Assembly: GCA_937891465.1 (NCBI GenBank)
Contig: CALAHF010000097.1
Span: 62,001 to 126,000, forward strand
Origin: an uncultured Verrucomicrobiales bacterium
GTDB taxonomy: Bacteria; Verrucomicrobiota; Verrucomicrobiia; Verrucomicrobiales; DEV007
Direction: 5' to 3'
DNA length: 64,000 nucleotides
The position numbers and the translations under genes were made by a program. This document shows positions 1-64,000 of this stretch, one piece after another. Numbering within the stretch: position 1 is the first letter of the stretch; each line of letters opens with the position of its first letter. The notes under the pieces were generated by a model. The model had not been told where the DNA came from and did not search any database. It worked only from the letters and a program-made list of their open reading frames with translations.

Positions 1-35
1 AAAACGTGGTGTGGTACGAAAACCCGCTGAAGTGA
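1..35 (+). CDS. 3' end of a truncated upstream gene, possibly FG-GAP/VCBS-repeat protein
   Basis: Only the last ten codons and a TGA stop lie inside the window, in the frame that begins at base 3. They read NVVWYENPLK, which resembles the end of an FG-GAP/VCBS propeller repeat (these often contain VWYEN). The fragment is too short to assign firmly. The next gene starts 44 bases downstream on the same strand, so the two could be co-transcribed. Confidence 0.3.
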   Translation, partial: NVVWYENPLK

Positions 36-78
36 TTCGATGTAACCAACTCGCTGATGCCGCCGTCTTTTTTAAGTA

Positions 79-1512
79 ATGACGAAAACGATTTGCCTCA
101 TCTCTGCACTCTTAATTCTCTCGCAGTCTAGTATCAGGGCTGCGGATATTGAATCCGATCATTCAATTTCCGGAACGTGGAAAGGCAAACTGGAAGTGCT
201 CGGGGAAGAATTTCCTCTGGTATTTGCATTCAAAGAAGTCGGCAACGGCCAGGCACGCGGCTTCATGTTGAGCCCGAAACACACCTCTGAGAAAATTCCG
301 TTGAGTCAGGTCTCCCTGAAAGATCGGGAGGTAAAATTATACTGCGATTTGTCAAATGCGAGCTTCACCGGTCGGCTCTCTCCGAAGAGTAAAAAGATAA
401 AGGGTGATTGGAGTCAGGACGGAAATACGCTCCCTCTCGATTTAGAATTCGATGGCGAAAAGACGATCGTTGATCGCCCTCAAAATCCAAAAAGCACTTC
501 CGCCTACACCGAGCGTGAAGTCACGTTTTTGAACAAGTTCAGCAATTATCACCTGACGGGAACGCTATCCGTTCCGAAGTCGTCAGGCCGCCCGGTTCAG
601 GCTGTCATTTTGGTCAGCGATTCCGGCCCCCACGACAGAGATGGCTCCAACTTTGGCCACAAGCCGTTTTGGGTGATAGCAGATTTCCTCGCGAGAAAAG
701 GAATCGCCGTTCTGAGATACGACGACCGGGGAATTGGAAAATCCAAAGGCGACTTCGCCGAAGGGTCACATTTGGATTTTGCGACCGATGCCTGGGCTGC
801 GATTGAATTTTTAAGCCAACAAAAAGAAATCGACCGAACGAAAATCGGAATCATTGGTCATGGCGAAGGCGGGATCATTGCCCCGATCGTAGCGACAAAG
901 CGCGATGATATCGCTTTTATCGTTCTGCTGGCTTCACCGGGAGTTCGCGGCGACGAGACGATCATGCATCAGACTTCGGCGATCGGAGAAAAAGCCGGGC
1001 TACCGAAAAGCTTTCTCAATTTAACCAATCAATTTTCGAAAGCGTTATTCGAAGTCCTTTCGCAGCCGATTCCAAATGTCGCGCAAGTTCAGGAACTCGG
1101 ATTGAAATTTGAGGCCGAAGCGAAAAAACTCACCCTCGCTGATCCGACAAAATTTGAAGGGCTGAAGGAAACCATGTTCCGCGATTTGAGCCGGTTTGAA
1201 AAGCCGTGGCTTCACAATTTCCTAAAACACGATCCGGGTCCTGTCTTAGGAAGAATGAGCTGCCCAATTCTTGCGCTGAACGGAGACCTGGATTTGGAGG
1301 TTCCTGCAAAGATTCACTTAAAAGCGATCGAAACTCGGCTCAAAGCTGCAGGGAATAGGAACTCCCAAACTCATGAACTAAAAGGATTGAATCACCTTTT
1401 TCAACGAGCCGAAACAGGCATTCCGGCTCAATACAGCAAAATTGAAGAAACGATTTCGCCTCAGGTATTGAAGCAAATATCTGAATGGATCGAAGAAGTG
1501 ACCGGGATTTGA
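79..1512 (+). CDS. Exported alpha/beta hydrolase lacking the nucleophile serine
   Basis: A 477-residue protein with an N-terminal signal peptide (about residues 1-21, ending RAA), a beta-rich N-terminal region (about 25-140) and an alpha/beta-hydrolase domain (about 150-475). Oxyanion-side and acid/base elements are present: a SDSGPHDRDG loop, the probable catalytic Asp405 in NGDLDLEVP, and His439 in LKGLNHLF. The nucleophile elbow reads GHGEGG at 260-265 where relatives normally have GHSEGG, so the serine position is Gly262 (codon ggc; one base from agc). It may therefore be a non-catalytic or altered hydrolase. The family includes secreted esterases and peptidases of unknown substrate. Confidence 0.85.
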   Translation: MTKTICLISALLILSQSSIRAADIESDHSISGTWKGKLEVLGEEFPLVFAFKEVGNGQARGFMLSPKHTSEKIPLSQVSLKDREVKLYCDLSNASFTGRLSPKSKKIKGDWSQDGNTLPLDLEFDGEKTIVDRPQNPKSTSAYTEREVTFLNKFSNYHLTGTLSVPKSSGRPVQAVILVSDSGPHDRDGSNFGHKPFWVIADFLARKGIAVLRYDDRGIGKSKGDFAEGSHLDFATDAWAAIEFLSQQKEIDRTKIGIIGHGEGGIIAPIVATKRDDIAFIVLLASPGVRGDETIMHQTSAIGEKAGLPKSFLNLTNQFSKALFEVLSQPIPNVAQVQELGLKFEAEAKKLTLADPTKFEGLKETMFRDLSRFEKPWLHNFLKHDPGPVLGRMSCPILALNGDLDLEVPAKIHLKAIETRLKAAGNRNSQTHELKGLNHLFQRAETGIPAQYSKIEETISPQVLKQISEWIEEVTGI

Positions 1513-1575
1513 GATTTCGAAGTAATTCTTTTGATTCAGAGAACCATCCCCGTTCGATCGATCGGATCAGAAAAG

Positions 1576-3282
1576 TCAGTTCAGCGCCACGAGCACCCGA
1601 ATGTGATCAAGCTCGTCTGCGCCGCTATTCTTGAGCTTCACGTTCATCGTACGGCGATCATCACTCAGGAGAATTTCGTCGTCACCGACATCCATTCCGC
1701 GGCCTGCGTGGTTGTGCGTGCCTACATGCGTGCCAACGATTGAATCGGATTGCTCAAGACGGTCTGACGAATAAATCACGCCAACAACCGGGTGATCAAA
1801 AGTAATCGTGGCCTCAACCAATTCGGTATTCTCGCGAACCTGACTGGGCCAGAGCTGAACCAAATAGCTGCGCAGCTCGCCTTCGGAATGAAGCGCCTCT
1901 CCGGTGTCGGATTCATTCGCTTTTGCAAACTGGCCCGTCGGCAAGGTGTCGACCTGCATATCCTCCTTTGCTCGGAACGAATCATTTTCGACATAAATTT
2001 GAACGGCCTCAAGATTCGTATTTCGATCGCGCTCAACGAAACTTCCCGGAAGCTCCAGCCGAACGGACCCGGCATTTTTTTCAACCCCGGCAACCAGTTC
2101 CCATGTCCGTGTAAAAACCCGGGGGTTGTAGGGGATATCGAGAAGTTTCTCGCGATCCAAATCGGCGCGAATGGCTTCGTATTGATACAACTCACGGCAC
2201 CGGCCAATTCCAGGAAGGCAAACATCCACGCCTGTTCCCTGATTAAAAATCATCGCCTCGGTCGCATGGTCAGACCGCGCGTCAATGCCAATCGAATTTC
2301 CTGAATCGACCAAGTTGATGCCTTTGGAATGAAGCGAAAAACCACCTTCAAAAGATCCCGTTTTTGCGAAGGCGATACCGGAGTGAAGGATTGCCTCCCG
2401 GCCATCAACCACTTCAACTTGAGCGGGCCCTTCGACAGTCAACTCCGTACCATTTTTGAATTTCATCGAAGAAACTCCCGATTCGAGCGTGTAAATTTGG
2501 CCACTGGCAATTCCTCCGCCGGACAGCGGGCCTTCGTCTTCACTCCAAACCGCATCTGAACTGGAGCGGGTCACTTCCGCAACCAGATTCGGGCCATCCA
2601 GAACACCGCTTTGGACTAGCAACACTCCAACTGCTACACATGCAGCAACTCCCATCCCCATGATGGCAGCAGGAAGCAATCCATTAGTTTTCTTGCGGGG
2701 CCTGCGAGATTTCGATGCGGCGGCAGGAGCCGCATCGAATTCAACAATTTTATCATCAGACTCAACGCCTTCAGGCAACTCAACCAGACGGAGCTTGCTC
2801 TCGATATCCGCGACGAAATGATCGCCGTTTGTTTGAGCCCACATTCTCGTCGAGAGACTTTCGAGAAACGGAGCTTCGTGGCGTGACGGGGTAGCCGCTT
2901 GCTCAAAAAGGTCGCCAAACATCAAGGCGCGCCGCAATTTTCCAGCACGGTCATCATCGTCAGCAAGGTGCCGGGCAATGGCATTCAGATCGGGGCGGGT
3001 TGCACTTCCGTCGTGAAGCTTCGCCTCCAGAACATCGAGGTCGTCACTCAACTCGTTGCTCATCCGATATTCCACATCGTTTTGAAAAGAATCAAAATCA
3101 TGAAACACCAGTGCCTGACGAATCAATTCGGAAAACTCAAGTTCATCAGCAATTTGCCGACCTCGTTCCGGGGAACTCGTGCAAAAATCGCTCAGAGCAT
3201 CGCAATGCGAAACACCCGCTTCGCCAGCTGTAAAGGCGGCGAGGAGTTTTTCGAATTCTTTATCTGTGTTGTGCTTTCCCAT
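1576..3282 (-). CDS. FecR-like membrane protein, probable anti-sigma partner
   Basis: A 568-residue protein with a cytoplasmic N-terminal part (1-200), one membrane segment at about 203-225 (LLPAAIMGMGVAACVAVGVL), a FecR-like beta-helical stretch (about 260-350, with LESGVSSMKFKNGTELTVEG) and an extracytoplasmic C-terminal region with VGVIYSSDRL and AGRGMDVGDDEILLSDDRR motifs. The last motif is common in planctomycete and verrucomicrobial FecR-type proteins. It follows the ECF sigma gene with a 16-base gap on the same strand. By analogy with FecI/FecR it probably holds or activates that sigma factor in response to a cell-surface signal. The anti-sigma role is inferred from position and architecture. 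Confidence 0.75.
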   Translation of the reverse strand: MGKHNTDKEFEKLLAAFTAGEAGVSHCDALSDFCTSSPERGRQIADELEFSELIRQALVFHDFDSFQNDVEYRMSNELSDDLDVLEAKLHDGSATRPDLNAIARHLADDDDRAGKLRRALMFGDLFEQAATPSRHEAPFLESLSTRMWAQTNGDHFVADIESKLRLVELPEGVESDDKIVEFDAAPAAASKSRRPRKKTNGLLPAAIMGMGVAACVAVGVLLVQSGVLDGPNLVAEVTRSSSDAVWSEDEGPLSGGGIASGQIYTLESGVSSMKFKNGTELTVEGPAQVEVVDGREAILHSGIAFAKTGSFEGGFSLHSKGINLVDSGNSIGIDARSDHATEAMIFNQGTGVDVCLPGIGRCRELYQYEAIRADLDREKLLDIPYNPRVFTRTWELVAGVEKNAGSVRLELPGSFVERDRNTNLEAVQIYVENDSFRAKEDMQVDTLPTGQFAKANESDTGEALHSEGELRSYLVQLWPSQVRENTELVEATITFDHPVVGVIYSSDRLEQSDSIVGTHVGTHNHAGRGMDVGDDEILLSDDRRTMNVKLKNSGADELDHIRVLVALN

Positions 3283-3298
3283 TTTTTAAAAAAATAAG

Positions 3299-3847
3299 TC
3301 AGGCTCCGGCTGGTCGCATCCGCGCCTCCATGCATTTCCGCAATCCTGAGCGAATTCGCTCAAGTGCTTTTCGCACAGCCGGTGGTTTCATGTTCAGCTC
3401 CGTAGCAAGATCCGGCGCAGGAACATCTTCCTCGTATTTTGCGCGGATCATTCGCATCGATTTCTCAGGGAGCTCCGCAATACACTGGCGAAGCGCCGCT
3501 AATTTTGCCGTCGCGGTGTCCCCAAGCTGCTCTTCTTCCTCTTCCTGAACCGAAGTCGTAGAAACCAGTACGTCCGTTAAATTTTCAGATAAAATCCGCT
3601 TTCTCCGGGCGCTTTTACGACGCTCGTTAATCACAAGATTTCGGGCGATTCCACGAACCCACGCCCCAAAATCCCTCGTTTTTTCAAATTCATCCATCCG
3701 ATTGTAAGCGACGATGAAGGCTTCCTGAGCAACGTCATCAACCCACAAAGGATCAACCCCTAACGAGCGAGTAAACGCGCGGAGGCCAGCGTGGTGTTCC
3801 CGGACATAATCGATGAAAATATCCTGACTGGTGGGTTCAGAAGACAT
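3299..3847 (-). CDS. ECF-type RNA polymerase sigma-70 factor
   Basis: A 182-residue sigma factor. The region-2 segment (about 10-85) has DVAQEAFIVAYNRMDEF and the region-2.4-like RNLVINERRKSARRKR; region 4 (about 115-175) has LPEKSMRMIRAKYEEDVPAPDLA followed by a recognition helix. It belongs with the planctomycete/verrucomicrobial ECF sigmas that have FecR partners. I chose the ATG giving MSSEPTSQD, because the upstream in-frame extension (to 3991) has no sigma-like sequence. It is the first gene of a two-gene operon with the FecR-like protein. Confidence 0.88.
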   Translation of the reverse strand: MSSEPTSQDIFIDYVREHHAGLRAFTRSLGVDPLWVDDVAQEAFIVAYNRMDEFEKTRDFGAWVRGIARNLVINERRKSARRKRILSENLTDVLVSTTSVQEEEEEQLGDTATAKLAALRQCIAELPEKSMRMIRAKYEEDVPAPDLATELNMKPPAVRKALERIRSGLRKCMEARMRPAGA

Positions 3848-4233
3848 GAGACGTGTAACTATAGTTGAATTGCTGCGAATTGCGAAAGTGTGACAATTCG
3901 CGAGGCAGATAGCTTCCCGAAGTTTCAAAAAATCAGATAAAACGTCGCAACTTAGTGAGAAGCGTGCAAATCCGAACAATGACTGCAACATTTTTGCTTC
4001 CCTCAGGAAAAAGGGCCCTGACCCGCCGTTTCCCCTGGCGGGCCAGTTCCGGAGCAGTTCATCAACGACCTCTCCTTCGCTTCAGAACAACCGCTTCCTT
4101 CGACATCAGTAAGAGGCTTAAAAGTCACAACTTTAGGAAAAAATATTCGCTCCGTCGTTTTTTTGGCCCGTATTGCATTCATTGACAGCGGATTGAAATG
4201 AGATATTTTCCACGCCGTTAAAAACACGGAGAC
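3848..4233. other. Intergenic region upstream of the sigma gene and of tRNA-Thr
   Basis: No convincing gene. It must hold the leftward sigma-gene promoter and the rightward tRNA promoter. A hairpin lies at 4022-4042 (CCCGCC, nine-base loop, GGCGGG). It has no T-run in either direction, so a terminator role is doubtful. Confidence 0.5.
4182..4209 (+). promoter_or_regulatory. Sigma-70-type promoter for tRNA-Thr
   Basis: A perfect -35 hexamer TTGACA (4182-4187) and a -10-like TATTTT (4204-4209) are separated by 16 bases. A start near 4216 would place the mature tRNA end about 18 bases downstream. Inferred from consensus match and position only. Confidence 0.5.
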
Positions 4234-4308
4234 GCCGATGTAGCTCAGGGGTAGAGCAATTCACTCGTAATGAATAGGTCGTGAGTTCGAATCTCACCAT
4301 CGGCTCCA
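4234..4308 (+). tRNA. tRNA-Thr (anticodon CGT)
   Basis: The cloverleaf folds by eye: acceptor GCCGATG/CATCGGC, D-arm TAGCTCAGGGGTAGAGC, anticodon stem ATTCA/TGAAT around loop CTCGTAA, and T-arm GTGAG TTCGAAT CTCAC. The anticodon CGT reads ACG, a threonine codon. The discriminator is T and CCA is encoded (4306-4308). Confidence 0.95.
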
Positions 4309-4776
4309 CTCTAAATAAACGACTTACAGACGAAGCTGCTTTAGTCGAATTATTGAACCGAGCCACTTCTTGGCCATTTTTCCCCGCCAAGTCGAACGCA
4401 GTCAGTGACGGTGGGTTCATTTATTATTAGGTGCCAACGGACGTTACCTGAATGGCATTGCTCTCCAGCTCCTCGGGCATTCGCTTAATGTCTTCGCGCC
4501 GATTTGATTGAAGCTATCAGGCTGAGTCCAAAATCGACAGGTTTGGTAGGTTTCGCGCACTCTATTGAATACTGTTAAAAAAGCACTTTCAACGCAATTC
4601 GTTGAGAAGCCAAGTTGGAGGTTCATCGCGATCAGACGGAGAGATTAGGACGTATTTTCTTGACGCAATCCCAGCGCATTGGTTAAAACGAGCAATCCCA
4701 ACGGGGGATGATAGGGGGATGCACTCAAACCGACGCTAGGGCGTCGGCTGGTGATCCCTTGTTGTTCGCTGAAGAA
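4309..4776. other. Intergenic region downstream of tRNA-Thr
   Basis: I see no supported gene. It contains a perfect seven-pair hairpin at 4730-4747 (CCGACGC, loop TAGG, GCGTCGG), just before the start region of the next membrane-protein gene. There is no T-run, so it looks like a leader structure or element edge rather than a terminator. Confidence 0.45.
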
Positions 4777-5367
4777 ATGAGACGCATATTGCCCATCGCC
4801 GTCGCCCTTTTCTTCACTGGAACCGTGATCTGGATGGCGTTCCATGGTCGATGGGAGAGCGCATACATTGTGCAGGAGGATCATGGTTCGGCGAGCTACC
4901 TGATGGATTTGACCTCTCGGCCGCTTTGGGATCAGCCCAGTGCACCAAGCATTGCCGATTTCACGCAGCACTTTTCAGGCAGTTCGTTGCCAAATGCGGG
5001 AGCGATTACGGTCTACCACAAGTGGGATTGGTGGGCTCTCGACGTGTTCATGATCTGGCTGATTGGATCGTTGTTGATTGCACCTTTGGCATTCATTATC
5101 TTCCGCAGAGAACGAGCCTTGGGAGTCTTTGCACGGGTTGGAGCTGGACTGATAGCTTCCGCCCTCGCTTGCTTCTTTCTCTGGTTAGCCATCGGTGGGT
5201 GGGGGCCGCCCGCACCGCTGTTTTTTGCAGTCATCGGACTCATAGCGGGAGGCATTTGGGCAGGGGTCTACGCAAAGAAAACACCAACACCAACAGCGAA
5301 TCGGGTAGGAACGGGGATTGCACCCCCTCAGTCCCGGCAGGACCGACGCCCCAATAAGAATCCTTGA
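4777..5367 (+). CDS. Uncharacterised membrane protein with a probably foreign C-terminus
   Basis: A 196-residue protein I do not recognise. It has an N-terminal hydrophobic segment (ILPIAVALFFTGTVIWMAF), a soluble stretch with two Trp-rich patches, then three hydrophobic segments from about residue 90. The start at the ATG giving MRRILPIAV is preferred to the in-frame ATG at 4708, because the longer version begins with an unpromising polar run that overlaps a hairpin. The last roughly 24 codons run through the 23-bp direct repeat and end inside the left arm of a MITE-like inverted repeat. The native C-terminus may thus have been replaced. Confidence 0.5.
   Translation: MRRILPIAVALFFTGTVIWMAFHGRWESAYIVQEDHGSASYLMDLTSRPLWDQPSAPSIADFTQHFSGSSLPNAGAITVYHKWDWWALDVFMIWLIGSLLIAPLAFIIFRRERALGVFARVGAGLIASALACFFLWLAIGGWGPPAPLFFAVIGLIAGGIWAGVYAKKTPTPTANRVGTGIAPPQSRQDRRPNKNP
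5298..5320. repeat. Left copy of a 23-bp direct repeat (second copy at 9901-9923)
   Basis: Bases gaatcgggtaggaacgggga plus ttg are identical to 9901-9923, and weaker similarity continues for about ten more bases. Read on the minus strand it resembles a tRNA T-arm followed by an acceptor strand (loop TGCAATC here, TTCAATC in the other copy). The two copies bracket 4.6 kb and may be attachment-site scars. Confidence 0.6.
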
Positions 5368-5526
5368 AAAAGCAAATTCCTATCAGTAAAAGGCGCAGAA
5401 TATTTGGAACGGATCGTGGATCGGATTTCATTGATGGTGGAGGATATCATTTCGGGAAAGCTGCAGTCAGAAAAACCGCCGTATTTTCCATGAACTGATA
5501 ACTGATAGGAATATGCTTTTTCAAGG
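5362..5526. mobile_element. Probable MITE (165 bp with 26-bp terminal inverted repeats)
   Basis: The left arm (5362-5387, starting CCTTGAAAAAGC) and right arm (5501-5526, ending GCTTTTTCAAGG) are inverted copies matching at 25 of 26 positions. Weaker pairing extends a few bases outward. The 113-base interior has no coding potential. Size, terminal symmetry and lack of a gene fit a non-autonomous miniature transposable element. No target-site duplication is obvious and no matching transposase is in the window. A long hairpin RNA is an alternative. Confidence 0.6.
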
Positions 5527-5530
5527 AGGT

Positions 5531-5570
5531 CTTATCAGTACGTCGGTCCGGCTGAGATTGTGGGGACATC
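5531..5570 (+). repeat. 40-bp segment shared with 13561-13600
   Basis: Aligned without gaps, this segment matches 13561-13600 at about 33 of 40 positions, around the common core cgtcggtccggctga. Both copies can be read as YQ(Y/L)VGPAEI(V/E)G in one frame, so they may be fragments of a formerly coding sequence. This copy directly abuts the right end of the MITE-like element. Confidence 0.5.
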
Positions 5571-5664
5571 AATTTTTCAATCCTGGTAGCTCCGTAAAAA
5601 ATCACAGCGCATTGCCGGTGCGATTTGGCTTGAGGTTGAGAGCTGAATTCGTGATCCTCAGCCT

Positions 5665-8307
5665 ATGAAATTAGGGAAATGGTGTGTTCTCATTCTGGCC
5701 GGATTTTCGCTTCAGGCCGAAGACTGGAAGCAATTTCAATTTGATGCGGGGCATTCCGGAAACGCGCCAGACCGCGTGATTGAACCTGAAGGGTTGGGAC
5801 TCATTGGTGCGGTCCCGACGACAGACGGAATTTATACGGCTCCCGTGGTGGCTGATGGAAAAGTCTACGTGGTGGATGGTTCGGGAACGGCTTTCGCGAT
5901 TGATGCCGGGAGCTTGAAGGTGGACTGGAAGTTTGAAACCGCGGGCGGAGCGCAGAACTGCAATAATGTGAGTTCCCCGGCGGTGATCGGCGACTATCTG
6001 CACTTTGGGACGACTGCGGGGATTTTCTATGTGCTTAACCGGAAGACGGGTGACGTGGTCAACACAATCGACTGCGGCGATCCAGTTTTCAGCGCGGCGG
6101 TGGTGAGTGGAGGCAGGGTTTACTTCGCAACACTCGGCTCGCGTGTGTTTGCGCTGGAGCCTGATGGAACCACGATCTGGACGTGGGATTTTGTGAAAGA
6201 AGTGATTGGATTTACGGGAGATCGCTGGAAAGGCGCTGATTGGGTGGCCTTCCGCGGCGATCGAGTGACATGGAAAGATCACTTCGTTTGCTCGCGTGAT
6301 ATCTGCGTGACGGGAAAGATGGTGGTGCTTCCTGCAGGTGGACGAACGGTTTTCATCGAAGACACCGGAACGGCTCCAAAGCTCCGGCACACCGGTGAAA
6401 TCCCCAAATATGCCGGAAGCGAGTTTCCGGCGACGTTTGGACAAAGTGCGGATGCGGAAGGAAATATTTACGTGCAGTGGCACCGTCGGGACAACGCTGG
6501 GCGAGTCGAAAAAATCGGGTTGGAGGGCGATGAGTTGACCTTTGATTTTGTCAAAGGCAGCGAGACATCGATTCGACTGCATGGCCTGCTGAGTTTTGCA
6601 CCGGTGAGTATTCGTGATGGTGACGTCTACCGCGTTCGGCCCGAAAACGGCGTCGGGCTCTGTCGTCATGACGGAGAAAATGTGGAGCCTGATGTACTGA
6701 GTGAAGTGCCTTCGATCGCTTCGGCGGTGTTGACTCGGGATCATGCAATTTTCGGCGGACTCGATGGAACTGTGAATGTCGTTCCTCTTGATAAAGGAAA
6801 AGGGATCGCGCTTGAAACCGGATTTGGGGCGGCGATCACCACACCGGTCGCGGTGGCTGATGGAAAGATTTTCGCGACGTGTGAAGATGGGTTTCTCTAC
6901 GCGTATGGTCCCAGTGGAAAGGCATCGCTACCGGAAAAGAATCTTGAGATTTCGAAAGGCAGGAGTCCTCTGACGGGGAAGCTGGCGGGGCCTGAATACG
7001 ATTGGTATACGAACTACGGTGATTTCGCGGGAACGAACGCGAACGATCAGGGCCTGGCGGCACCGCTGCGAATGCGCTGGGCGCGACGGCTCGAAGGCAC
7101 CGTGAAACACCTGCCGGTTTGCGGGGGTGGCCGGCTTTACACCCACACTGCTGAAGGGCAGGTCATCGCAGTCGAGCAGGATACGGGGCGGCTTTTGTGG
7201 CGAAAGTATTGGCCGGATGTCTATCTTTCTTTCACGTCACCCCTCTACATCGATGGAAAAATTCTCGTGCCTCAGGCAGGGATCAAAAAGTCGGTGATGC
7301 GTTGTCTCGATGCCGCTACGGGAGAATTGATTTGGGAAGCGCCGTTCACGGGAACACCGAGTTGGAGCCGGCAGTTTCCGCCCGTCGTTCAGGATGGAAT
7401 TGCGATTTATGCGTCGGGGTCGGGCGACTACGTCGCTCATGGAACCGAGAAATATTTCACGTTCGGTGGCGAGCCTGAACCGCGTGAAGACGGCCGCGAA
7501 GTGATGAGCTGGATTTATTCAAACGACAATCCTTACTACCCGAAAGATCACAAACCAAGGATTTGGGCCTGGGATTTGGAGACGGGGAAAGTCGTTTGGG
7601 AAAAAGATTTTTCCGAAGAAGGCAGAGGAGGCAACGACAACGGAATCTGTCTACTGGATGGGAAATTATATTACTCCGTCTTTTTTGGCTACGCAGCGAG
7701 CCAGCGAAAACGGCGTGGTCTGCCGATCGAGAACAACGGGCTGACCGCCTGCATGGATCCCAAGACAGGAGATGTCATTTGGAAGACGAACGATTATTAC
7801 GTCACTTCGAAATGCACCCTCAGTGCTCGCGATAGTCGGATCTTTATCGGCGGCTTCAACCGGGCGCAGGAGGGAACCGATGATCGGTTTGTCTGGTGTC
7901 TCAATGCGGAAGATGGTTCGCTTGTCTGGAAATCGGATCCGGTGACGTCGGCTCTGAATGTCGTAACCGTCGGGGAGAATTACGTTTTCTCGAACGCCCT
8001 GCGTGGGAAGGGAAATGTGTTCGATCGGGAAACCGGCAAGGTCGTCAACAGCATCGGTCACAACTATGCTTGTTGTCGCTTCACGCTGTCTGAACCCTTT
8101 GTTCTCGGGGCGAACATGGACATGATTGACCTTTCCGACGGCGGTAAACTGGTGTCGACCGGTCCGGCCATTGACTCCCGCGAATGTCTCGGGGCAGTGG
8201 TTTCCAACGGTCGGATTTTCTACACGTCACAAGCCAGCGGCTTCGTCGTTTCCCAAACCTACGGGGAGGAATCGAAGTCGTTGCCACCAGCGTGGGAAGT
8301 TCGGTGA
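5665..8307 (+). CDS. Exported PQQ/BamB-like double beta-propeller protein
   Basis: An 880-residue secreted protein with a signal peptide (1-18, ending SLQA). It then has two consecutive arrays of PQQ-type propeller blades, roughly residues 20-425 and 440-875. Blades carry the typical pattern of a GKVYVVDGSGTAFAIDA strand pair followed by TGxxxW (for example DTGRLLWRKYW, ETGKVVWEKDF, KTGDVIWKTND). There is no cytochrome or obvious PQQ-ligand site, so it is more likely a scaffold or polymer-binding propeller than an alcohol dehydrogenase. Such proteins are frequent in Planctomycetota and Verrucomicrobiota. It lies inside the 4.6-kb segment bracketed by 23-bp repeats and has no obvious operon partner. 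Confidence 0.85.
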   Translation: MKLGKWCVLILAGFSLQAEDWKQFQFDAGHSGNAPDRVIEPEGLGLIGAVPTTDGIYTAPVVADGKVYVVDGSGTAFAIDAGSLKVDWKFETAGGAQNCNNVSSPAVIGDYLHFGTTAGIFYVLNRKTGDVVNTIDCGDPVFSAAVVSGGRVYFATLGSRVFALEPDGTTIWTWDFVKEVIGFTGDRWKGADWVAFRGDRVTWKDHFVCSRDICVTGKMVVLPAGGRTVFIEDTGTAPKLRHTGEIPKYAGSEFPATFGQSADAEGNIYVQWHRRDNAGRVEKIGLEGDELTFDFVKGSETSIRLHGLLSFAPVSIRDGDVYRVRPENGVGLCRHDGENVEPDVLSEVPSIASAVLTRDHAIFGGLDGTVNVVPLDKGKGIALETGFGAAITTPVAVADGKIFATCEDGFLYAYGPSGKASLPEKNLEISKGRSPLTGKLAGPEYDWYTNYGDFAGTNANDQGLAAPLRMRWARRLEGTVKHLPVCGGGRLYTHTAEGQVIAVEQDTGRLLWRKYWPDVYLSFTSPLYIDGKILVPQAGIKKSVMRCLDAATGELIWEAPFTGTPSWSRQFPPVVQDGIAIYASGSGDYVAHGTEKYFTFGGEPEPREDGREVMSWIYSNDNPYYPKDHKPRIWAWDLETGKVVWEKDFSEEGRGGNDNGICLLDGKLYYSVFFGYAASQRKRRGLPIENNGLTACMDPKTGDVIWKTNDYYVTSKCTLSARDSRIFIGGFNRAQEGTDDRFVWCLNAEDGSLVWKSDPVTSALNVVTVGENYVFSNALRGKGNVFDRETGKVVNSIGHNYACCRFTLSEPFVLGANMDMIDLSDGGKLVSTGPAIDSRECLGAVVSNGRIFYTSQASGFVVSQTYGEESKSLPPAWEVR

Positions 8308-8379
8308 TTCTGCTAGTCGACTCCAACACAGCCATCCGTGCCATCGGTTGGAGTATCGAGATCCGAGTTGAAGGGATCG

Positions 8380-8416
8380 TTCGAACTAATGCGCACGTTT
8401 CAAACTGATGCGAACG
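8380..8416. repeat. Imperfect 19-bp tandem duplication
   Basis: TTCGAACTAATGCGCACG (8380-8397) and TTCAAACTGATGCGAACG (8399-8416) match at 15 of 18 positions with a 19-base period. It lies in the 196-base gap after the propeller gene. It could be a decayed operator-like pair or chance duplication. Confidence 0.35.
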
Positions 8417-8503
8417 TCTTGCCCCTCAAGAGCGAGGGTCTGATGAAAGATGAGTGAATCTGGATCAGCTGGATAAGAGATGAAGCCCTTTTCCGATACG
8501 GTT

Positions 8504-8761
8504 TTAAGCCTCCAGCATGAGTAGCTTCGCCTTTTTACTCAGCTTTTTTATTCTCAGTTCTTCTTTGCAGGCTTCGGAACGGGAGCCGATTTCTTTTTGA
8601 AAAACGAGTTCGAGTGGACCTTTACCGCGCGTGTATTTGGCACCTTTGGGCGCACCTTCCTCATGCTCGCCGAAACGACGGGCAACGTCGGTAGCGATGC
8701 CACAGTAAAGCGAACCGTCAGCACAACGGATGATGTAAACGAACCAAATGGATTCACTCAT
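8504..8761 (-). CDS. GIY-YIG domain protein, UPF0213/YhbQ type
   Basis: An 85-residue single-domain protein with the GIY-YIG signature spread over WFVYIIRCADGSLYCGIATD, followed by the conserved Arg in DVARRFGEHE and a Lys/Glu-rich C-terminal helix. The length fits the stand-alone UPF0213 family, whose members are small nucleases of unclear cellular role. Its ATG overlaps the stop of the decayed upstream gene by four bases (ATGA), so it was probably translated by coupling to a gene that is now broken. Confidence 0.85.
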   Translation of the reverse strand: MSESIWFVYIIRCADGSLYCGIATDVARRFGEHEEGAPKGAKYTRGKGPLELVFQKEIGSRSEACKEELRIKKLSKKAKLLMLEA

Positions 8762-9735
8762 TTCTCACCTGATTGATTTGAAGTTTCTTTTTCACCCTGC
8801 GCATATTTCAAATGAGCCTCGATCTTTTCAATCTGCGCCACGGTCCGGTCAGATGCCACTCGAATCGCAACTTCGTTGGGACCTGACTTCCACGCATCGA
8901 GAGGCACATCGTGGTCGAGCCGCAGCAGTTTCTGTTTCGGATGGGTCTTGTAGATCCCCTTGCCTCCCGAGGCGGGTTGTTTCGCGGGTGAAAAGATCTG
9001 CGAATCCTTCCACTCGGCATCCGTGGCGGAAACAGACAAGACCGTTCCGTTAAAGCGAATCTCGAAAGTCTCCTCAGCAGCAGCTTCAAACATAACAATG
9101 CGCAGGGTCAGCGTCGCCGCTTTGTCGTCGGCGGGCCGGGTATCACTGATGTGCAGCGTGAACTTCACAGATTTATTTTCGGCATTCAGTTGCAGCGGCA
9201 GCGACGGCGAAGACCTTGTCCTTGCCCGCCATTGTCGCCGGATCCCCGATCTCCTGGAAGGCGACTTGATGCGTGAGCGGCGCAACTTCTCCACCCACAC
9301 TCTTCGCCAGCTCCGGCATGACCATGGACCAGTTGAAGGTGACTACACTGTTTGCGCCGCGCTGGAAGTGATTCGCAAACACACCGCGCAAGACTTCTAT
9401 CGACGCATAGCGATAACCGTCCGTCGCATGGTGATCATCAAAGCAGGGCTGAAGCTGCACGTCGTCGCCCACGATGGCACGCACGCCTTCGACATCAACG
9501 TCCATCGATCGCGATCCAAGCGTCAGCACATCCACCAGTTGTTGCTCCGCCCATGCCTGGAGGTCGAACCCGTCCGCCCGACAACCCTCGACAGTCTGCG
9601 GCACACGCGCCGCCAGCAGAAACGGTCGGCTTCTCTGCTGCGCGACCTCCAGTAGCATCGTGCGAACCATGTGCATGAACTCCGTCACATGCTCACGCAT
9701 TTCCCACTGTCGTCCCATCGGAAGACAGGGCACAT
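8758..9735 (-). pseudogene. Decayed exported hydrolase-like gene (5' truncated, frameshifted)
   Basis: Two frames must be joined to read this protein. The upstream frame (about 9735 to 9200) gives VTEFMHMVRTMLLEVAQQ, VDVLTLGSRSMDVDVEGVRA and CFDDHHATDGY, features I associate with uncharacterised planctomycete/verrucomicrobial TIM-barrel glycoside-hydrolase-like proteins. The downstream frame (about 9200 to 8758) gives the C-terminal beta-sandwich from PLQLNAENKSVKFTLHISD onward. Between KDKVFAV and PLPLQ residues seem to be missing and the frame changes, so an internal deletion is likely near 9190-9210. The N-terminus and signal peptide are absent. The family assignment is by resemblance only. 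Confidence 0.65.
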
Positions 9736-9900
9736 GACGAGCGGAGGCGACGGTCTTTAATTCCGAGAAAGTGGAGAGCGATCTCGTGCTCCTATCGCTG
9801 GATGCTGAAGGTCGCCTTTTATCTCGTCTCGACTTGCCCGATGGCACAGATTCCGTGGCCAAACGGAACCCGCTGTCGGCTCGAAAGGACTAAACAGAGA

Positions 9901-9923
9901 GAATCGGGTAGGAACGGGGATTG
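9901..9923. repeat. Right copy of the 23-bp direct repeat (first copy at 5298-5320)
   Basis: Identical to 5298-5320 over 23 bases. On the minus strand it sits at the 3' side of a T-arm-like sequence (stem GCGGG/CCCGT, loop TTCAATC) followed by TCCTACC, as in the 3' end of a tRNA. I could not fold a complete tRNA from the upstream sequence. It may be a tRNA-derived attachment scar or the 3' end of another structured RNA such as a group II intron fragment. Confidence 0.6.
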
Positions 9924-10080
9924 AACCCGCTCCCCCCACACCACCGGCCATGCGGATTTGCCTTCGGCTATGCCGTGTGCGGATGGGTCATGCGGTGGAG
10001 CCGTGAGAAGAGAGAGTTCGTGGATTGATGAAAGGTATGACAAAACCTCCCGATTTTTCATAAACGGTTGATAGTAGATA

Positions 10081-10143
10081 TTTTGCAACGCATTGCGATG
10101 CCTTTGCAACGCGTTGCGGAGCTTTTGCAGAGGATCGCGGACC
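10081..10143. repeat. Three 21-bp tandem units with GCAACGCGTTGC palindromes
   Basis: The units start at 10081, 10102 and 10123. The first two (TTTGCAACGCRTTGCGRWGC) are close and the third has diverged. The second contains the perfect 12-bp palindrome GCAACGCGTTGC. On the minus strand they could encode seven-residue repeats (NALQRHR), but no credible gene surrounds them. Confidence 0.5.
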
Positions 10144-10249
10144 TTTATTTCGCCATTCGAATGTCCGTTGTTGCCACGACTGCGCCTTTCGGAAAAATCT
10201 AATTCCGCTGTGTTGAGTCCGCGATGTTGAGCCCGCTCGCTGATATTTT

Positions 10250-10299
10250 CGATCGAATAGGGTAGGTTCGATGAACAGACCCTATTGGTTCGTTTTTTT
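10250..10299 (+). repeat. Dispersed palindromic element, copy 1 (with T-run)
   Basis: The left arm AATAGGGT, conserved loop GTTCGATGAAC and right arm ACCCTATT form an eight-pair stem with an apical mini-hairpin, followed by TTGGTTCG and seven T residues. In the plus direction this resembles an intrinsic terminator. It lies about 80 bases upstream of an esterase-like gene on the same strand, so it could also act in that gene's leader. Confidence 0.7.
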
Positions 10300-10375
10300 C
10301 TGGATCTGCGACACTGGCGTTCTTGCGGCTCGAAAATCATCGCGGTGACGCGGACGGGTGTTTACCCTTTCATCT

Positions 10376-12385
10376 ATGAAATCTCTGCTTCGTGGCGCTG
10401 CTCTCGCGCTGCTTTTTCCTTTCCAATCCGGCGTCTGTGAGGACGACGCTATTCTTCCGACGACGCTGCCGTCGGGCGGGCCGCCGTCAGAAATGATGGC
10501 GCGATGGCTGAAAGCGGAGGCTTTTGCGGCGCTGGATCGTCGGACGGAAGCGTTGGAGATGGTGAAGTCTCCGGAGGAAATGGAGAAATGGCAGGAGGAG
10601 CGGAAGGCGTTTTTCCTGAAACAAATCGGAGGGCTGCCGGAGCGGACGCCGCTGAATGCGAAGGTGACGGGCACGATGGAGGGCGATGGGTATCGGGTGG
10701 AGAAGTTGTATTTTGAATCGCAGCCGGGGCTGCATGTCACGGCGAATTTGTACCTGCCGCTGGGCAAGGGACCGTTCCCGGCGGTGATTCATCCCACGGG
10801 GCATAGTAATACGGGGAAAGGGCGGGATTTATACCAGATGGCGTCGATAACGATCGCGCGCGGTGGCTGCGCGGCGCTGTGTTACGATCCGATTGCGCAG
10901 GGGGAGCGTCAGCAAATCCCGGGGCCGGAGGGGAAGCTTTTCGCAAGCACGTCTCAGCATTCGCTGATTAATCAAGGGCTGGTTTTGCTAGGGAGTAACA
11001 CGTCGCGGATCATGATCTGGGATGGGATGCGGGCGATCGATTATCTGCAGAGCCGACCGGACATCATGAAGGGTAAGATCGGGTGCACGGGAATTTCCGG
11101 CGGGGGAACGAATACGAGTTATCTGATGGCGCTGGATGATCGGATTGTGGCGGCTGCGCCGGGGTGTTATCTGACGGGGTTTCGGAGTTTGCTGTCGACG
11201 CTGGGGCCGCAGGACGCGGAACAGAATGTGCACGGGCAGATCGGGTTCGGGATGGATCAGGCGGACTATGTGCTGATGCGTTTGCCGAAGCCGACGCTGA
11301 TCATGGCGGCGACGGAGGATTATTTCGGGATTGAGGGGGCGTGGGATCTTTTCCGCCAGGGGAAACGGTTTGCGACGCGACAGGGTTTTCCGGAACGGGT
11401 GAACCTGGTGGAGCCGGATACGGAACACGGGTTCCCGCCGGAGATGCGACTTGCGGCGGCGAACTGGATGCGTCGCTGGCTTCTGGATCTGGATGAGCCG
11501 ATCCGGGAGGAGGGCGAATTGAACCCGCTCGCTCCTGAGGAAATGTTTGCGACGCCGAACGGAAAGGTTCTCGATTTGGAAGGGGCGCGCTCGGCTTTTG
11601 AAATCACGCAAGCGTGGTGTGAGACGTTTGAGGCTTCCCGAAAAGAAAATGCGAAGCCGGCAAATCGCGAGGGACTTCTTAAGAAAGTGCGGGCGCTGAT
11701 CGGGGCGCGGGAGTTGGAGGATTTGCCGGATATAGCAGGCGAGGAGCTGGGGGATGATCAATTTATCCTCGAATCGGAGCCGGGGATTTCGTTGCCGGTT
11801 CATCTCGTTCGGAATTCGAAAACGGAATACACAATTTACCTAAACGGCGCGGGAAGTGCGGCAGCGATCGCGGCGGGTGATGTCGAAGCGCTCGCGGAAG
11901 ACACGGGGAATTCGGTAATGGCGGTTGATCTTCGCGGGCTGGGTGAAACGAGTGTTGCCGGCAAGCCATCGGGTTTTGATAAGGCTTTCGGCCGGGATTG
12001 GAAGGATACATCGACGGCCAGCCTGCTGGGGAAATCGTATGTCGGAATGCGGACGGAGGATATCTGGCAAGTGGTGCGGGCGCTTCGTGCCAAGACGGGG
12101 ACTGATGATCTGAAGGTGAACGTCGTTGCGATTCGTGAAGCGGCGATTCCGGCGCTGCATGCGGTGGCTCTGGAACCGGATTTATTTGGTACGGTGAGGA
12201 TTTCTCACGCCATTGATTCGTGGAAGGATGTGGTGAATACGCGGCAGGTCAGGAATCAGCAACCGAACTTGGTGTTCGGTGCGCTGCGCGACTACGATCT
12301 CCCAATGCTGCGTGAAGTGATCGGCAAGGAGCGGCTGACGGTCGAGAATCCTGTCGGCGCGGACTGGATGCCTGTTGCGAACTAA
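10376..12385 (+). CDS. Exported acetyl-xylan-esterase-like alpha/beta hydrolase
   Basis: A 669-residue protein with a signal peptide (MKSLLRGAALALLFPFQSG) and a catalytic alpha/beta-hydrolase domain at about residues 50-370. It shows HPTGHSN, a nucleophile elbow GCTGISGGGTN (GxSxG), an acidic residue in MAATEDYFG and a His in PDTEHGFPP, giving a complete Ser-Asp-His set. The C-terminal 300 residues form a second, weaker hydrolase-like domain. The ATG at 10376 gives a cleaner signal peptide than the in-frame ATG at 10358. A PIG-L deacetylase gene follows after ten bases, so the pair probably removes acyl groups from carbohydrates. The coding strand is noticeably richer in ggg, gcg and acg codons than most neighbours. 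Confidence 0.8.
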   Translation: MKSLLRGAALALLFPFQSGVCEDDAILPTTLPSGGPPSEMMARWLKAEAFAALDRRTEALEMVKSPEEMEKWQEERKAFFLKQIGGLPERTPLNAKVTGTMEGDGYRVEKLYFESQPGLHVTANLYLPLGKGPFPAVIHPTGHSNTGKGRDLYQMASITIARGGCAALCYDPIAQGERQQIPGPEGKLFASTSQHSLINQGLVLLGSNTSRIMIWDGMRAIDYLQSRPDIMKGKIGCTGISGGGTNTSYLMALDDRIVAAAPGCYLTGFRSLLSTLGPQDAEQNVHGQIGFGMDQADYVLMRLPKPTLIMAATEDYFGIEGAWDLFRQGKRFATRQGFPERVNLVEPDTEHGFPPEMRLAAANWMRRWLLDLDEPIREEGELNPLAPEEMFATPNGKVLDLEGARSAFEITQAWCETFEASRKENAKPANREGLLKKVRALIGARELEDLPDIAGEELGDDQFILESEPGISLPVHLVRNSKTEYTIYLNGAGSAAAIAAGDVEALAEDTGNSVMAVDLRGLGETSVAGKPSGFDKAFGRDWKDTSTASLLGKSYVGMRTEDIWQVVRALRAKTGTDDLKVNVVAIREAAIPALHAVALEPDLFGTVRISHAIDSWKDVVNTRQVRNQQPNLVFGALRDYDLPMLREVIGKERLTVENPVGADWMPVAN

Positions 12386-12395
12386 TTTGATTCTT

Positions 12396-13223
12396 ATGAC
12401 AGATGAAACACCGCTCCGGCTGCTGTTGATTGTGGCCCACCCCGACGATGCTGAGGCCCGATGCGGTGGGCTGATGACTCGCTACCGGAAAGCGGGGCAC
12501 GCCGTGAAATGGATCTCGATGACGAATGGCGACGCCGGTCATCACAAGATAAAGGGGGCTGAGCTGGCAGCGATTCGGAAAACGGAATCGGAAAACGCGG
12601 TGGCGGTGATCGGGGCGGAATGCGAGATCTGGGATACGCCTGATGGCCACCTCGAGCCGTCTCTGGAGCTTCGCTGGGGGGTCATTCGCGCGATACGTGC
12701 TTTCCAACCGGACTTGGTCGTGACGCATCGAACGTGTGATTATCATCCTGATCATCGTGCAGTTGGTCAGCTGGTGCAGGACGCTTCGTTTTCGGTGACG
12801 GTTCCTGCGCTGGTGCCGGATACTCCCGCGTTAGAAAAAGATCCGGTGATCGCATCCATGGCCGATCTTTTTACGCGGCCAAATCGATTGCGGTCTGACA
12901 TTATCCACAATGTTGATCCTTACACCGACACGATAATCGATTTGTTTTCCTGCCATGCGTCACAGGTGTTTGAATGGCTGCCGCACAATATGGGAATCAC
13001 CGATCCGGTTCCTGACGGCGCGGATGAGCGTCATGCCTGGATGCGGAAGCATTTCATGACGCGGCTTTACGAAAAAGTCGCGGATGCTTATCGCGCCGAG
13101 CTCATTGCTGAATATGGAGAAGCTGCGGGAAGCAAGGTCCAGCTAGCGGAGGTGTATGAGATCAGTGAATATGCTCGGCCGCTCGATGACGAGTTGAAGC
13201 GGCGGCTTTTTGATCTTGCGTGA
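12396..13223 (+). CDS. PIG-L/LmbE family N-acetylglucosaminyl deacetylase-like protein
   Basis: A 275-residue cytoplasmic protein with the metal-binding motif AHPDDAE near the N-terminus and HPDHRA at about residue 120, both diagnostic of the zinc-dependent LmbE/PIG-L fold. Relatives deacetylate GlcNAc-containing substrates such as N,N'-diacetylchitobiose or thiol precursors. The start giving MTDETPLRLLLIVAHPDD is used because the upstream ATG would overlap the preceding gene. It follows that gene by ten bases on the same strand and is probably in the same operon. Confidence 0.88.
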   Translation: MTDETPLRLLLIVAHPDDAEARCGGLMTRYRKAGHAVKWISMTNGDAGHHKIKGAELAAIRKTESENAVAVIGAECEIWDTPDGHLEPSLELRWGVIRAIRAFQPDLVVTHRTCDYHPDHRAVGQLVQDASFSVTVPALVPDTPALEKDPVIASMADLFTRPNRLRSDIIHNVDPYTDTIIDLFSCHASQVFEWLPHNMGITDPVPDGADERHAWMRKHFMTRLYEKVADAYRAELIAEYGEAAGSKVQLAEVYEISEYARPLDDELKRRLFDLA

Positions 13224-13720
13224 CGAGTGATCGGGGTTTGCGAAAGGAGTATCGCAGAAGAGATGATTGATTGCCGTCAGGGTTCCGCCGTTCGACTCTC
13301 CACGGAGGTTGGAATATAACCATAGAAAACCATCGCTACCGCGGCGTGGATACGGACATCTACTTCCGCGACCACAGGACAACACCGATGATGGCGAGAG
13401 AAATGAGAACAAGAATAATCCGACCGGATTTGCTCTTCGTTGCATTGCAAATGAGTCAAAGCATGATGACTAAAATCTGCCCCTTTCCGGATTTAGCAAG
13501 CCTTCATCAAGATCCGCTGCTCGTGACGTTCAAGAGGATTGAATTTCTATTTCTCGGGTTTCTATCAGCTCGTCGGTCCGGCTGAAATTGAGGGGTGCCA
13601 TTTCATCTCGGCGTTGATGCCCCGGGGTTTCGGGCTGGGTAACGAACATCCCAAATCCCTACCCCATAACGCGTGCACGGGAACACCGCGATACGATCCG
13701 TCTGGTTTCAATCTGTGTCC
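13224..13720. other. Intergenic region with a duplicated 40-bp fragment
   Basis: No gene is supported. The right part carries the fragment related to 5531-5570. A minus-strand frame near 13372-13440 reads RIILVLISLAIIGVVLW, like a membrane segment, but it has no start codon before an upstream stop, so it is at most a remnant. Confidence 0.45.
13561..13600 (+). repeat. 40-bp segment shared with 5531-5570
   Basis: About 33 of 40 bases agree with the first copy, which lies next to the MITE-like element 8 kb away. Local similarity (TTCAAGAGG against TTCAAGGAGG) also appears upstream of both. The shared frame YQ-VGPAEI suggests both derive from one coding sequence. Confidence 0.5.
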
Positions 13721-14572
13721 TTAGCTCGCCAGCTCCTCCCATACAGTTCGCACTTCTGCCATCGCAGCGGGAATATCATCAGGCACTTTGCCTTCCTCGA
13801 CCAGAGTCCAGCCGTTGAAGCCCGTCTCTTTCAAAAGCGCAAAAAACTCGGCCCACGGATACTTTTCCTCGTGTCGCAAGTCGTGAATATGAATTGTCGA
13901 AACGCGATCTTTCAACGCCAGGTAATTCTTCCGCAGGCCATCGCCCTCGAGATCAGCCGGGTTACAATTCCAGCAAACCTTCGAGTTGGGATGCTCGGAA
14001 TGTTTGAAGATGGTGATTATGTTCGGAATTTCCTTAGTCCCCTTCCCGTGAACTTCTGTGCGGATCTCAACCCCGTGATCGGCCCCGAACGCAGCGACTT
14101 CGTCGAGCGATTTCCCAATCTGCTCGAGCGTTTTTTCGACAGGCACGTCTTTGGGCAATCCATTCGGACGCACCTTGATTCCCGTGCCACCAATATCTTT
14201 GCAGAGCAAAATGAACGCCTTGGTCTCTTCGATGTTCTTTTTTAAGACGGCGGGATCAGCGGAATGATATTCGCAAGCCGTGCCCGGCCCCACGCATTCA
14301 ACCGGCGAATCAGCGAACATCCTGGCGACTTCTTTTCGCTGCTCAGCCGACAAGTTTGGTTCGACTTTGTGTGCGTGCGTCGAACGCAACTCGATGCCGG
14401 AGAACTTCGCTTTTTCGCATTGCTTTAGGAGCTCGGGAAGTTCCAATCCCTTGCCCCAGTTGTAGGTCACAAGCCCCAGCTTCATCCCGGAGAACTCAGC
14501 GGCTTGAAAATTCGGAGCCGCCGCAAACGCGAGCCCTCCTGCTACGGTTTGGAAAAAAGATCGACGTTTCAT
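13721..14572 (-). CDS. Tat-exported sugar phosphate isomerase/epimerase-like TIM barrel
   Basis: A 283-residue protein starting MKRRSFFQTVAGG, a twin-arginine signal. A xylose-isomerase-like TIM barrel follows (AP endonuclease family 2 fold) with GLVTYNWGKG, FSGIELRSTHAH, EVHGKG and STIHIHDLRHEE, the last pair supplying likely metal ligands. Export makes a periplasmic role in sugar conversion more likely than central metabolism. It is convergent with the deacetylase gene and divergent from the lactonase gene. The substrate is unknown. Confidence 0.82.
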   Translation of the reverse strand: MKRRSFFQTVAGGLAFAAAPNFQAAEFSGMKLGLVTYNWGKGLELPELLKQCEKAKFSGIELRSTHAHKVEPNLSAEQRKEVARMFADSPVECVGPGTACEYHSADPAVLKKNIEETKAFILLCKDIGGTGIKVRPNGLPKDVPVEKTLEQIGKSLDEVAAFGADHGVEIRTEVHGKGTKEIPNIITIFKHSEHPNSKVCWNCNPADLEGDGLRKNYLALKDRVSTIHIHDLRHEEKYPWAEFFALLKETGFNGWTLVEEGKVPDDIPAAMAEVRTVWEELAS

Positions 14573-14682
14573 TCATCAAAAATATAAGTTCACGTCCGCA
14601 AGAGCAATCCGATAGATTGGCGCAAAGCGGATTTTCAAGCGCTCGACTTTGTCGTGGACCAATGATGAAATACGTTCCAGAA

Positions 14683-15816
14683 ATGAAGCCTTTCACCAAA
14701 ATTTTCGCCGCCCTTCTTGTATTGATGACTGCCCTTTCGATTGCCAAAGCAGACGATCCTCTCGTTTTCGTATCCGCCTTCAAATCGAGAGAGGAAGGAG
14801 CCATTCATGCCTACACGTTCGATTCTGAAAGCGGCACCCTCACCCTGGCGCATCGAACCACGGATGTTGAAAACCCGTTTTTCATGACGCTCTCTGATGA
14901 CGGCAATTTTCTCTACGCGATTCACGCCCTCGCTTTTGGCGGCGAGGAAAACGAGGGAGTCGCCGCCTACAAAGTCGAAGGACGCAGCGGAAAATTAAGC
15001 CTCCTAAATCGTCAATCGTCGAAAGGAACCGCTTCATGTTATCTCGATATCGATTCGACCGGCAACGCCGTGGTGGTCGCCAATTATTCAACCGGCGATG
15101 TTGCTTCCTATTCGATCGCGGAAGGCGGCAAGCTGAGCAAACCCGTTTCGTATTTCAAACACGAGGGCTCCAGCGTCGATCCCAAGCGCCAGAAAAGCCC
15201 CAACGCTCACAGCATCGTCGTAAGTCCCGACAACAAATACGTTTTTGCCGCTGACCTTGGAATTGACAAGGTGATGATTTATAAACTCGGCGCGGAGAAA
15301 GCAACGCTAACGCCGAACGACCCCGCTTTTGCTAAACTCCCGCCGGGGTCAGGCCCTCGCCATTCCACGTTTCATCCAAACGGAAAGTTCTTCTACGTCA
15401 TCAACGAAATGACGAACACCGTTTCTGTTTTCGGATACGATTCAGCAACCGGTTCCCTCACTGACCTGCAAATCATCTCGACCCTGCCCGAAGGGTCTGA
15501 AGTGCGAACCCACACGGCTGATCTCAAAATCACACCCGATGGGAAATTTCTCTACGGCACAAATCGAGGTCACGACAGCATCGCGAGCTACCGGATTGGC
15601 GATGACGGGAAACTAACGCTGCTCAACATTCAACCCAGCCTGGGGAAAGGCCCACAAAATCTTGCGATCCTGCCCGATGGAAAGCACCTGCTATGCGCCA
15701 ACATGCCGGGCAACAACGTCGTCGTTTTCAAAATCGATCCTGAAACTGGAGAGCTAAGCGCAATCGGCGACCCGATCGAAATCCCGATGCCCGCCTGTAT
15801 CATGATCAAGCCGTGA
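14683..15816 (+). CDS. Exported lactonase-type seven-bladed propeller (6-phosphogluconolactonase-like)
   Basis: A 377-residue protein with signal peptide MKPFTKIFAALLVLMTALSI followed by a lactonase (Pgl-type) beta-propeller. The repeats contain GTLTLAHR, NPFFMTLSDDGNFLYA, GPRHSTFHPNGKFFYVINE, LKITPDGKFLYGTNRG and GKGPQNLAILPDGKHL, the last three highly typical of the family. Two further in-frame ATGs lie just upstream (14662 and 14665). The one chosen gives the most standard signal peptide. Because it is exported, it is unlikely to serve the cytoplasmic pentose phosphate pathway and may act on external lactones. Confidence 0.82.
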   Translation: MKPFTKIFAALLVLMTALSIAKADDPLVFVSAFKSREEGAIHAYTFDSESGTLTLAHRTTDVENPFFMTLSDDGNFLYAIHALAFGGEENEGVAAYKVEGRSGKLSLLNRQSSKGTASCYLDIDSTGNAVVVANYSTGDVASYSIAEGGKLSKPVSYFKHEGSSVDPKRQKSPNAHSIVVSPDNKYVFAADLGIDKVMIYKLGAEKATLTPNDPAFAKLPPGSGPRHSTFHPNGKFFYVINEMTNTVSVFGYDSATGSLTDLQIISTLPEGSEVRTHTADLKITPDGKFLYGTNRGHDSIASYRIGDDGKLTLLNIQPSLGKGPQNLAILPDGKHLLCANMPGNNVVVFKIDPETGELSAIGDPIEIPMPACIMIKP

Positions 15817-15825
15817 GAGGCCCGA

Positions 15826-17253
15826 CTACGAAATGATTTCCTGGATGACCTTGCCAGCCACATCGGTGAGTCGGAAGTCGCGGCCGTTGAAGCGGTAGGT
15901 CAGCTTCTCGTGATTGAGTCCGAAAAGGTGTAGCACCGTGGCGTGGATATCATGAACGCTAGTCCGGTTTTCAACCGCCTTGTAGCCGAATTCATCGGAC
16001 GCGCCGTAGTGGACGCCGCCCTTGATTCCCCCGCCGGCCATCCAGGTGGTGTAGGCGTGAGGATTATGATCCCTGCCTTTGCCTCCCTGCGAATCGGAAG
16101 TCCGACCGAACTCGCCGCCCCAGATTACGAGGGTTGAGTCAAGCAAGCCGCGCGATTTCAGATCATCCAACAAAGCGCCGACTGGCTGATCCATGCTGGC
16201 GGCGCAGGCGGTGTGGTTTGCCTTAATATCACTGTGGCCATCCCATGGAACGTCAGCAACTCCGCCTCCAGGTGTGCTGGTTGAACTCGCAAACACCTGA
16301 ACGAAACGCACTCCGCTCTCAACGAGACGTCTCGCAGTGAGACATTGCTTTCCGTAGTCTTTCGATTCTTTTCGATCGAGGCCGTACATCTTTCGAACCG
16401 ATTCTGGTTCTGCTGTGACATCGAAGACTTCGGGAGCGGCGGTTTGCATTCGGTAGGCCAGTTCGAAGGATTCGAGGCGCGCGGAGAGATCGCGGTCGAG
16501 CGGGCGTTCCTCGGCGTGATGTTGATTCGTCTGGCGCAGAGCGTCGAGAAGAGATCTCTGCTGCTTGTCATCAAATTGGGCGTGACGCGCGAGGTTGTCG
16601 ATCGGTTTCGGTTTGCGCGGGTCGAGGGAGGTCGCCTGGTAAACTGAAGGTAAAAATCCGGAGGACCAAATCGGATCGCCGCCCCGGGGTTTCGTCCCGT
16701 GCATCACCACGTAGGCCGGCAGGTTGCCGTTTTCACTTCCTAGGCCATAGGTCAGCCAGCTGCCGATGCTGGGATGGCCCTGCCGGATCATTCCCGAATT
16801 GGCTTCGAGCATCGCAGGAGTGTGGTTGTTCGATTTCGAATAACACGAGTAGATAAAGGCCATGTCATCAACGTGACGGGCCATGTTCGGTAAAATTTCC
16901 GATACCCAGGATCCTGACTCACCATGCTGCTTGAAGACAAATGGGGAACCGAGGCATTTTCCCGAGGTCGTAAAAAAACCGGTTTTCGGATCGGCCCCTT
17001 CGAGCGTTTCTCCGTTCCGCTTTTGCAGCACCGGCTTGTAGTCAAAGGTATCGACTTGCGATGGACTTCCTGTTTGGTGGAGCCAGATCACCGACTTTGC
17101 CTTGGGAAGGAATTCGGGAACCCCACTCGAGAGCGGATTTTCAGACGCGATTACTCCTTCCTGATGGAGCAGGCTGGTCAGCGCGAGCGAGCCGCAGCCG
17201 AGACCGGCTTTCTCAAGAAAATTGCGGCGGGATTGGAATAATCGTTCAGACAT
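15826..17253 (-). CDS. DUF1501 protein, Tat-exported (sulfatase-fold)
   Basis: A 475-residue protein with twin-arginine signal SRRNFLEKAG at residues 8-17 and the full DUF1501 pattern: KSVIWLHQTGSPSQVDTFD, a GKCLGSPF segment, LTARRLVESGVRFVQVF, DLKSRGLLDSTLVIWGGEFG and GRDHNPHAYTTWMAGGG. DUF1501 proteins are related to alkaline-phosphatase/sulfatase folds and are almost always encoded with a planctomycete cytochrome/DUF1549/DUF1553 protein. That is the case here, with an 11-base gap. The biochemical role of the pair is not established. Confidence 0.92.
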   Translation of the reverse strand: MSERLFQSRRNFLEKAGLGCGSLALTSLLHQEGVIASENPLSSGVPEFLPKAKSVIWLHQTGSPSQVDTFDYKPVLQKRNGETLEGADPKTGFFTTSGKCLGSPFVFKQHGESGSWVSEILPNMARHVDDMAFIYSCYSKSNNHTPAMLEANSGMIRQGHPSIGSWLTYGLGSENGNLPAYVVMHGTKPRGGDPIWSSGFLPSVYQATSLDPRKPKPIDNLARHAQFDDKQQRSLLDALRQTNQHHAEERPLDRDLSARLESFELAYRMQTAAPEVFDVTAEPESVRKMYGLDRKESKDYGKQCLTARRLVESGVRFVQVFASSTSTPGGGVADVPWDGHSDIKANHTACAASMDQPVGALLDDLKSRGLLDSTLVIWGGEFGRTSDSQGGKGRDHNPHAYTTWMAGGGIKGGVHYGASDEFGYKAVENRTSVHDIHATVLHLFGLNHEKLTYRFNGRDFRLTDVAGKVIQEIIS

Positions 17254-17264
17254 TTTTTGAGGGG

Positions 17265-20200
17265 TTAATCAATGTAGAGAAATTCGTTGGCACAGAGCAA
17301 GAGGTGGCAGAAATCCTGAAAGGCCGTTTCCAAATTGCCGGTTCGTCCTTTGCTCTGTTTTTCGACGAAGGCGACCATTTCGGACAGCTCGCCCGTCGAT
17401 GGAGTGCGGCCGTAGGCGATCTCGTAGGCTGCGATGATGGCGTCTTCCAGCTTCGTTTCCGGCGTTGGGCGAGCCCGTTTCGACAGGTCAATCGACCAGT
17501 TTCTTACCGCTTCCGAATTTAACATCGCAAGCGCTTGTGGAGCCACCGTCGAGGTTTCGCGCCGCCCGATGCTTTGCATGGCATCGGGAGCATCGAAGAG
17601 TTGGAGCAATTCGATGAGCGAGCCGCGCTTCACAGTCAGATAGACACTGCGGCGGGGCGATTTTGGATCCAGCGTTCCTTTTCCCAGCGATTTGGGATCA
17701 AGCCGGCCACTCACCGCGAGCAGATTGTCGCGAATGGCCTCGGCCTCGAGACGGCGTGACGACTTCCGCCAGTAGAGCATGTTTTCCGGGTCATTTTCCG
17801 GGCCACCAACTGCGGGGGCGCCTCCCTGAAGGTAAACCGAACTGGTCATGATGAGGCGGTGGATAGGCTTCAATTTCCAATCTTTGGAAAACTCAACGGC
17901 AAGCCACTCGAGTAATTCAGGATGGGTGGGACGCTCTCCCCGGGTCCCGAAATCGCTCGGGGTGGAGACGATCCCGCGACCGAAGTGGTGCTGCCAAAGC
18001 CGGTTGGCCATGACGCGGGAAAGGAGAGGACCTGCTCCGGTATCGATGTCAGTGAGCCATTCAGCGAGGGCTTCCCGAGACTGCGGTTTTTCGGGATCCT
18101 GCTTCTCCGGAACATCTGGTTTGGCCGCCCAAGATCGAACATCCGATTCAGCTGTCGAAAAGAAGGAAAAATTAGTGATGAGATGCTGAGGCCACTGGGA
18201 TTCCTGAACCATCGTTATTTCGAGGTTCCCGCCGCCCGTTGAGAGGGGGGATTTAAAAATGAGGAACAGCTCATTGGTTTTGCCGACCCCGCCGGAAATC
18301 GCCCAGCCCTTACTTGGGGCCGGGGTTTTCGCGAGAATGTCGGCAGGAGCAAAACCGGCCTGGCTAAAACTGGCGAGCGCCGACTCGATTTCAATCGGTG
18401 TGCCATTCAGCGTTGCCGTGAGTTGGGAAAGGACAAAATTAGCCGCCTGCGCCGAGGAGACTTCGATTCGCAGGGCGGTAATCTCGGTGGGCTCAACAGG
18501 TAGAGGCAGTCCGATTGTGTAAATGTCAGTCAGGGGCTTTTCACCGCTCACCGTGACTCCTCCGTTTTTTCCAACCTTCAATGTTGTCGCTTTCGCGGTG
18601 GCAGAAGCTGGCTTCACGAGGCTCCATCGAGAATCAGGTTGAGGATCTTCTTCTCCGAGCCAATGGGCTTCGCTGGTCCGACTGAGAACACGGAGAAAAC
18701 CCGCTCGCGCCTCGTCATCCTTGTTGTCTGAGTTCCCGCGGTGAAGGTGGAAAACCTTGTAGGTATTTTCGCCGAACTGGTAGGTCGTTCCCCGTGGCTT
18801 CGCGGCATAGGTCATTGTCAAATCAGGCTTCGGTTCCTCGCGGGCATGCTTGGTGACGATGGCATTTAATTCCGTCCAGCGCTGGTCGTGGGTTTGAAAC
18901 CAGGTCAGCAATATCTTGCGCTGGGCATCATTCCGTTTTTCCGGTGCCACCTTGAGAATTGGCGTCACGTTTTTTGGTTCACGATCCTTTTCCAGTGAAG
19001 TCTGAAAATAGAATCCGGCATCGCCTCCTCCGTTCGCCAGTTTCATCACCAGAAGGTTTTTGCCCTTCACCAGCGGCAAGTGGACTTTCAGCTCATCGGC
19101 TTTGGCATCACCACCGCGTTTTTCCTCGCCCACTTTGTATCCATTGACCCAAATCTTAATGCCGTCGTTGCCGCTAACTGATAAACCCACTGATTGCGCC
19201 TTCGGGGAAACGATCTCGCGCTGCAGATAGAAAACGCTGTTGGCTCCCTTTAGAATTGCATTGTGAGCTTCGCCATCTTGCCATTTCGGCTGAGCAGTCC
19301 AGGCCCGTTTCTCTTTCTTATTGCCCTCTTCAAACGTTTTCGCGGGATCAAAGTCGAGTTCGATTTCCGGCCCAAACGGGTCGGCGAACCCCACGTTGAA
19401 ATCTTTGGCCTTGAACGGTCCGATCGATTGCCACGGTCCGGCTGTGATCGCCTCCGCCTTTGCATGATCCGTAAGGAAGGCATCCAGTTGAGGCTTCAGT
19501 TCAGCTTCCCGGGTGCTCTTGTTTTGAACAAGTGGTTTGTGAGCTTCATCATATTTCGCTTTCGCGGCGCGATAGATTTGGGGCTGAAGATCGACCCCGA
19601 CATCCGAGAATCCGACATCTCCAAACATAGCAGCCAGCTCATAATAGTCGTGGGCGCCAATCGGATCGTATTTGTGATCGTGGCAACGGGCACAGCCCAC
19701 GGTAAGTCCGAGCATCGAAGTGCCGAGCGTATGAATCACATCGTCGAGCTGCTCGTAGCGACTCCGTTCGCGCTCTTTCTGAGTTTGCTGAGTTGTGAAC
19801 GGGCCTGAAACGATGAACCCCGTGGCGGAAACCAACTCGAGGGCGCGGGCCGCTTTGTCCGGAGTGTCCCAGTCCTTCCCTGCATAAATATCTCCGGCGA
19901 CTTGCTTACGGACAAACTCGCTATAAGGCATGTCGGCATTGAGGCTCTGAATCACCCAGTCGCGGTAACGCCACGCATTGGGCCGATCTTTATCAAAGGC
20001 ATAACCATTACTCTCGGCAAAGCGAACCAAATCCAGCCAGTGACGGCCCCATCGTTCTCCGTAGTGAGGGCTGGCCAGAAGTTCATCAATCAGACCGCCC
20101 CAAGCGGAATCGAAATCCTTGTCCGCGGCAGCGACAAATAATGAAACCTGTTCCGGAGTCGGGGGAAGGCCAATGAGATCAAAATACGCCCGGCGAACCA

Positions 20201-20768
20201 GGGAGCGGTGATCCGCGATCGGATTGGCCCCGATACCGGATGCTTCCTGACGGGCGCGGATGAAGCGGTCGATATCAGTTCTGATCCACTTTTGATCGGT
20301 GGCTTGGGGAGTTGATAGTTTAGCAAGCGGTCTGAAGGCCCAGTGCTTCTGACCTGCCGCAATATCGACACCATCGGCTTTGATCTCTGCAATTTCTCCA
20401 TCTCGCGGATCGGGAGCGCCCATTTCAATCCACTTCTGAAAGTCCGCCGCGATGTCGGGACTGAGCTTGCTCTTCGGCGGCATTTTGAGATCTGACTCAT
20501 GGCGCAACGCTCCCAGGATCAATGATTCAGCCGAATTCCCAGGCTCAACTGCGGGACCCGTCTCACCGCCTTTCCGAATTCCGGCGCGGGTATCGAGCTG
20601 TAATCCGCCTTTTAGCTTTCCATCAGCAGCCGCGCTCGCGGAATGGCATTTGTAACAATTCTCCGCCAACACAGGCCGGATCTTCGACTCAAAGAAAGCG
20701 ACGTCGGCCTCCTGCCCGAAGGCGGATCCAAATAAGAAGCAGAGTAGAAAGCCCGGGAATGATTTCAT
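17265..20768 (-). CDS. Planctomycete-type cytochrome c with DUF1549 and DUF1553 domains
   Basis: An 1167-residue exported protein with a signal peptide (MKSFPGFLLCFLFGSAFG) and a PSCyt1 haem-binding region with CYKCH near residue 40. DUF1549 covers about 160-380 (RRAYFDLIGLPPTPEQ; CARCHDHKYDPI supplies a second CxxCH). A middle beta-rich carbohydrate-binding-like region follows, then DUF1553 in the last 270 residues (RVMANRLWQHHFGRGIVSTP and FDAPDAMQSIGRRETSTVAP). Proteins of this architecture expand in Planctomycetota and Verrucomicrobiota and are suspected of polysaccharide oxidation or breakdown. It is the first gene of the operon with DUF1501. The ATG giving MKSF is preferred. Confidence 0.93.
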   Translation of the reverse strand: MKSFPGFLLCFLFGSAFGQEADVAFFESKIRPVLAENCYKCHSASAAADGKLKGGLQLDTRAGIRKGGETGPAVEPGNSAESLILGALRHESDLKMPPKSKLSPDIAADFQKWIEMGAPDPRDGEIAEIKADGVDIAAGQKHWAFRPLAKLSTPQATDQKWIRTDIDRFIRARQEASGIGANPIADHRSLVRRAYFDLIGLPPTPEQVSLFVAAADKDFDSAWGGLIDELLASPHYGERWGRHWLDLVRFAESNGYAFDKDRPNAWRYRDWVIQSLNADMPYSEFVRKQVAGDIYAGKDWDTPDKAARALELVSATGFIVSGPFTTQQTQKERERSRYEQLDDVIHTLGTSMLGLTVGCARCHDHKYDPIGAHDYYELAAMFGDVGFSDVGVDLQPQIYRAAKAKYDEAHKPLVQNKSTREAELKPQLDAFLTDHAKAEAITAGPWQSIGPFKAKDFNVGFADPFGPEIELDFDPAKTFEEGNKKEKRAWTAQPKWQDGEAHNAILKGANSVFYLQREIVSPKAQSVGLSVSGNDGIKIWVNGYKVGEEKRGGDAKADELKVHLPLVKGKNLLVMKLANGGGDAGFYFQTSLEKDREPKNVTPILKVAPEKRNDAQRKILLTWFQTHDQRWTELNAIVTKHAREEPKPDLTMTYAAKPRGTTYQFGENTYKVFHLHRGNSDNKDDEARAGFLRVLSRTSEAHWLGEEDPQPDSRWSLVKPASATAKATTLKVGKNGGVTVSGEKPLTDIYTIGLPLPVEPTEITALRIEVSSAQAANFVLSQLTATLNGTPIEIESALASFSQAGFAPADILAKTPAPSKGWAISGGVGKTNELFLIFKSPLSTGGGNLEITMVQESQWPQHLITNFSFFSTAESDVRSWAAKPDVPEKQDPEKPQSREALAEWLTDIDTGAGPLLSRVMANRLWQHHFGRGIVSTPSDFGTRGERPTHPELLEWLAVEFSKDWKLKPIHRLIMTSSVYLQGGAPAVGGPENDPENMLYWRKSSRRLEAEAIRDNLLAVSGRLDPKSLGKGTLDPKSPRRSVYLTVKRGSLIELLQLFDAPDAMQSIGRRETSTVAPQALAMLNSEAVRNWSIDLSKRARPTPETKLEDAIIAAYEIAYGRTPSTGELSEMVAFVEKQSKGRTGNLETAFQDFCHLLLCANEFLYID

Positions 20769-21092
20769 GGAAGCCAAACTTACGAAATTGTGCCAATTAA
20801 GAAAGGTGTCTCATTGCGTAGGTCACCGAGACTCCTTCAAAAATTCACCAACAGTTTTTTCCAGTTTTTCATGGCCATTGGTCACACCGATAAGCGCGGC
20901 TGGATGTCCGCCGACGATGCCAGTAGTCGGCGGAAACAAGTTATCTCGGCCAATACTGCATCGCGCCTCAGCGCATACATCTGGAAACTCTCGTCCGATG
21001 CAAAAATTCCCAAAGGTGACTATCTGATCGGGGTTTCCACCGCAAACCTGCCATTGCGCTATTTAGGAGGTTCGGCAGAATGCATTTCCTCT
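20769..21092. other. Divergent intergenic region between the DUF1553 and SGNH genes
   Basis: It must contain two divergent promoters, although I see no strong paired hexamers. The sequence AGGAGG at 21065-21070 lies 22 bases before the SGNH start, rather far for a ribosome-binding site. A plus-strand open frame covers it but lacks protein-like character. Confidence 0.45.
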
Positions 21093-21845
21093 ATGAAGAA
21101 TCTTTCGACCCTTTTTGCGCTCCTAATTCTAGCTCTGAATTCTACATCGTTTGCTCAGGATAAGGGCAAAAGTTTGGCAATTTCACCGGCGTTGCACCCC
21201 GGAACAGAAAAGCGGCATGAGTCTTTTAATGAAATTTCGAAACTCGGCGAAGCGCCGCTTGTTTTTCTTGGGGATTCCATCACTCAAGGCTGGAATGGCA
21301 AAGGGAAGGCAGCCTGGGAAAAATATTGGGTGCCATTGGGTGCGGCAAACTTCGGCATCGGCGGCGATCGTACCGAACACGTTCTCTGGCGTCTCCAAAA
21401 CGGAAATTACGACGGCCTTTCCCCCAAACTGACAGTCCTCATGATCGGGACGAATAACACCGGGCATCAGGGACGAGCCATGAAAGAACACGCCGGAGCG
21501 ATCTACAACAGCACGCCGCAAGAAACCGCAGAAGGGGTCACCGAAATCGTCAAGTTGCTCCAAAAAAAGCAGCCGCAGATGAAAGTTCTGATCCTCGCGA
21601 TTTTCCCACGAGGCGCGAATAACGAAGACCCAAAACGGAAGCAGAACGAAACTGCTAACCAACTGATCTCCAAATTGGCCGATGAAAAGACGGTCTATTT
21701 CATGGACATTAATCAAGCGTTTCTTGAGGAAGACGGCACGCTGTCGAAAAAAATCATGCCGGACTTGCTTCATCCAAATGCGGGCGGATACGAAATTTGG
21801 TCCAAAGAAATCATGGCCAAAGTGAAGTCGCTGATTGCAGATTGA
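21093..21845 (+). CDS. Exported SGNH/GDSL hydrolase (PAF-acetylhydrolase-like)
   Basis: A 250-residue protein with signal peptide MKNLSTLFALLILALNSTS and the four SGNH blocks. They are FLGDSITQGW (catalytic Ser), FGIGGDRTEHVLW (Gly), LMIGTNNTGH (Asn) and MPDLLHPNAGGYEIW (Asp and His). The block I and block III wording is typical of PAF-acetylhydrolase gamma-subunit-like esterases that deacetylate carbohydrates. The start follows the signal peptide; the in-frame upstream extension is not protein-like. Confidence 0.9.
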   Translation: MKNLSTLFALLILALNSTSFAQDKGKSLAISPALHPGTEKRHESFNEISKLGEAPLVFLGDSITQGWNGKGKAAWEKYWVPLGAANFGIGGDRTEHVLWRLQNGNYDGLSPKLTVLMIGTNNTGHQGRAMKEHAGAIYNSTPQETAEGVTEIVKLLQKKQPQMKVLILAIFPRGANNEDPKRKQNETANQLISKLADEKTVYFMDINQAFLEEDGTLSKKIMPDLLHPNAGGYEIWSKEIMAKVKSLIAD

Positions 21846-21872
21846 GCGGCTTATTCCGATAATCAGCGAAAA

Positions 21873-21944
21873 TACGCCCGGCAGGAATCGAACCTGCACT
21901 TTCGGCTCCGGAAACCGATGTAATATCCATTTTACTACGGGCGC
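21873..21944 (-). tRNA. tRNA-Arg (anticodon CCG)
   Basis: A cloverleaf on the minus strand: acceptor GCGCCCG paired with CGGGCGT (a G-T pair at the end), D-stem GTAA/TTAC, anticodon stem TCGGT/GCCGA with loop TTCCGGA, and T-arm GCAGG TTCGATT CCTGC. The anticodon CCG reads CGG (Arg). The discriminator is A and CCA is not encoded, unlike the tRNA-Thr in this window. Confidence 0.93.
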
Positions 21945-22038
21945 GTTTTTTACGGGCGGTAAACTGTTCCTTTACACCCTGATTCGCAAGCAATATCGTC
22001 CTGCGCTGTCGATTTTTGCGACAGAGAACTTTTGCCCG

Positions 22039-22833
22039 ATGTCAGAATCCCAACAGAACCAAAAAAGTAAGGTCGTTATCAAGATCGGCAGCGGCGTGCT
22101 TGCGCATGAAGAAGGAGCGCGGCTCAACTTCGCAATGATTGCCCGATTGACTGAAGGCATCGCAAGAATCAATGCGGCGGGGCATCAGGTGATCGTTGTT
22201 TCTTCGGGAGCTGTAGCTGCGGGATTGTCCTCGTTTGACCTCAAATCACGCCCCGAAGATACCGGGATGCTTCAGGCTTGCGCGGCGGCGGGACAAGCTC
22301 GGCTGATGCAGGTTTATGAAAATCAGTTCTCGAATTATGACCTGAAAATCGCCCAGATTTTACTGACGTTAGAGGATTTTGGCGATAACCGCCGTCGGGA
22401 AAATGTCGTTGCGATGATGTCTCATCTACTTCGATTTCCTAAAGTCATTCCGATCGTGAACGAAAACGATTCGGTTGCGGTCTTTGAGCTCAAATTCGGC
22501 GACAATGACCACCTTTCCTCGGAAGTCGCTCAACTCATCGGAGCTGATCAGTTGATTTTACTCACCTCTGTAAATGGCCTGCTCGCGCCTGATTCCACGG
22601 GACCAAACGACATCGTTCCCGTTGTCGACGATGTCGAATCTGTGATGAATTTTGCCAGCGACAACTCAGGGAAGCTCTCTGTGGGTGGCATGAAAACGAA
22701 ACTCGAAGCCATCAAAAAGACCGTCAATGCCGAGATCGAAACGCTGATCGCTTCCGGCCACAATCCCGAGCAATTGCTCGACCTCGTCGAAGGTCGTGGT
22801 ATCGCAACGCGGTTTGCTCCTTCTAAAAAATAA
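22039..22833 (+). CDS. proB: Glutamate 5-kinase, short form without PUA domain
   Basis: A 264-residue amino-acid kinase domain catalysing the ATP-dependent first step of proline synthesis from glutamate. Visible features are KVVIKIGSGVLAHEEG, IVVSSGAVAAGL, QVYENQFSNYDLKIAQILLT, IPIVNENDSVA, FGDNDHLSSEVA and the substrate loop KLSVGGMKTKLEAIK. The E. coli enzyme has a C-terminal PUA domain of about 100 residues; here the protein ends right after the kinase domain. The ATG giving MSESQQNQ is the first after the tRNA region. proA follows after nine bases, so they form a proBA operon. Confidence 0.95.
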   Translation: MSESQQNQKSKVVIKIGSGVLAHEEGARLNFAMIARLTEGIARINAAGHQVIVVSSGAVAAGLSSFDLKSRPEDTGMLQACAAAGQARLMQVYENQFSNYDLKIAQILLTLEDFGDNRRRENVVAMMSHLLRFPKVIPIVNENDSVAVFELKFGDNDHLSSEVAQLIGADQLILLTSVNGLLAPDSTGPNDIVPVVDDVESVMNFASDNSGKLSVGGMKTKLEAIKKTVNAEIETLIASGHNPEQLLDLVEGRGIATRFAPSKK

Positions 22834-22842
22834 CGAATTCAC

Positions 22843-24111
22843 ATGACGTCCGAAGAAATCAAAATCGAAGTCCTCGAAATGGGTAAAAAAGCCCGTGCGG
22901 CTTCTCATGGCCTCGCAAAATTGTCGACTGACGAAAAGAACGCGATTCTTCACGCGATGGCCGATGGCCTGATGGCAGCGGAAGCAACGATTCTCGAAGA
23001 GAACGCGAAAGACATCGCCGCAGCGGAGGAAAATGGCCTCACCTCAGCGATGATCGATCGTCTGAAGCTCGATCCGGAGAGCCTCGCAGCTGTGGCCACT
23101 GGAATTCGCGACGTTGCGAATCTGCATGATCCCGTGGGCGAATTGCTCAAGGAATGGAGTCGCCCTAACGGACTTCGCATTCAGAAAAGACGTGTTCCCA
23201 TCGGTGTGATCGGCATCATTTTCGAAAGCCGTCCGAATGTCACAGCCGACGCTGCAGTGCTGTGTTTCAAAACCGGAAACGCGACGATTTTGCGAGGCGG
23301 AAAAGAAGCGATCCACTCCAACCGAGCAATCGCCGACGCCTTGCAGGCCGGAGGCGCGAAAGCCGGTTTGCCCGACGCCAGCGTGCAGCTGATCCCTTTC
23401 ACCGAGCGCGAAAGCGTTCAGCACATGGCGGAGATGGACAAGTATCTCGATCTCATCATCCCACGCGGCGGAGCCGGTTTGATCGAAGCCGTCGTCTCGA
23501 TGGCGCGAATGCCGGTGATCAAACATTATGATGGAATTTGCCACGTGTTTATCGACAAAAACGCGGACCTCGAAATGGGGGTGAACGTGGCCATGAATTC
23601 AAAAATTCAAAAGCCGAGCGTTTGCAACGCACTCGAAACGCTACTGATTCATCGCGATGTCGCCGAAGAATTTTCGCCGCGAATTGCTGAAGTGCTCATG
23701 GCAAAAAATGTCGAGCTACGCGGCGACGAAACGTTTCAAAAACTCGCAGGAATCGACGGTGTCGTGCCCGCAACTGAAGAAGATTGGAAGACCGAGTACC
23801 TTGATTACATCCTAGCGGTGAAAGTCGTCGATGACATCGATGCCGCGATCAATCACATCAATACCTACGGTTCGAAACACTCCGATTGCATCATCACCGA
23901 AGACGAAGTCGCGGCGGTTCAGTTCATGAACGAAATCGATTCGTCCGTCGTTTTCTGGAATGCCTCGACCCGATTTAACGATGGTGCCGAATTTGGATTC
24001 GGAGCCGAGATCGGAATTTCCACCGACAAACTGCACGCTCGCGGGCCCATGGCGCTCGAAGAATTGACGAGCTACAAATATCTCGCATTCGGCACTGGAC
24101 AGCTGAAGTGA
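22843..24111 (+). CDS. proA: Gamma-glutamyl phosphate reductase
   Basis: A 422-residue aldehyde-dehydrogenase-fold enzyme that reduces gamma-glutamyl phosphate with NADPH, the second step of proline synthesis. It shows RRVPIGVIGIIFESRPNVT, CFKTGNATILRGGKEA, IIPRGGAGLIEAV, the catalytic Cys in KPSVCNALET, and the C-terminal FNDGAEFGFGAEIGISTDKL signature. The length is normal. The gene is probably co-transcribed with proB, and a dispersed palindrome lies 11 bases after its stop as a possible terminator. Confidence 0.97.
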   Translation: MTSEEIKIEVLEMGKKARAASHGLAKLSTDEKNAILHAMADGLMAAEATILEENAKDIAAAEENGLTSAMIDRLKLDPESLAAVATGIRDVANLHDPVGELLKEWSRPNGLRIQKRRVPIGVIGIIFESRPNVTADAAVLCFKTGNATILRGGKEAIHSNRAIADALQAGGAKAGLPDASVQLIPFTERESVQHMAEMDKYLDLIIPRGGAGLIEAVVSMARMPVIKHYDGICHVFIDKNADLEMGVNVAMNSKIQKPSVCNALETLLIHRDVAEEFSPRIAEVLMAKNVELRGDETFQKLAGIDGVVPATEEDWKTEYLDYILAVKVVDDIDAAINHINTYGSKHSDCIITEDEVAAVQFMNEIDSSVVFWNASTRFNDGAEFGFGAEIGISTDKLHARGPMALEELTSYKYLAFGTGQLK

Positions 24112-24122
24112 TTTTTAGATTT

Positions 24123-24169
24123 CACGAAGCAACAGTATCCATTCGATGAACAGACCCTGTTCGTTCGTG
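24123..24169. repeat. Dispersed palindromic element, copy 2
   Basis: Left arm CACGAAGCAACAG, loop ATTCGATGAAC and right arm ACCCTGTTCGTTCGTG. The outer and AACAG/CTGTT parts pair while the middle has drifted. It lies between convergent genes (proA and a small membrane protein), a position suitable for a two-way terminator. Confidence 0.65.
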
Positions 24170-24177
24170 AAATCTGA

Positions 24178-24381
24178 TCAGCGATACATTCCCCACCAGT
24201 CGGAGATTTTAAACCAGAAACGGTCGCCGTGCTTGTAGGCGAGGTAGCCGAATAACAGAGAAATTAAGACAAACAGGCCTGTCGAAAGTCCCAAGCCTAA
24301 ACAAAGAAGGACGCCGAATCCTGATCCGCAAATGAAGCGAATAATGCCTTCGGTTTTGGTCACCGGATGCCCGGTGTTCAT
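24178..24381 (-). CDS. Small two-segment membrane protein in the PEP-CTERM operon
   Basis: A 67-residue protein starting MNTGHPVTKTEG, with two hydrophobic stretches (FICGSGFGVLLCLGLGL and GLFVLISLLFGYLAY) and a Trp-containing C-terminus. I do not recognise the family. Its ATG overlaps the stop of the PEP-CTERM gene by four bases (ATGA), which supports real translation by coupling and this start rather than the upstream ATG at 24417. Confidence 0.55.
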   Translation of the reverse strand: MNTGHPVTKTEGIIRFICGSGFGVLLCLGLGLSTGLFVLISLLFGYLAYKHGDRFWFKISDWWGMYR

Positions 24382-25019
24382 GCAGGCTGGCGAGTTTTGC
24401 GACGGAAAAGTAGGCACGTGAGGCCAAATCCAAGAAGGATCACACCGCCGGGCTCGGGAACGGCTTCAGTTTGGATGTCGAACGAACCGAGGTTGTTCGA
24501 AATGCCGGACTCCTGACCGGTGTAATTGGAATTCACAGCACCGATCACGGCGGTGAGATTGACATCGCTCAGCAAAAATTCGGACACGTCGGGATCGGTC
24601 GGTTGGGCAGATGGATAGAGCCAATTCACACTTGTAAGTAAAATCACTTCGGCATTGGCATCGCCCAATGCTCCGTTGGTTCCCCAAATGTAAGCATGGT
24701 CTCCAGCATCGAACGTTAAATTGTCGGTGATATTAGAGCTGCCGGTGAACCAATTGTTGGCGCCGTCGTCGAAGGTGGTGCTGTCCAGCGTCGACCAGTG
24801 AGAAATCCAATCGGAATAATTCGCACGGGTTGCCGAGGGGAGAAAATCATCGAATCCACCTAAATAAAATGTGTAACTTGAATCCAACGCAACTCCAGCA
24901 CTGTCGAAGCTGGACGTGGGGGTTTGGATAATTTCGAAGCCCCAATCAATCACATCAGCCCGGGAAATTCCGGCGCTGATGAAAAGAGCTGTGATGAGTG
25001 CAAAAATTCGATTTTTCAT
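24378..25019 (-). CDS. PEP-CTERM sorting-signal secreted protein
   Basis: A 213-residue protein with signal peptide MKNRIFALITALFISAGISRA, a beta-rich acidic middle, and a C-terminal PEP-CTERM tail: VPEPGG, a hydrophobic segment (VILLGFGLTCLLF) and basic RRKTRQPA. Proteins with this tail are cleaved and sorted by an exosortase and usually go to the surface or exopolysaccharide; no exosortase is in this window. The start codon overlaps the stop of the upstream secretin remnant by four bases. Confidence 0.85.
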   Translation of the reverse strand: MKNRIFALITALFISAGISRADVIDWGFEIIQTPTSSFDSAGVALDSSYTFYLGGFDDFLPSATRANYSDWISHWSTLDSTTFDDGANNWFTGSSNITDNLTFDAGDHAYIWGTNGALGDANAEVILLTSVNWLYPSAQPTDPDVSEFLLSDVNLTAVIGAVNSNYTGQESGISNNLGSFDIQTEAVPEPGGVILLGFGLTCLLFRRKTRQPA

Positions 25020-26437
25020 CGGGTGCGTTTGTTTGAACGATTAAAAAGAAGGTAGCGTCGGGAGGTTTTGTCGATTTGAGGCTCGTTAACATGAACTGGC
25101 TCCAAGCCGGTTTCCTGAAAAATTCCGGGGTCAGCAAATTCCATGGTTTCTTCAACGATTTCGGATCGATTGATTTCCAAATCGACGGTATCGCGCGGCA
25201 TTTCAGCGCCAGGATGGCTCGGTATGATGTGCGGCTGAATGAAAATGAGCAGCTCCTCGCGGCGCGTCCGTTTGTCGGTTGAACCCAGCATTTTTCCCAG
25301 AATTGGAATGCGCCGAATCACGGGAAGGCCGGTCGATTCTTCTTCCTCGCGCTCGGTAATGAGTCCTCCGAGAACGATGGTTGAACCGTTGTTTACCGAA
25401 ACGGTGGTGATCAATTCCTGAGTCGAAAGCGTCGGGATTTCGTTTCCGAAATATTCTGGCTACCGGTGATATTGTCGTTCAACTGAGCAATTTTCAGGGT
25501 GACCTGATCATCCGAATTGATCAGCGGGATGACCTGCAATTTCAGGACGACATCGCGACACTCGATGTTCGAAGCGATCGATCCGGGGAATTGATTGTTT
25601 CCCAGCCCATTGCCGCCGGTGCTGGTCAGCGTCGAGAGCGGCACGGCAATTCGCTGACCGCTTCAAATGGTAGCCTTCACGTTTTTTTGCGCATAAATTC
25701 TGGGCCGCGAGAGGATACGGAAGCGGGTGTCGCGGGTGAACAAATTGATCATTCCATTCACCAACGCGTCGTCGCTGCCAAACATCATTTGCCCATAGAC
25801 AGACAATCCGCCAGTTGCTCCTGAAAAGGCTGAAGAGGAAGCCAAACTCGCAATGTCAGCAATCGGGTTCGCCGTTCCGTCAGCGCCGCCTTTCAAAAAC
25901 GATCCGGCACCGGCAACGCTGCGATTATCGGAAACCTTAAAGCTATCCAGCGTCTGCAACGCATTCAACGCGTAGCCGAAATCGTCGCCCAAATTGAGCT
26001 GGCCAATCACGGTCGAGATGTAAACCTGGCGTGGCTGGATATCGATTTCATCGATGAGTTTTTCGACGATTTCGAGGTGCTCCGGCGAACCTGATACGAT
26101 CAGCGAATTGGCCTGCGGATCGGCGATTAAAAGCGTATTTCTGACGACGTAACTTTGAGGCTGGCCGCGTTCTTCTGTCTCAGAAAGTCTGATCGGGTGC
26201 GGTTATTTGCGAACTCCAACCAGCTCCGGCCCCACCAGAAAAACCGGTGTTTTGGATGCCTGAATTTTGTCCGCCGAGATTTGGAGCGTTTGCGGCATCG
26301 AGTAGATTGTCTCCTTTTTCGATATCGGTTCCGCGAGCCAACGCATTGTAAAAAGCGGGCAAATACTCGGCGACGGAAACGTGATTGAGCGTCCGTTTCA
26401 GAAAATTAACGCCATCGCCGGGCTGATCGATGAACAA
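25016..26437 (-). pseudogene. Decayed type II secretion-like secretin (GspD family)
   Basis: The secretin sequence continues across three lesions. The upstream part (IDQPGDGVNFLKRTLNHV) changes frame near 26180. The N-domain segment (LIADPQANSLIVSG, then PRQVYISTVIGQL) runs to VKATI, where an in-frame TGA at 25663-25665 interrupts ...ATI/SGQRIAVP. The frame changes again near 25450 before EYFGNEIPTLSTQEL. The last part carries the secretin hallmark GSTIVLGGLITEREEEESTG, VIRRIPILGKMLG and EELLIFIQPHII. The 5' end is missing where a half-copy of the dispersed palindrome begins. The downstream PEP-CTERM gene still overlaps its stop. Assembly error could explain one lesion but hardly all of them. 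Confidence 0.85.
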
Positions 26438-26453
26438 ACCTTATTGGTTCGTG
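26427..26453. repeat. Dispersed palindromic element, copy 3 (right half only)
   Basis: Only the loop TCGATGAAC and the right arm ACCTTATTGGTTCGTG are present. The left half is replaced by the broken 5' end of the secretin gene, so this element lies at the junction of a deletion or rearrangement. Confidence 0.65.
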
Positions 26454-26540
26454 ACGCTCTTGTTTTGTCCTTCGTTGACAGACAGGGGCGAAGTCCGTAA
26501 CTTGCATGCTTCGAATTGGAGGAGAGTAACGCTTATTTCA

Positions 26541-27719
26541 ATGGCTGAGGACATGTTATCACCCCGGTCTGACTATGGTCGGACTTTTATAACCGCAATG
26601 TGGGTTCTGGGAGCAATCGCAGGACTGCAAGTTGCTGCGGTAAGTTGGGCTGTGTTGACGAAAAAACCCCGCCAACCCATTGCGTCGCAACGATTAACTC
26701 CACCAGCTGTTGAACCTGAGACGCCGGCAATCGCAGTTGCTCAAAATCCAGTGAATCAACAGACATCTGTGATTCCGCCGATCAATCTTGGAACGCCAGA
26801 TTTGAAGCCACCAACTCAACCTGCCAGTGTGTTGCCCGGCCCAGCTTTTCAAATGCCGGATATTCCGCCGGCTCCACGACAATCTGATCCCAATGCCCCT
26901 CAACCGCTTGGCACGGCTCTCGCTTCAACCGCATTGGAAAGTCACCCGGCTCACAAAATCGAAGATCGATTGGTTTCAGCCATGGTTGTTGCCGGAGAAG
27001 AGCTTCGCGGAACCGGAAATATGCAGAGTGCTTTAAAATCCTTGCGGGACGCAGAAGAGGCCCTGCCGAATCATCCACGCATCCTCGCTGAACTTGCAGG
27101 GACCTTCAGCCAAATGGGGCTGGAAGAGAAAGCGCTCGATTATTGGAAGCAAATTTACAAACTCGGTGAATCCAATGCGGGCGGTTACTACGCGCTTGCT
27201 GAAATGGCATTGAAAGGAAACATGATGACTTCCGCAGCTGGAACAACGGCCGCGGTTTTGAGCATCAAAAATGTCGAGGTGAAGAGATCTCCCATCGATC
27301 CAAAAACAGGAGAAAAAGTGACACTACGAGTGACTGTTGATGGCGACTCCAAGGTCCGGCCTTCCGGAGAAGAAATGGAGATGTCGGTCTATTTTTTCGA
27401 TAAAGTGGACGGAAAACTGATCGATTCGACAACGGCGGACACGAAACAGGATTACCCAACGGCGCCCTACGATTGGCAGGGTGGCTCATCAGAATCGGTC
27501 GACGTCGTTTACAATCAGCCGGTTTTTACCGTTGAACAAAAACGGGAGCTTGGAAAAAGAGTTTACTACGGGTATGTGATTGAGCTTTACTACCGCGAAC
27601 AATTGCAGGATACCGTTGCTGAACCTCAGGAACTGCTCGAAATGCACGCAGAACCCGCAAGTAACGACAGACCACTTGGCCCTGATGGGTCATTGTTTCC
27701 AGCTGGAATAAATGAGTGA
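26541..27719 (+). CDS. Membrane-anchored TPR-like protein
   Basis: A 392-residue protein. A short cytoplasmic N-terminus precedes a single membrane segment (about 16-37, FITAMWVLGAIAGLQVAAVS). Then come a Pro/Gln-rich linker (about 40-125), a tetratricopeptide-like helical region (about 130-215, with ALKSLRDAEEALPNHPRILA and KALDYWKQIYKLGE), and a C-terminal beta-rich domain (220-390). It resembles scaffold proteins but I cannot assign a family. It precedes the pseudokinase fusion by 73 bases on the same strand. The ATG at 26541 is preferred because the upstream part of the open frame is translated repeat sequence. Confidence 0.65.
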   Translation: MAEDMLSPRSDYGRTFITAMWVLGAIAGLQVAAVSWAVLTKKPRQPIASQRLTPPAVEPETPAIAVAQNPVNQQTSVIPPINLGTPDLKPPTQPASVLPGPAFQMPDIPPAPRQSDPNAPQPLGTALASTALESHPAHKIEDRLVSAMVVAGEELRGTGNMQSALKSLRDAEEALPNHPRILAELAGTFSQMGLEEKALDYWKQIYKLGESNAGGYYALAEMALKGNMMTSAAGTTAAVLSIKNVEVKRSPIDPKTGEKVTLRVTVDGDSKVRPSGEEMEMSVYFFDKVDGKLIDSTTADTKQDYPTAPYDWQGGSSESVDVVYNQPVFTVEQKRELGKRVYYGYVIELYYREQLQDTVAEPQELLEMHAEPASNDRPLGPDGSLFPAGINE

Positions 27720-27792
27720 TTCTGCAACTCTTGCGGACGCTTCATTTCCCAATCTTCACTACACTTTTTTCTTTTCTTTCTAATAAATCATC

Positions 27793-30105
27793 ATGGATGG
27801 ATCGACCACGACCCTGCTAATCGTTGACGGCTCACCGACTGATCGCGAAGCTTTAAAAGCTGCTGTCGGCGATTCCGTTGGACAAATCCACGAGGCGGCT
27901 TCACCTGAAGAAGCGTGGGCAAAGGCTGAAACCCTAGATCACCTGCACCTTGTGGTTGCGGGGATCCCTGACGAAAACGGCCAGTCGATCTTCGAATTTA
28001 GAGACCGTTTGCGAGGAAAATTTGGCGATCTCCCAGCTGCGTTTTGTAGTCGGAACGACATGAGCGCCTATTACAGCAGCGTTTCGAAGGACGAAATGTT
28101 GTTCTACAAGCCGATCGATCAGCAAGTAATGCGAAATTGGCTCGGAGAAGTCACGGGCAAAAATGCAGCGGAAGCTCCTCCGGTTACCGATGACACCATC
28201 TCAATCCCTAATGCTCCCTCCTCAGAAACAGGCCCGCAGGCAGAGGCGGCACCGGAACCACTCCCTGAAGGCTCGCTTCCAGTTGGAACTGTTTTAGGCG
28301 ATTATATTCTGAAACAGGTGATTCAAAGCGACAACGATTTCGCCCTTTATGAAGCGGAGCAAACGTCGATCAAACGTGATGTGGCGATTAAATTGCTCTA
28401 CCGCAAGCACCGGAAAGATCCCGTGTGGGTCGGCGCTTTTGTTGAAGAAGCACGGGCCCGGGCGCTCATCAATCACCCGTCGATCTCGCTCGTTTACGAA
28501 GCCGCTCAGGAGCACGGCGTCAATTTTTACACACTGGAACTGATTGATGCCCCCAGCCTCGTCGACCTTTCAAATCGCCGCGTCATGTTGGATGACGACG
28601 CACTGTGGAATATCCTCGAATCCGTCAGTAGCGCGCTCTGCTATCTGAAAGCCAACCAAATGCGGCATCGCCTCGTGGGGAGCGACACCATTTTTGTGGT
28701 GAATGATGATCAAGTCCGCATCGCCAACCCCGTCAAAAGTTCGAGGGCGATGGTGACTGTCGAAGAAGAACGTCAGCAAATGCGCTTGATCGGTGAGGCC
28801 ATTCGCCCGTTCCTACGCCAGGGAAAAACAGATGCAGCCATTTTTACGATTCATGACCGCCTGACACAGGACCGAATCGATTCCATCAAAACTTCCGAGA
28901 CCCTCAAAGAAGCCCTCCACACGACTGAAGCGGCCCCTGTTTTCACAGCGGCTGAAAAAGCTCGAATCAATGAACAAAACTCCGATAAAACGGCCGTCAT
29001 CGTCGGCGGGCTGGTCGGCGGACTCATTGTTATTGGGGCACTCGTTAGCTATTTCCTGTTTGGAGATCGTCCCGTCGCACGTGATTTCTCGATTAGTCAA
29101 CGCGTCTCAGCCGGCCCATCGATTTATCAAGATTCGGAAAAAGTGGAGGTGGGAGATTTCTGGATGTCTCAGCACGAGGTGACCATTGCTCAATACGCCG
29201 AATTTTTGACCGATATCGCAGACAATCCTGCAAAATTTGATGAGGTAAAACACCCTTCTCAGCCGGTTGATAAGAAGTCATTCTCGCCAAAAGACTGGGC
29301 TGAAATCTATGGCAAGGCAGCGAAAGGCAAGAAATTCAAGTCCGTCCATATCGACATCAATTGCCCTGTTCTGAATGTGGAATGGTGGGATGCCTACGCT
29401 TATGCCCGATGGAAAGGCGGACGCCTACCTACCGTTCAAGAATGGGAAAAAGCATCACGTGGCCGGACTGGACAAGCCTATCCGTGGGGAGAGGAAGTTG
29501 ATCTTACAATTTTCAACTCCGGCGCTGATTTAGAAGCCTCCGGAGAGGGCGAGGAAAAGAAAAACCCCGGCGAAATCGATGGGTTTAAATACTGGGCTCC
29601 CGTTGATGCTCATCCTCAGGATTCCAGCCGGTACGACATTAAAAATCTCGCGGGTAATGTCACCGAATGGACCTCTTCATGGGATATTCACGCCAATAAA
29701 CCTGACACAAAAGTCCCACTCAAACGGGGAGCTTGTTTCAAATATACCGAAGGGTTTGAGCTAAAAACCCGGCGATCTACCGAAGGCCCTGAAGACACAA
29801 ACTTGTGGACCGGTTTTCGAATCGTTCATGATGCGGACCCTGAAACGGGAACACCGTCACCTCCGCCGCATACCGAAATCCCAAGCGGAGCCGCCGGAGT
29901 TGCAGCTCCCGCAGCTACTCCCGCTCCAGCGGCTGATGGAGAAGAAAAGCCTGCTGGAGAGCCTGCCGCAGCTGATGGAGAAACCATGGAACCGAAGCCA
30001 ACTGGTGCAGCTGCCGACGCAACACCGGCCATAGAAGGCGTAGCAGTGACTGCTGAACCAGCCGCTCCGAAACCAGAGGAAAAACCAGCCCCGGATTCGC
30101 AGTAA
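27793..30105 (+). CDS. Fusion of degenerate receiver, pseudokinase, membrane segment and FGE-like domain
   Basis: A 770-residue protein with four parts. Residues 5-120 look like a response-regulator receiver, but the phospho-acceptor region reads LVVAGIP with no aspartate and the acidic pair is VDG. Residues 165-385 look like a Ser/Thr protein kinase: Lys200 is kept in VAIK, but the HRD loop is HRL (292-294) with no Lys or Asn after it, and DFG is replaced by NPV (312-314), so catalysis is unlikely. A membrane segment at about 395-417 follows. Residues 440-690 form a formylglycine-generating-enzyme/SUMF1-like domain with CPVLNVEWWDAYAYARWKGG, RLPTVQEWEKASRG and NLAGNVTEWT, but only one Cys near the usual active site (KRGACF). 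An Ala/Pro-rich tail ends the protein. It is probably a signalling or assembly scaffold. Confidence 0.8.
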   Translation: MDGSTTTLLIVDGSPTDREALKAAVGDSVGQIHEAASPEEAWAKAETLDHLHLVVAGIPDENGQSIFEFRDRLRGKFGDLPAAFCSRNDMSAYYSSVSKDEMLFYKPIDQQVMRNWLGEVTGKNAAEAPPVTDDTISIPNAPSSETGPQAEAAPEPLPEGSLPVGTVLGDYILKQVIQSDNDFALYEAEQTSIKRDVAIKLLYRKHRKDPVWVGAFVEEARARALINHPSISLVYEAAQEHGVNFYTLELIDAPSLVDLSNRRVMLDDDALWNILESVSSALCYLKANQMRHRLVGSDTIFVVNDDQVRIANPVKSSRAMVTVEEERQQMRLIGEAIRPFLRQGKTDAAIFTIHDRLTQDRIDSIKTSETLKEALHTTEAAPVFTAAEKARINEQNSDKTAVIVGGLVGGLIVIGALVSYFLFGDRPVARDFSISQRVSAGPSIYQDSEKVEVGDFWMSQHEVTIAQYAEFLTDIADNPAKFDEVKHPSQPVDKKSFSPKDWAEIYGKAAKGKKFKSVHIDINCPVLNVEWWDAYAYARWKGGRLPTVQEWEKASRGRTGQAYPWGEEVDLTIFNSGADLEASGEGEEKKNPGEIDGFKYWAPVDAHPQDSSRYDIKNLAGNVTEWTSSWDIHANKPDTKVPLKRGACFKYTEGFELKTRRSTEGPEDTNLWTGFRIVHDADPETGTPSPPPHTEIPSGAAGVAAPAATPAPAADGEEKPAGEPAAADGETMEPKPTGAAADATPAIEGVAVTAEPAAPKPEEKPAPDSQ

Positions 30106-30176
30106 CGAAAGCATTCGCCAACGGCGGCCAAAAACGCTAAGTTTGTCTGCGGAACAGGAAAGATTTTTTAAACGGT

Positions 30177-31097
30177 ATGAGCGGTTATCAGTGGAAACGA
30201 CATTGGCAGGGACTTTTTTGGGGAATGATTGTGGCGATCGCGGCGAGCACCTCTGCGCGGCTTCATGCTCAAATTGATGTCGATTTCAAACTCGCAAAGT
30301 CGACATACATTGCTCACGAACCCGTTGTCGGAGTCCTTTCGATCGTCAATCGGGCCGGTCGCGACCTCGTTCTCTCGGGAAAAAACGGACAAAGTTGGCT
30401 CGATTTTCGAGTCGTTGATGGTCAGGGCCGCATGGTTACCCCCTCCGCAAACGCCCTTCCGCCGAAGCCCATTATTTTAAAAGCAGGTCAGCTATACAAA
30501 AAAAAAGTCGTCATCAATCAGACCTATCCAATGGGGCGGATTGGACTCTACCGCGTCAAACCCACGGTCAATTTATCCCAGATCAATCGTGTTTTTACCA
30601 CCGCGAAAAACGTCACCGCGACCATCGTTGAGGGCCAAAAAATGTGGGAGCAAACCTTTGGCGTTCCGCGAGGCTACGATGGCGAGGGAACATTTCGTGA
30701 ATACGCACTCGTCACTCAGCATCAGGGAAATCGTCAAAAGTCCCTGTATTTAAAGCTTACGGACGTTTCCAGCGGGCTCGTTCGAAAAGTCTATCCCATT
30801 GGCGACTACATGGGCATTCGGCCACCCGAAAAGATCGTCAATCGCGAAAACAAACTGCACGTCTTTCACATGAGTGGGCCAAAGTCATTCGTCTACAGCA
30901 TTATTGGAGTCGATGGCGTCCCCATCGAGCAACAGGTCTACGTCGTCAAAGGTTCCAGCACACCATCTATGGTAACCAATGCCGCCGGCGACATTGCTGT
31001 GATCGGCGGCATGACTCTCGAAGAGAGTCGCGAAACCTACGAAAGCCGCGAGTTCAGGAATATCTCTGAACGTCCTCCCGGCCTTCCCAATCTCTGA
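30177..31097 (+). CDS. Exported protein of unknown function
   Basis: A 306-residue protein with a hydrophobic signal region (GLFWGMIVAIAASTSARLHA) and then an Ig-like beta-sandwich at about 33-140. The pattern (YIAHEPVVGVLSIVNRAGRD ... SWLDFRVVDGQGR) resembles BsuPI-type or arrestin-like domains. The rest is beta-rich and unrecognised. It lies 71 bases after the pseudokinase fusion on the same strand, so the three genes from 26541 may form one module. Function unknown. Confidence 0.6.
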   Translation: MSGYQWKRHWQGLFWGMIVAIAASTSARLHAQIDVDFKLAKSTYIAHEPVVGVLSIVNRAGRDLVLSGKNGQSWLDFRVVDGQGRMVTPSANALPPKPIILKAGQLYKKKVVINQTYPMGRIGLYRVKPTVNLSQINRVFTTAKNVTATIVEGQKMWEQTFGVPRGYDGEGTFREYALVTQHQGNRQKSLYLKLTDVSSGLVRKVYPIGDYMGIRPPEKIVNRENKLHVFHMSGPKSFVYSIIGVDGVPIEQQVYVVKGSSTPSMVTNAAGDIAVIGGMTLEESRETYESREFRNISERPPGLPNL

Positions 31098-31110
31098 TTC
31101 CGACCGTCTT

Positions 31111-31617
31111 TTACAAGACCTCGATCAATTCCACTTCAAAATTGAGCGTTTGTTTCGGCCCGATTTTCGGAGGAAAGCCTTCCAGCCCGTAGGCCAGGTA
31201 GTGAGGGATCGTAAAATAATACTTCGATCCTTCCTGCATCAGCTGCAGGCCTTCAGTCCAACCTGAAATCACGCCGTTCAAAGGAAACGAACTCGGCTCA
31301 CCACGCTGAACGCTGCTGTCGAAAACAGTCCCATCTGGAAGCGTCCCATGATAGTGAACTTTCACCTTATCAAAACTGCGCGGTCGCTTCCCCTTTCCGA
31401 TTCGCATTGGGCGATACTGCAATCCTGAAGCCGTCGTGTACGTTTGGCCAACTACCGCAGCGGGAATAGCAGGTCCAGCCGGTTCTGTGGCTACCGTCGT
31501 TGCAGATGCCGCTTGAAGCACAATCGGAGCGTCCTTGTTCAGGCAGCTGGAGAGAAAAAGAGCCGCCACAGAAGAGGCGGCCACTGTCAGGGTAGTTGAG
31601 ATCTGTTTCAGTTTCAC
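31111..31617 (-). CDS. Lipoprotein FKBP-type peptidyl-prolyl cis-trans isomerase
   Basis: A 168-residue protein with a lipoprotein signal (lipobox LSSC at about 22-25) and a C-terminal FKBP domain. It contains KVKVHYHGTLPDGTVFDSS, the binding-pocket elements VISGWTEGLQLM and YFTIPHYLAYG, and ends TLNFEVELIEVL. It probably assists folding of exported proteins in the periplasm, anchored to a membrane. It is convergent with the preceding gene by 13 bases. Confidence 0.92.
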   Translation of the reverse strand: MKLKQISTTLTVAASSVAALFLSSCLNKDAPIVLQAASATTVATEPAGPAIPAAVVGQTYTTASGLQYRPMRIGKGKRPRSFDKVKVHYHGTLPDGTVFDSSVQRGEPSSFPLNGVISGWTEGLQLMQEGSKYYFTIPHYLAYGLEGFPPKIGPKQTLNFEVELIEVL

Positions 31618-31673
31618 GTTGCGGGAAATGTAGGAACAGCGCGGTTTTAAATCAAGTGGTCAATTTTGTCCTC

Positions 31674-31774
31674 CACGATCGAATAGGGTTCATTCGATGA
31701 ACTTACCCTATCTAATTAAAATCGTCTTTCGAACCAACAGGGTCCGTTCGATGAATCAACCCTATTCGATCGTG
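31674..31774. repeat. Dispersed palindromic element, copies 4 and 5 (compound)
   Basis: Two head-to-tail copies, each with a TTCGATGAA loop. The outermost arms, CACGATCGAATAGGGTT (31674-31690) and AACCCTATTCGATCGTG (31758-31774), are perfect 17-base inverted copies of each other, while the inner arms have drifted. They lie between two minus-strand genes, 3' of the NodB-type deacetylase and 5' of the FKBP gene. Confidence 0.75.
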
Positions 31775-31786
31775 AAAACTGAATTC

Positions 31787-32632
31787 TCACTTGGACTCGT
31801 CCATCGCAATCAGCTCAGTGAGCGTCACAAAACGATACCCTTGAGCCAGCAATTGATCGAGGGCTGAAGGCATCGCGTCGACTGTGGAGCTGTGCAAATC
31901 GTGCACGAGAAGAATTCCACCGGGAGCTGCGCCTTTTACAAGACGACTTGCTACGAGCGATACACCCGGCTTTTTCCAATCCTCAGGATCGACAGACCAC
32001 AAAATCGTCGGGTAGCCAAATTCCTCCATCATATATTCTCTCTGCGAACTTTTAATCGCTCCACCCGGAGGTCGCATCGTGCGAGGGGCGATTCCCGTAA
32101 TCTCAACAATTTGACGATGAGCGTCGGCCAATTCCTTCCGCAAACCAGAAGTTGAAAGACGCGAGAGCGTCGCGTGGGTCACCGTATGATTCCCAATCTC
32201 GTGGCCTGCTTCCGCCGTTTGTTTTAGAACATCGGGATACGAACTGACCATATCGCCGACGACGTAAAACGTGGCTTTGATATTTCGGTCCTTCAACATC
32301 TTCAGCAAACGAGGTGTGTTCTTCGGGTGCGGGCCATCGTCGAATGTGATCGCGATGACTTTCTGATCGGTCTTAATCTGGGTGTATCTATTCGTCTTAC
32401 CTGAAATCGATCCAGCTGCAGTGATCTCCTTCTTCCGCTCTTCCCAACCACTACTCTCAAAACCAACAGCAATTGGTTTCGCGGGAGTTGGCTGTTTATT
32501 TGTTGCTTCCGGAACCGCAGGAACTTTCGTTGCCGCTGGCATCGTCAATTCGACGGGAATTTGGCAACTGGCCAGTACAAAAAGCACCGGAATAACCAGA
32601 AGTAAATTTCGGCTTTGGAAGAAATAAATCAT
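31787..32632 (-). CDS. Lipoprotein polysaccharide deacetylase (NodB domain, CE4)
   Basis: A 281-residue protein with a lipoprotein signal (lipobox LASC at about 20-23), a linker, and a NodB homology domain from about residue 90. The motifs are AITFDDGPHP (Asp-Asp metal/base), GHEIGNHTVTHATLS (HxxxH zinc ligands), RPPGGAIKSS, VDPEDW and ILLVHDLH. CE4 enzymes remove N- or O-acetyl groups from peptidoglycan, chitin or xylan. The membrane anchor suggests cell-wall or captured-polymer modification. xylB lies just upstream on the same strand. Confidence 0.92.
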   Translation of the reverse strand: MIYFFQSRNLLLVIPVLFVLASCQIPVELTMPAATKVPAVPEATNKQPTPAKPIAVGFESSGWEERKKEITAAGSISGKTNRYTQIKTDQKVIAITFDDGPHPKNTPRLLKMLKDRNIKATFYVVGDMVSSYPDVLKQTAEAGHEIGNHTVTHATLSRLSTSGLRKELADAHRQIVEITGIAPRTMRPPGGAIKSSQREYMMEEFGYPTILWSVDPEDWKKPGVSLVASRLVKGAAPGGILLVHDLHSSTVDAMPSALDQLLAQGYRFVTLTELIAMDESK

Positions 32633-32651
32633 TCGGGGAGGTTAAGAACTA

Positions 32652-34139
32652 TCACAGCATCCCGCCGTCTTTCAACTGACTCGTGAGTGCTATCTGTTGA
32701 TCCAGCTTTTCCTGATACAACTCGGTAAATTCGGGATTCGGAAGGCAACGAGACGTTTCATCCAACTCAACGAATCTTCCACACAATTCCTCGTAAGTGC
32801 CCTCTCCTGACGCTTGTGCAACTTGAATCGCTCCGCCCAGACTGGCACCCTCTGCCGTGGCCAAGCCAACTACAGGAACTCCGAAGACATCTGCCGAAAT
32901 CTGACGCCACACGGGGCTTTTAGTTCCGCCGCCGGTCAGTCTAATTTCAGTCGGCGCAAGCCCCAACTGAGAGAAGCGACGCAATCCGTATGCTAAACCG
33001 AGCGTCGCACCTTCCATCGCCGCGCGAGCCATATTTCCCGGAATTGCGTTTGTTCCATCCAACCCGTGAATGACGCCTTTTCCATTCGGCAAATTCGGAG
33101 TTCGCTCTCCATTCAGATAGGGAAGGAAACTGATTCCACCGGCTCCGGGTGCAGTCTTCGCGATTTCAGCTCCCATTTGATCCAACTCCCAGCCAAACCA
33201 ACTGCGGACCTGCTCGGTCACGACAGTGACGTTCATGGTGCAAGCCAATGGCAGCCAACGGTCTGTGCTATCGCAAAAAGCAGCGATTTCACCATCGGGA
33301 TCAATCACAGGTTCTCCCGCGCAGCCGTAAAGTGTGCCCGAAGTTCCAAAACTGGCGGTGATCACCCCGGGCGTGATGTTGCCCGTACCGATCGCGCCCA
33401 TCATATTATCGCCGCCGCCGGCAGATACGATGACTTCGCCGGAAAATCCGAGCTTCTCGGCAACATTCCTACAAACTGTGCCATGTGGAACGTTCGATGA
33501 ACCCAATTCAGGCAGCATTTCGCGAACAGACGGGTCAATAAAATCCACCAAATCCGTTTCCCATTCGCGCGTGCGAACATTCAAAATCCCCATGCCCGAA
33601 GCGTCGCCAAATTCCATGCGCTTTACGCCGGTCAGCCAAAAATTGATGTAATCGTGTGGCAACAGGATCGTTTTTACCTTCGCAAAATTCTCCGGCTCGT
33701 TTTGTTTCAGCCACAGCAGTTTCGGGATCGTATATCCGGGCAGCATCGTGTTTCCTGCTTTCGAAATCAAACCGCTGGCTCCACCAAATTCAGCAACATA
33801 CTGATCGCATTGGTCGGTCGTCGAGGTATCACACCATAATTTCGCGGGACGAATCACTTCTTCGTTTTCATCCAACACAACCAATCCGTGTTGCTGACCG
33901 CTGACTCCGATTCCGCGAATGTCGCCTTTTCGGTCACCAAGTTGCGACATGCAATTTGAGATCGAGCCTTCGACCGCATCAATCCAATCCTGCGGATTCT
34001 GTTCAAGATGCCCAGCTGGTAGACCATCGATCAGCTCATATTTCTGAGCAGCCTCTGCAATGATCTGGCCCGTGGCAAGATCGAGCACAATTGCTTTCGT
34101 GCTTTGAGTTCCGCTATCGATTCCGATATAAAGTGACAT
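32652..34139 (-). CDS. xylB: Xylulokinase
   Basis: A 495-residue FGGY-family kinase that phosphorylates D-xylulose for the pentose phosphate pathway. It has SLYIGIDSGTQSTKAIVLDL at the N-terminus, GIGVSGQQHGLVVLD, KLWCDTSTTDQC, ASFGTSGTLYGC and the C-terminal RLTGGGTKSPVWRQISADV nucleotide-binding signature. The ATG giving MSLYIGID is used; the upstream extension is not conserved-looking. No xylA lies nearby, so sugar isomerisation must be encoded elsewhere. Confidence 0.94.
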   Translation of the reverse strand: MSLYIGIDSGTQSTKAIVLDLATGQIIAEAAQKYELIDGLPAGHLEQNPQDWIDAVEGSISNCMSQLGDRKGDIRGIGVSGQQHGLVVLDENEEVIRPAKLWCDTSTTDQCDQYVAEFGGASGLISKAGNTMLPGYTIPKLLWLKQNEPENFAKVKTILLPHDYINFWLTGVKRMEFGDASGMGILNVRTREWETDLVDFIDPSVREMLPELGSSNVPHGTVCRNVAEKLGFSGEVIVSAGGGDNMMGAIGTGNITPGVITASFGTSGTLYGCAGEPVIDPDGEIAAFCDSTDRWLPLACTMNVTVVTEQVRSWFGWELDQMGAEIAKTAPGAGGISFLPYLNGERTPNLPNGKGVIHGLDGTNAIPGNMARAAMEGATLGLAYGLRRFSQLGLAPTEIRLTGGGTKSPVWRQISADVFGVPVVGLATAEGASLGGAIQVAQASGEGTYEELCGRFVELDETSRCLPNPEFTELYQEKLDQQIALTSQLKDGGML

Positions 34140-34225
34140 GCGGAATTGGTAGCGGTTTTGAGGCGGCGATTCAACAGGTAAAACGACTCGCAAGATGCCG
34201 AATTCTATTTCAAATTGAAATCTCC

Positions 34226-34612
34226 ATGGCTTACAGCGAAATCATAGCAGACCGCATACGAATCGCATTTGCAGATCGAAATACGGATTTTACAGAGAAA
34301 AAGATGATGGGCGGGCTCTGTTTCATGGTCGATGAAAAGATGTGCTGTGGCGTTCACATCGATAAAAAATCCGAAGCCAGCCTGCTGATGATTCGGGTTG
34401 GCGAGAAGGTCGCGGAAGAACTTCTCGAAAGCGGCGACCCCGACGTCGAGCCAATGGATTTCACAGGGCGTCCCATGAAAGGTTACCTTTTTGTCGGCGA
34501 AACCGGATTCAACACGGGAAAATCGCCGGGTCGATTTATTCAGCTCTGTCTCGATTTTAATCCGCTGGCAAAAGCTTCCCGAAATAAATCGCCGAAGAAA
34601 AAATCGAGCTGA
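34226..34612 (+). CDS. TfoX N-terminal-domain protein
   Basis: A 128-residue protein matching the TfoX/Sxy N-terminal domain: ADRIRIAFADRN near the start, KKMMGGLCFMVDEKMCCGV, LLMIRVGEK and MKGYLFVGETGF, with a basic tail. Full-length TfoX regulates competence in gamma-proteobacteria, but stand-alone N-terminal-domain proteins are widespread and of unknown function. The start at MAYSEIIAD fits the family length. It is divergent from xylB. Confidence 0.85.
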   Translation: MAYSEIIADRIRIAFADRNTDFTEKKMMGGLCFMVDEKMCCGVHIDKKSEASLLMIRVGEKVAEELLESGDPDVEPMDFTGRPMKGYLFVGETGFNTGKSPGRFIQLCLDFNPLAKASRNKSPKKKSS

Positions 34613-34687
34613 ATTCGACGTTTTTCTCACCAATCGCGCCACTAATTTCAGGGTTCCTTTTTTCCCAGCTGACGTATCTTTTTCGAC

Positions 34688-36055
34688 ATGAAAAACGCTC
34701 CACGTCGCCATTTCCTGAAACAAACTGCGGCTATTGCTGCTGGGTTTTCTGGATTGAACGCATTGTTGTCAGGCTCCGCACGAGCTCAGGATATCGCGAA
34801 ATACGGCAAGCTCGTTATCGATCCTGATAAGATCCTCGATCTACCAAAAGGGTTCAGTTATCGGGTGGTTTCAAAAATGGGCGACCCAATGTCCGATGGA
34901 TTTAAAGTTCCGGGTAAACATGATGGCATGGCCGTTTTTCAGCACGACGAAGACCGCGTCGTTCTTGTTCGGAATCACGAATTAGGCCACAATCATTTCA
35001 AATTAGGCCCTTTCGAAGACAATACTAAATTGCCCGACTCAATCGATAAATCGTTGGTTTTTGATCCGGGCACTAAAGATTATCAACCCTTTGTCGGCGG
35101 CACCACGAACGTCGTCTACAACACGAAAACAGGAAAAATCGATTCTGAGTTCATTAGCCTTTTGGGGACCGACCGGAATTGCGCGGGCGGCCCTACACCA
35201 TGGGGAACATGGGTCACGTGCGAGGAGCCTGCTGATACAACGAGCGAGTGGGGTCTGAACCACGGCTGGTGTTTCGAAGTTCCTGCAACGACGACGGTTG
35301 GGATGACGAAACCCGTTCCACTGAAAGCAATGGGCCGGATGCGACACGAAGCCATCGCGGTCGATGAAGCCAGCGGCGCAGTTTTCCTGACGGAAGATCG
35401 AAACGACGGCTGCATTTATCGATTTCTACCAACAACAAAGGGGAAACTAGCCGACGGAGGAAAATTACAGGCACTGGCAATTCGAGGCCAAAAAAGTGCA
35501 GATACGTCGAACTGGCCGGAAATGACTTCGAAAAAATTCCCCATCCACACGCGTTTCAAGTGCGATTGGATCGACTTGGACGAAGTAGAATCACCCAAAG
35601 ATGATCTCCGATTGCTGGCTCAGAAAGCGGGGGCGGCCCGTTTCACACGCGGCGAAGGCATGTGGTATGGCAGCGCTGAATCCGTCGGGCGGGCGTCGAT
35701 TTTCTGGGCATGCACTGACGGCGGCGCAAAACGATTCGGCCAGATTTTCCGCTATTTCCCTGACACCGATGAAGTCGAACTTTTCATCGAACCCAATGAC
35801 GACAGTCTATTAAAAAACGCCGATAACATTACGATCGCGCCGTGGGGTGATCTTTTTATCTGCGAAGACACCAAAGGCTTCAATCACCTCCGCGGGGTGA
35901 CTCCAGAAGGCCAACTTTACACGCTTGCCCGAAACGCGCAGAAAAATGGCGAGTTCGCCGGAGCCTGCATGAACGCGGACGGCAGCGTCCTGTTCGTTAA
36001 TCTTCAAGCCGAAGGACTCACGCTTGCGATCACCGGTCCCTGGGATGCCGCCTAG
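34688..36055 (+). CDS. PhoX-like (DUF839) Tat-exported protein
   Basis: A 455-residue protein with twin-arginine signal APRRHFLKQTAA, then the DUF839/PhoX propeller: FSYRVVSKMG, HDGMAVF, VVLVRNHELGHNH, GTDRNCAGGPTPWGTWVTCE, GRMRHEAIAVDEASGAVFLT and NITIAPWGDLFICED. PhoX enzymes are calcium/iron alkaline phosphatases. Whether this member keeps the full metal site cannot be judged by eye, so a phosphatase role is probable rather than certain. Confidence 0.85.
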   Translation: MKNAPRRHFLKQTAAIAAGFSGLNALLSGSARAQDIAKYGKLVIDPDKILDLPKGFSYRVVSKMGDPMSDGFKVPGKHDGMAVFQHDEDRVVLVRNHELGHNHFKLGPFEDNTKLPDSIDKSLVFDPGTKDYQPFVGGTTNVVYNTKTGKIDSEFISLLGTDRNCAGGPTPWGTWVTCEEPADTTSEWGLNHGWCFEVPATTTVGMTKPVPLKAMGRMRHEAIAVDEASGAVFLTEDRNDGCIYRFLPTTKGKLADGGKLQALAIRGQKSADTSNWPEMTSKKFPIHTRFKCDWIDLDEVESPKDDLRLLAQKAGAARFTRGEGMWYGSAESVGRASIFWACTDGGAKRFGQIFRYFPDTDEVELFIEPNDDSLLKNADNITIAPWGDLFICEDTKGFNHLRGVTPEGQLYTLARNAQKNGEFAGACMNADGSVLFVNLQAEGLTLAITGPWDAA

Positions 36056-36061
36056 CCAACC

Positions 36062-36628
36062 ATGAGAGAAAAAATCGCGCTTTTCGGCGGAACCTTCGAT
36101 CCCGTCCACAACGGCCATCTCGATCTCGTCGAAAAAGCGAAGGTCGAATGTGACCTCGACCGCGTCATCTTGATCCCTTGCGCTCAATCACCTTTTAAAA
36201 CGGGCAGCAAGACCACCGCCGATGCCGAAGAGCGATTTCAGATGCTCAAAAATGCCATCGCTGAACGCGGGTGGGAAGATTGGGCTGAAGCTTCACGGCT
36301 TGAAATCGACCGGCCGCCACCAAGCTTTTCATGGGAAACCGCGGAGCATTATCGCAACTTTTTTCCCGATGCAGAGCTGTTTTGGATTCTCGGAACAGAT
36401 CAGTGGGATTCGATTGAGCGCTGGGCCGAACCCGAAAAGCTGCGCAATTTGCTGAAATTCATTGTGGTTACCCGAAACGATACGCTGGTTCAAGATCGCC
36501 CAAAATGGCAGGAAATTTCGATTCGCTTTGAGCATCCAGCGTCATCGACAGCCATCCGCGAGGGCGGTGCAGACAACGGTTGGATTCCCGAATCGAATCA
36601 ACCGCTCGTCTCAGAGATTTATTCATAG
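36062..36628 (+). CDS. nadD: Nicotinate-nucleotide adenylyltransferase
   Basis: A 188-residue nucleotidyltransferase for NAD synthesis. It opens IALFGGTFDPVHNGHLDLVE, with the HxGH-type motif (HNGH), continues VILIPCAQSPFK, has FWILGTDQWDSIERWAEPEK, and ends with the ISSTxxR-equivalent PASSTAIREGG. The length is normal for NadD. It starts six bases after the phoX-like stop and may share its transcript. Confidence 0.95.
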   Translation: MREKIALFGGTFDPVHNGHLDLVEKAKVECDLDRVILIPCAQSPFKTGSKTTADAEERFQMLKNAIAERGWEDWAEASRLEIDRPPPSFSWETAEHYRNFFPDAELFWILGTDQWDSIERWAEPEKLRNLLKFIVVTRNDTLVQDRPKWQEISIRFEHPASSTAIREGGADNGWIPESNQPLVSEIYS

Positions 36629-36631
36629 ACG

Positions 36632-36660
36632 CAAAAAAGCCGTCCTTTTCAGAACGGCTT
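36632..36660 (-). terminator. Intrinsic terminator for the ferredoxin gene
   Basis: On the minus strand AAGCCGT, a ten-base loop, ACGGC and six T residues form a canonical hairpin with T-run. It lies about 80 bases past the ferredoxin stop, beyond dispersed palindrome copy 6. The same hairpin overlaps the 3' side of nadD on the plus strand, where the T-run is weak. Confidence 0.7.
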
Positions 36661-36675
36661 CTTCAAAATTTGAGG

Positions 36676-36728
36676 TTTTTCGATCGAATAGGGCCAGTTC
36701 GATGAACCAACCCTATTGATTCGAAAAA
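36676..36728. repeat. Dispersed palindromic element, copy 6 (bidirectional terminator-like)
   Basis: TTTTTCGATCGAATAGGG, loop GTTCGATGAAC, then CCCTATTGATTCGAAAAA. The outer TTTTTCGA/TCGAAAAA also pair, so the hairpin carries T-runs in both directions. It lies between convergent nadD and the ferredoxin gene. Confidence 0.75.
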
Positions 36729-36737
36729 ATCAGTCTT

Positions 36738-36977
36738 TTACTGATCGTTGCCGTCGTCGCCAATGGCTTCAACCGGGCAGCCTTCCATGGCCTCTTCGCA
36801 GAGCGCTCGCTCATCGTCGGACTCAGGTTGCTTGTAGAGGTATGAGTAACCACCGTCTTCGTTCCGCGTAAAGTTGTCCGGCGCAGTTTCACGACAAAGG
36901 TCGCAGTCAATGCACTGATCATCGACGAAATATTCGCCCTTTACGTTGTCGTCGTATCTATCTTCGTATTCTGCCAT
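36738..36977 (-). CDS. Ferredoxin with one iron-sulfur cluster
   Basis: A 79-residue acidic protein with CIDCDLCRETAP (CxxCxxC) and a distal CPVEAI cysteine, the ligand set of a single [4Fe-4S] (or [3Fe-4S]) cluster as in Bacillus/Thermotoga-type ferredoxins. A Cys also lies in ALCEEAMEGC. It is a small electron carrier; its redox partner is not evident from context. Confidence 0.93.
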   Translation of the reverse strand: MAEYEDRYDDNVKGEYFVDDQCIDCDLCRETAPDNFTRNEDGGYSYLYKQPESDDERALCEEAMEGCPVEAIGDDGNDQ

Positions 36978-37113
36978 TTTTTTGAGGGTGTTTTGCGGCC
37001 CTTTATTACGGCGAAAATAGAAGCTTTTGTGGTGGGTGCAAAGAATTTTTGTTCAGGAAATTTAAAGGCATCGCACAGTAACTTTTTTTCCCTTTTCCTT
37101 ATCCTGATTTACG

Positions 37114-38883
37114 ATGCCGTTTATGTTCAGATTAAGAAGGTGGCCTCTGGGAGTAATCGCAATGTTGATCGCAGTATTTTCGCTGAAAGCGGCGGACGAT
37201 GTGCGAATTCACGGCCCGATCATTCAATGGCATCGCGATCCCACGACAGAGGCGACATTTAGCTGGGTTCAGCGGCTTTCCGCGGAGGAGACTAAGTTCA
37301 GCAAATGGCTGGAAGGAACGAGTGGCTTCGGATACGGCGACGGAGACGACGCAACAGTTCTCGATTCGATGAAGGGCGAATACGAGCGCGTTTACATCAC
37401 CAAACAGTTCAATTTGAAAGGGCGTCCAGCCGCTGGCACGCAGTTGAATCTGGACATTATGTATGACGACGCCTTCATTTGCTACATCAATGGAGTGCAG
37501 GTCGCGTGTTCGAAAAACATTGAAGGTTCAGGCGCCAAAGCGGACGTTGAAGACACTCACGAAAATGAAGGGCCGGAGCGTTTTGCGATCGCGGTGCCGG
37601 AAAAAATTTTAAAGGCTGGTCCGAACATGATCAGCATTGAAGGCCACAACCGGAGAAAAATAAGTTCAGACTTTTCGTTGGAGCCTCGTCTTCTCTTCAA
37701 TGATGAGGTGCTGATCGAGCGAGCTACGAAATGGCTTTACCTCGCAGGTCGCGATCCAGATCCCAAATGGTATCTCGTTCGCCCCGATGTTCGAGAAATC
37801 GGAGCGCCTTACACCAGCGAAAAAGCCGAGTTTCAACTGGTGCTTGCCCCGCGAGATGGTGGTGAGGCGAAGGAATTTAACAACACGTCGGAAGATTTCG
37901 GCGACACGGACAACTCGGTTTTCACATCGAAAGTCGATGGTTTAACCCCTGATACTCCGTATTCATTTACTCTGGCGGCGAACGGCAAAGCGATTCGCAC
38001 GGGATGGTTTCGGACGGCCCCGGCCTTTTTAACAAAGCCGCTCACCTTCGTCGCTGGCGGTGACATGGGCACTGCGGCAGCCGAGCCGGTCTGTAAATTA
38101 GCGGGTCGGGAAGATCCCATGTTCGGCTATCTCGGCGGCGATTTGGCCTACGCTAACGGGAAAGAGCCGTGGAAATGGTATGATTGGATTGATAACTGGG
38201 TAAATCTTGTGACCACAAAAGAAGGCCGCTACGTGCCACTGGTCGCTGTAATTGGAAACCACGAGATGAAGCCGCTGGTGAAAAAAGGCGATTCGTTGAT
38301 CAAGAAAAAAGAGCGCGCCCCCTATTATTTTACGCTCTTTGATTTGCCGAATTTAGGCGACTCAAATTTCACAGTCGATTTTGGGAAATACATGAGTTTG
38401 ATCATTCTAGACTCCAATCACGCGCAGAAAGTGAAGGCGCAAACAAATTGGCTGGCGAAGAAATTGGAAGGCCGAAAGAATATTCTTCACGTATTCCCCA
38501 ACTATCACCGTCCCGCCTGGGGAACCGGAGTGAAAGGCAATATCAAAGAAATTCAGGAAGATTGGTCACCGCTTTTCGAGAAGTATCAGGTCGCCTGTGT
38601 TTTCGAAAACGATCACCACGTTTACAAACGCACTTACAAAATCACCGGAGGCCGTCGTGACGATGAACGCGGAATTTTGTACCTCGGCGATGGAGCATGG
38701 GGGGCGACGGTGCGATCGATCAGCGATTCTCAGCTCAATCGAGTTGGGGCAAAGAATTACCTCGCGAAATGGAGCAGCTCAAATCACCTGATTCGGGTCA
38801 CCGTCACCCCGGACGGAACCCGGACGTATCAAGCGAAGATCGCCGATGGGACCATCATTGATCAATTTGTGGACAAACCTTGA
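37114..38883 (+). CDS. Exported metallophosphoesterase, purple-acid-phosphatase-like
   Basis: A 589-residue protein with a signal peptide (about 1-26, ending FSLKA), an N-terminal beta-sandwich (30-300, including a fibronectin-like part) and a calcineurin-like phosphoesterase domain from about 305. The metal motifs are FVAGGDMG, YLGGDLAYANG, AVIGNHEMK and FENDHHVYKR (GD, GD, GNHE and a His-containing final block). It probably releases phosphate from external organic phosphate. A second in-frame ATG lies three codons downstream. Confidence 0.85.
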   Translation: MPFMFRLRRWPLGVIAMLIAVFSLKAADDVRIHGPIIQWHRDPTTEATFSWVQRLSAEETKFSKWLEGTSGFGYGDGDDATVLDSMKGEYERVYITKQFNLKGRPAAGTQLNLDIMYDDAFICYINGVQVACSKNIEGSGAKADVEDTHENEGPERFAIAVPEKILKAGPNMISIEGHNRRKISSDFSLEPRLLFNDEVLIERATKWLYLAGRDPDPKWYLVRPDVREIGAPYTSEKAEFQLVLAPRDGGEAKEFNNTSEDFGDTDNSVFTSKVDGLTPDTPYSFTLAANGKAIRTGWFRTAPAFLTKPLTFVAGGDMGTAAAEPVCKLAGREDPMFGYLGGDLAYANGKEPWKWYDWIDNWVNLVTTKEGRYVPLVAVIGNHEMKPLVKKGDSLIKKKERAPYYFTLFDLPNLGDSNFTVDFGKYMSLIILDSNHAQKVKAQTNWLAKKLEGRKNILHVFPNYHRPAWGTGVKGNIKEIQEDWSPLFEKYQVACVFENDHHVYKRTYKITGGRRDDERGILYLGDGAWGATVRSISDSQLNRVGAKNYLAKWSSSNHLIRVTVTPDGTRTYQAKIADGTIIDQFVDKP

Positions 38884-38919
38884 TTCCGTGGGATTCGTTT
38901 TTCCTCAAAGATTGCAGCT

Positions 38920-39762
38920 ATGAATACTGAAACAGATACCAACGCAGAGGACTCCTCAGACCAGGTCATCCCTTATCAGGGCCGGCATATTCTGCACATT
39001 CTGTATTCGATTGAGCACTCCCAATGGTCGATTCTTTCCGACGAAGAACAGCTTGAAGCCAAGACCGACCTGACCAAGCTGATTCAGGAAATTCGGGCAT
39101 CGGAGAACACTCAGCTACTGACCTTCAGCATGGTCACACCAAAAGCGGATCTCGGTTTCATGTTGTTGACAGACGATTTGCACAAAGCGAATGAGTTCGA
39201 GAAAAAACTGACGCTTTCACTCGGGGCTGACGTTTTGACTCCGGTTTATAGCTATCTCTCGATGACGGAATTGAGCGAATACACCACGTCCGAAGAGCAA
39301 TATGGCGAGACTTTAGTCGAAGAAGGCGTCGAAAAAGACAGTGACGAGTTCAACGAGAAAATCACCGAATACAACCGCCGGATCGAAAAATACAATCAGG
39401 ACCGGCTTTACCCGAACATGCCTGATTGGCCGGTCTTCTGCTTTTATCCCATGTCGAAGAAGCGCGGTGAAGTCAACAACTGGTATGGCGAAGAATTTGA
39501 GGTGCGGCGCAAGATGATGGCTGGCCACGCACGGGTTGGCCGACAGTGGGCTGGAAAAATCCGCCAGCTCATCACCGGTTCAACCGGCCTCGAAGAATTT
39601 GAGTGGGGCGTCACGCTTTTTGCGCACAACACCCAGGATATCAAAGAGATCGTCTATACGATGCGTTTCGATGAAGTGACCGTGAAATATGGTGAGTTCG
39701 GCGATTTCTACATCGGCTTGCAATTACCACTAGATGAGTTGTTCCGGCGTGTGCAGCTGTGA
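38920..39762 (+). CDS. hemQ: Coproheme decarboxylase of the chlorite dismutase family
   Basis: A 280-residue HemQ/ChdC-type protein that converts coproheme to haem b in the coproporphyrin-dependent pathway. The family signatures are HILHILYSIEHSQW, the SYLSMTELSEY segment, YPMSKKRGEVNNWY, the probable proximal haem His in MAGHARVGRQWAGK, and FEWGVTLFAHNTQDIKEIVY. The length and conserved order match HemQ rather than true chlorite dismutase. The next gene follows after six bases. Confidence 0.92.
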   Translation: MNTETDTNAEDSSDQVIPYQGRHILHILYSIEHSQWSILSDEEQLEAKTDLTKLIQEIRASENTQLLTFSMVTPKADLGFMLLTDDLHKANEFEKKLTLSLGADVLTPVYSYLSMTELSEYTTSEEQYGETLVEEGVEKDSDEFNEKITEYNRRIEKYNQDRLYPNMPDWPVFCFYPMSKKRGEVNNWYGEEFEVRRKMMAGHARVGRQWAGKIRQLITGSTGLEEFEWGVTLFAHNTQDIKEIVYTMRFDEVTVKYGEFGDFYIGLQLPLDELFRRVQL

Positions 39763-39768
39763 CTGACG

Positions 39769-40257
39769 ATGTCGCCTGAATTCAAGTTCAGCGGTAAAAC
39801 CACATTCGAGGAATATCTCGAATGCCACAAAGTCATAGCCTCAAAGCGACGGTTATTGTTGCGATCTTTTCTCATCATTTACGGAGCAGGAGCGACGTTT
39901 TACGGGATCCAAACCGCTTCTATCATCTTCGGAGCGCTTGGCGTTTTTGCGTTAGCCTATGGACTTCTCATCTCACCCATTCATTTCAAATCTCGAGTCC
40001 GCAAAAATTGGGAAAGCTACCCAGCAGCGCAAAAATCTCGAGAATCCACCCTGAAAAAAGAAGGAATCTCCGTTCGGGGAGACGACGGAAATTTCATTGT
40101 TCAGAATTGGGAGAACTACATTTCCTATCGGGAAACCACGTCACTTTTTCTGATCTACGTTTCACCTCTGATGCCGATTATCCTGCCAAAGCGACTTCTA
40201 GTTGAATCAAAAGTTGAGGATTGCAGAGAGTTTTTGGACACCATTTTCAAATCGTAA
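39769..40257 (+). CDS. YcxB-like membrane protein
   Basis: A 162-residue protein with two membrane segments (about 30-70: LLLRSFLIIYGAGATFYGIQ and IIFGALGVFALAYGLLI). The cytoplasmic C-terminal domain ends YVSPLMPIILPKRLL, as in YcxB-family proteins. No function is known for the family. It is translationally close to hemQ (six-base gap), so the two are likely co-expressed. Confidence 0.65.
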   Translation: MSPEFKFSGKTTFEEYLECHKVIASKRRLLLRSFLIIYGAGATFYGIQTASIIFGALGVFALAYGLLISPIHFKSRVRKNWESYPAAQKSRESTLKKEGISVRGDDGNFIVQNWENYISYRETTSLFLIYVSPLMPIILPKRLLVESKVEDCREFLDTIFKS

Positions 40258-40263
40258 TTCCAC

Positions 40264-43224
40264 TCACTCAAAGAGCGCCATCAACTCCGATTCACTCATG
40301 CCCGATTCACCGAGATCGGCATCGGGAGAATCCAGCAGCGATTTGATCGTTTCCCGCTTTTTATTCTGCAGCGCGAGAATTTTCTCTTCAACGGTATTTC
40401 GGGTGATCAGCTTGTAACTCGTCACAACCCGCGACTGGCCAATTCGGTGCGCACGGTCGGTCGCCTGCGCCTCAACCGCTGGGTTCCACCATGGATCGAC
40501 GTGAATCACGGTGTCCGCAGCAGTCAGGTTCAGGCCAACACCACCGGCTTTCAAACTGATCAGAAAAACGGGAATATTTTCGTCTGACTGAAATTTTGCG
40601 ACGACATCACCTCGATTTTTCGTCGAGCCATCAAGGTAGCAATAGCCCAGTCCACGGCTCGCCAGCATTGGCACGAGAACTTGCAACATTTCGACGAATT
40701 GACTGAAGACCAGCACGCGGTGATTTCCCTCGACCGCTTCTGTCAGCAATTCTTCCAGCGTATCGAGTTTGATCGAGGCGTCCGCTTCTTCGACATTTTT
40801 CAAACCAAGCAATCGCAAATCACAACACGTTTGGCGGAGGCGCAGCAACGCCGTTAGCGCTAGCATTCGCTTCCGGCCGCCTTCGGCATCGAGAATCGTT
40901 TCGCGGCTTTCGCGGAGAATTTTTTCGTACACTTCCTGCTGAGCCGGTTTCAAATCGCAGTAAACAACCTGCTCGATTTTGTCCGGCAAATCTTTGGCGA
41001 CTTCTGATTTCAAGCGACGCAGAATGATCGGGCGAATCCGTCGACGAAGTCGCGCCTGAGATCCCGTCGAGCCAAAACGATCCATGAATTCTTTCCGGCT
41101 ACCGAGATATCCAGGCATCGAAAAATTCATAATCGACCACAAATCCTGAACCGAGTTCTCGATCGGAGTTCCCGTCAGCGCGAACCGAAAATCGCCCGAC
41201 AACCGATGAACCGCCTTGGTCACCTTCGCCTCTGGGTTTTTGATATTCTGAGCTTCATCGAGAACCACCGTGGTAAATCCCCAGTCCCGATAATATTCCT
41301 CATCTCGACGAATCAGCGCGTAACTCGTGATGAAAAGGTCCCCGGCCTCTTCCATTCGTTCAAACCGCTTCAGCCCTTCGAGCGTCACCACCGTGAGATC
41401 CGGCACGAATCTTTCAGCCTCCGCCGCCCAGTTCGAAACCAACGACGACGGACATACCACCAGTGCCTGACCACCGGCACAGTGGATAAACGTCAGGGTC
41501 TGCAACGTTTTACCAAGACCCATATCATCAGCCAAAACGCCGCCCATTCCGCGCGACGCCAGCGTCCGCATCCACTCCACACCAGTTTCCTGATACGGCC
41601 GCAATATGTCCCTCAAGTCATCAGAAATCTCAGACGTGGCATCTGCGGCAGGTTCCAACGTCCACGGAGCTTTTCCTGAAATCGACACGCCCGCATCGCT
41701 GGCCGTATCGCGAAGATAATCAGCGTGCTCAATTCCGATCTTGTATTTCCCGGCCGTCTGATCGGGATCGCAATCCGAAATCACGTTGTTCAATTCATCG
41801 ATCAATCCTTCATCGATCACCGCAATTTTGCCGCCAGTGGTTTTCTGCGATGACTGCCCCATTTGCAGGAGGCGTCGGATATCAGCATTGGAAACTGTGT
41901 CCCCGGATGGCGTTGCGAACTCCATCGACATCGCAAACCAGTTCTCGCCGCTCGATGGCATCTGCGAAAATTCAAACTCGGGAACCACCGGCTCCACCTG
42001 ATTTTCCGCATGCTGAAATCGCTCGCCTGTCGTGATTTTCCAGTCCGCCGGCAACTTCGGATACCCATGGGCGAAAAATTGCAGGATTCGTGCTTTGTCT
42101 TTTAAAACGAGCTTCCCAGTCTGTCGGGGATCATCAAAGCCCCATTCCATCAACCGTTCTTCAGCCGCTTTTTCCGCAAAGACATCTGGCAAATAAGCTT
42201 TGGGAGATGTGTAGAGAAATGAGAAATTCGCGTCGAGATGATTGAGCGATCCCTCAATCTCCAGCCTCACTTTCGGCCGCAACACCTCCGGCATTTCTAA
42301 ATCGTCGACTTCAAAAATCTGCCGAATCTGTGGAATCATCGCCGCCTTCAGCGATGAAATCGGCAGGCCAAGATCGTGAAAAATGGGACGAAGCAAACTC
42401 GGTAAACCTGCGGCCACCGGTTGAAACGTCCGACTCGATTTTAAAAATGCCCAAATCGATTTCCCATCTTCGACCAGAGGAAAAACATCATCCGGCCACG
42501 AAACCCAAATGGATTTCCCAACCTTTGCAGCAGGACGCATTGGCTGAAACGCAACCTTGGCGGGATCTTTCTTGCCGAAGGTCACGCGAGGATGACCCGC
42601 CAGATTCTCGATCAGCGAAAGGAAATCAGCTTTTCCCAATTGCATCATTCCCGGAACCGTTGTCGGGGTGATTTCTTTCAAAGAGCGAACCAAGGCAAAG
42701 TCCCGCGATCCCACATAAAACTGCCGTCCCGATTTTTCGGCCACCAACAAACTACGCTCGCCATCCGCTTCAATCTCAATCCCCGCCATCAATCGGCCCT
42801 TTCCCCACATGCTGGGAACGTTCGGCGGCAAGATGACAAACAACTCCGCCGGAACAGATTTCTCATTTGCGACTTCCGTAAATTTCGGCCAATCAGGGCT
42901 CAGGGGAGTTTTCTTTAGAGCTGAATCCGACTTCGGAGCTGTCACCGTGGGCTTGATGTATTCCAAACCAACCGCAAGCGCATGACCGCAAATAATTCCC
43001 TCGCGACGTGCGCGCGGACACGAACAGAAATTTTCCATGTTCGTTGGTGAAATGATTTTGAGGCGCACCTTCGAATCGCGCCCGCCAATTTTCACCGTTC
43101 CCTCGAGCAGCCCGTCTTTAAACGACGCCGAAAGCACGCTCCCAGCCTTGCAGACCGTGCGCGCCTGCTTCATTTCTTTCCACCCACCAGCATCGGCGAG
43201 CATCTGTTCGGTAATTTCGATCAC
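40264..43224 (-). CDS. SWIM zinc-finger SNF2/RapA-family DNA-dependent ATPase
   Basis: A 986-residue protein. A SWIM zinc finger lies at residues 67-81 (CSC ... CGH, spacing CxC-9-CxH), followed by a long SNF2-associated region (about 100-500) and then the SNF2 ATPase. Motif I is DDMGLGKTLQTL (about 560), motif II LDEAQNIKNPEA (DEAQ rather than DEAH), motif III LTGTPIEN, and the helicase C-terminal motifs are VFSQFVEML, KAGGVGLNLTAAD and DRAHRIGQ. Proteins of this type remodel protein-DNA or polymerase-DNA complexes; the precise target is unknown. Confidence 0.93.
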   Translation of the reverse strand: MIEITEQMLADAGGWKEMKQARTVCKAGSVLSASFKDGLLEGTVKIGGRDSKVRLKIISPTNMENFCSCPRARREGIICGHALAVGLEYIKPTVTAPKSDSALKKTPLSPDWPKFTEVANEKSVPAELFVILPPNVPSMWGKGRLMAGIEIEADGERSLLVAEKSGRQFYVGSRDFALVRSLKEITPTTVPGMMQLGKADFLSLIENLAGHPRVTFGKKDPAKVAFQPMRPAAKVGKSIWVSWPDDVFPLVEDGKSIWAFLKSSRTFQPVAAGLPSLLRPIFHDLGLPISSLKAAMIPQIRQIFEVDDLEMPEVLRPKVRLEIEGSLNHLDANFSFLYTSPKAYLPDVFAEKAAEERLMEWGFDDPRQTGKLVLKDKARILQFFAHGYPKLPADWKITTGERFQHAENQVEPVVPEFEFSQMPSSGENWFAMSMEFATPSGDTVSNADIRRLLQMGQSSQKTTGGKIAVIDEGLIDELNNVISDCDPDQTAGKYKIGIEHADYLRDTASDAGVSISGKAPWTLEPAADATSEISDDLRDILRPYQETGVEWMRTLASRGMGGVLADDMGLGKTLQTLTFIHCAGGQALVVCPSSLVSNWAAEAERFVPDLTVVTLEGLKRFERMEEAGDLFITSYALIRRDEEYYRDWGFTTVVLDEAQNIKNPEAKVTKAVHRLSGDFRFALTGTPIENSVQDLWSIMNFSMPGYLGSRKEFMDRFGSTGSQARLRRRIRPIILRRLKSEVAKDLPDKIEQVVYCDLKPAQQEVYEKILRESRETILDAEGGRKRMLALTALLRLRQTCCDLRLLGLKNVEEADASIKLDTLEELLTEAVEGNHRVLVFSQFVEMLQVLVPMLASRGLGYCYLDGSTKNRGDVVAKFQSDENIPVFLISLKAGGVGLNLTAADTVIHVDPWWNPAVEAQATDRAHRIGQSRVVTSYKLITRNTVEEKILALQNKKRETIKSLLDSPDADLGESGMSESELMALFE

Positions 43225-43352
43225 GGTTGGATCTTCGTGCAGAAATTTCCAATTTCAGGAAAAAAAACCCAAGGAGCGGCGTCTTCCCAAGCGCCGACGA
43301 AACCACGAGTCGGAAACCACTTCGAGTGAACAGAAATATCCATGCTCCTCGG

Positions 43353-43433
43353 CACGATCCAATAGGGTTCGTTCGTGGAGGCTTTTCGATCCGATAGGGT
43401 ATGTTCGACGAATCAACAGGGTTGTTTCGTGGG
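43353..43433. repeat. Dispersed palindromic element, copies 7a-c (cluster of arms)
   Basis: Three left-arm-like units follow each other: CACGATCCAATAGGGTT, CGATCCGATAGGGT with loop GTTCGACGAA, and CAACAGGGTTGTTTCG. No complete right arm is present, so this locus looks like nested or decayed insertions. It lies between two minus-strand genes. Confidence 0.55.
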
Positions 43434-43455
43434 AGCTTGCTTACCTTTCGAACTT

Positions 43456-44154
43456 TCAATCATCTGAGCTCTTCCCCTTCTCAAGCGTCTCCAACTTCTC
43501 AAGCAGCGCGGCTTTCTTGGCCTGAAATTCCAAATCGCTCAGCACGCCATCATTTTTCAGAACCTCGAGGCTATCGAGCTGTTCATGAATTTTCCGGGCT
43601 TCACCCGCTTTTGGGGCAAGCGATTGAACGATTGATTTTCCTTTTTCCAACGCGGCCTCATATCCAGCTTTGGCGTCGGCCAAATCCAGATTGAGGAAAT
43701 TTCCGTGGAGTTTGAAATGATTGATCGCGACGTGACACACCGCATAAGTCGATGCTCCAGAAAGCGCCGACATGCTCAAGCCGCCAATGATCGAGCCGAT
43801 TCCGGGGATCAGTTTAATCGCGCTGGCTCCGATACGAGCGGCAGCACCTCCGGCTAATCCCGTGACGAAGCCTTTGCCTTTAGCCTCGGCATAATCAATA
43901 TCGTAAACCGCCGCGAGCTGTTTCAGCGCATCCATTTGAATGGCGGTAACTCCGGCGATATCGGCCAACGGAATCGGGATCAATCCCGCCCCCATCGCCC
44001 ACAACACGTGGCTGCGGACGATGCGGTCTGCTGTTTCATCTACCTGAGCTGACGGCACTAACTCGAGTGACGTCGACATCTCAGGTTCGGTCGTGGTCGT
44101 TTCCTGCTCCTTCGGCGTGGTTCCTTCTTGCTTTTGTTGGGCGTCGTCTGACAT
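43456..44154 (-). CDS. DUF697-like membrane protein with C-terminal SHOCT-like motif
   Basis: A 232-residue protein with a DUF697 (YcjF-like) core at about 35-150: HVLWAMGAGLIPIPLADIAG, VTAIQMDALKQLAAVYDI, then GFVTGLAGGAAARIGASAIK and IPGIGSIIGGLSMSALSGAS, all hydrophobic membrane-associated helices. A linker leads to LEVLKNDGVLSDLEFQAKKA, which resembles a SHOCT oligomerisation motif. DUF697 proteins are found beside dynamin-like and stress GTPases, but no GTPase is adjacent here. Confidence 0.75.
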   Translation of the reverse strand: MSDDAQQKQEGTTPKEQETTTTEPEMSTSLELVPSAQVDETADRIVRSHVLWAMGAGLIPIPLADIAGVTAIQMDALKQLAAVYDIDYAEAKGKGFVTGLAGGAAARIGASAIKLIPGIGSIIGGLSMSALSGASTYAVCHVAINHFKLHGNFLNLDLADAKAGYEAALEKGKSIVQSLAPKAGEARKIHEQLDSLEVLKNDGVLSDLEFQAKKAALLEKLETLEKGKSSDD

Positions 44155-44269
44155 AACATCGTGATCATACGCTTTTGAGCGAACGACTCGATTATAAAAT
44201 GGTGCGGATTTTGGATATGTCCGCAGTGTCGAAGTCTTCGTTACTGGTTATGTCCTGAAAACTGAACCG

Positions 44270-45121
44270 ATGCCTGTTGGAAAAAATAGAGATCCTGTCC
44301 GATCGACGTTCCCGATTCCCGAAGGTAAATTACGCCTTCGGAAATTGGCTACGGCGGCGTGGTCTCCTTATACGTGGGCTCCGTTCGCAGCGACAGTGAC
44401 TGCAGTTCCATTTATCGACGCCAGCCCGCTGGTGATCGGTAGCATTTTTCTAATGGTCGCAGCTGGAGTTACCGGTTTTTGGCGGCTGAAACGGAAGAAG
44501 CTCTCGTCAGCACTTTTGGGAGATTTGATTGAAGAAAGCAATCAGGTCCAGGACCGCGAACTCGTGCTTCAGGCTAGAAATTTGCTGCGACGGGGCTATC
44601 CAGATTACGCCAGCACGTTAGGAAGTTTTCTCGAACGAAAACAGCAAATCGAGAAAGCCATTCACGGTGAAGGAAAACTGACGCGGGAAAAACGGGAAAT
44701 CGAAAATCTCGTCGATGCCGTCACCTTTGGCGTCTGCGATCAACTGGTGCGGCTCGCAAATTTTGACGATCGCCTGACGAAACCAAAACCGGATGCGATC
44801 CCGATTTCTGAAATCCAGCGGGAAAAAATCAATGAAGCCCGCCGCGAAATCGGGAAACGGGTTCACGTGGCGTTTGATATCATCGAATCGACATGGGAAA
44901 ACTTGGCTGATATCCTGGACCCAATCGGAATTTTAGAAAAAGAAGACGCCTCGCATCCGGAGTTGGATCGCGCCATCGCAAAGCTGCGCGAGGAACGTGC
45001 CGTCGCCCAGCGAATCCGTGAGCGGATGGAAACCGACTGGGGCGATAGATTTGGTCCCGCGCCAAATATTTCCGATGAGGAATTTGGTGAAGAGGCGGGG
45101 ATTGTTAGCGACGAGTGTTGA
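44270..45121 (+). CDS. Uncharacterised membrane/coiled-coil protein
   Basis: A 283-residue protein I do not recognise. One or two membrane segments lie at about 28-66 (VIGSIFLMVAAGVTGFW), followed by a long charged helical region to the C-terminus (RELVLQARNLLRRGYPDYAS; EINEARRE-type heptads), consistent with coiled coil. It is divergent from the DUF697-like gene with a 115-base gap. That pairing may hint at a shared membrane role, but this is inference. Confidence 0.55.
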   Translation: MPVGKNRDPVRSTFPIPEGKLRLRKLATAAWSPYTWAPFAATVTAVPFIDASPLVIGSIFLMVAAGVTGFWRLKRKKLSSALLGDLIEESNQVQDRELVLQARNLLRRGYPDYASTLGSFLERKQQIEKAIHGEGKLTREKREIENLVDAVTFGVCDQLVRLANFDDRLTKPKPDAIPISEIQREKINEARREIGKRVHVAFDIIESTWENLADILDPIGILEKEDASHPELDRAIAKLREERAVAQRIRERMETDWGDRFGPAPNISDEEFGEEAGIVSDEC

Positions 45122-45128
45122 TAAGATT

Positions 45129-45249
45129 GTCACGCAGAGCCGAGGAGCACGCAGAGCCGAGGTTGTTGAATTCTTTTTTGGCTAGTTGCCTGTCCGGTCC
45201 TAAAAAACTGATCAAGTCCAGCTCTGTGTGCTCGGTGCCTCTGTGCGAC
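45129..45249. repeat. Inverted-repeat element of the CTCTGTGCCTCTGTG type
   Basis: The left arm (45129-45158, GTCACGCAGAGCCGAGGAGC...) and right arm (45220-45249, ending CGGTGCCTCTGTGCGAC) are imperfect inverted copies, and the left arm is itself a tandem of CACGCAGAGCCGAGG. Similar CTCTGTG/CACAGAG repeats occur between genes in many bacteria of this and other phyla. It lies 3' of convergent genes and could fold into a long hairpin. Confidence 0.6.
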
Positions 45250-45253
45250 CTCC

Positions 45254-46171
45254 TCAGTGCCCCCGAACAATCCCAACGCGGTCGCCCATTCGAGCATAAA
45301 TCTCGCGGCCCGCTTTGGTGTTTTCGACTAAATCCGCCTCCAATTCCACACGACCAGGTTCGAAAAATGTGATCGTCATCGAACCGCCGAATTCGAAATA
45401 CCCTTTCTCATCGCCTTTCCCGACAGTCCCTGCTGCACTGGTTTGAATGATGCTGCCGACATTGGTTGCGCCGACTTCAAGAATCAAAATCGTCCCCACG
45501 GTTTCTGATTCCAGCTTCGTGAGCACCCTTTTGTTTTCGGCGAGAATTCCAATGTTCCGGCGCAGTGCGATCGGATTTACCGAATAAAGCACGCCGTTTA
45601 TGAGCTTCGGATCACCACACATTCCTGAGGCCGGAAAATGAAAGCGATGATAATCGACAGGGCAAAGTCGCGAAATCACAGCCGATCCGTTTTTAAATTG
45701 AGCCGCTAAACCCGCGTCCCCAAACAATTCGAACAGTGAAAATGACTGCTCTTTTGCGTAAATCTGATCCACTTCCGACAAATCTTGAAATCCCAGATGG
45801 CGACCATCAGCAGGAAAAACAACGGACTCGGGAGCGGGATCAATCGGGCGAACCTCCGGTTTTAGCTTTCGAATAAAGAAGTCGTTGAAACACCCGAAGG
45901 ACGCGACGTCATCCTGAAAGTCGTTGGGATCGAGATCGAAATCTTCGATGAAATTCACGACTGTTTTTTTCGTCGACGGCCACTTCGCCCACCAGCCATA
46001 GAGCCCGGAAAAGAAAGCGCGTTTGATAACCCCTTCGACGAGAATTCGGCCGATGCCAGTTTCGTAAGCCCAGCACAGAACGCCGCCGCCAAAAATTTTC
46101 TCGGTCTCGACCGCACCGGTCGTCCGATTGTAGAATTCGATGTCAGAATCCGGCTCCGTTTGCGTAGACAT
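45254..46171 (-). CDS. psd: Phosphatidylserine decarboxylase proenzyme
   Basis: A 305-residue membrane-associated enzyme making phosphatidylethanolamine from phosphatidylserine. It shows FFIRKLKPEVRPID, VVFPADGRHLGF, CPVDYHRFHFPASG, VLTKLESETVGTILILEVGA and the autocleavage site GYFEFGGSMTITFF. Cleavage between Gly and Ser makes the pyruvoyl group. The FGGS form and the length fit the longer PSD subfamily. It is followed by six bases from the cyclophilin gene on the same strand. Confidence 0.93.
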   Translation of the reverse strand: MSTQTEPDSDIEFYNRTTGAVETEKIFGGGVLCWAYETGIGRILVEGVIKRAFFSGLYGWWAKWPSTKKTVVNFIEDFDLDPNDFQDDVASFGCFNDFFIRKLKPEVRPIDPAPESVVFPADGRHLGFQDLSEVDQIYAKEQSFSLFELFGDAGLAAQFKNGSAVISRLCPVDYHRFHFPASGMCGDPKLINGVLYSVNPIALRRNIGILAENKRVLTKLESETVGTILILEVGATNVGSIIQTSAAGTVGKGDEKGYFEFGGSMTITFFEPGRVELEADLVENTKAGREIYARMGDRVGIVRGH

Positions 46172-46177
46172 GAATTT

Positions 46178-46792
46178 TTACTTCAAGTCTTTCCGCAAGT
46201 CTAAAATGCGATTCCACTCCGCAATCCGGCCTTTGTTTTCCTCAAACAAAAGCTCGGTGGAATCGAGAATTTCGATCGAAGTAATCGCATCGCCAACTTC
46301 AAGAGTTGGGAGTAATTCGGCACCTTTCGTGATTTTTCCAAAAATGGTGTAAAGCCCATCCAAGTGAGGACATGGTGCGAGCGTGATAAAAAACTGACCG
46401 CCGTTTGTGTCCGGCTTTTTCTTCCGCGCCATTGCCAAAATGCCGGCTCCATCGTGAATCAACTCATCAACAATTTCATTCTCCACATAGTAACCGACCA
46501 TTCCGCGGCCCGTTCCCGTGGGGTCGCCGCCTTGCAGGTAAAATTCGTCTTTCAGATGGAAACCAACTTTGACGTAAAAACCGCGCTTGGCGAGATTCAG
46601 GAAATTCGCAGCTGAAATAGGAACTTTCGAAGCAAAAATCGTAAAATGCAGGTCTCCTTTGGCTGTTTTCATGACGCCCCGGACGTCCTGAACAGTTTCC
46701 GGAGCGGGTTCAGTAGATTCCTGCGCGCTCGAAAAAAGAGTCCCTGCGGCTAGGATAAGTCCAAAAATCACACTGTTTTTCAGAAAGGGCAT
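46178..46792 (-). CDS. Exported cyclophilin-type peptidyl-prolyl cis-trans isomerase
   Basis: A 204-residue protein with signal peptide MPFLKNSVIFGLILAAGTLF and a cyclophilin domain. It has FTIFASKVPISAANFLNLAK, FYLQGGDPTGTGRG, GAGILAMARKKKPDTNGGQF (here NGGQFFITLAP) and LDGLYTIFGKI. The residues around the active site follow the bacterial PpiA/PpiB pattern, although the usual catalytic Arg segment (FHRV) is FHLK here. It probably folds periplasmic proteins. It sits directly upstream of psd. Confidence 0.9.
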   Translation of the reverse strand: MPFLKNSVIFGLILAAGTLFSSAQESTEPAPETVQDVRGVMKTAKGDLHFTIFASKVPISAANFLNLAKRGFYVKVGFHLKDEFYLQGGDPTGTGRGMVGYYVENEIVDELIHDGAGILAMARKKKPDTNGGQFFITLAPCPHLDGLYTIFGKITKGAELLPTLEVGDAITSIEILDSTELLFEENKGRIAEWNRILDLRKDLK

Positions 46793-46894
46793 GACTCACT
46801 TTATAAAATCTGAACCGAATGTCCAGTCGCTTCAAAAAGCACTGGTAAAACCAGTTTTCGATGGATTTTCCGCTGCATGAAACGATGAACACCC

Positions 46895-47605
46895 ATGGTT
46901 CTTTTGACAAATGATGACGGCATTGATGCTCCTGGACTCGCTGCTTTAGCGAGATTGGCGGAAGTCCGGTATGGTGCTGAAAATGTCTGGATCGTAGCTC
47001 CGGCAGCTGAAAATTCACAAGTTGGTCATCGAGTCACCACGGGGGAATCACTAAAAATTCAACGTCTCGGCCACCAAAGAATCGCTGTGCATGGAACTCC
47101 GGCAGACTGCACTCGACTGGCACTAAGTCAGTTGCTCCCCCAACAACCGGACCTCGTAATTTCCGGAATCAATTTCGGAGGCAATCTCGGTCGGCACGAT
47201 TTCGTAATCTCGGGAACGGTAGCGGCGGCGCGCGAAGCGGCTTTTCATGGAATTGAATCAATAGCGTTTTCGAATTTTCATCGATCGGGCGTCGATTTTT
47301 CATGGGAGAAATCTGCCGAAATGACCGTTTCAGCGCTGGATTTTATCGGCGGGGAAAAGGCAACTCATCCCGGCGAATTTTGGATCGTTAACATGCCACA
47401 TCTTAAACCCGGTGCTCCGGATCCACCCAAGATCAAAATGGCGCATCAGGAAGACCAGCCGCTAGAGCTTGCCTTTAAAGCGATTGAAGGCGACCCGGAT
47501 TCCTTTCTCTACACTGGTCGCTATCACGAACGCCCTGCCTCAGGCGGATCGGATGTCGCCGTCTGTTTTGGCGGGGACATTGCCGTTTCCCGAGTTTGGA
47601 TTTAA
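46895..47605 (+). CDS. surE: 5'/3'-nucleotidase SurE
   Basis: A 236-residue metal-dependent nucleotide phosphatase. It has the N-terminal VLLTNDDGIDAPGL metal site, VWIVAPAAENSQVGH, VHGTPADCTRLAL, PDLVISGINFGGNLG and YSGTVAAAREA-like ISGTVAAAREAAFHG. SurE acts on nucleoside monophosphates and short polyphosphates, often in stationary phase. It is divergent from the cyclophilin gene, and the lipase gene starts near its stop codon. Confidence 0.95.
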   Translation: MVLLTNDDGIDAPGLAALARLAEVRYGAENVWIVAPAAENSQVGHRVTTGESLKIQRLGHQRIAVHGTPADCTRLALSQLLPQQPDLVISGINFGGNLGRHDFVISGTVAAAREAAFHGIESIAFSNFHRSGVDFSWEKSAEMTVSALDFIGGEKATHPGEFWIVNMPHLKPGAPDPPKIKMAHQEDQPLELAFKAIEGDPDSFLYTGRYHERPASGGSDVAVCFGGDIAVSRVWI

Positions 47606-47616
47606 GCTATCCCATT

Positions 47617-48573
47617 GTGGATCGTGACGAATTCAAATTCAAAACCCGGCAGCTGATTGCCGATTGGGACGGCGTTCTCAATCCGCCGGATCGATTCACG
47701 TTTTTTGAAAACGCAGACAAAATTCCGCCGTTTGATCTCGAATCGCTGACTGAATTTTCTCCGACCAATGCATGGTGGCTCGGTGAGCTGTGCCGCCTCG
47801 CCTACACGCCCGACGCCAAAGAGTCAGGTTATTTCAAAAATCGAAAACAGCCCGTTCGAGCGTCCTGGCTGGAGCCTCAAACAACCTTCCGAGAGGTCCA
47901 TTCCATTCACAAAACCGGGAATCACGCTTCGATTTATCTGGGTGAAACCGAAGCTGGAAAACGTTTCACCGTGCTTTGCTTTCGAGGTTCAAGCCGATTG
48001 CGTCAGTGGATCATGAATTTTACGGCAATGCCGCAGGAATGGGCTTTCGCGAATGGCACGTGCGGCCATTCCGGCGCCTATGTGCACGCCGGATTCGATA
48101 TTTTGGCAAAACGAATCTGGCCTCAGCTTCACGAAAAACTGATGTCCCTGCCTCGCCCGTTTATTTTCACCGGGCACAGCCTTGGCGGAGCTCTGGCCAC
48201 TCTCGCAGCGGTTGAAGAAAAGCCCGATTTATTGCTCACTTTTGGGGCCCCTAAAGTAGGTAACCCTTTGTTTTCCAGCCTGATAGGAGACACGCCTCAC
48301 TTTCGATTAATCAACAGTCTCGACTTGGTTCCTCACGTCCCGCCGGCTGATCCCGGAATGAAAAATCGCGAGTTTATTCACAGCGGACAGCGGATTTTTC
48401 TCACCGAAAGCGGTAATGCCGTTCCTGAAGACGATCCAGCAGGAAATACCAACGCTATCTCCCATCTTAGAGACGCGTTTCGCCAGTCGACGCCGCCTGC
48501 GTGCATCGTTGATCACTTGATGTGGAGTTATTGCCGAAAATTACGTGCTCAAATTGATCGGTTAGGCGATTGA
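47617..48573 (+). CDS. Class 3 lipase
   Basis: A 318-residue alpha/beta hydrolase of the lipase class 3 family: FTVLCFRGSSRLRQW, the nucleophile elbow FTGHSLGGALATLAA, TFGAPKVGNPLF and INSLDLVPHVPP (the Asp), with a C-terminal His in VDHLMW. No signal peptide is visible, so it may be cytoplasmic. I use the GTG giving VDRDEFKFK, 11 bases after the surE stop; a TTG at 47596 overlapping surE is possible. The close spacing supports co-transcription with surE. Confidence 0.88.
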   Translation: MDRDEFKFKTRQLIADWDGVLNPPDRFTFFENADKIPPFDLESLTEFSPTNAWWLGELCRLAYTPDAKESGYFKNRKQPVRASWLEPQTTFREVHSIHKTGNHASIYLGETEAGKRFTVLCFRGSSRLRQWIMNFTAMPQEWAFANGTCGHSGAYVHAGFDILAKRIWPQLHEKLMSLPRPFIFTGHSLGGALATLAAVEEKPDLLLTFGAPKVGNPLFSSLIGDTPHFRLINSLDLVPHVPPADPGMKNREFIHSGQRIFLTESGNAVPEDDPAGNTNAISHLRDAFRQSTPPACIVDHLMWSYCRKLRAQIDRLGD

Positions 48574-48650
48574 ATCTTTACAACGGCGTCACAAATTTGT
48601 ATGTTCCGACAAGGATCATTGAATAAAAACCCCCGATCTTTTTAAAATAC

Positions 48651-48998
48651 ATGAAATCAACAGTAATATCTCTTCTCATCGTAGCCGTGCTTGTCGGCAT
48701 CATTAATTTACTTGCAACCCTCGATGTTATTGGCGGAGGTGGTGGAGCTAACGCCGGTGGCGACTATCTTGTTCTTTCTCCGCAAAAAATGGATGAGCTA
48801 GGCTTTGCTTCGATCGCTGAAGAAGACGGCATGAAGCCCGACGAGAATGGAGCCGTCACACTCAAGCGCGAAGATATCGCGAAAGACCCACGTGCTTATC
48901 GTCCGAACATGGTTCCCCGCTCAATCGAAGAAGTCGAGAAGCAGGGTTACACATTCATCGCTGTCACGAGCGATAATCATTACATCTTCCGAAAATAA
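48651..48998 (+). CDS. Small membrane-anchored protein of unknown function
   Basis: A 115-residue protein with one N-terminal membrane segment (ISLLIVAVLVGIINLLATL), a Gly-rich stretch, then a small hydrophilic domain ending GYTFIAVTSDNHYIFRK. I do not recognise it. The N-terminus could be an uncleaved anchor with the domain outside. A dispersed palindrome follows 20 bases after the stop. Confidence 0.6.
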   Translation: MKSTVISLLIVAVLVGIINLLATLDVIGGGGGANAGGDYLVLSPQKMDELGFASIAEEDGMKPDENGAVTLKREDIAKDPRAYRPNMVPRSIEEVEKQGYTFIAVTSDNHYIFRK

Positions 48999-49018
48999 TT
49001 TTTTAGAAAATCAATTTT

Positions 49019-49063
49019 CACGATCAAACAGGATTGCTTCGATGAATCAATCCTGTTTTTGTG
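49019..49063. repeat. Dispersed palindromic element, copy 8 (compensatory stem)
   Basis: The left arm AAACAGGATT and right arm AATCCTGTTT form a perfect ten-pair stem around TTCGATGAA, flanked by CAC/GTG. Relative to the common arms (AGGGT and ACCCT) both sides have changed together, keeping the pairing. It lies between convergent genes and has T-rich flanks. Confidence 0.75.
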
Positions 49064-49081
49064 CACTGCCTCCACGGAAAT

Positions 49082-50365
49082 TCAGTTTTCGCGGAAAATA
49101 TTCACCCCGGTGATGATTCTCGCTCCGCGGCGGTAGCGGACATAAGCATAGAACCACTGGATCAGTACAGCGATTTTATTGCGAAACCCGACCAGGAAGA
49201 GCAAGTGAATGAAAAGCCACATCAGCCAGGCGACGAAACCAGTGAATTTCAACCCCATGCTTGAAGCCACCGCAGCTGAACGCCCAATCGTCGCCATGCT
49301 GCCTTTGTTAAAATAGCGAAACTGCGGCCGCACATCATACTCGGGAGCTTTTCCAGCCGCGAGTTTCTTCAAGTCGTATTCGATTACCTTCGCCACATGT
49401 TTACCCATTTGCATCGCGGCAGGGCACAAGCCGGGAACGCGTTTCTCTGCCTGATCGATACAATGAGCGATGTCGCCCATCGCAAAAATGTGGGAGTGGC
49501 CAGGCAAACTGAGATCTTTTTCGACGATAATCCGGCCTCCCTTATCAAGCGGCACTCCCAGTCGTTCAGTCAATTTCGAAGCCTCAACTCCGGCCGCCCA
49601 GACGATGTTCTCCGCCGAGATCGTTTCGTTTCCGAGTTTTAGAAATTTATCGCCCACTTCCTGAACCGGAGCATCGAGACGGACTTCCACACCCATTTTT
49701 TCGAGCTTCGTTTTCGTGTAAGCAGAAAGATCCTCGTCATACATCGTCAACAATCGCGGCGCGGCCTCAACAAGAACAATCTTGGCTTCATCAGTATTGA
49801 TGTTTCGAAAATCATCGATCAACACGTGACACGCCAGCTCGGCAAAAGCCCCCGCCAGCTCTACCCCGGTTGGGCCGCCACCGACAATCGCGATCGTCAT
49901 GAGCCGCTTCCGTTCTTCGGGATCATCGCTCATTTCCGCCTTCTCGAAAGCCATCAGCACGTTGCGGCGCATTTCCGTGGCATCATTCAAGGTTTTGAGA
50001 CCGAGTGATTTCTTCGCCCATTCGTCATTGCCAAAATAGCCCGTTTTCACCCCCAAACCAATCGCGAGATAATCGAAATCAAACGCATCATCCGCCGTCG
50101 TCACCTTTTTGCCTTCGACGTCGATATCGCGGACTTCATCCATGATGACCGTAACGTTGTCGTAATCCGCAAAGATACTCCGAATCGGATGTGCAATTTC
50201 CGGCGCGGCCAGCCCTGCTGAAGCCACTTGGTAAAGCAAAGGCTGGAACAGATGGTGGTTTTGCCGATCGATAATCGTGATATCGATCTCCGCTTTTTTG
50301 AGTGCCAGGCCAAGCTCGATTCCCGCGAACCCGCCCCCAAGCACCACGAGGTGTGGACGTTTCAT
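49082..50365 (-). CDS. ndh: Type II NADH:quinone oxidoreductase (NDH-2)
   Basis: A 427-residue FAD enzyme passing electrons from NADH to quinone without proton pumping. The FAD-binding motif VVLGGGFAGIELGLAL opens the protein, followed by IIDRQNHHLFQPLLYQVASA (typical of NDH-2) and FDYLAIGLGVKTGYFG. The second Rossmann motif for NADH is IAIVGGGPTGVELAGAFAEL, and IVWAAGVEAS and HIFAMGDIAHC follow. The C-terminal part holds membrane-binding helices (FTGFVAWLMWLFIHLLFLVG). Confidence 0.95.
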   Translation of the reverse strand: MKRPHLVVLGGGFAGIELGLALKKAEIDITIIDRQNHHLFQPLLYQVASAGLAAPEIAHPIRSIFADYDNVTVIMDEVRDIDVEGKKVTTADDAFDFDYLAIGLGVKTGYFGNDEWAKKSLGLKTLNDATEMRRNVLMAFEKAEMSDDPEERKRLMTIAIVGGGPTGVELAGAFAELACHVLIDDFRNINTDEAKIVLVEAAPRLLTMYDEDLSAYTKTKLEKMGVEVRLDAPVQEVGDKFLKLGNETISAENIVWAAGVEASKLTERLGVPLDKGGRIIVEKDLSLPGHSHIFAMGDIAHCIDQAEKRVPGLCPAAMQMGKHVAKVIEYDLKKLAAGKAPEYDVRPQFRYFNKGSMATIGRSAAVASSMGLKFTGFVAWLMWLFIHLLFLVGFRNKIAVLIQWFYAYVRYRRGARIITGVNIFREN

Positions 50366-50434
50366 TTAGAATTAGTTACGCCTCGAAACGAGGGTTGGAA
50401 GTGAAAAAATCCTCACTATCTCAAAACGCGTCAC

Positions 50435-50602
50435 CACGAACCAACAGGGTCTGTTCGAAAGACTCAAAAACCCATTTTCGATCCCATAGGGTGCGTTCGA
50501 TGAACATACCCTGTTGGTTCGTATCAGGGCTATCTTCCGGTTCCGCTTCGCGAGAATCCTCGGACCGCTGGCAAAGCCAGCTTGTCGGCCTGTTGGTTCG
50601 TA
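50435..50602. repeat. Dispersed palindromic element, copies 9a-c (compound)
   Basis: Arm 9a is CACGAACCAACAGGGT (50435-50450). A full unit 9b follows (arms CATAGGGT and ACCCTGTT, loop GTTCGATGAAC). A separate right arm 9c, CCTGTTGGTTCGT, ends at 50601. The 9a arm and the 9b right arm (50508-50522) are perfect 15-base inverted copies. A small perfect hairpin GCTGGC-AAA-GCCAGC lies between 9b and 9c. The locus separates leuB and ndh, both on the minus strand. Confidence 0.7.
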
Positions 50603-50606
50603 AAAA

Positions 50607-51806
<1,200 letters not shown>

Positions 51807-51827
51807 TCAAAAATTTAATCTCGCCAC

Positions 51828-52055
51828 ATGCCGCCTATTTCCGAAGACCAACCCGTCGAAAAAATCACAAGTCCCGAAACCGTCAGCGAAGCCAACAGAA
51901 GATGGATATTTTCGATTGGGTCGCTCGTGGTGGCTTGGGGTGCCGTTTTCGGACTCGCCGGCGCCACATGGCTTCCGGCAATTATTGCAGGATTTATTAT
52001 TTTCCTGCCGCCCATTTTTGCGATCGTCGGATTAATTCACACCATCGGAGCCTAG
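51828..52055 (+). CDS. Small two-helix membrane protein
   Basis: A 75-residue protein with a polar N-terminal third and two hydrophobic segments (WIFSIGSLVVAWGAVFGLAG and AIIAGFIIFLPPIFAIVGLI). No family recognised. It is divergent from leuB with a 108-base gap. The composition and clean start support a real gene, but the evidence is modest. Confidence 0.5.
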   Translation: MPPISEDQPVEKITSPETVSEANRRWIFSIGSLVVAWGAVFGLAGATWLPAIIAGFIIFLPPIFAIVGLIHTIGA

Positions 52056-52079
52056 AGAAATCATAGCAAAATCAACGGC

Positions 52080-52163
52080 ATGTTGGTGCCTGCGTTGTTG
52101 GGAACCATTTTTACTCTCCCGGCCATTGCATCGATTTTGTTTCTGCTGTTGGTCAAAGGATGA
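52080..52163 (+). CDS. Possible 27-residue membrane peptide
   Basis: Starting 24 bases after the preceding small membrane gene, an ATG opens a 27-codon frame that is almost entirely hydrophobic (MLVPALLGTIFTLPAIASIL, then FLLLVKG). Its length and the charged end fit a single-pass membrane peptide. No ribosome-binding site is obvious. It may be chance. Confidence 0.3.
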   Translation: MLVPALLGTIFTLPAIASILFLLLVKG

Positions 52164-52193
52164 GCCGTAGGATTAACCGCCCAATTCTTCCGA

Positions 52194-52610
52194 TCAGATT
52201 GAACCGTTCATTTCCGTAATAATAGTGATCATTGGCATAAACAAAGCAGTGGGAATAACGAAGATCAAAACCATCAAGAAAACGATCATCGAAACCGTAA
52301 TTCCCCACGCGATCGGCTTTTCACGATTTCTCAGAAGAAAAATAATTGCTCCGGCAGGCAGAGCGGCAGTCACCATTGGATATCCTAAACCGTAAAAAAT
52401 ATACGGGAGTCTAATTACCATTTGAGTCATCCCGGGCAGAGGTGTATCGCCCAACAAATCCGAGAAAATCCGTTCAAACTTTGGAATAATTAAACCAATT
52501 CTGGTGCTGACTAAAGCGAAGAAGGTGATGAGCAAAACTCCAACGACCACAAACATTCGCTGTAGCTTCGACAATCGAATTCTCAACGAGAGGATTACGG
52601 GATCTTCCAT
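52194..52610 (-). CDS. Stand-alone T2SF/PulF-like membrane protein
   Basis: A 138-residue protein with three membrane segments (about 20-40, 68-92 and 100-125). The segment IPKFERIFSDLLGDTPLPGM followed by a hydrophobic stretch resembles the end of a type II secretion/type IV pilus inner-membrane F repeat (VIPKFxxIF...LPLPT). It is much shorter than GspF/PilC (about 400 residues) and no other secretion gene is adjacent, so this is a partial or derived version. It precedes trpF's stop by only nine bases. Confidence 0.5.
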   Translation of the reverse strand: MEDPVILSLRIRLSKLQRMFVVVGVLLITFFALVSTRIGLIIPKFERIFSDLLGDTPLPGMTQMVIRLPYIFYGLGYPMVTAALPAGAIIFLLRNREKPIAWGITVSMIVFLMVLIFVIPTALFMPMITIITEMNGSI

Positions 52611-52619
52611 CGCAACTTT

Positions 52620-53285
52620 TTAACACACCGCCGCCAAAAACGCCCGCACCTTCTCCATGTCCTTCACGCCGGGAACTCCGGATTCCACGCCGCTGGCGGT
52701 ATCGACGGCGAATGGCTTTACCTGAGCGATCGCATCAGCCACGTTTTCCGCGACAATTCCTCCGGCGAGAATGACACGGCGACCTGGCCATTTCTCGACG
52801 GCATCACGACCGAGCGTCCAATCCATCGTTTCACCGGTGCCGCCGAACTCAACCGGAGCATAGGCGTCGAGCAATAGTGCATTTTCGGCACAATTAGAAA
52901 AACCGTCGGCCAATTCAAGTGTTTCCCGACTTTTTACGCCAAGCGCTTTAAAAACGGGAAACCCTGCGGCTGACAGGTCGGCCAGAAATTCGGGAGACTC
53001 GGTTCCGTGGAGTTGGGCGAAATCAATGATCTCTGACGCGAACGCCTCTTCGATTTCTTCGCGTGTTGGGTTCACAAAAACTCCGATTCGAGTGATCGTT
53101 CCCGCCAGCTCACGCATCCACGAAGTCGCTTCCGTGTCAGGTAACAGATAGCGTTTTGATTTTGCGTAGAAATTAAAGCCCAGCGCATCGGCCCCCAATT
53201 CGGTGATGGCGTGTGCTTGTTCGGCCGTGGTAATCCCACAAATCTTGGCCTTCACTCGATCGCCGTCATTTTCGAAAAAAGTCAT
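52620..53285 (-). CDS. trpF: Phosphoribosylanthranilate isomerase
   Basis: A 221-residue (beta/alpha)8 enzyme of tryptophan synthesis. It shows VKAKICGITTAEQAHAITEL (the catalytic Cys in KICGIT), ADALGFNFYAKSKRYL, IGVFVNPTREEIEEA, FAQLHGTESPEF, LLLDAYAPVEFGGTGETMDW and the phosphate-binding ILAGGIVAENVADAI and VDTASGVESGVPGVKD. The ATG giving MTFFENDGD is used; the upstream extension is not family-like. Other trp genes are not in the window. Confidence 0.96.
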   Translation of the reverse strand: MTFFENDGDRVKAKICGITTAEQAHAITELGADALGFNFYAKSKRYLLPDTEATSWMRELAGTITRIGVFVNPTREEIEEAFASEIIDFAQLHGTESPEFLADLSAAGFPVFKALGVKSRETLELADGFSNCAENALLLDAYAPVEFGGTGETMDWTLGRDAVEKWPGRRVILAGGIVAENVADAIAQVKPFAVDTASGVESGVPGVKDMEKVRAFLAAVC

Positions 53286-53360
53286 CGATGGCAGTGTAGC
53301 GGATTTTGCAGAAATTCCGAGTCGTAGCTTCGAATGGCATTCGAAGTTGAGAGATCTCAA

Positions 53361-54725
53361 TCACGCAAAAAACGACTTTTTTGCTTTTCCTTTTTTAGGC
53401 AACGCACTTCGAACGACTTGAAGCATGCGCTCGATCTTCAGCGGTTTTTTGAGGAATCCCTTCACCCGCGCATCTCGATTCAAATCATCTGACGGAACGG
53501 GGTCTCCGGTTTCGCGAATATAAACGATGCCAGGAGCTTGCTTTGTCGCGTCTTCAATTCCTCCAGCGAACCGCATCGATTTACTGATCAATTCGTAAAG
53601 CAGTGGCCCTTCGATCAGGGGCAGGTGCAGGGCAAAAATGTAAAGCTGATACTCCTGTTTGAGGGCCAGTTCGAAGCCGTAAACTGCATCCGGACAGGTA
53701 TCGACGTCAGCGACCCCAAAATTCTCCAACGTTTCGCGAACCAACCGCCCCGTAGACCCAGCGCTGTTAACGACAAGAATCCGCGGTAATATTTCAGGTT
53801 TCGGTTCAGGAACAGGCACCGCTGGCGGTGGAGAAGCTTCGGCAGGCTCCTCCTTAACCGGATCGTCACCATCTTTGGCAGCATCCGCCATCGGGGCAAC
53901 GATAGCTCTTGGGGCGGTATCGAAGGGAATTTCGTGTTTCGTCTCAACGATCACTTCTTCATCGTCATTAAAATCGACTGGCTCTGGCTCTGGCTTTTCA
54001 GTTTCGACTTCTGGTTCGTTGATTTTATCGATTTCTTCTAACTCAGGGGAATCATCTCCGCCCTCAGTTTCTTCAGCCGTTTCTTCAAAAACCAAGTCGA
54101 AAGGTGATGCCGCAGTTTCAACTTCTGGATCAGTACCCCCAGTTTTGTCGTCCAAAATTGGCGCGACCTCAACAGCAGGAACGACTTCTTCAGAAGTGTC
54201 ATCTGCATCTTCAACAGTTTCTTCGTCCGCCGATTTACTCTCAGCCTCAGCGTCTTTCGATTCAGTCTCGATTTCTCCAGATGAATCCTCCTCCAGATCT
54301 TCCGAAGAAATTTCATCTTCCGCGACCTCATCAACTTCTGATTTCCCATCGTTGTTTGGCAGCAGCGGAACCTCTGTCTCAATCTCGCTTTTCTCATGAT
54401 CGATCTCTAAGTCATCGGCTGGGATTTCATCTTCCTCCTCTCCCTGGAAAGTTTCGACCTCGGTCTCCTCCGAACTGCAATTTTTGTCCTCAGCGGGCAA
54501 CGCAGCTTGAACTTCCGCGGCATCAAGAGCCTGCGATTCAGCAACTGGAATCGGGGTCGTATCTTCGTCACGGTCCAAATCAGCACTCTCTGCTTCAAGT
54601 TCAAGATCATCGCTGATCACCTCTTTTGGAAGCAAATCATCAGGCTCCACGCGTTCCTCGAACGCGACTTTACGAACGCTGGTAAAGGTTTTCTTTTTTT
54701 TCCGACTGGGGATTCTGCGTGCCAT
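53361..54725 (-). CDS. Acidic protein with a C-terminal degenerate receiver domain
   Basis: A 454-residue protein. A basic N-terminus (MARRIPSRKKKK) precedes about 300 residues that are very rich in Glu, Asp and Ser and of low complexity. The C-terminal domain (about 320-445) has response-regulator fold features: RILVVNSAGSTGRLVRETL, DVDTCPDAVYGFELAL and GFLKKPLKIERMLQVV with the conserved Lys-Pro. The usual acidic pair is replaced (VNSAG) and the phospho-acceptor site reads YIFALHLPLIEG, with Ala. Phosphorylation by the normal route is therefore unlikely. The role is unknown. Confidence 0.7.
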   Translation of the reverse strand: MARRIPSRKKKKTFTSVRKVAFEERVEPDDLLPKEVISDDLELEAESADLDRDEDTTPIPVAESQALDAAEVQAALPAEDKNCSSEETEVETFQGEEEDEIPADDLEIDHEKSEIETEVPLLPNNDGKSEVDEVAEDEISSEDLEEDSSGEIETESKDAEAESKSADEETVEDADDTSEEVVPAVEVAPILDDKTGGTDPEVETAASPFDLVFEETAEETEGGDDSPELEEIDKINEPEVETEKPEPEPVDFNDDEEVIVETKHEIPFDTAPRAIVAPMADAAKDGDDPVKEEPAEASPPPAVPVPEPKPEILPRILVVNSAGSTGRLVRETLENFGVADVDTCPDAVYGFELALKQEYQLYIFALHLPLIEGPLLYELISKSMRFAGGIEDATKQAPGIVYIRETGDPVPSDDLNRDARVKGFLKKPLKIERMLQVVRSALPKKGKAKKSFFA

Positions 54726-54835
54726 AGACATTTCGCGCGACAATGGCGCAAAAGTAATGTCCTCGAAAAAACGCCTTAAATCAAGATCGTTACGAAAATC
54801 CTAACCAAGCGGAAACCGCCATTCCAGGAAAAGTA

Positions 54836-54865
54836 GAAGCCCCGGCGGGAGAACGCCGAGGCTTC
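54836..54865 (-). terminator. Hairpin after the SGNH hydrolase gene
   Basis: GAAGCCCCGGCG and CGCCGAGGCTTC pair over 12 positions with one mismatch around a six-base loop. In the minus direction it is followed by a short T-rich stretch (CTACTTTTCC), so it may end the SGNH hydrolase transcript. A second small hairpin (ACCCC-AAA-GGGGT) lies nearby. The T-run is weak. Confidence 0.45.
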
Positions 54866-54970
54866 AGTACAATGAGCAACCCCAAAGGGGTCCTCTTATT
54901 GCGGTTTGGCGTCGTTAAGTCGGTTATCGGAGCGGTTTTGTCAATCAGAGCTTCAGATGTCCTCCTAGGG

Positions 54971-55744
54971 CTATGACCGCCGCATACTGACCGCTTCGAT
55001 CCAATTCCGCGCAATGATTTCGTGCCCTTGCGGCAGCGGATGAACGCCATCCCAAATCCATTGTTCCGGCGAAACTGCTTTTGATGCCGCATCGAACAAC
55101 TCCTGTGTTTTCACATGAACCGCGTCGTAGTCCTTGGCCAGCTGATCCACGATCGGGAGCAGTCGATCGACCTGGCCACGCCATTTTTTATAAGCGGCGG
55201 CATCCGCGAGTTTGCCTGAAGCAACCACAAACGGATCCAGCAAAACCAATCTCAGCTCTGGATTTGCCTTGCGACTAGCATCGAGAATAAATCGGTAATC
55301 CTCCTCCCATTTTTTGAGATCAACACCATCGAGACTTTTTCCGATGTCATTGACACCGATCAGAATACTGAGGAGATCAGGCTTCATATCAATCGCATCC
55401 TTCTGCCAGCGCGCCCGCAAATCACCAACTTTATTCCCACTGATCCCACGATTGAAGACGTCCAACTTTGCCTCCGGCATATCAACACCCAACCGCGACG
55501 CGATGAGATAAACATAACTGTGGCCAAGGTAATGATTGCGGTCTTTTTCATTCCGCCCCCATTTCATATCCGTGATCGAATCACCCTGAAAGAGCAGCCT
55601 GGAACCGGTTGCGAACTGTGGAAGCCGATAGTTGTAGCCGCCGACTCCGGAAGGATTTTCAGACTGGGCATTTGTCTGAGTAGCGAGGAAGGCAGCGCCT
55701 GCGGTGAAAGTGGTTTTTTGAAGAAACGATCGGCGGGATTTCAT
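54971..55744 (-). CDS. Tat-exported SGNH/GDSL hydrolase
   Basis: A 257-residue protein with twin-arginine signal KSRRSFLQKTTFTAG and SGNH blocks: LLFQGDSITDMKWGR (Ser), VFNRGISGNKVGDLRARW (Gly), ILIGVNDIGKSLDG (Asn) and WDGVHPLPQGHEIIA (Asp/His). The motif pattern resembles rhamnogalacturonan or xylan acetylesterases of the GDSL family. With the exported hydrolases at 10-21 kb it supports a polysaccharide-degrading lifestyle. The ATG giving MKSRRSF is chosen to keep the Tat motif near the N-terminus. Confidence 0.9.
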   Translation of the reverse strand: MKSRRSFLQKTTFTAGAAFLATQTNAQSENPSGVGGYNYRLPQFATGSRLLFQGDSITDMKWGRNEKDRNHYLGHSYVYLIASRLGVDMPEAKLDVFNRGISGNKVGDLRARWQKDAIDMKPDLLSILIGVNDIGKSLDGVDLKKWEEDYRFILDASRKANPELRLVLLDPFVVASGKLADAAAYKKWRGQVDRLLPIVDQLAKDYDAVHVKTQELFDAASKAVSPEQWIWDGVHPLPQGHEIIARNWIEAVSMRRS

Positions 55745-55786
55745 GCCGAACCGTCTCAAGATAAATTCAATTCGACCAGAACGAAT

Positions 55787-55837
55787 TTTCGAACCAACCC
55801 TATCGATTCGGCAATCAAACAGGGTTGATTCGTTTCA
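55787..55837. repeat. Dispersed palindromic element, copy 10 (arms in reverse order)
   Basis: Here a right-arm sequence (CGAACCAACCCTATCGATTCG) comes first and a left-arm sequence (AATCAAACAGGGTTGATTCG) second. AACCCT and AGGGTT pair around a loop without the standard TTCGATGAA. It lies between divergent genes, 31 bases before the uvrA start, so it overlaps a promoter region rather than a gene end. Confidence 0.6.
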
Positions 55838-55867
55838 CATTTTCCGCGACGGGTGACTTTCGCAAAA

Positions 55868-58696
55868 ATGCCTGACAACCCCCAGATCAAAATCGTTGGC
55901 GCGCGCCAGCATAATTTGAAGAACATCAATGTTACGATTCCGCGGAATCAACTCGTGGTCATCACAGGCGTTTCGGGTTCGGGGAAATCGTCGCTCGCGT
56001 TTGATACGCTGTATGCAGAGGGCCAGCGGCGTTATGTGGAATCGCTCTCGGCCTATGCGCGGCAGTTTTTGGATCAATTGGAAAAACCAGAGGTGGATTT
56101 CATCGAAGGGCTCACCCCTGCAATTGCGATCGAGCAGCGTGGCTCGGGCCTGAACCCGCGTTCAACCATTTCGACGACAACGGAGATTTACGATTACCTG
56201 CGGATTCTCTACGCGGCACTTGGTCAGCCGCATGATCCGAAAACGGGAGCGCCGCTGGTTCGGCACTCGATTCATGACATCGTAGAATTACTGACGGCTT
56301 TTCCTGAACGAACCAAGGTGGTGATTCTCGCCCCGGTCAGTGTTGCAGCAGATGAAGAAACGGCCGATTTTTTTGACCGGCTGAAAAAGCAGGGCTATTT
56401 GCGACTGCGGATCAAAGGCGAGATTCTGGAAATCGATGATCTCGATCCCGCGAAATTCAAAAACCTGAAAAAGGTGGAGATCGTAATCGACCGTCTTGTG
56501 ATTCGAGAAGACATCCGCAGCCGGCTCGCAGATTCGTTGGAAACAACGCTGAAGCTTTCCGAAACTCGGGTTTCGACGCTGATCCAAGAACCCAGCCGCG
56601 AGGAATTCGAGCAACACGATTTCACAACGACGTTCACAAATCCGGCGACGGGATTTTCGCTGCCAGTGCTGACGCCGAAACATTTTTCGTTCAACAGCCA
56701 CCTCGGCGCGTGTCCCGAATGTCATGGACTCGGCACAAACCTCTCGCCCGATCCTGAGCTGTTCGTCCCGAATCCCGACAAGTCGATTGCGCAGGGCGGA
56801 ATGAAAACCTGGTGGACGGGTTCGAAGTCGAAAAAGGGCTACCACCAGCGCGGAATCGAAGCGCTCGCAACGCATTTTGGGCAGGACTTGAACGATCCGA
56901 TTCGATCGATGTCGACAGATTTTAAACGCGCACTTTTCTACGGAACGGGCACGGAGAAAATCGGCGCGCCCTGGAATAAAGTGTGGGAAGGCCTTTCCGA
57001 TCAGGCGATCCGCTTGCTGGAATCGAGCAAGAGCGAGATGACAAAACGAAACGTGAAACGCTTCATGTCGGCGCGGCCTTGTAAAAACTGCGAAGGCAAA
57101 CGGCTCAAGGATTCGATCCTGTCGATCACGATGCCGCATGAAAGTGACCCGCGTTCGATCGAAGAATTTACGCGACTCAGCATTGGCGATTCGATTGAAT
57201 GGCTCAACGCAATCACTCTGACGGATCAACAGAAAACCTACGCCGTCGAAGTGCTCAATGAGATTCGAAAGCGGCTTTCATTTCTGAATGAAGTTGGTCT
57301 GGGTTATCTTTCACTCGACCGAAAAAGCGGCACATTGTCTGGCGGCGAAAGCCAACGTATTCGTCTCGCGACCCAGCTCGGCGCGGGGTTGGCGGGAGTG
57401 CTCTACGTTCTGGATGAACCCAGTATAGGCCTGCATCAAAGCGATAACGAAAAGCTGATCGGAACGCTGAAAAATCTTCGCGATAAAGGCAATTCAGTGA
57501 TTGTGGTGGAGCACGACGAAGACACGATTCGCCAAGCAGATTGCCTGCTCGATCTCGGTCCCGGCGCGGGTGAGCTTGGCGGTGAGCTGCTTGCCATTGG
57601 AACACCCCGCGAAGTTGAAGCAAATCCAAATTCCATCACCGGTGCCTATTTGACTGGTGAAAAATCAATTCAGCTTCCCGCACTAAATGAACTGCTCAGC
57701 GCGGATACATTTTTGACGGTTTACGGAGCGCGCGAACACAATTTAAAAAACGTCGACGCGAAGTTTCCTCTCGGCGCGATGACTGCGGTGACGGGCGTTT
57801 CCGGCAGTGGAAAATCCACGTTGGTCGACACCATTTTGCGCCGCGCGTTGTTCAAACACTTTCATCAATCCCGAGATAAACCCGGCGAGCACGATTCGAT
57901 CGAAGGGCTCGATTTGATCGACAAAGTTATCGTGATCGATCAGGCACCGATTGGGCGCAGCCCGCGCTCCAACCCTGCAACCTACATCGGCGTCTTCGGT
58001 CCGATCCGAGATTTGTTCACCCAGCTTCCGCTTTCACGAACGCGCGGATACGAAGCCGGCCGATTCAGTTTCAACGTTGCCGGCGGTCGTTGCGAAGCCT
58101 GCCAAGGCGATGGTTTGATCAAAATCGACATGCACTTTCTCAGCGATGTCTACGTGACGTGCGAAGCGTGCGGCGGACGGCGTTACAATCGTGAAACGCT
58201 CGACGCTACTTTTCGCGGGAAAAACATCGCCGACGTTCTCGAAATGACCGCGAACGAAGCGCGCGAGTTTTTCCAAAAAGTTCCGAAAATCCATCAGCTT
58301 TTGAAAGCGCTCTGCGATGTTGGCTTGGGCTACGTTCGCCTCGGTCAAAGCGCGACGACGCTTTCCGGCGGCGAAGCCCAGCGTATCAAACTGGCGGCCG
58401 AACTCGGCAAAACATCAACCGGCCAAACGCTGTATCTCCTCGATGAACCGACCACGGGATTACACTTCGCGGACATCGCGACGCTGCTCGAAGTCTTTTA
58501 CCGACTTCGCGACGCGGGCAATACACTGATCGTCATCGAGCACAATTTAGACGTCATCAAATGCGCTGATTGGGTGATCGATCTCGGTCCTGGTGGCGGC
58601 GAAAGCGGCGGAAAAATCATTGCCGAAGGCACACCTGAATTTGTGGCTCGTGATAAAAAATCGATGACGGGAAAATATTTGAAACGCTATTTCTAA
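55868..58696 (+). CDS. uvrA: Excinuclease ABC subunit A
   Basis: A 942-residue DNA-damage sensor of nucleotide excision repair that loads UvrB. It has two ABC ATPase units: Walker A GVSGSGKSSLAFDTL near residue 35 and GVSGSGKSTLVDTIL near 645, and signature motifs LSGGESQRIRLATQLG and LSGGEAQRIKLAAELG. Walker B regions are YVLDEPSIGLHQ and YLLDEPTTGLHF. Zinc-binding sites are seen at CPECHG with CKNCEGKR and at CEACQGDG with CEACGGRR. The length is typical. The ATG giving MPDNPQIKI is used. Confidence 0.98.
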   Translation: MPDNPQIKIVGARQHNLKNINVTIPRNQLVVITGVSGSGKSSLAFDTLYAEGQRRYVESLSAYARQFLDQLEKPEVDFIEGLTPAIAIEQRGSGLNPRSTISTTTEIYDYLRILYAALGQPHDPKTGAPLVRHSIHDIVELLTAFPERTKVVILAPVSVAADEETADFFDRLKKQGYLRLRIKGEILEIDDLDPAKFKNLKKVEIVIDRLVIREDIRSRLADSLETTLKLSETRVSTLIQEPSREEFEQHDFTTTFTNPATGFSLPVLTPKHFSFNSHLGACPECHGLGTNLSPDPELFVPNPDKSIAQGGMKTWWTGSKSKKGYHQRGIEALATHFGQDLNDPIRSMSTDFKRALFYGTGTEKIGAPWNKVWEGLSDQAIRLLESSKSEMTKRNVKRFMSARPCKNCEGKRLKDSILSITMPHESDPRSIEEFTRLSIGDSIEWLNAITLTDQQKTYAVEVLNEIRKRLSFLNEVGLGYLSLDRKSGTLSGGESQRIRLATQLGAGLAGVLYVLDEPSIGLHQSDNEKLIGTLKNLRDKGNSVIVVEHDEDTIRQADCLLDLGPGAGELGGELLAIGTPREVEANPNSITGAYLTGEKSIQLPALNELLSADTFLTVYGAREHNLKNVDAKFPLGAMTAVTGVSGSGKSTLVDTILRRALFKHFHQSRDKPGEHDSIEGLDLIDKVIVIDQAPIGRSPRSNPATYIGVFGPIRDLFTQLPLSRTRGYEAGRFSFNVAGGRCEACQGDGLIKIDMHFLSDVYVTCEACGGRRYNRETLDATFRGKNIADVLEMTANEAREFFQKVPKIHQLLKALCDVGLGYVRLGQSATTLSGGEAQRIKLAAELGKTSTGQTLYLLDEPTTGLHFADIATLLEVFYRLRDAGNTLIVIEHNLDVIKCADWVIDLGPGGGESGGKIIAEGTPEFVARDKKSMTGKYLKRYF

Positions 58697-58705
58697 GCGC
58701 CAATT

Positions 58706-59506
58706 TCACTTTTCCATTTCAGCGATCACTTCAAGAACAAACGCGGAATGCACCGCGTAAGCAATTCCGAGCGGATGCCGAATGATCCGCTGAACGTTCT
58801 TTGATTCCTGAATGGTTTCTTTGGTCCAACGCTGGCCCAAAACAAAACCCATCACAACAGGTCCCCCGTCCCCCCTCTTCATTTCGGAATGAATGACTGG
58901 GCCGCCGCTATCTCCACCGAAAGCGGTCATATCGATTAAAAATTGGGTATGAGATGCGATCGGAACAATCGGATAGCTTGCTATTGCTCCCTTTCGGATA
59001 ATCGGAAAGCCGGCTCCGTTCGCTTCATCACGCTCCGGAAAAACCGCCGCAAAAACGACGTCGCCGGTGTGGATACCTTTCGCATCTTCAGCTGTTGCCA
59101 ATGCACTTACAGGCAGAGCGGTGAGTTCTTCTTTCGCGGTCAATTCCTTCGGCAACAACAAGACCGCTAAATCCAACTTCGGGTGCTTTTTCCAAAGCGG
59201 TTTGCCATCCACGCTTCGGATCGTCACCGACAGATCTTTCCGCTGAAACTGAGCCTGGTCGGGGTTTTTCTTTCGCCCCACCAAAAGGATGGTCGGGTCT
59301 TTAATTTTATCGAAAACATGGTTGGCCGTCACCAAATAGGTCGCTTCACCGTTTTTCACCAGCAAACCAGTCGCTGTCGAGTCTTTGTGAAAAATCTTAA
59401 ACGTCGAGAGCGCCACTTTTTCCACCGACTCGTCCGCGAATGCAGCAGACATCGATAAAAGGGCGTATCCCACAAAGGAAACGAGCGCAGGGATTCGATT
59501 GAACAT
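58706..59506 (-). CDS. Exported trypsin-like serine protease
   Basis: A 266-residue protein with signal peptide FNRIPALVSFVGYALLSMSA and a chymotrypsin-fold protease domain. All three catalytic residues can be seen: His in LVTANHVFD, Asp in HPKLDLAVLLL and Ser in FGGDSGGPVI. No PDZ domain follows, so it differs from DegP/HtrA. It probably works in the periplasm or outside the cell. It is convergent with uvrA by nine bases. Confidence 0.88.
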   Translation of the reverse strand: MFNRIPALVSFVGYALLSMSAAFADESVEKVALSTFKIFHKDSTATGLLVKNGEATYLVTANHVFDKIKDPTILLVGRKKNPDQAQFQRKDLSVTIRSVDGKPLWKKHPKLDLAVLLLPKELTAKEELTALPVSALATAEDAKGIHTGDVVFAAVFPERDEANGAGFPIIRKGAIASYPIVPIASHTQFLIDMTAFGGDSGGPVIHSEMKRGDGGPVVMGFVLGQRWTKETIQESKNVQRIIRHPLGIAYAVHSAFVLEVIAEMEK

Positions 59507-59524
59507 GGCTTAGAAAAAGTCAAT

Positions 59525-59572
59525 TTTTCGATCCAACAGGGTATGTTCGATGAACCAACCCTATTGCTTCGC
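59525..59572. repeat. Dispersed palindromic element, copy 11
   Basis: The left arm CGATCCAACAGGGT, loop GTTCGATGAAC and right arm ACCCTATTGCTTCG, with a TTTTT run on the left side. It lies between two minus-strand genes, 3' of the lipoprotein gene and 5' of the protease gene, so in the minus direction the hairpin is followed by CGAAAAATTG, which is not a T-run. Confidence 0.7.
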
Positions 59573-59583
59573 AGAAGCGCGAT

Positions 59584-60117
59584 TTAGCGGGGGATCGCTG
59601 GAATTTTAGGCGGGAGACGCTTTTTGCTGTATTGCTCGCCTGGCTGAAACAAGAATCCGGGGTTTTGGCTAAGCTGCTCATAACGAGTTAATTGGAACTC
59701 AGGCAGCTTTAAATTTGAATTAGGATCGTAAACCTCCGCACCAGTGAAGTTTCCGTAGATCCGATACTCGTAGTTGTGATCGAACCCGTGTTTAGGGCCA
59801 CTCACGGGAGTTTCAGCAAGACGATCAGGAGTGTGAGCAATGGCCTCATTTATGATGACCAATTTCGCCTGTGACCACGGCTGGCCGGGCTTACGCAAAT
59901 ACCCCCAAAATCGAGTGCCTTCCGTCCACCAACGACGTCCGATGTAATAATCGCCACGAGGTTCCAGAGCGATCTCCGCATTGCGAGCTTTCACTGCAGG
60001 ATGATTTGAATTGAAGCCACCTCCACCAGAGCCACCGCCAGTGGTTTGGCAGGAAGTGAATAAGAGAGCGGGAAAAATAGCAATCGCGAGCGCGATTTGT
60101 TGAAGCAGTTTTGTCAT
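59584..60117 (-). CDS. Lipoprotein of unknown function
   Basis: A 177-residue protein with a lipoprotein signal ending in lipobox FTSC (about residues 20-23), a Gly-rich linker, then a small domain rich in aromatic and basic residues (GDYYIGRRWWTEGTRFWGYL, KHGFDHNYEYRIYGNFTGAE). I do not recognise the domain. It is encoded just downstream of mntR on the same strand, with a 30-base gap, but no functional link is known. Confidence 0.7.
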   Translation of the reverse strand: MTKLLQQIALAIAIFPALLFTSCQTTGGGSGGGGFNSNHPAVKARNAEIALEPRGDYYIGRRWWTEGTRFWGYLRKPGQPWSQAKLVIINEAIAHTPDRLAETPVSGPKHGFDHNYEYRIYGNFTGAEVYDPNSNLKLPEFQLTRYEQLSQNPGFLFQPGEQYSKKRLPPKIPAIPR

Positions 60118-60147
60118 GTCGGCGGATGAACTGATGGCGGAAAAAAT

Positions 60148-60576
60148 TCAGTTAGCGGTTGCTGACCGAATACGGTCACAAAGGTCGTCGTCTTTCTTTA
60201 ATTCGGTAACTATTTGCTGTATGCCTTTTAAAGTCTGGGAACTGACGTGATGTTCCATGCCCTCAACGTCGCGATAGGCGGTTTCATCATCGATTCCGAG
60301 AAGTTTTAAAAATTCTTCCAATATACTATGCCTTTTGATGATTCGTCGAGCGAGTTCTTCACCTTCTCGCGTTAGGGTCATCCCACGGTATTTTTCGTGT
60401 TTCACGAGGCCTTTTTCGTCGAGGCGGCGCACCATGTTGGAAACGCTGGGCGGCGCAATCCCAAGCCCCGAGGCGACATCAGCCACTCGGGCGTAGCCTT
60501 TCTCGTCGATCAACGTGTGTATGATCTCGAGGTAATCTTCGACCGCAGTCGATTCTGGAGTAACGATATTGGGCAT
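60148..60576 (-). CDS. mntR: DtxR-family manganese-responsive repressor
   Basis: A 142-residue regulator with an N-terminal winged helix-turn-helix (STAVEDYLEIIHTLIDEKGY, ARVADVASGLGIAPPSVSNM, VRRLDEKGLVKHEKYRGMTL). The dimerisation/metal domain has RHSILEEFLKLLGID, DVEGMEHHVS and KGIQQIV. The metal-ligand Glu-His-His pattern and the lack of an SH3 domain match MntR rather than DtxR/IdeR. It would repress manganese uptake when Mn(II) is plentiful; no transporter is adjacent. Confidence 0.92.
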   Translation of the reverse strand: MPNIVTPESTAVEDYLEIIHTLIDEKGYARVADVASGLGIAPPSVSNMVRRLDEKGLVKHEKYRGMTLTREGEELARRIIKRHSILEEFLKLLGIDDETAYRDVEGMEHHVSSQTLKGIQQIVTELKKDDDLCDRIRSATAN

Positions 60577-60597
60577 TGTGGCCGGGAACTAAAAAAC

Positions 60598-61146
60598 TCA
60601 ATAATGTCTCACATCCCCCGGCTTTCGCACTATTTTCAGGGAAACTTCGGCTTCGCGTTCCTCGCCAAGCCATTCGAGTAAAGTATTCACGCGCTCCTGA
60701 GACGGAAGGACTTGGGTAACGACGGTTTGCAGACCTTTCATCGGCCCCTGCACCACCTCGATGGTGTCTCCGACCTCAATTTGGGGCTCGATCACGCGAA
60801 TTTCTTTTTCTTCGGCAGGGAATTCGGCCCGCAGCTCAGTGAGATAGCTTTCTTCAATCGTTGGATAAATGTCTCCGAAATGAAGGACTCCGCTGACATT
60901 CGGCGTTCCGTTGATGTGCCGAAGCTGATTTTCGAAATCAAATTTAGCAAAAACGTAGCTGGGGAATAGGGCCTCAAAAAACCAGACAGGGCCTCGTCGG
61001 GTGGCTTTTTCGTAACGAATCCGCGGACAAAAAACAGAGGCTCCATCGATGCGATCCAAATGCGCGGCAGCGAGATGCTCGGCTTTTGGCTTCGCTCGGA
61101 CGCAATACCAAAAGGGTTCGGCGCTGGAGGGTTCTTTTTCTGACAT
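60598..61146 (-). CDS. NusG/RfaH-family transcription elongation paralogue
   Basis: A 182-residue protein with an NGN domain (WYCVRAKPKAEHLAAAHLDR, VWFFEALFPSYVFAKFD) and a C-terminal KOW motif region (EPQIEVGDTIEVVQGPMKGL). The weakly conserved NGN and the length fit specialised NusG paralogues such as RfaH, UpxY or LoaP. Those promote antitermination in long operons, often polysaccharide or secondary-metabolite ones. The nearest candidate neighbour is a sugar-epimerase-like gene on the opposite strand. Confidence 0.88.
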   Translation of the reverse strand: MSEKEPSSAEPFWYCVRAKPKAEHLAAAHLDRIDGASVFCPRIRYEKATRRGPVWFFEALFPSYVFAKFDFENQLRHINGTPNVSGVLHFGDIYPTIEESYLTELRAEFPAEEKEIRVIEPQIEVGDTIEVVQGPMKGLQTVVTQVLPSQERVNTLLEWLGEEREAEVSLKIVRKPGDVRHY

Positions 61147-61242
61147 GGATTACGTGAATTTACGGAAAGATCCCGCTTTTGAAAGCAAGAACCGCGACTC
61201 TTGCATCGGAGAGGTTCCTGACGTAAGCGTTGGCCCTATTTT

Positions 61243-62022
61243 ATGAGCAGCGACGACTCTCAATCGACTGAAAACGAACTGTGGCGAGGCCTGAATGACA
61301 AGGCTCGCGCGGCATTGGATACCCGAAACTACGCAAAAAAAGACGTAGCGACACGTTTAGCGACGACTGGCGTGGATGCAGGGGAAATCGTGACTGATGC
61401 TCCCGGACCAAAAGCCGGACTCGAAGACGCGTGGATTCCCGGTGTGGAGATTTTTCCGCGTAATGTTTATCAGCAGCGTCATCGCGGCTGGTTTGCTGAA
61501 TTCGCACGTCTCACCGAAGGCCGCCTCAACGACATCGGTTTTACTCCACAGCAATGGGCGACGGCAACCATGTTTGCCGGAACGGCGAAGGGATTCCACA
61601 TTCACCCACCGTCGATTCCTGCCGATCAGGATCCAGCTGAATGGCATCAGAAACTGTTCCCGAGTGCAACTGAATCAACCAACTACGAAGATCGCCCTTA
61701 CGGTGAAGAGCAGTGGGACGCGATGTTTTTTGTGCAAGGCATGATCGAATTTCTCCTGCTCGACGAACGGGCCGGAATGCCGCGGAAAGCGATGCGTTTC
61801 ATAATTGATGGCGACAATTATCCCGGCAAAAACAACATCGGACTCGTCATTCCATCGGGAGTCGCTCATGCCTTACGTTGTGCGAGTTCCGAAGATGTGA
61901 TCATGGTTTACGGAACAAGTACGACATTCAATCCCCCATTTGAAGGCCGACTTCACAGCGATGCGGAAAATTGCCCGCTGCCAGACGAGTGGGACCGCTA
62001 TTTTTTGGATAACGAATCCTAA
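61243..62022 (+). CDS. RmlC-like cupin, possible dTDP-sugar epimerase relative
   Basis: A 259-residue protein with a cupin fold. It has GIPGVEIFPRNVYQQRHRGW-type features (PGVEIFPRNV), a substrate-loop-like FAGTAKGFHIHPP, then MFFVQGMIEFLLLD and VIPSGVAHALRCASSEDVIM followed by FNPPFEGRLHSD, as in dTDP-4-dehydrorhamnose 3,5-epimerase. It is longer than typical RmlC at its N-terminus. Whether the catalytic His/Tyr pair is complete cannot be judged, so the substrate is left open. Confidence 0.75.
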   Translation: MSSDDSQSTENELWRGLNDKARAALDTRNYAKKDVATRLATTGVDAGEIVTDAPGPKAGLEDAWIPGVEIFPRNVYQQRHRGWFAEFARLTEGRLNDIGFTPQQWATATMFAGTAKGFHIHPPSIPADQDPAEWHQKLFPSATESTNYEDRPYGEEQWDAMFFVQGMIEFLLLDERAGMPRKAMRFIIDGDNYPGKNNIGLVIPSGVAHALRCASSEDVIMVYGTSTTFNPPFEGRLHSDAENCPLPDEWDRYFLDNES

Positions 62023-62053
62023 GATTTCGGATCTCGATCCGTCACAATATCTC

Positions 62054-64000
62054 ATGGCAAAAGACGCCCCAGAAGATCAGGCCCAACGGCAACGAAAGAT
62101 CACCGGAAAAGAAATAGCAACGATGTCGTCGGGCGATTTCATGAAGGAGGCAAAAGCGCCCTACCGGCGCTTGATGGGCTATGTGAAGCCGTATAAGACG
62201 CGGTTTATCCTCGGGATTATTTTCGGTGTTTTAGCAGGCACGTTTAACGGATTGCTGTTGGTGGTGTTGAGAACCGTTTTTACGGTTGTTTTGCCCGCGG
62301 CTCCCAGCAAAACCGATCAATTGACGGATACTCTCGACCAAATGGTCCAGGAGCACGTGGTCGAAGAGTCTGAAATTGTCAAAATGCGGACAGAAATCGC
62401 TGATATGAGCGAAGTCGTTGGTGATATCAAACCCTTCGAAGACTTCCCATTTTGGCAGGATATAGTGATTGAACGCCCTGATGTTGCGGCAGATAAACAG
62501 TGGATTTTCGTTGGGATCGTTTGCCTCAGCGTGCCTCTATTGCTGCTGGTTCGCGGCCTTTTCACCTATTTCCACCAATATTGCATGCTGTGGATCAACA
62601 CTCGCGTGCTCTACAATCTGCGCGACGAAGCCTATTCCAGCCTAATCAATCAATCGCTGACCTTTTACAACAAGGCGAAACAAGGCGAATTGCTGCAGGG
62701 AGTTTTCAACCAAACCCGAATGGCTGCATCAGCAGGAACGGATCTTTTAAGCGCTTTCATCAAGCACCCGATTTCAATCGTGATGATTTTTGGAGTTCTT
62801 CTCTGCTTTGACTGGGTTTACACGCTCGGTGCGATGGTCGTTTTTCCACTTTGCATTCTCCCTGTGAGTTACATTTCGCGGAAAGTCCGCAAAGCCGGAG
62901 CTCAAGAAGAAGAGGAAGCGGGTGCCATCATGGTGATTATGCAGGAAAGTTTTTCCGGCATTCGGGTCGTGAAAAGTCACGGGCGGGAAGAGTTCGAGCG
63001 CAAAAAATTTAATAAAGCGAGCCAGCGTATGAGCGAATTCATCATGCGATGGCGCAAGGCAGTGGAAATCACCGGCCCACTCGTTGAAACAGTGGCTTCG
63101 TTCGGAATGGCTCTCGGTTTGATGTATGCCTTTTTCCAACAAATCGATGCCGGAAAATTTTTGATTTTGAACATGGGCCTGATGTCAATCTACCCCCACG
63201 CCAAAGCCCTCGGACGCACGCAAATAATGCTGCAAAAATGCCTGATGGCGACGTCGAAGGTGTTCAGTTTCATCGATGCTGAAAAAGACGTGCCTGACAA
63301 AGAAGACGCCATCATTTTGAAAGACGCGAAAGGCTCCATTCAGCTCGAAGACGTCACATTCGGTTACCAGAAATGGAATCCAGTCCTGAAAAGGGTGAAC
63401 CTCGAGTTCGAGCCAGGCAAATACTACGCTCTCGTTGGCGAAAGTGGTTCCGGAAAATCGACTATCATGTCGATGCTCATGCGATTCTATGACGTAGATG
63501 AAGGGCGAATCGTTCTCGATGGAAACGACCTTCGCGACTACTGCCAATCCTCGTTGCGAGATCAAATCGGAATTGTGAACCAGGAAACTTTCCTTTTTCA
63601 CGACACGATTTACAATAACATCAGGTATGGAAAGCTCGACGCGACGCAGGCTGAAATCGAGGCCGCAGCTGAATTGGCTTACGCCCACGAATTCATCACC
63701 GAGCAAGAAAACGGCTACGAGACCGAGCTTGGGGACAAAGGTTGCACACTATCAGGCGGCCAACAGCAGCGAATTTCAATCGCACGGGCGATTTTACGCG
63801 ACGCCCCTATTTTGTTGCTCGACGAGGCCTACTCCTCGCTCGATGCCGAGTCCGAAAAGAAAATTCACCTCGCTCTCGAGAAATTGATTCAGGGTAAAAC
63901 CGTCATCGCGATTGCCCACCGGCTTTCGACGATTCTAAATGCCGATCAAATCATCGTCATGTCCCCCGGAGGGAACATCGTCGATCAAGGTACTCACGAG
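62054..64000 (+). CDS. ABC exporter, fused membrane and ATPase domains (truncated by window end)
   Basis: The first 649 residues of an MsbA-like half transporter, open to the last base. Membrane helices start around residue 45 (FILGIIFGVLAGTFNGLLLV), with a soluble insert at about 90-150, then VPLLLLVRGLFTYFHQYCML and further helices to about 390. The ATPase has Walker A VGESGSGKSTI (about 470), Q-loop VNQETFLF, signature TLSGGQQQRISIARAIL, Walker B ILLLDEAYSSLD and H-loop IAHRLSTI. It probably flips lipid or exports a lipid-linked product. It starts 31 bases after the RmlC-like gene. Confidence 0.93.
   Translation, partial: MAKDAPEDQAQRQRKITGKEIATMSSGDFMKEAKAPYRRLMGYVKPYKTRFILGIIFGVLAGTFNGLLLVVLRTVFTVVLPAAPSKTDQLTDTLDQMVQEHVVEESEIVKMRTEIADMSEVVGDIKPFEDFPFWQDIVIERPDVAADKQWIFVGIVCLSVPLLLLVRGLFTYFHQYCMLWINTRVLYNLRDEAYSSLINQSLTFYNKAKQGELLQGVFNQTRMAASAGTDLLSAFIKHPISIVMIFGVLLCFDWVYTLGAMVVFPLCILPVSYISRKVRKAGAQEEEEAGAIMVIMQESFSGIRVVKSHGREEFERKKFNKASQRMSEFIMRWRKAVEITGPLVETVASFGMALGLMYAFFQQIDAGKFLILNMGLMSIYPHAKALGRTQIMLQKCLMATSKVFSFIDAEKDVPDKEDAIILKDAKGSIQLEDVTFGYQKWNPVLKRVNLEFEPGKYYALVGESGSGKSTIMSMLMRFYDVDEGRIVLDGNDLRDYCQSSLRDQIGIVNQETFLFHDTIYNNIRYGKLDATQAEIEAAAELAYAHEFITEQENGYETELGDKGCTLSGGQQQRISIARAILRDAPILLLDEAYSSLDAESEKKIHLALEKLIQGKTVIAIAHRLSTILNADQIIVMSPGGNIVDQGTHE

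Follow-up and report, generated by a model that had tools for sequence, protein, structure and literature searches.

What does a protein do that joins a receiver domain, a kinase domain and an FGE-like domain across a membrane, when key residues of all three are missing? The question is raised by F0, a 770-residue protein found in the ORF listing of a 64,000-nucleotide stretch of DNA (the window) from an uncultured Verrucomicrobiales bacterium. A preliminary description of this gene had proposed a coordinated loss of function in its three domains, and a role as a ligand-sensing or assembly scaffold. We followed up these proposals through the domain architecture of F0, its residues in homologous proteins, its selection and its neighbouring genes.

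Domain architecture of F0

Pfam assigned residues 449-678 of F0 to PF03781 (FGE-sulfatase, 1.4e-33) and residues 186-311, which are part of the kinase domain, to PF00069 (Pkinase, 1.8e-08). There was no Pfam receiver match in the window protein, whose receiver sequence is too diverged; receivers of its homologues match PF00072 at 43-62 bits. The structure prediction called for in the preliminary description recovered the receiver, kinase, transmembrane and FGE-like folds: an AlphaFold2 model with 30 homologues as input (mean pLDDT 82) has these four folded parts and a disordered tail. Over residues 7-121, strands and helices alternate as in a receiver, at a pLDDT of about 90 or higher, and the transmembrane helix spans residues 405-423 of the model. 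Comparison of the model with VIA-align gave Z 24.3 over 215 residues with human FGE and Z 23.6 with SUMF2, and residues 162-380 aligned to PknB (1o6y) with Z 20.5 over 215 residues. As the scores with human FGE and PknB are high and the domain order is constant in homologues, these matches are not due to chance. A match to TIGR03927 (EssA) was confined to the C-terminal kinase/transmembrane stretch and was taken as chance. The model and transmembrane prediction agree with the earlier placement of the domains on two sides of one transmembrane helix; Lys and Arg are richer N-terminal of this helix in 46 homologues, versus 18. Most homologues beyond the close relatives of F0 have no C-terminal tail. 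Coordinates of these features and of the two partner genes are collected in Table 1.

Table 1. Positions in the window of F0, its domains and the adjacent partner genes.
Feature	Position	Strand	Description
Receiver-pseudokinase-TM-FGE-like protein F0 (P0001)	27793..30105	+	770 aa, ATG start; ORF, Pfam, AlphaFold2
Pseudo-receiver domain	27808..28155	+	about residues 6-121; fold model, residue alignment, PF00072 in homologues
Pseudokinase domain, PknB-like fold, putatively shortened activation segment	28285..28947	+	about residues 165-385
Asn312 codon, fixed substitute for DFG aspartate	28726..28728	+	family alignment
Single transmembrane segment	28990..29061	+	about residues 400-423; model and TM prediction
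FGE-like domain, predicted periplasmic, without catalytic Cys pair	29080..29844	+	about residues 430-684
Low-complexity Pro/Ala-rich C-terminal tail, predicted disordered	29845..30102	+	AlphaFold2 model, homologue comparison
Partner F1	26541..27719	+	N-terminal TM helix, Pro-rich linker, TPR repeats, C-terminal beta-sandwich
Partner F2	30177..31097	+	306 aa, signal-peptide-like N-terminus, no Pfam match

Catalytic and acceptor residues across the family

The kinase domain of the window protein retains the VAIK lysine, Lys200, and has Glu219 at the alphaC-Glu position. Residue alignment agreed with the earlier reading of HRL and NPV for HRD and DFG: the first motif is His292-Arg-Leu294 and the second Asn312-Pro-Val, and the HRDxxxxN Asn is also missing. 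The order of helices suggests that the APE/activation segment is shortened, with alphaF- and alphaI-like helices directly after it. We examined these motifs in an alignment of 128 sequences, including a non-family protein with an intact kinase (L149). At the DFG-Asp position, 122 of about 126 homologues have Asn and none has Asp, and Asn312 is nearly invariant (97 percent) in the family alignment; the HRD-Asp is present in four homologues, none of which has the DFG-Asp. The VAIK Lys is present in 33 of the 128 aligned sequences, with Val, Glu or another residue in about three quarters of the family, and the alphaC acid is not conserved. The window's clade and near relatives keep both Lys200 and Glu219, and nucleotide binding is therefore possible in these proteins. 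With Leu at the HRD-Asp, Asn at the DFG-Asp and such replacement family-wide, F0 is not a catalytic Hanks-type Ser/Thr kinase; its PF00069 match, structural similarity to PknB and replaced motifs are those of a bacterial pseudokinase. Judged from the alignment, the pseudokinase state is old and fixed in the F0 family.

Among the shortest homologues (L067, L069, L070 and L071; 460-482 aa), the DFG position is Ser or Asn and the end of the FGE-like domain is eroded. L149 (L149:3-1595), on a contig labelled as a Devosia MAG that is probably a mis-binned verrucomicrobial contig, encodes a kinase-TM-FGE fusion. It shares with F0 the FGE subfamily signature DHPxQP...HxPxxW...WWDAYAY after the transmembrane helix, but differs in its intact HRD (IHRDLKPAN) and DFG motifs, which make it a candidate active cousin of the F0 family.

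The FGE-like domain of F0 has the FGE fold, by both its PF03781 match and its similarity to human FGE, and neither catalytic Cys; the pair is absent in every homologue examined. A single Cys near the usual site had been described. Cys648 is indeed close, but in the alignment it lies three residues N-terminal to the first catalytic Cys of the FGE motif RGGSFLCHESYCNRYR of L181, and the window protein is its sole carrier in the larger homologue set. Nor is it the only Cys, since Cys524 (NCPV) is better conserved (49/112 homologues). L181 (G000:C89:52351-53196) is a genuine FGE with the catalytic Cys pair and is encoded in the window genome, which has 11 PF03781 matches in total. Most PF03781 genes of this genome with a readable active-site stretch also have no Cys pair, and a 'loss' in the FGE-like domain is therefore not demonstrated. 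Family-wide, the sequences support the earlier view that neither the kinase nor the FGE-like part is catalytic in the conventional sense. A search for orthologues with intact catalytic residues, proposed as a check, found none for either of these two parts and did find them for the receiver.

Receiver residues were assigned by alignment to CheY and Spo0F. Gly57 occupies the acceptor position in the window protein, as expected from the reported absence of a phospho-acceptor Asp; the acidic pair is Asp12-Gly13, Ser is at the S/T position and Lys106 is retained. The domain is thus a pseudo-receiver, with a receiver fold and no acceptor Asp, and not a phosphorylatable receiver. Chthoniobacterales-type homologues have the full DD/D/(S,T)/K set of a phosphorylatable receiver together with the same pseudokinase and FGE-like domain, and the idea of a coordinated loss in three domains does not survive this comparison. 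Verrucomicrobiaceae homologues have Glu instead of the acceptor Asp, while the window's lineage has Gly, Ala, Asn or Ser there; homologues of the Roseibacillus/Akkermansiaceae-type clade have no receiver. These states cluster strongly on a tree of the kinase and FGE-like parts, a quick, unrooted LG tree with long branches on which gain and loss are formally indistinguishable. The receiver has decayed or been lost in separate lineages; the kinase and FGE-like states are family-wide, and each state was reached separately. On the simplest reading, suggested by the canonical receiver sequence of one clade, receiver decay would be later than pseudokinase fixation. The F0 family repeats a pattern of Glu-substituted and intact receivers seen in fungal Rim15 kinases, where one clade has Glu for the receiver Asp and other clades have an intact receiver (PMC12632262). 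Two class-level homologues (L162 and L166) have a DUF4388 (PATAN-type) domain, at 72 bits, between receiver and pseudokinase, a placement that resembles other response-regulator proteins.

Family spread, selection and neighbouring genes

The F0 family comprises about 126 homologues across Verrucomicrobiales, Chthoniobacterales and relatives, and 33 of the 37 near relatives contain a strong match. Searching contigs with a single protein gave no match, while an alignment query gave named Verrucomicrobiales and Chthoniobacterales matches, and a class-wide search yielded further homologues. A phylum-wide tally was discarded as overstating the spread of F0, as most matches beyond the class have just a kinase or just an FGE domain. 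The window genome showed no further kinase-FGE gene of F0 type. Four homologues on contigs labelled Akkermansia muciniphila (L095, L098, L121 and L132) group in the tree with unrelated Verrucomicrobiota, so their species labels are doubtful.

In close pairs with unsaturated dS, dN/dS for F0 was 0.07-0.13, which rejects a loss of selection. Between the window and its nearest relative the pseudokinase gave 0.06; dS of this pair is saturated over the whole gene. F0 is under purifying selection and is therefore functional.

The genes on either side of F0 were missing from the preliminary description. In 66 of the 70 loci where the position is visible, F1 is the gene directly upstream, on the same strand, separated from F0 by short gaps or, often, joined by overlapping stop and start codons. 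Its ORF in the window opens at 26430, and homologues begin at MAEDM, corresponding to 26541. Foldseek searches with F1 returned generic TPR and beta-sandwich matches only, and its membrane topology is ambiguous by the positive-inside rule. F2, predicted to be secreted, directly follows F0 in 41 of 77 loci. Wider neighbours in some lineages, named by reading their sequences, we take to be a PabB-like gene (divergent), an N-acetylmuramoyl-L-alanine amidase, Nnr and SppA; further neighbours, again in some lineages and named in the same way, are presumably a CAAX protease, ThiL, TsaE and TsaB. No histidine kinase gene was found among the recurrent F0 neighbours. Just upstream of F1-F0-F2, the window holds a secretin C-terminal piece beside a PEP-CTERM protein (25016-25414 and 24378-25019, both on the minus strand).

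Candidate roles for F0

F0 can be classed broadly as a bacterial transmembrane pseudokinase, and does not have the defining features of EssB, PorK, an active kinase or an FGE. The best solved-structure match of the F0 family profile is human SUMF2 (pFGE; PDB 1y4j, 2.9e-33), a stand-alone ER protein, whereas the FGE-like domain of F0 is fused to a pseudokinase. Fold matches of the pseudokinase are the pseudokinase domain of MviN/Rv3910 and PknI/PknB; MviN is a multi-TM flippase whose pseudokinase recruits FhaA, and PknB is an active kinase. Our literature search, with subscription journals and preprints mostly outside its scope, found no description of the family or its domain combination, and the F0 family is absent from the main text of the essential-genome paper on V. 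spinosum. A 2025 review of bacterial pseudokinase families makes no mention of Verrucomicrobiota, receivers or FGE-like domains (PMC12599244).

On the cytoplasmic side, the parallel is EssB/YukC of type VIIb secretion in Bacillota, a transmembrane pseudokinase that acts as a secretion scaffold and in which the three motifs and the activation loop are all degraded (PMC12599244). As in F0, a cytoplasmic pseudokinase is followed by one transmembrane helix and an extracytoplasmic domain, but this last part is helical in EssB/YukC and FGE-like in F0, and F0 has a receiver in front of the pseudokinase. No T7SS-like genes are among the recurrent neighbour families identified at F0 loci. On the periplasmic side, the parallel is PorK, in which a Cys-less FGE fold serves as a docking hub (PMC12421860). 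F0 resembles PorK/GldK of the T9SS ring in its FGE fold without the catalytic Cys pair, and its profile matches PorK chains. However, PorK sits in a ring with an outer-membrane anchor, while the FGE-like domain of F0 is tethered by an inner-membrane helix to the pseudokinase; with its cytoplasmic N-terminal domains and internal helix, F0 does not have the outer-membrane lipoprotein anchor of PorK/GldK. No PorL/M/N homologues were identified among the recurrent F0 neighbours. F0 belongs to neither of these families.

The non-enzymatic domains and near-constant partner gene suggest that F0 is probably a scaffold passing a signal across the membrane. By analogy with EssB/YukC inside and PorK/GldK outside, we see an even chance that it is a non-catalytic transmembrane scaffold between a receiver input in the cytoplasm and a docking domain in the periplasm. 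Such a scaffold is supported by the retention of both the kinase and FGE folds at high confidence despite loss of catalytic residues, and by the absence of the Cys pair in the family though a genuine FGE is present in the same genome. The receiver would be a phosphorylation-controlled input module, or derived from one, for which the intact receiver of the Chthoniobacterales-type clade is plausible. The pseudokinase would respond to the receiver's state by changing its shape or oligomeric state without phosphotransfer, and the single helix would relay this change to the FGE-like domain, on which F1, and F2 as well in many species, would dock. Signalling would probably run inside-out, serving some process in the envelope. 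In the window lineage the receiver, not phosphorylatable at the usual site, may be locked in one state or controlled by protein binding. The cross-membrane scaffold proposed previously therefore fits the non-catalytic domains, the selection and the layout, and what falls away is the coordinated triple loss.

More tentatively, F0 may be a class-wide, nearly always F1-linked signalling or scaffold module of Verrucomicrobiota that gives an inside-out phospho-signal output without kinase activity: a two-component receiver would act, through the pseudokinase and across the membrane, on an FGE-like docking hub in the periplasm. Separate lineages would later have locked the receiver (Glu), disabled it or discarded it. 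Most bacterial pseudokinases are uncharacterised, and the F0 family is a natural series in which one kind of pseudokinase is combined with a receiver that is intact, Glu-substituted, disabled or absent. This makes receiver control of a pseudokinase, and the consequences of giving up phospho-input, testable. The series includes Prosthecobacter-type MAGs and the cultivated Brevifollis gellanilyticus, so that genetics is possible in principle.

An outside-in receptor, with the FGE-like domain (a C-type-lectin-related fold) binding an envelope ligand and the pseudokinase and receiver recruiting cytoplasmic partners, is an unlikely alternative that draws on the same domains. The FGE-like domain is the most conserved part of F0 (mean top-residue frequency 0.54, versus 0.40 for pseudokinase and receiver), and many homologues without a receiver keep it, suggesting that this side may hold the primary function. 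However, the intact receivers of the sister clade point to an intracellular input, and among the most reduced homologues there are several in which it is the FGE-like part that has eroded.

It is less probable again that the pseudokinase still binds nucleotide or performs other chemistry, for which SelO and SidJ are precedents (PMC12599244). Conservation of Lys200 and Glu219 in the window's clade would suit such an activity, as would the near-invariance of Asn312, as if it had a set role. Yet most family members have another residue in place of the Lys, the alphaC acid is not conserved, and neither the catalytic Asp nor its Asn is left; an invariant Asn amid varying ATP-site partners fits a structural role better.

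We consider it improbable that F0 is part of a dedicated secretion or envelope-spanning machine, like T7SSb EssB or the T9SS PorK ring, and does not signal. Secretion machines do provide the best functional parallels of both halves of F0, both partners F1 and F2 belong to the envelope, and some loci have an amidase gene downstream. But the neighbourhood has no recurrent translocase, ATPase or secretion substrate, and the downstream Nnr, SppA, ThiL, TsaE and TsaB genes look housekeeping. That F0 is a decaying gene without remaining function, as the missing textbook residues of three domains might imply, is scarcely credible given its low dN/dS, its strong matches in nearly all near relatives and its conserved gene order.
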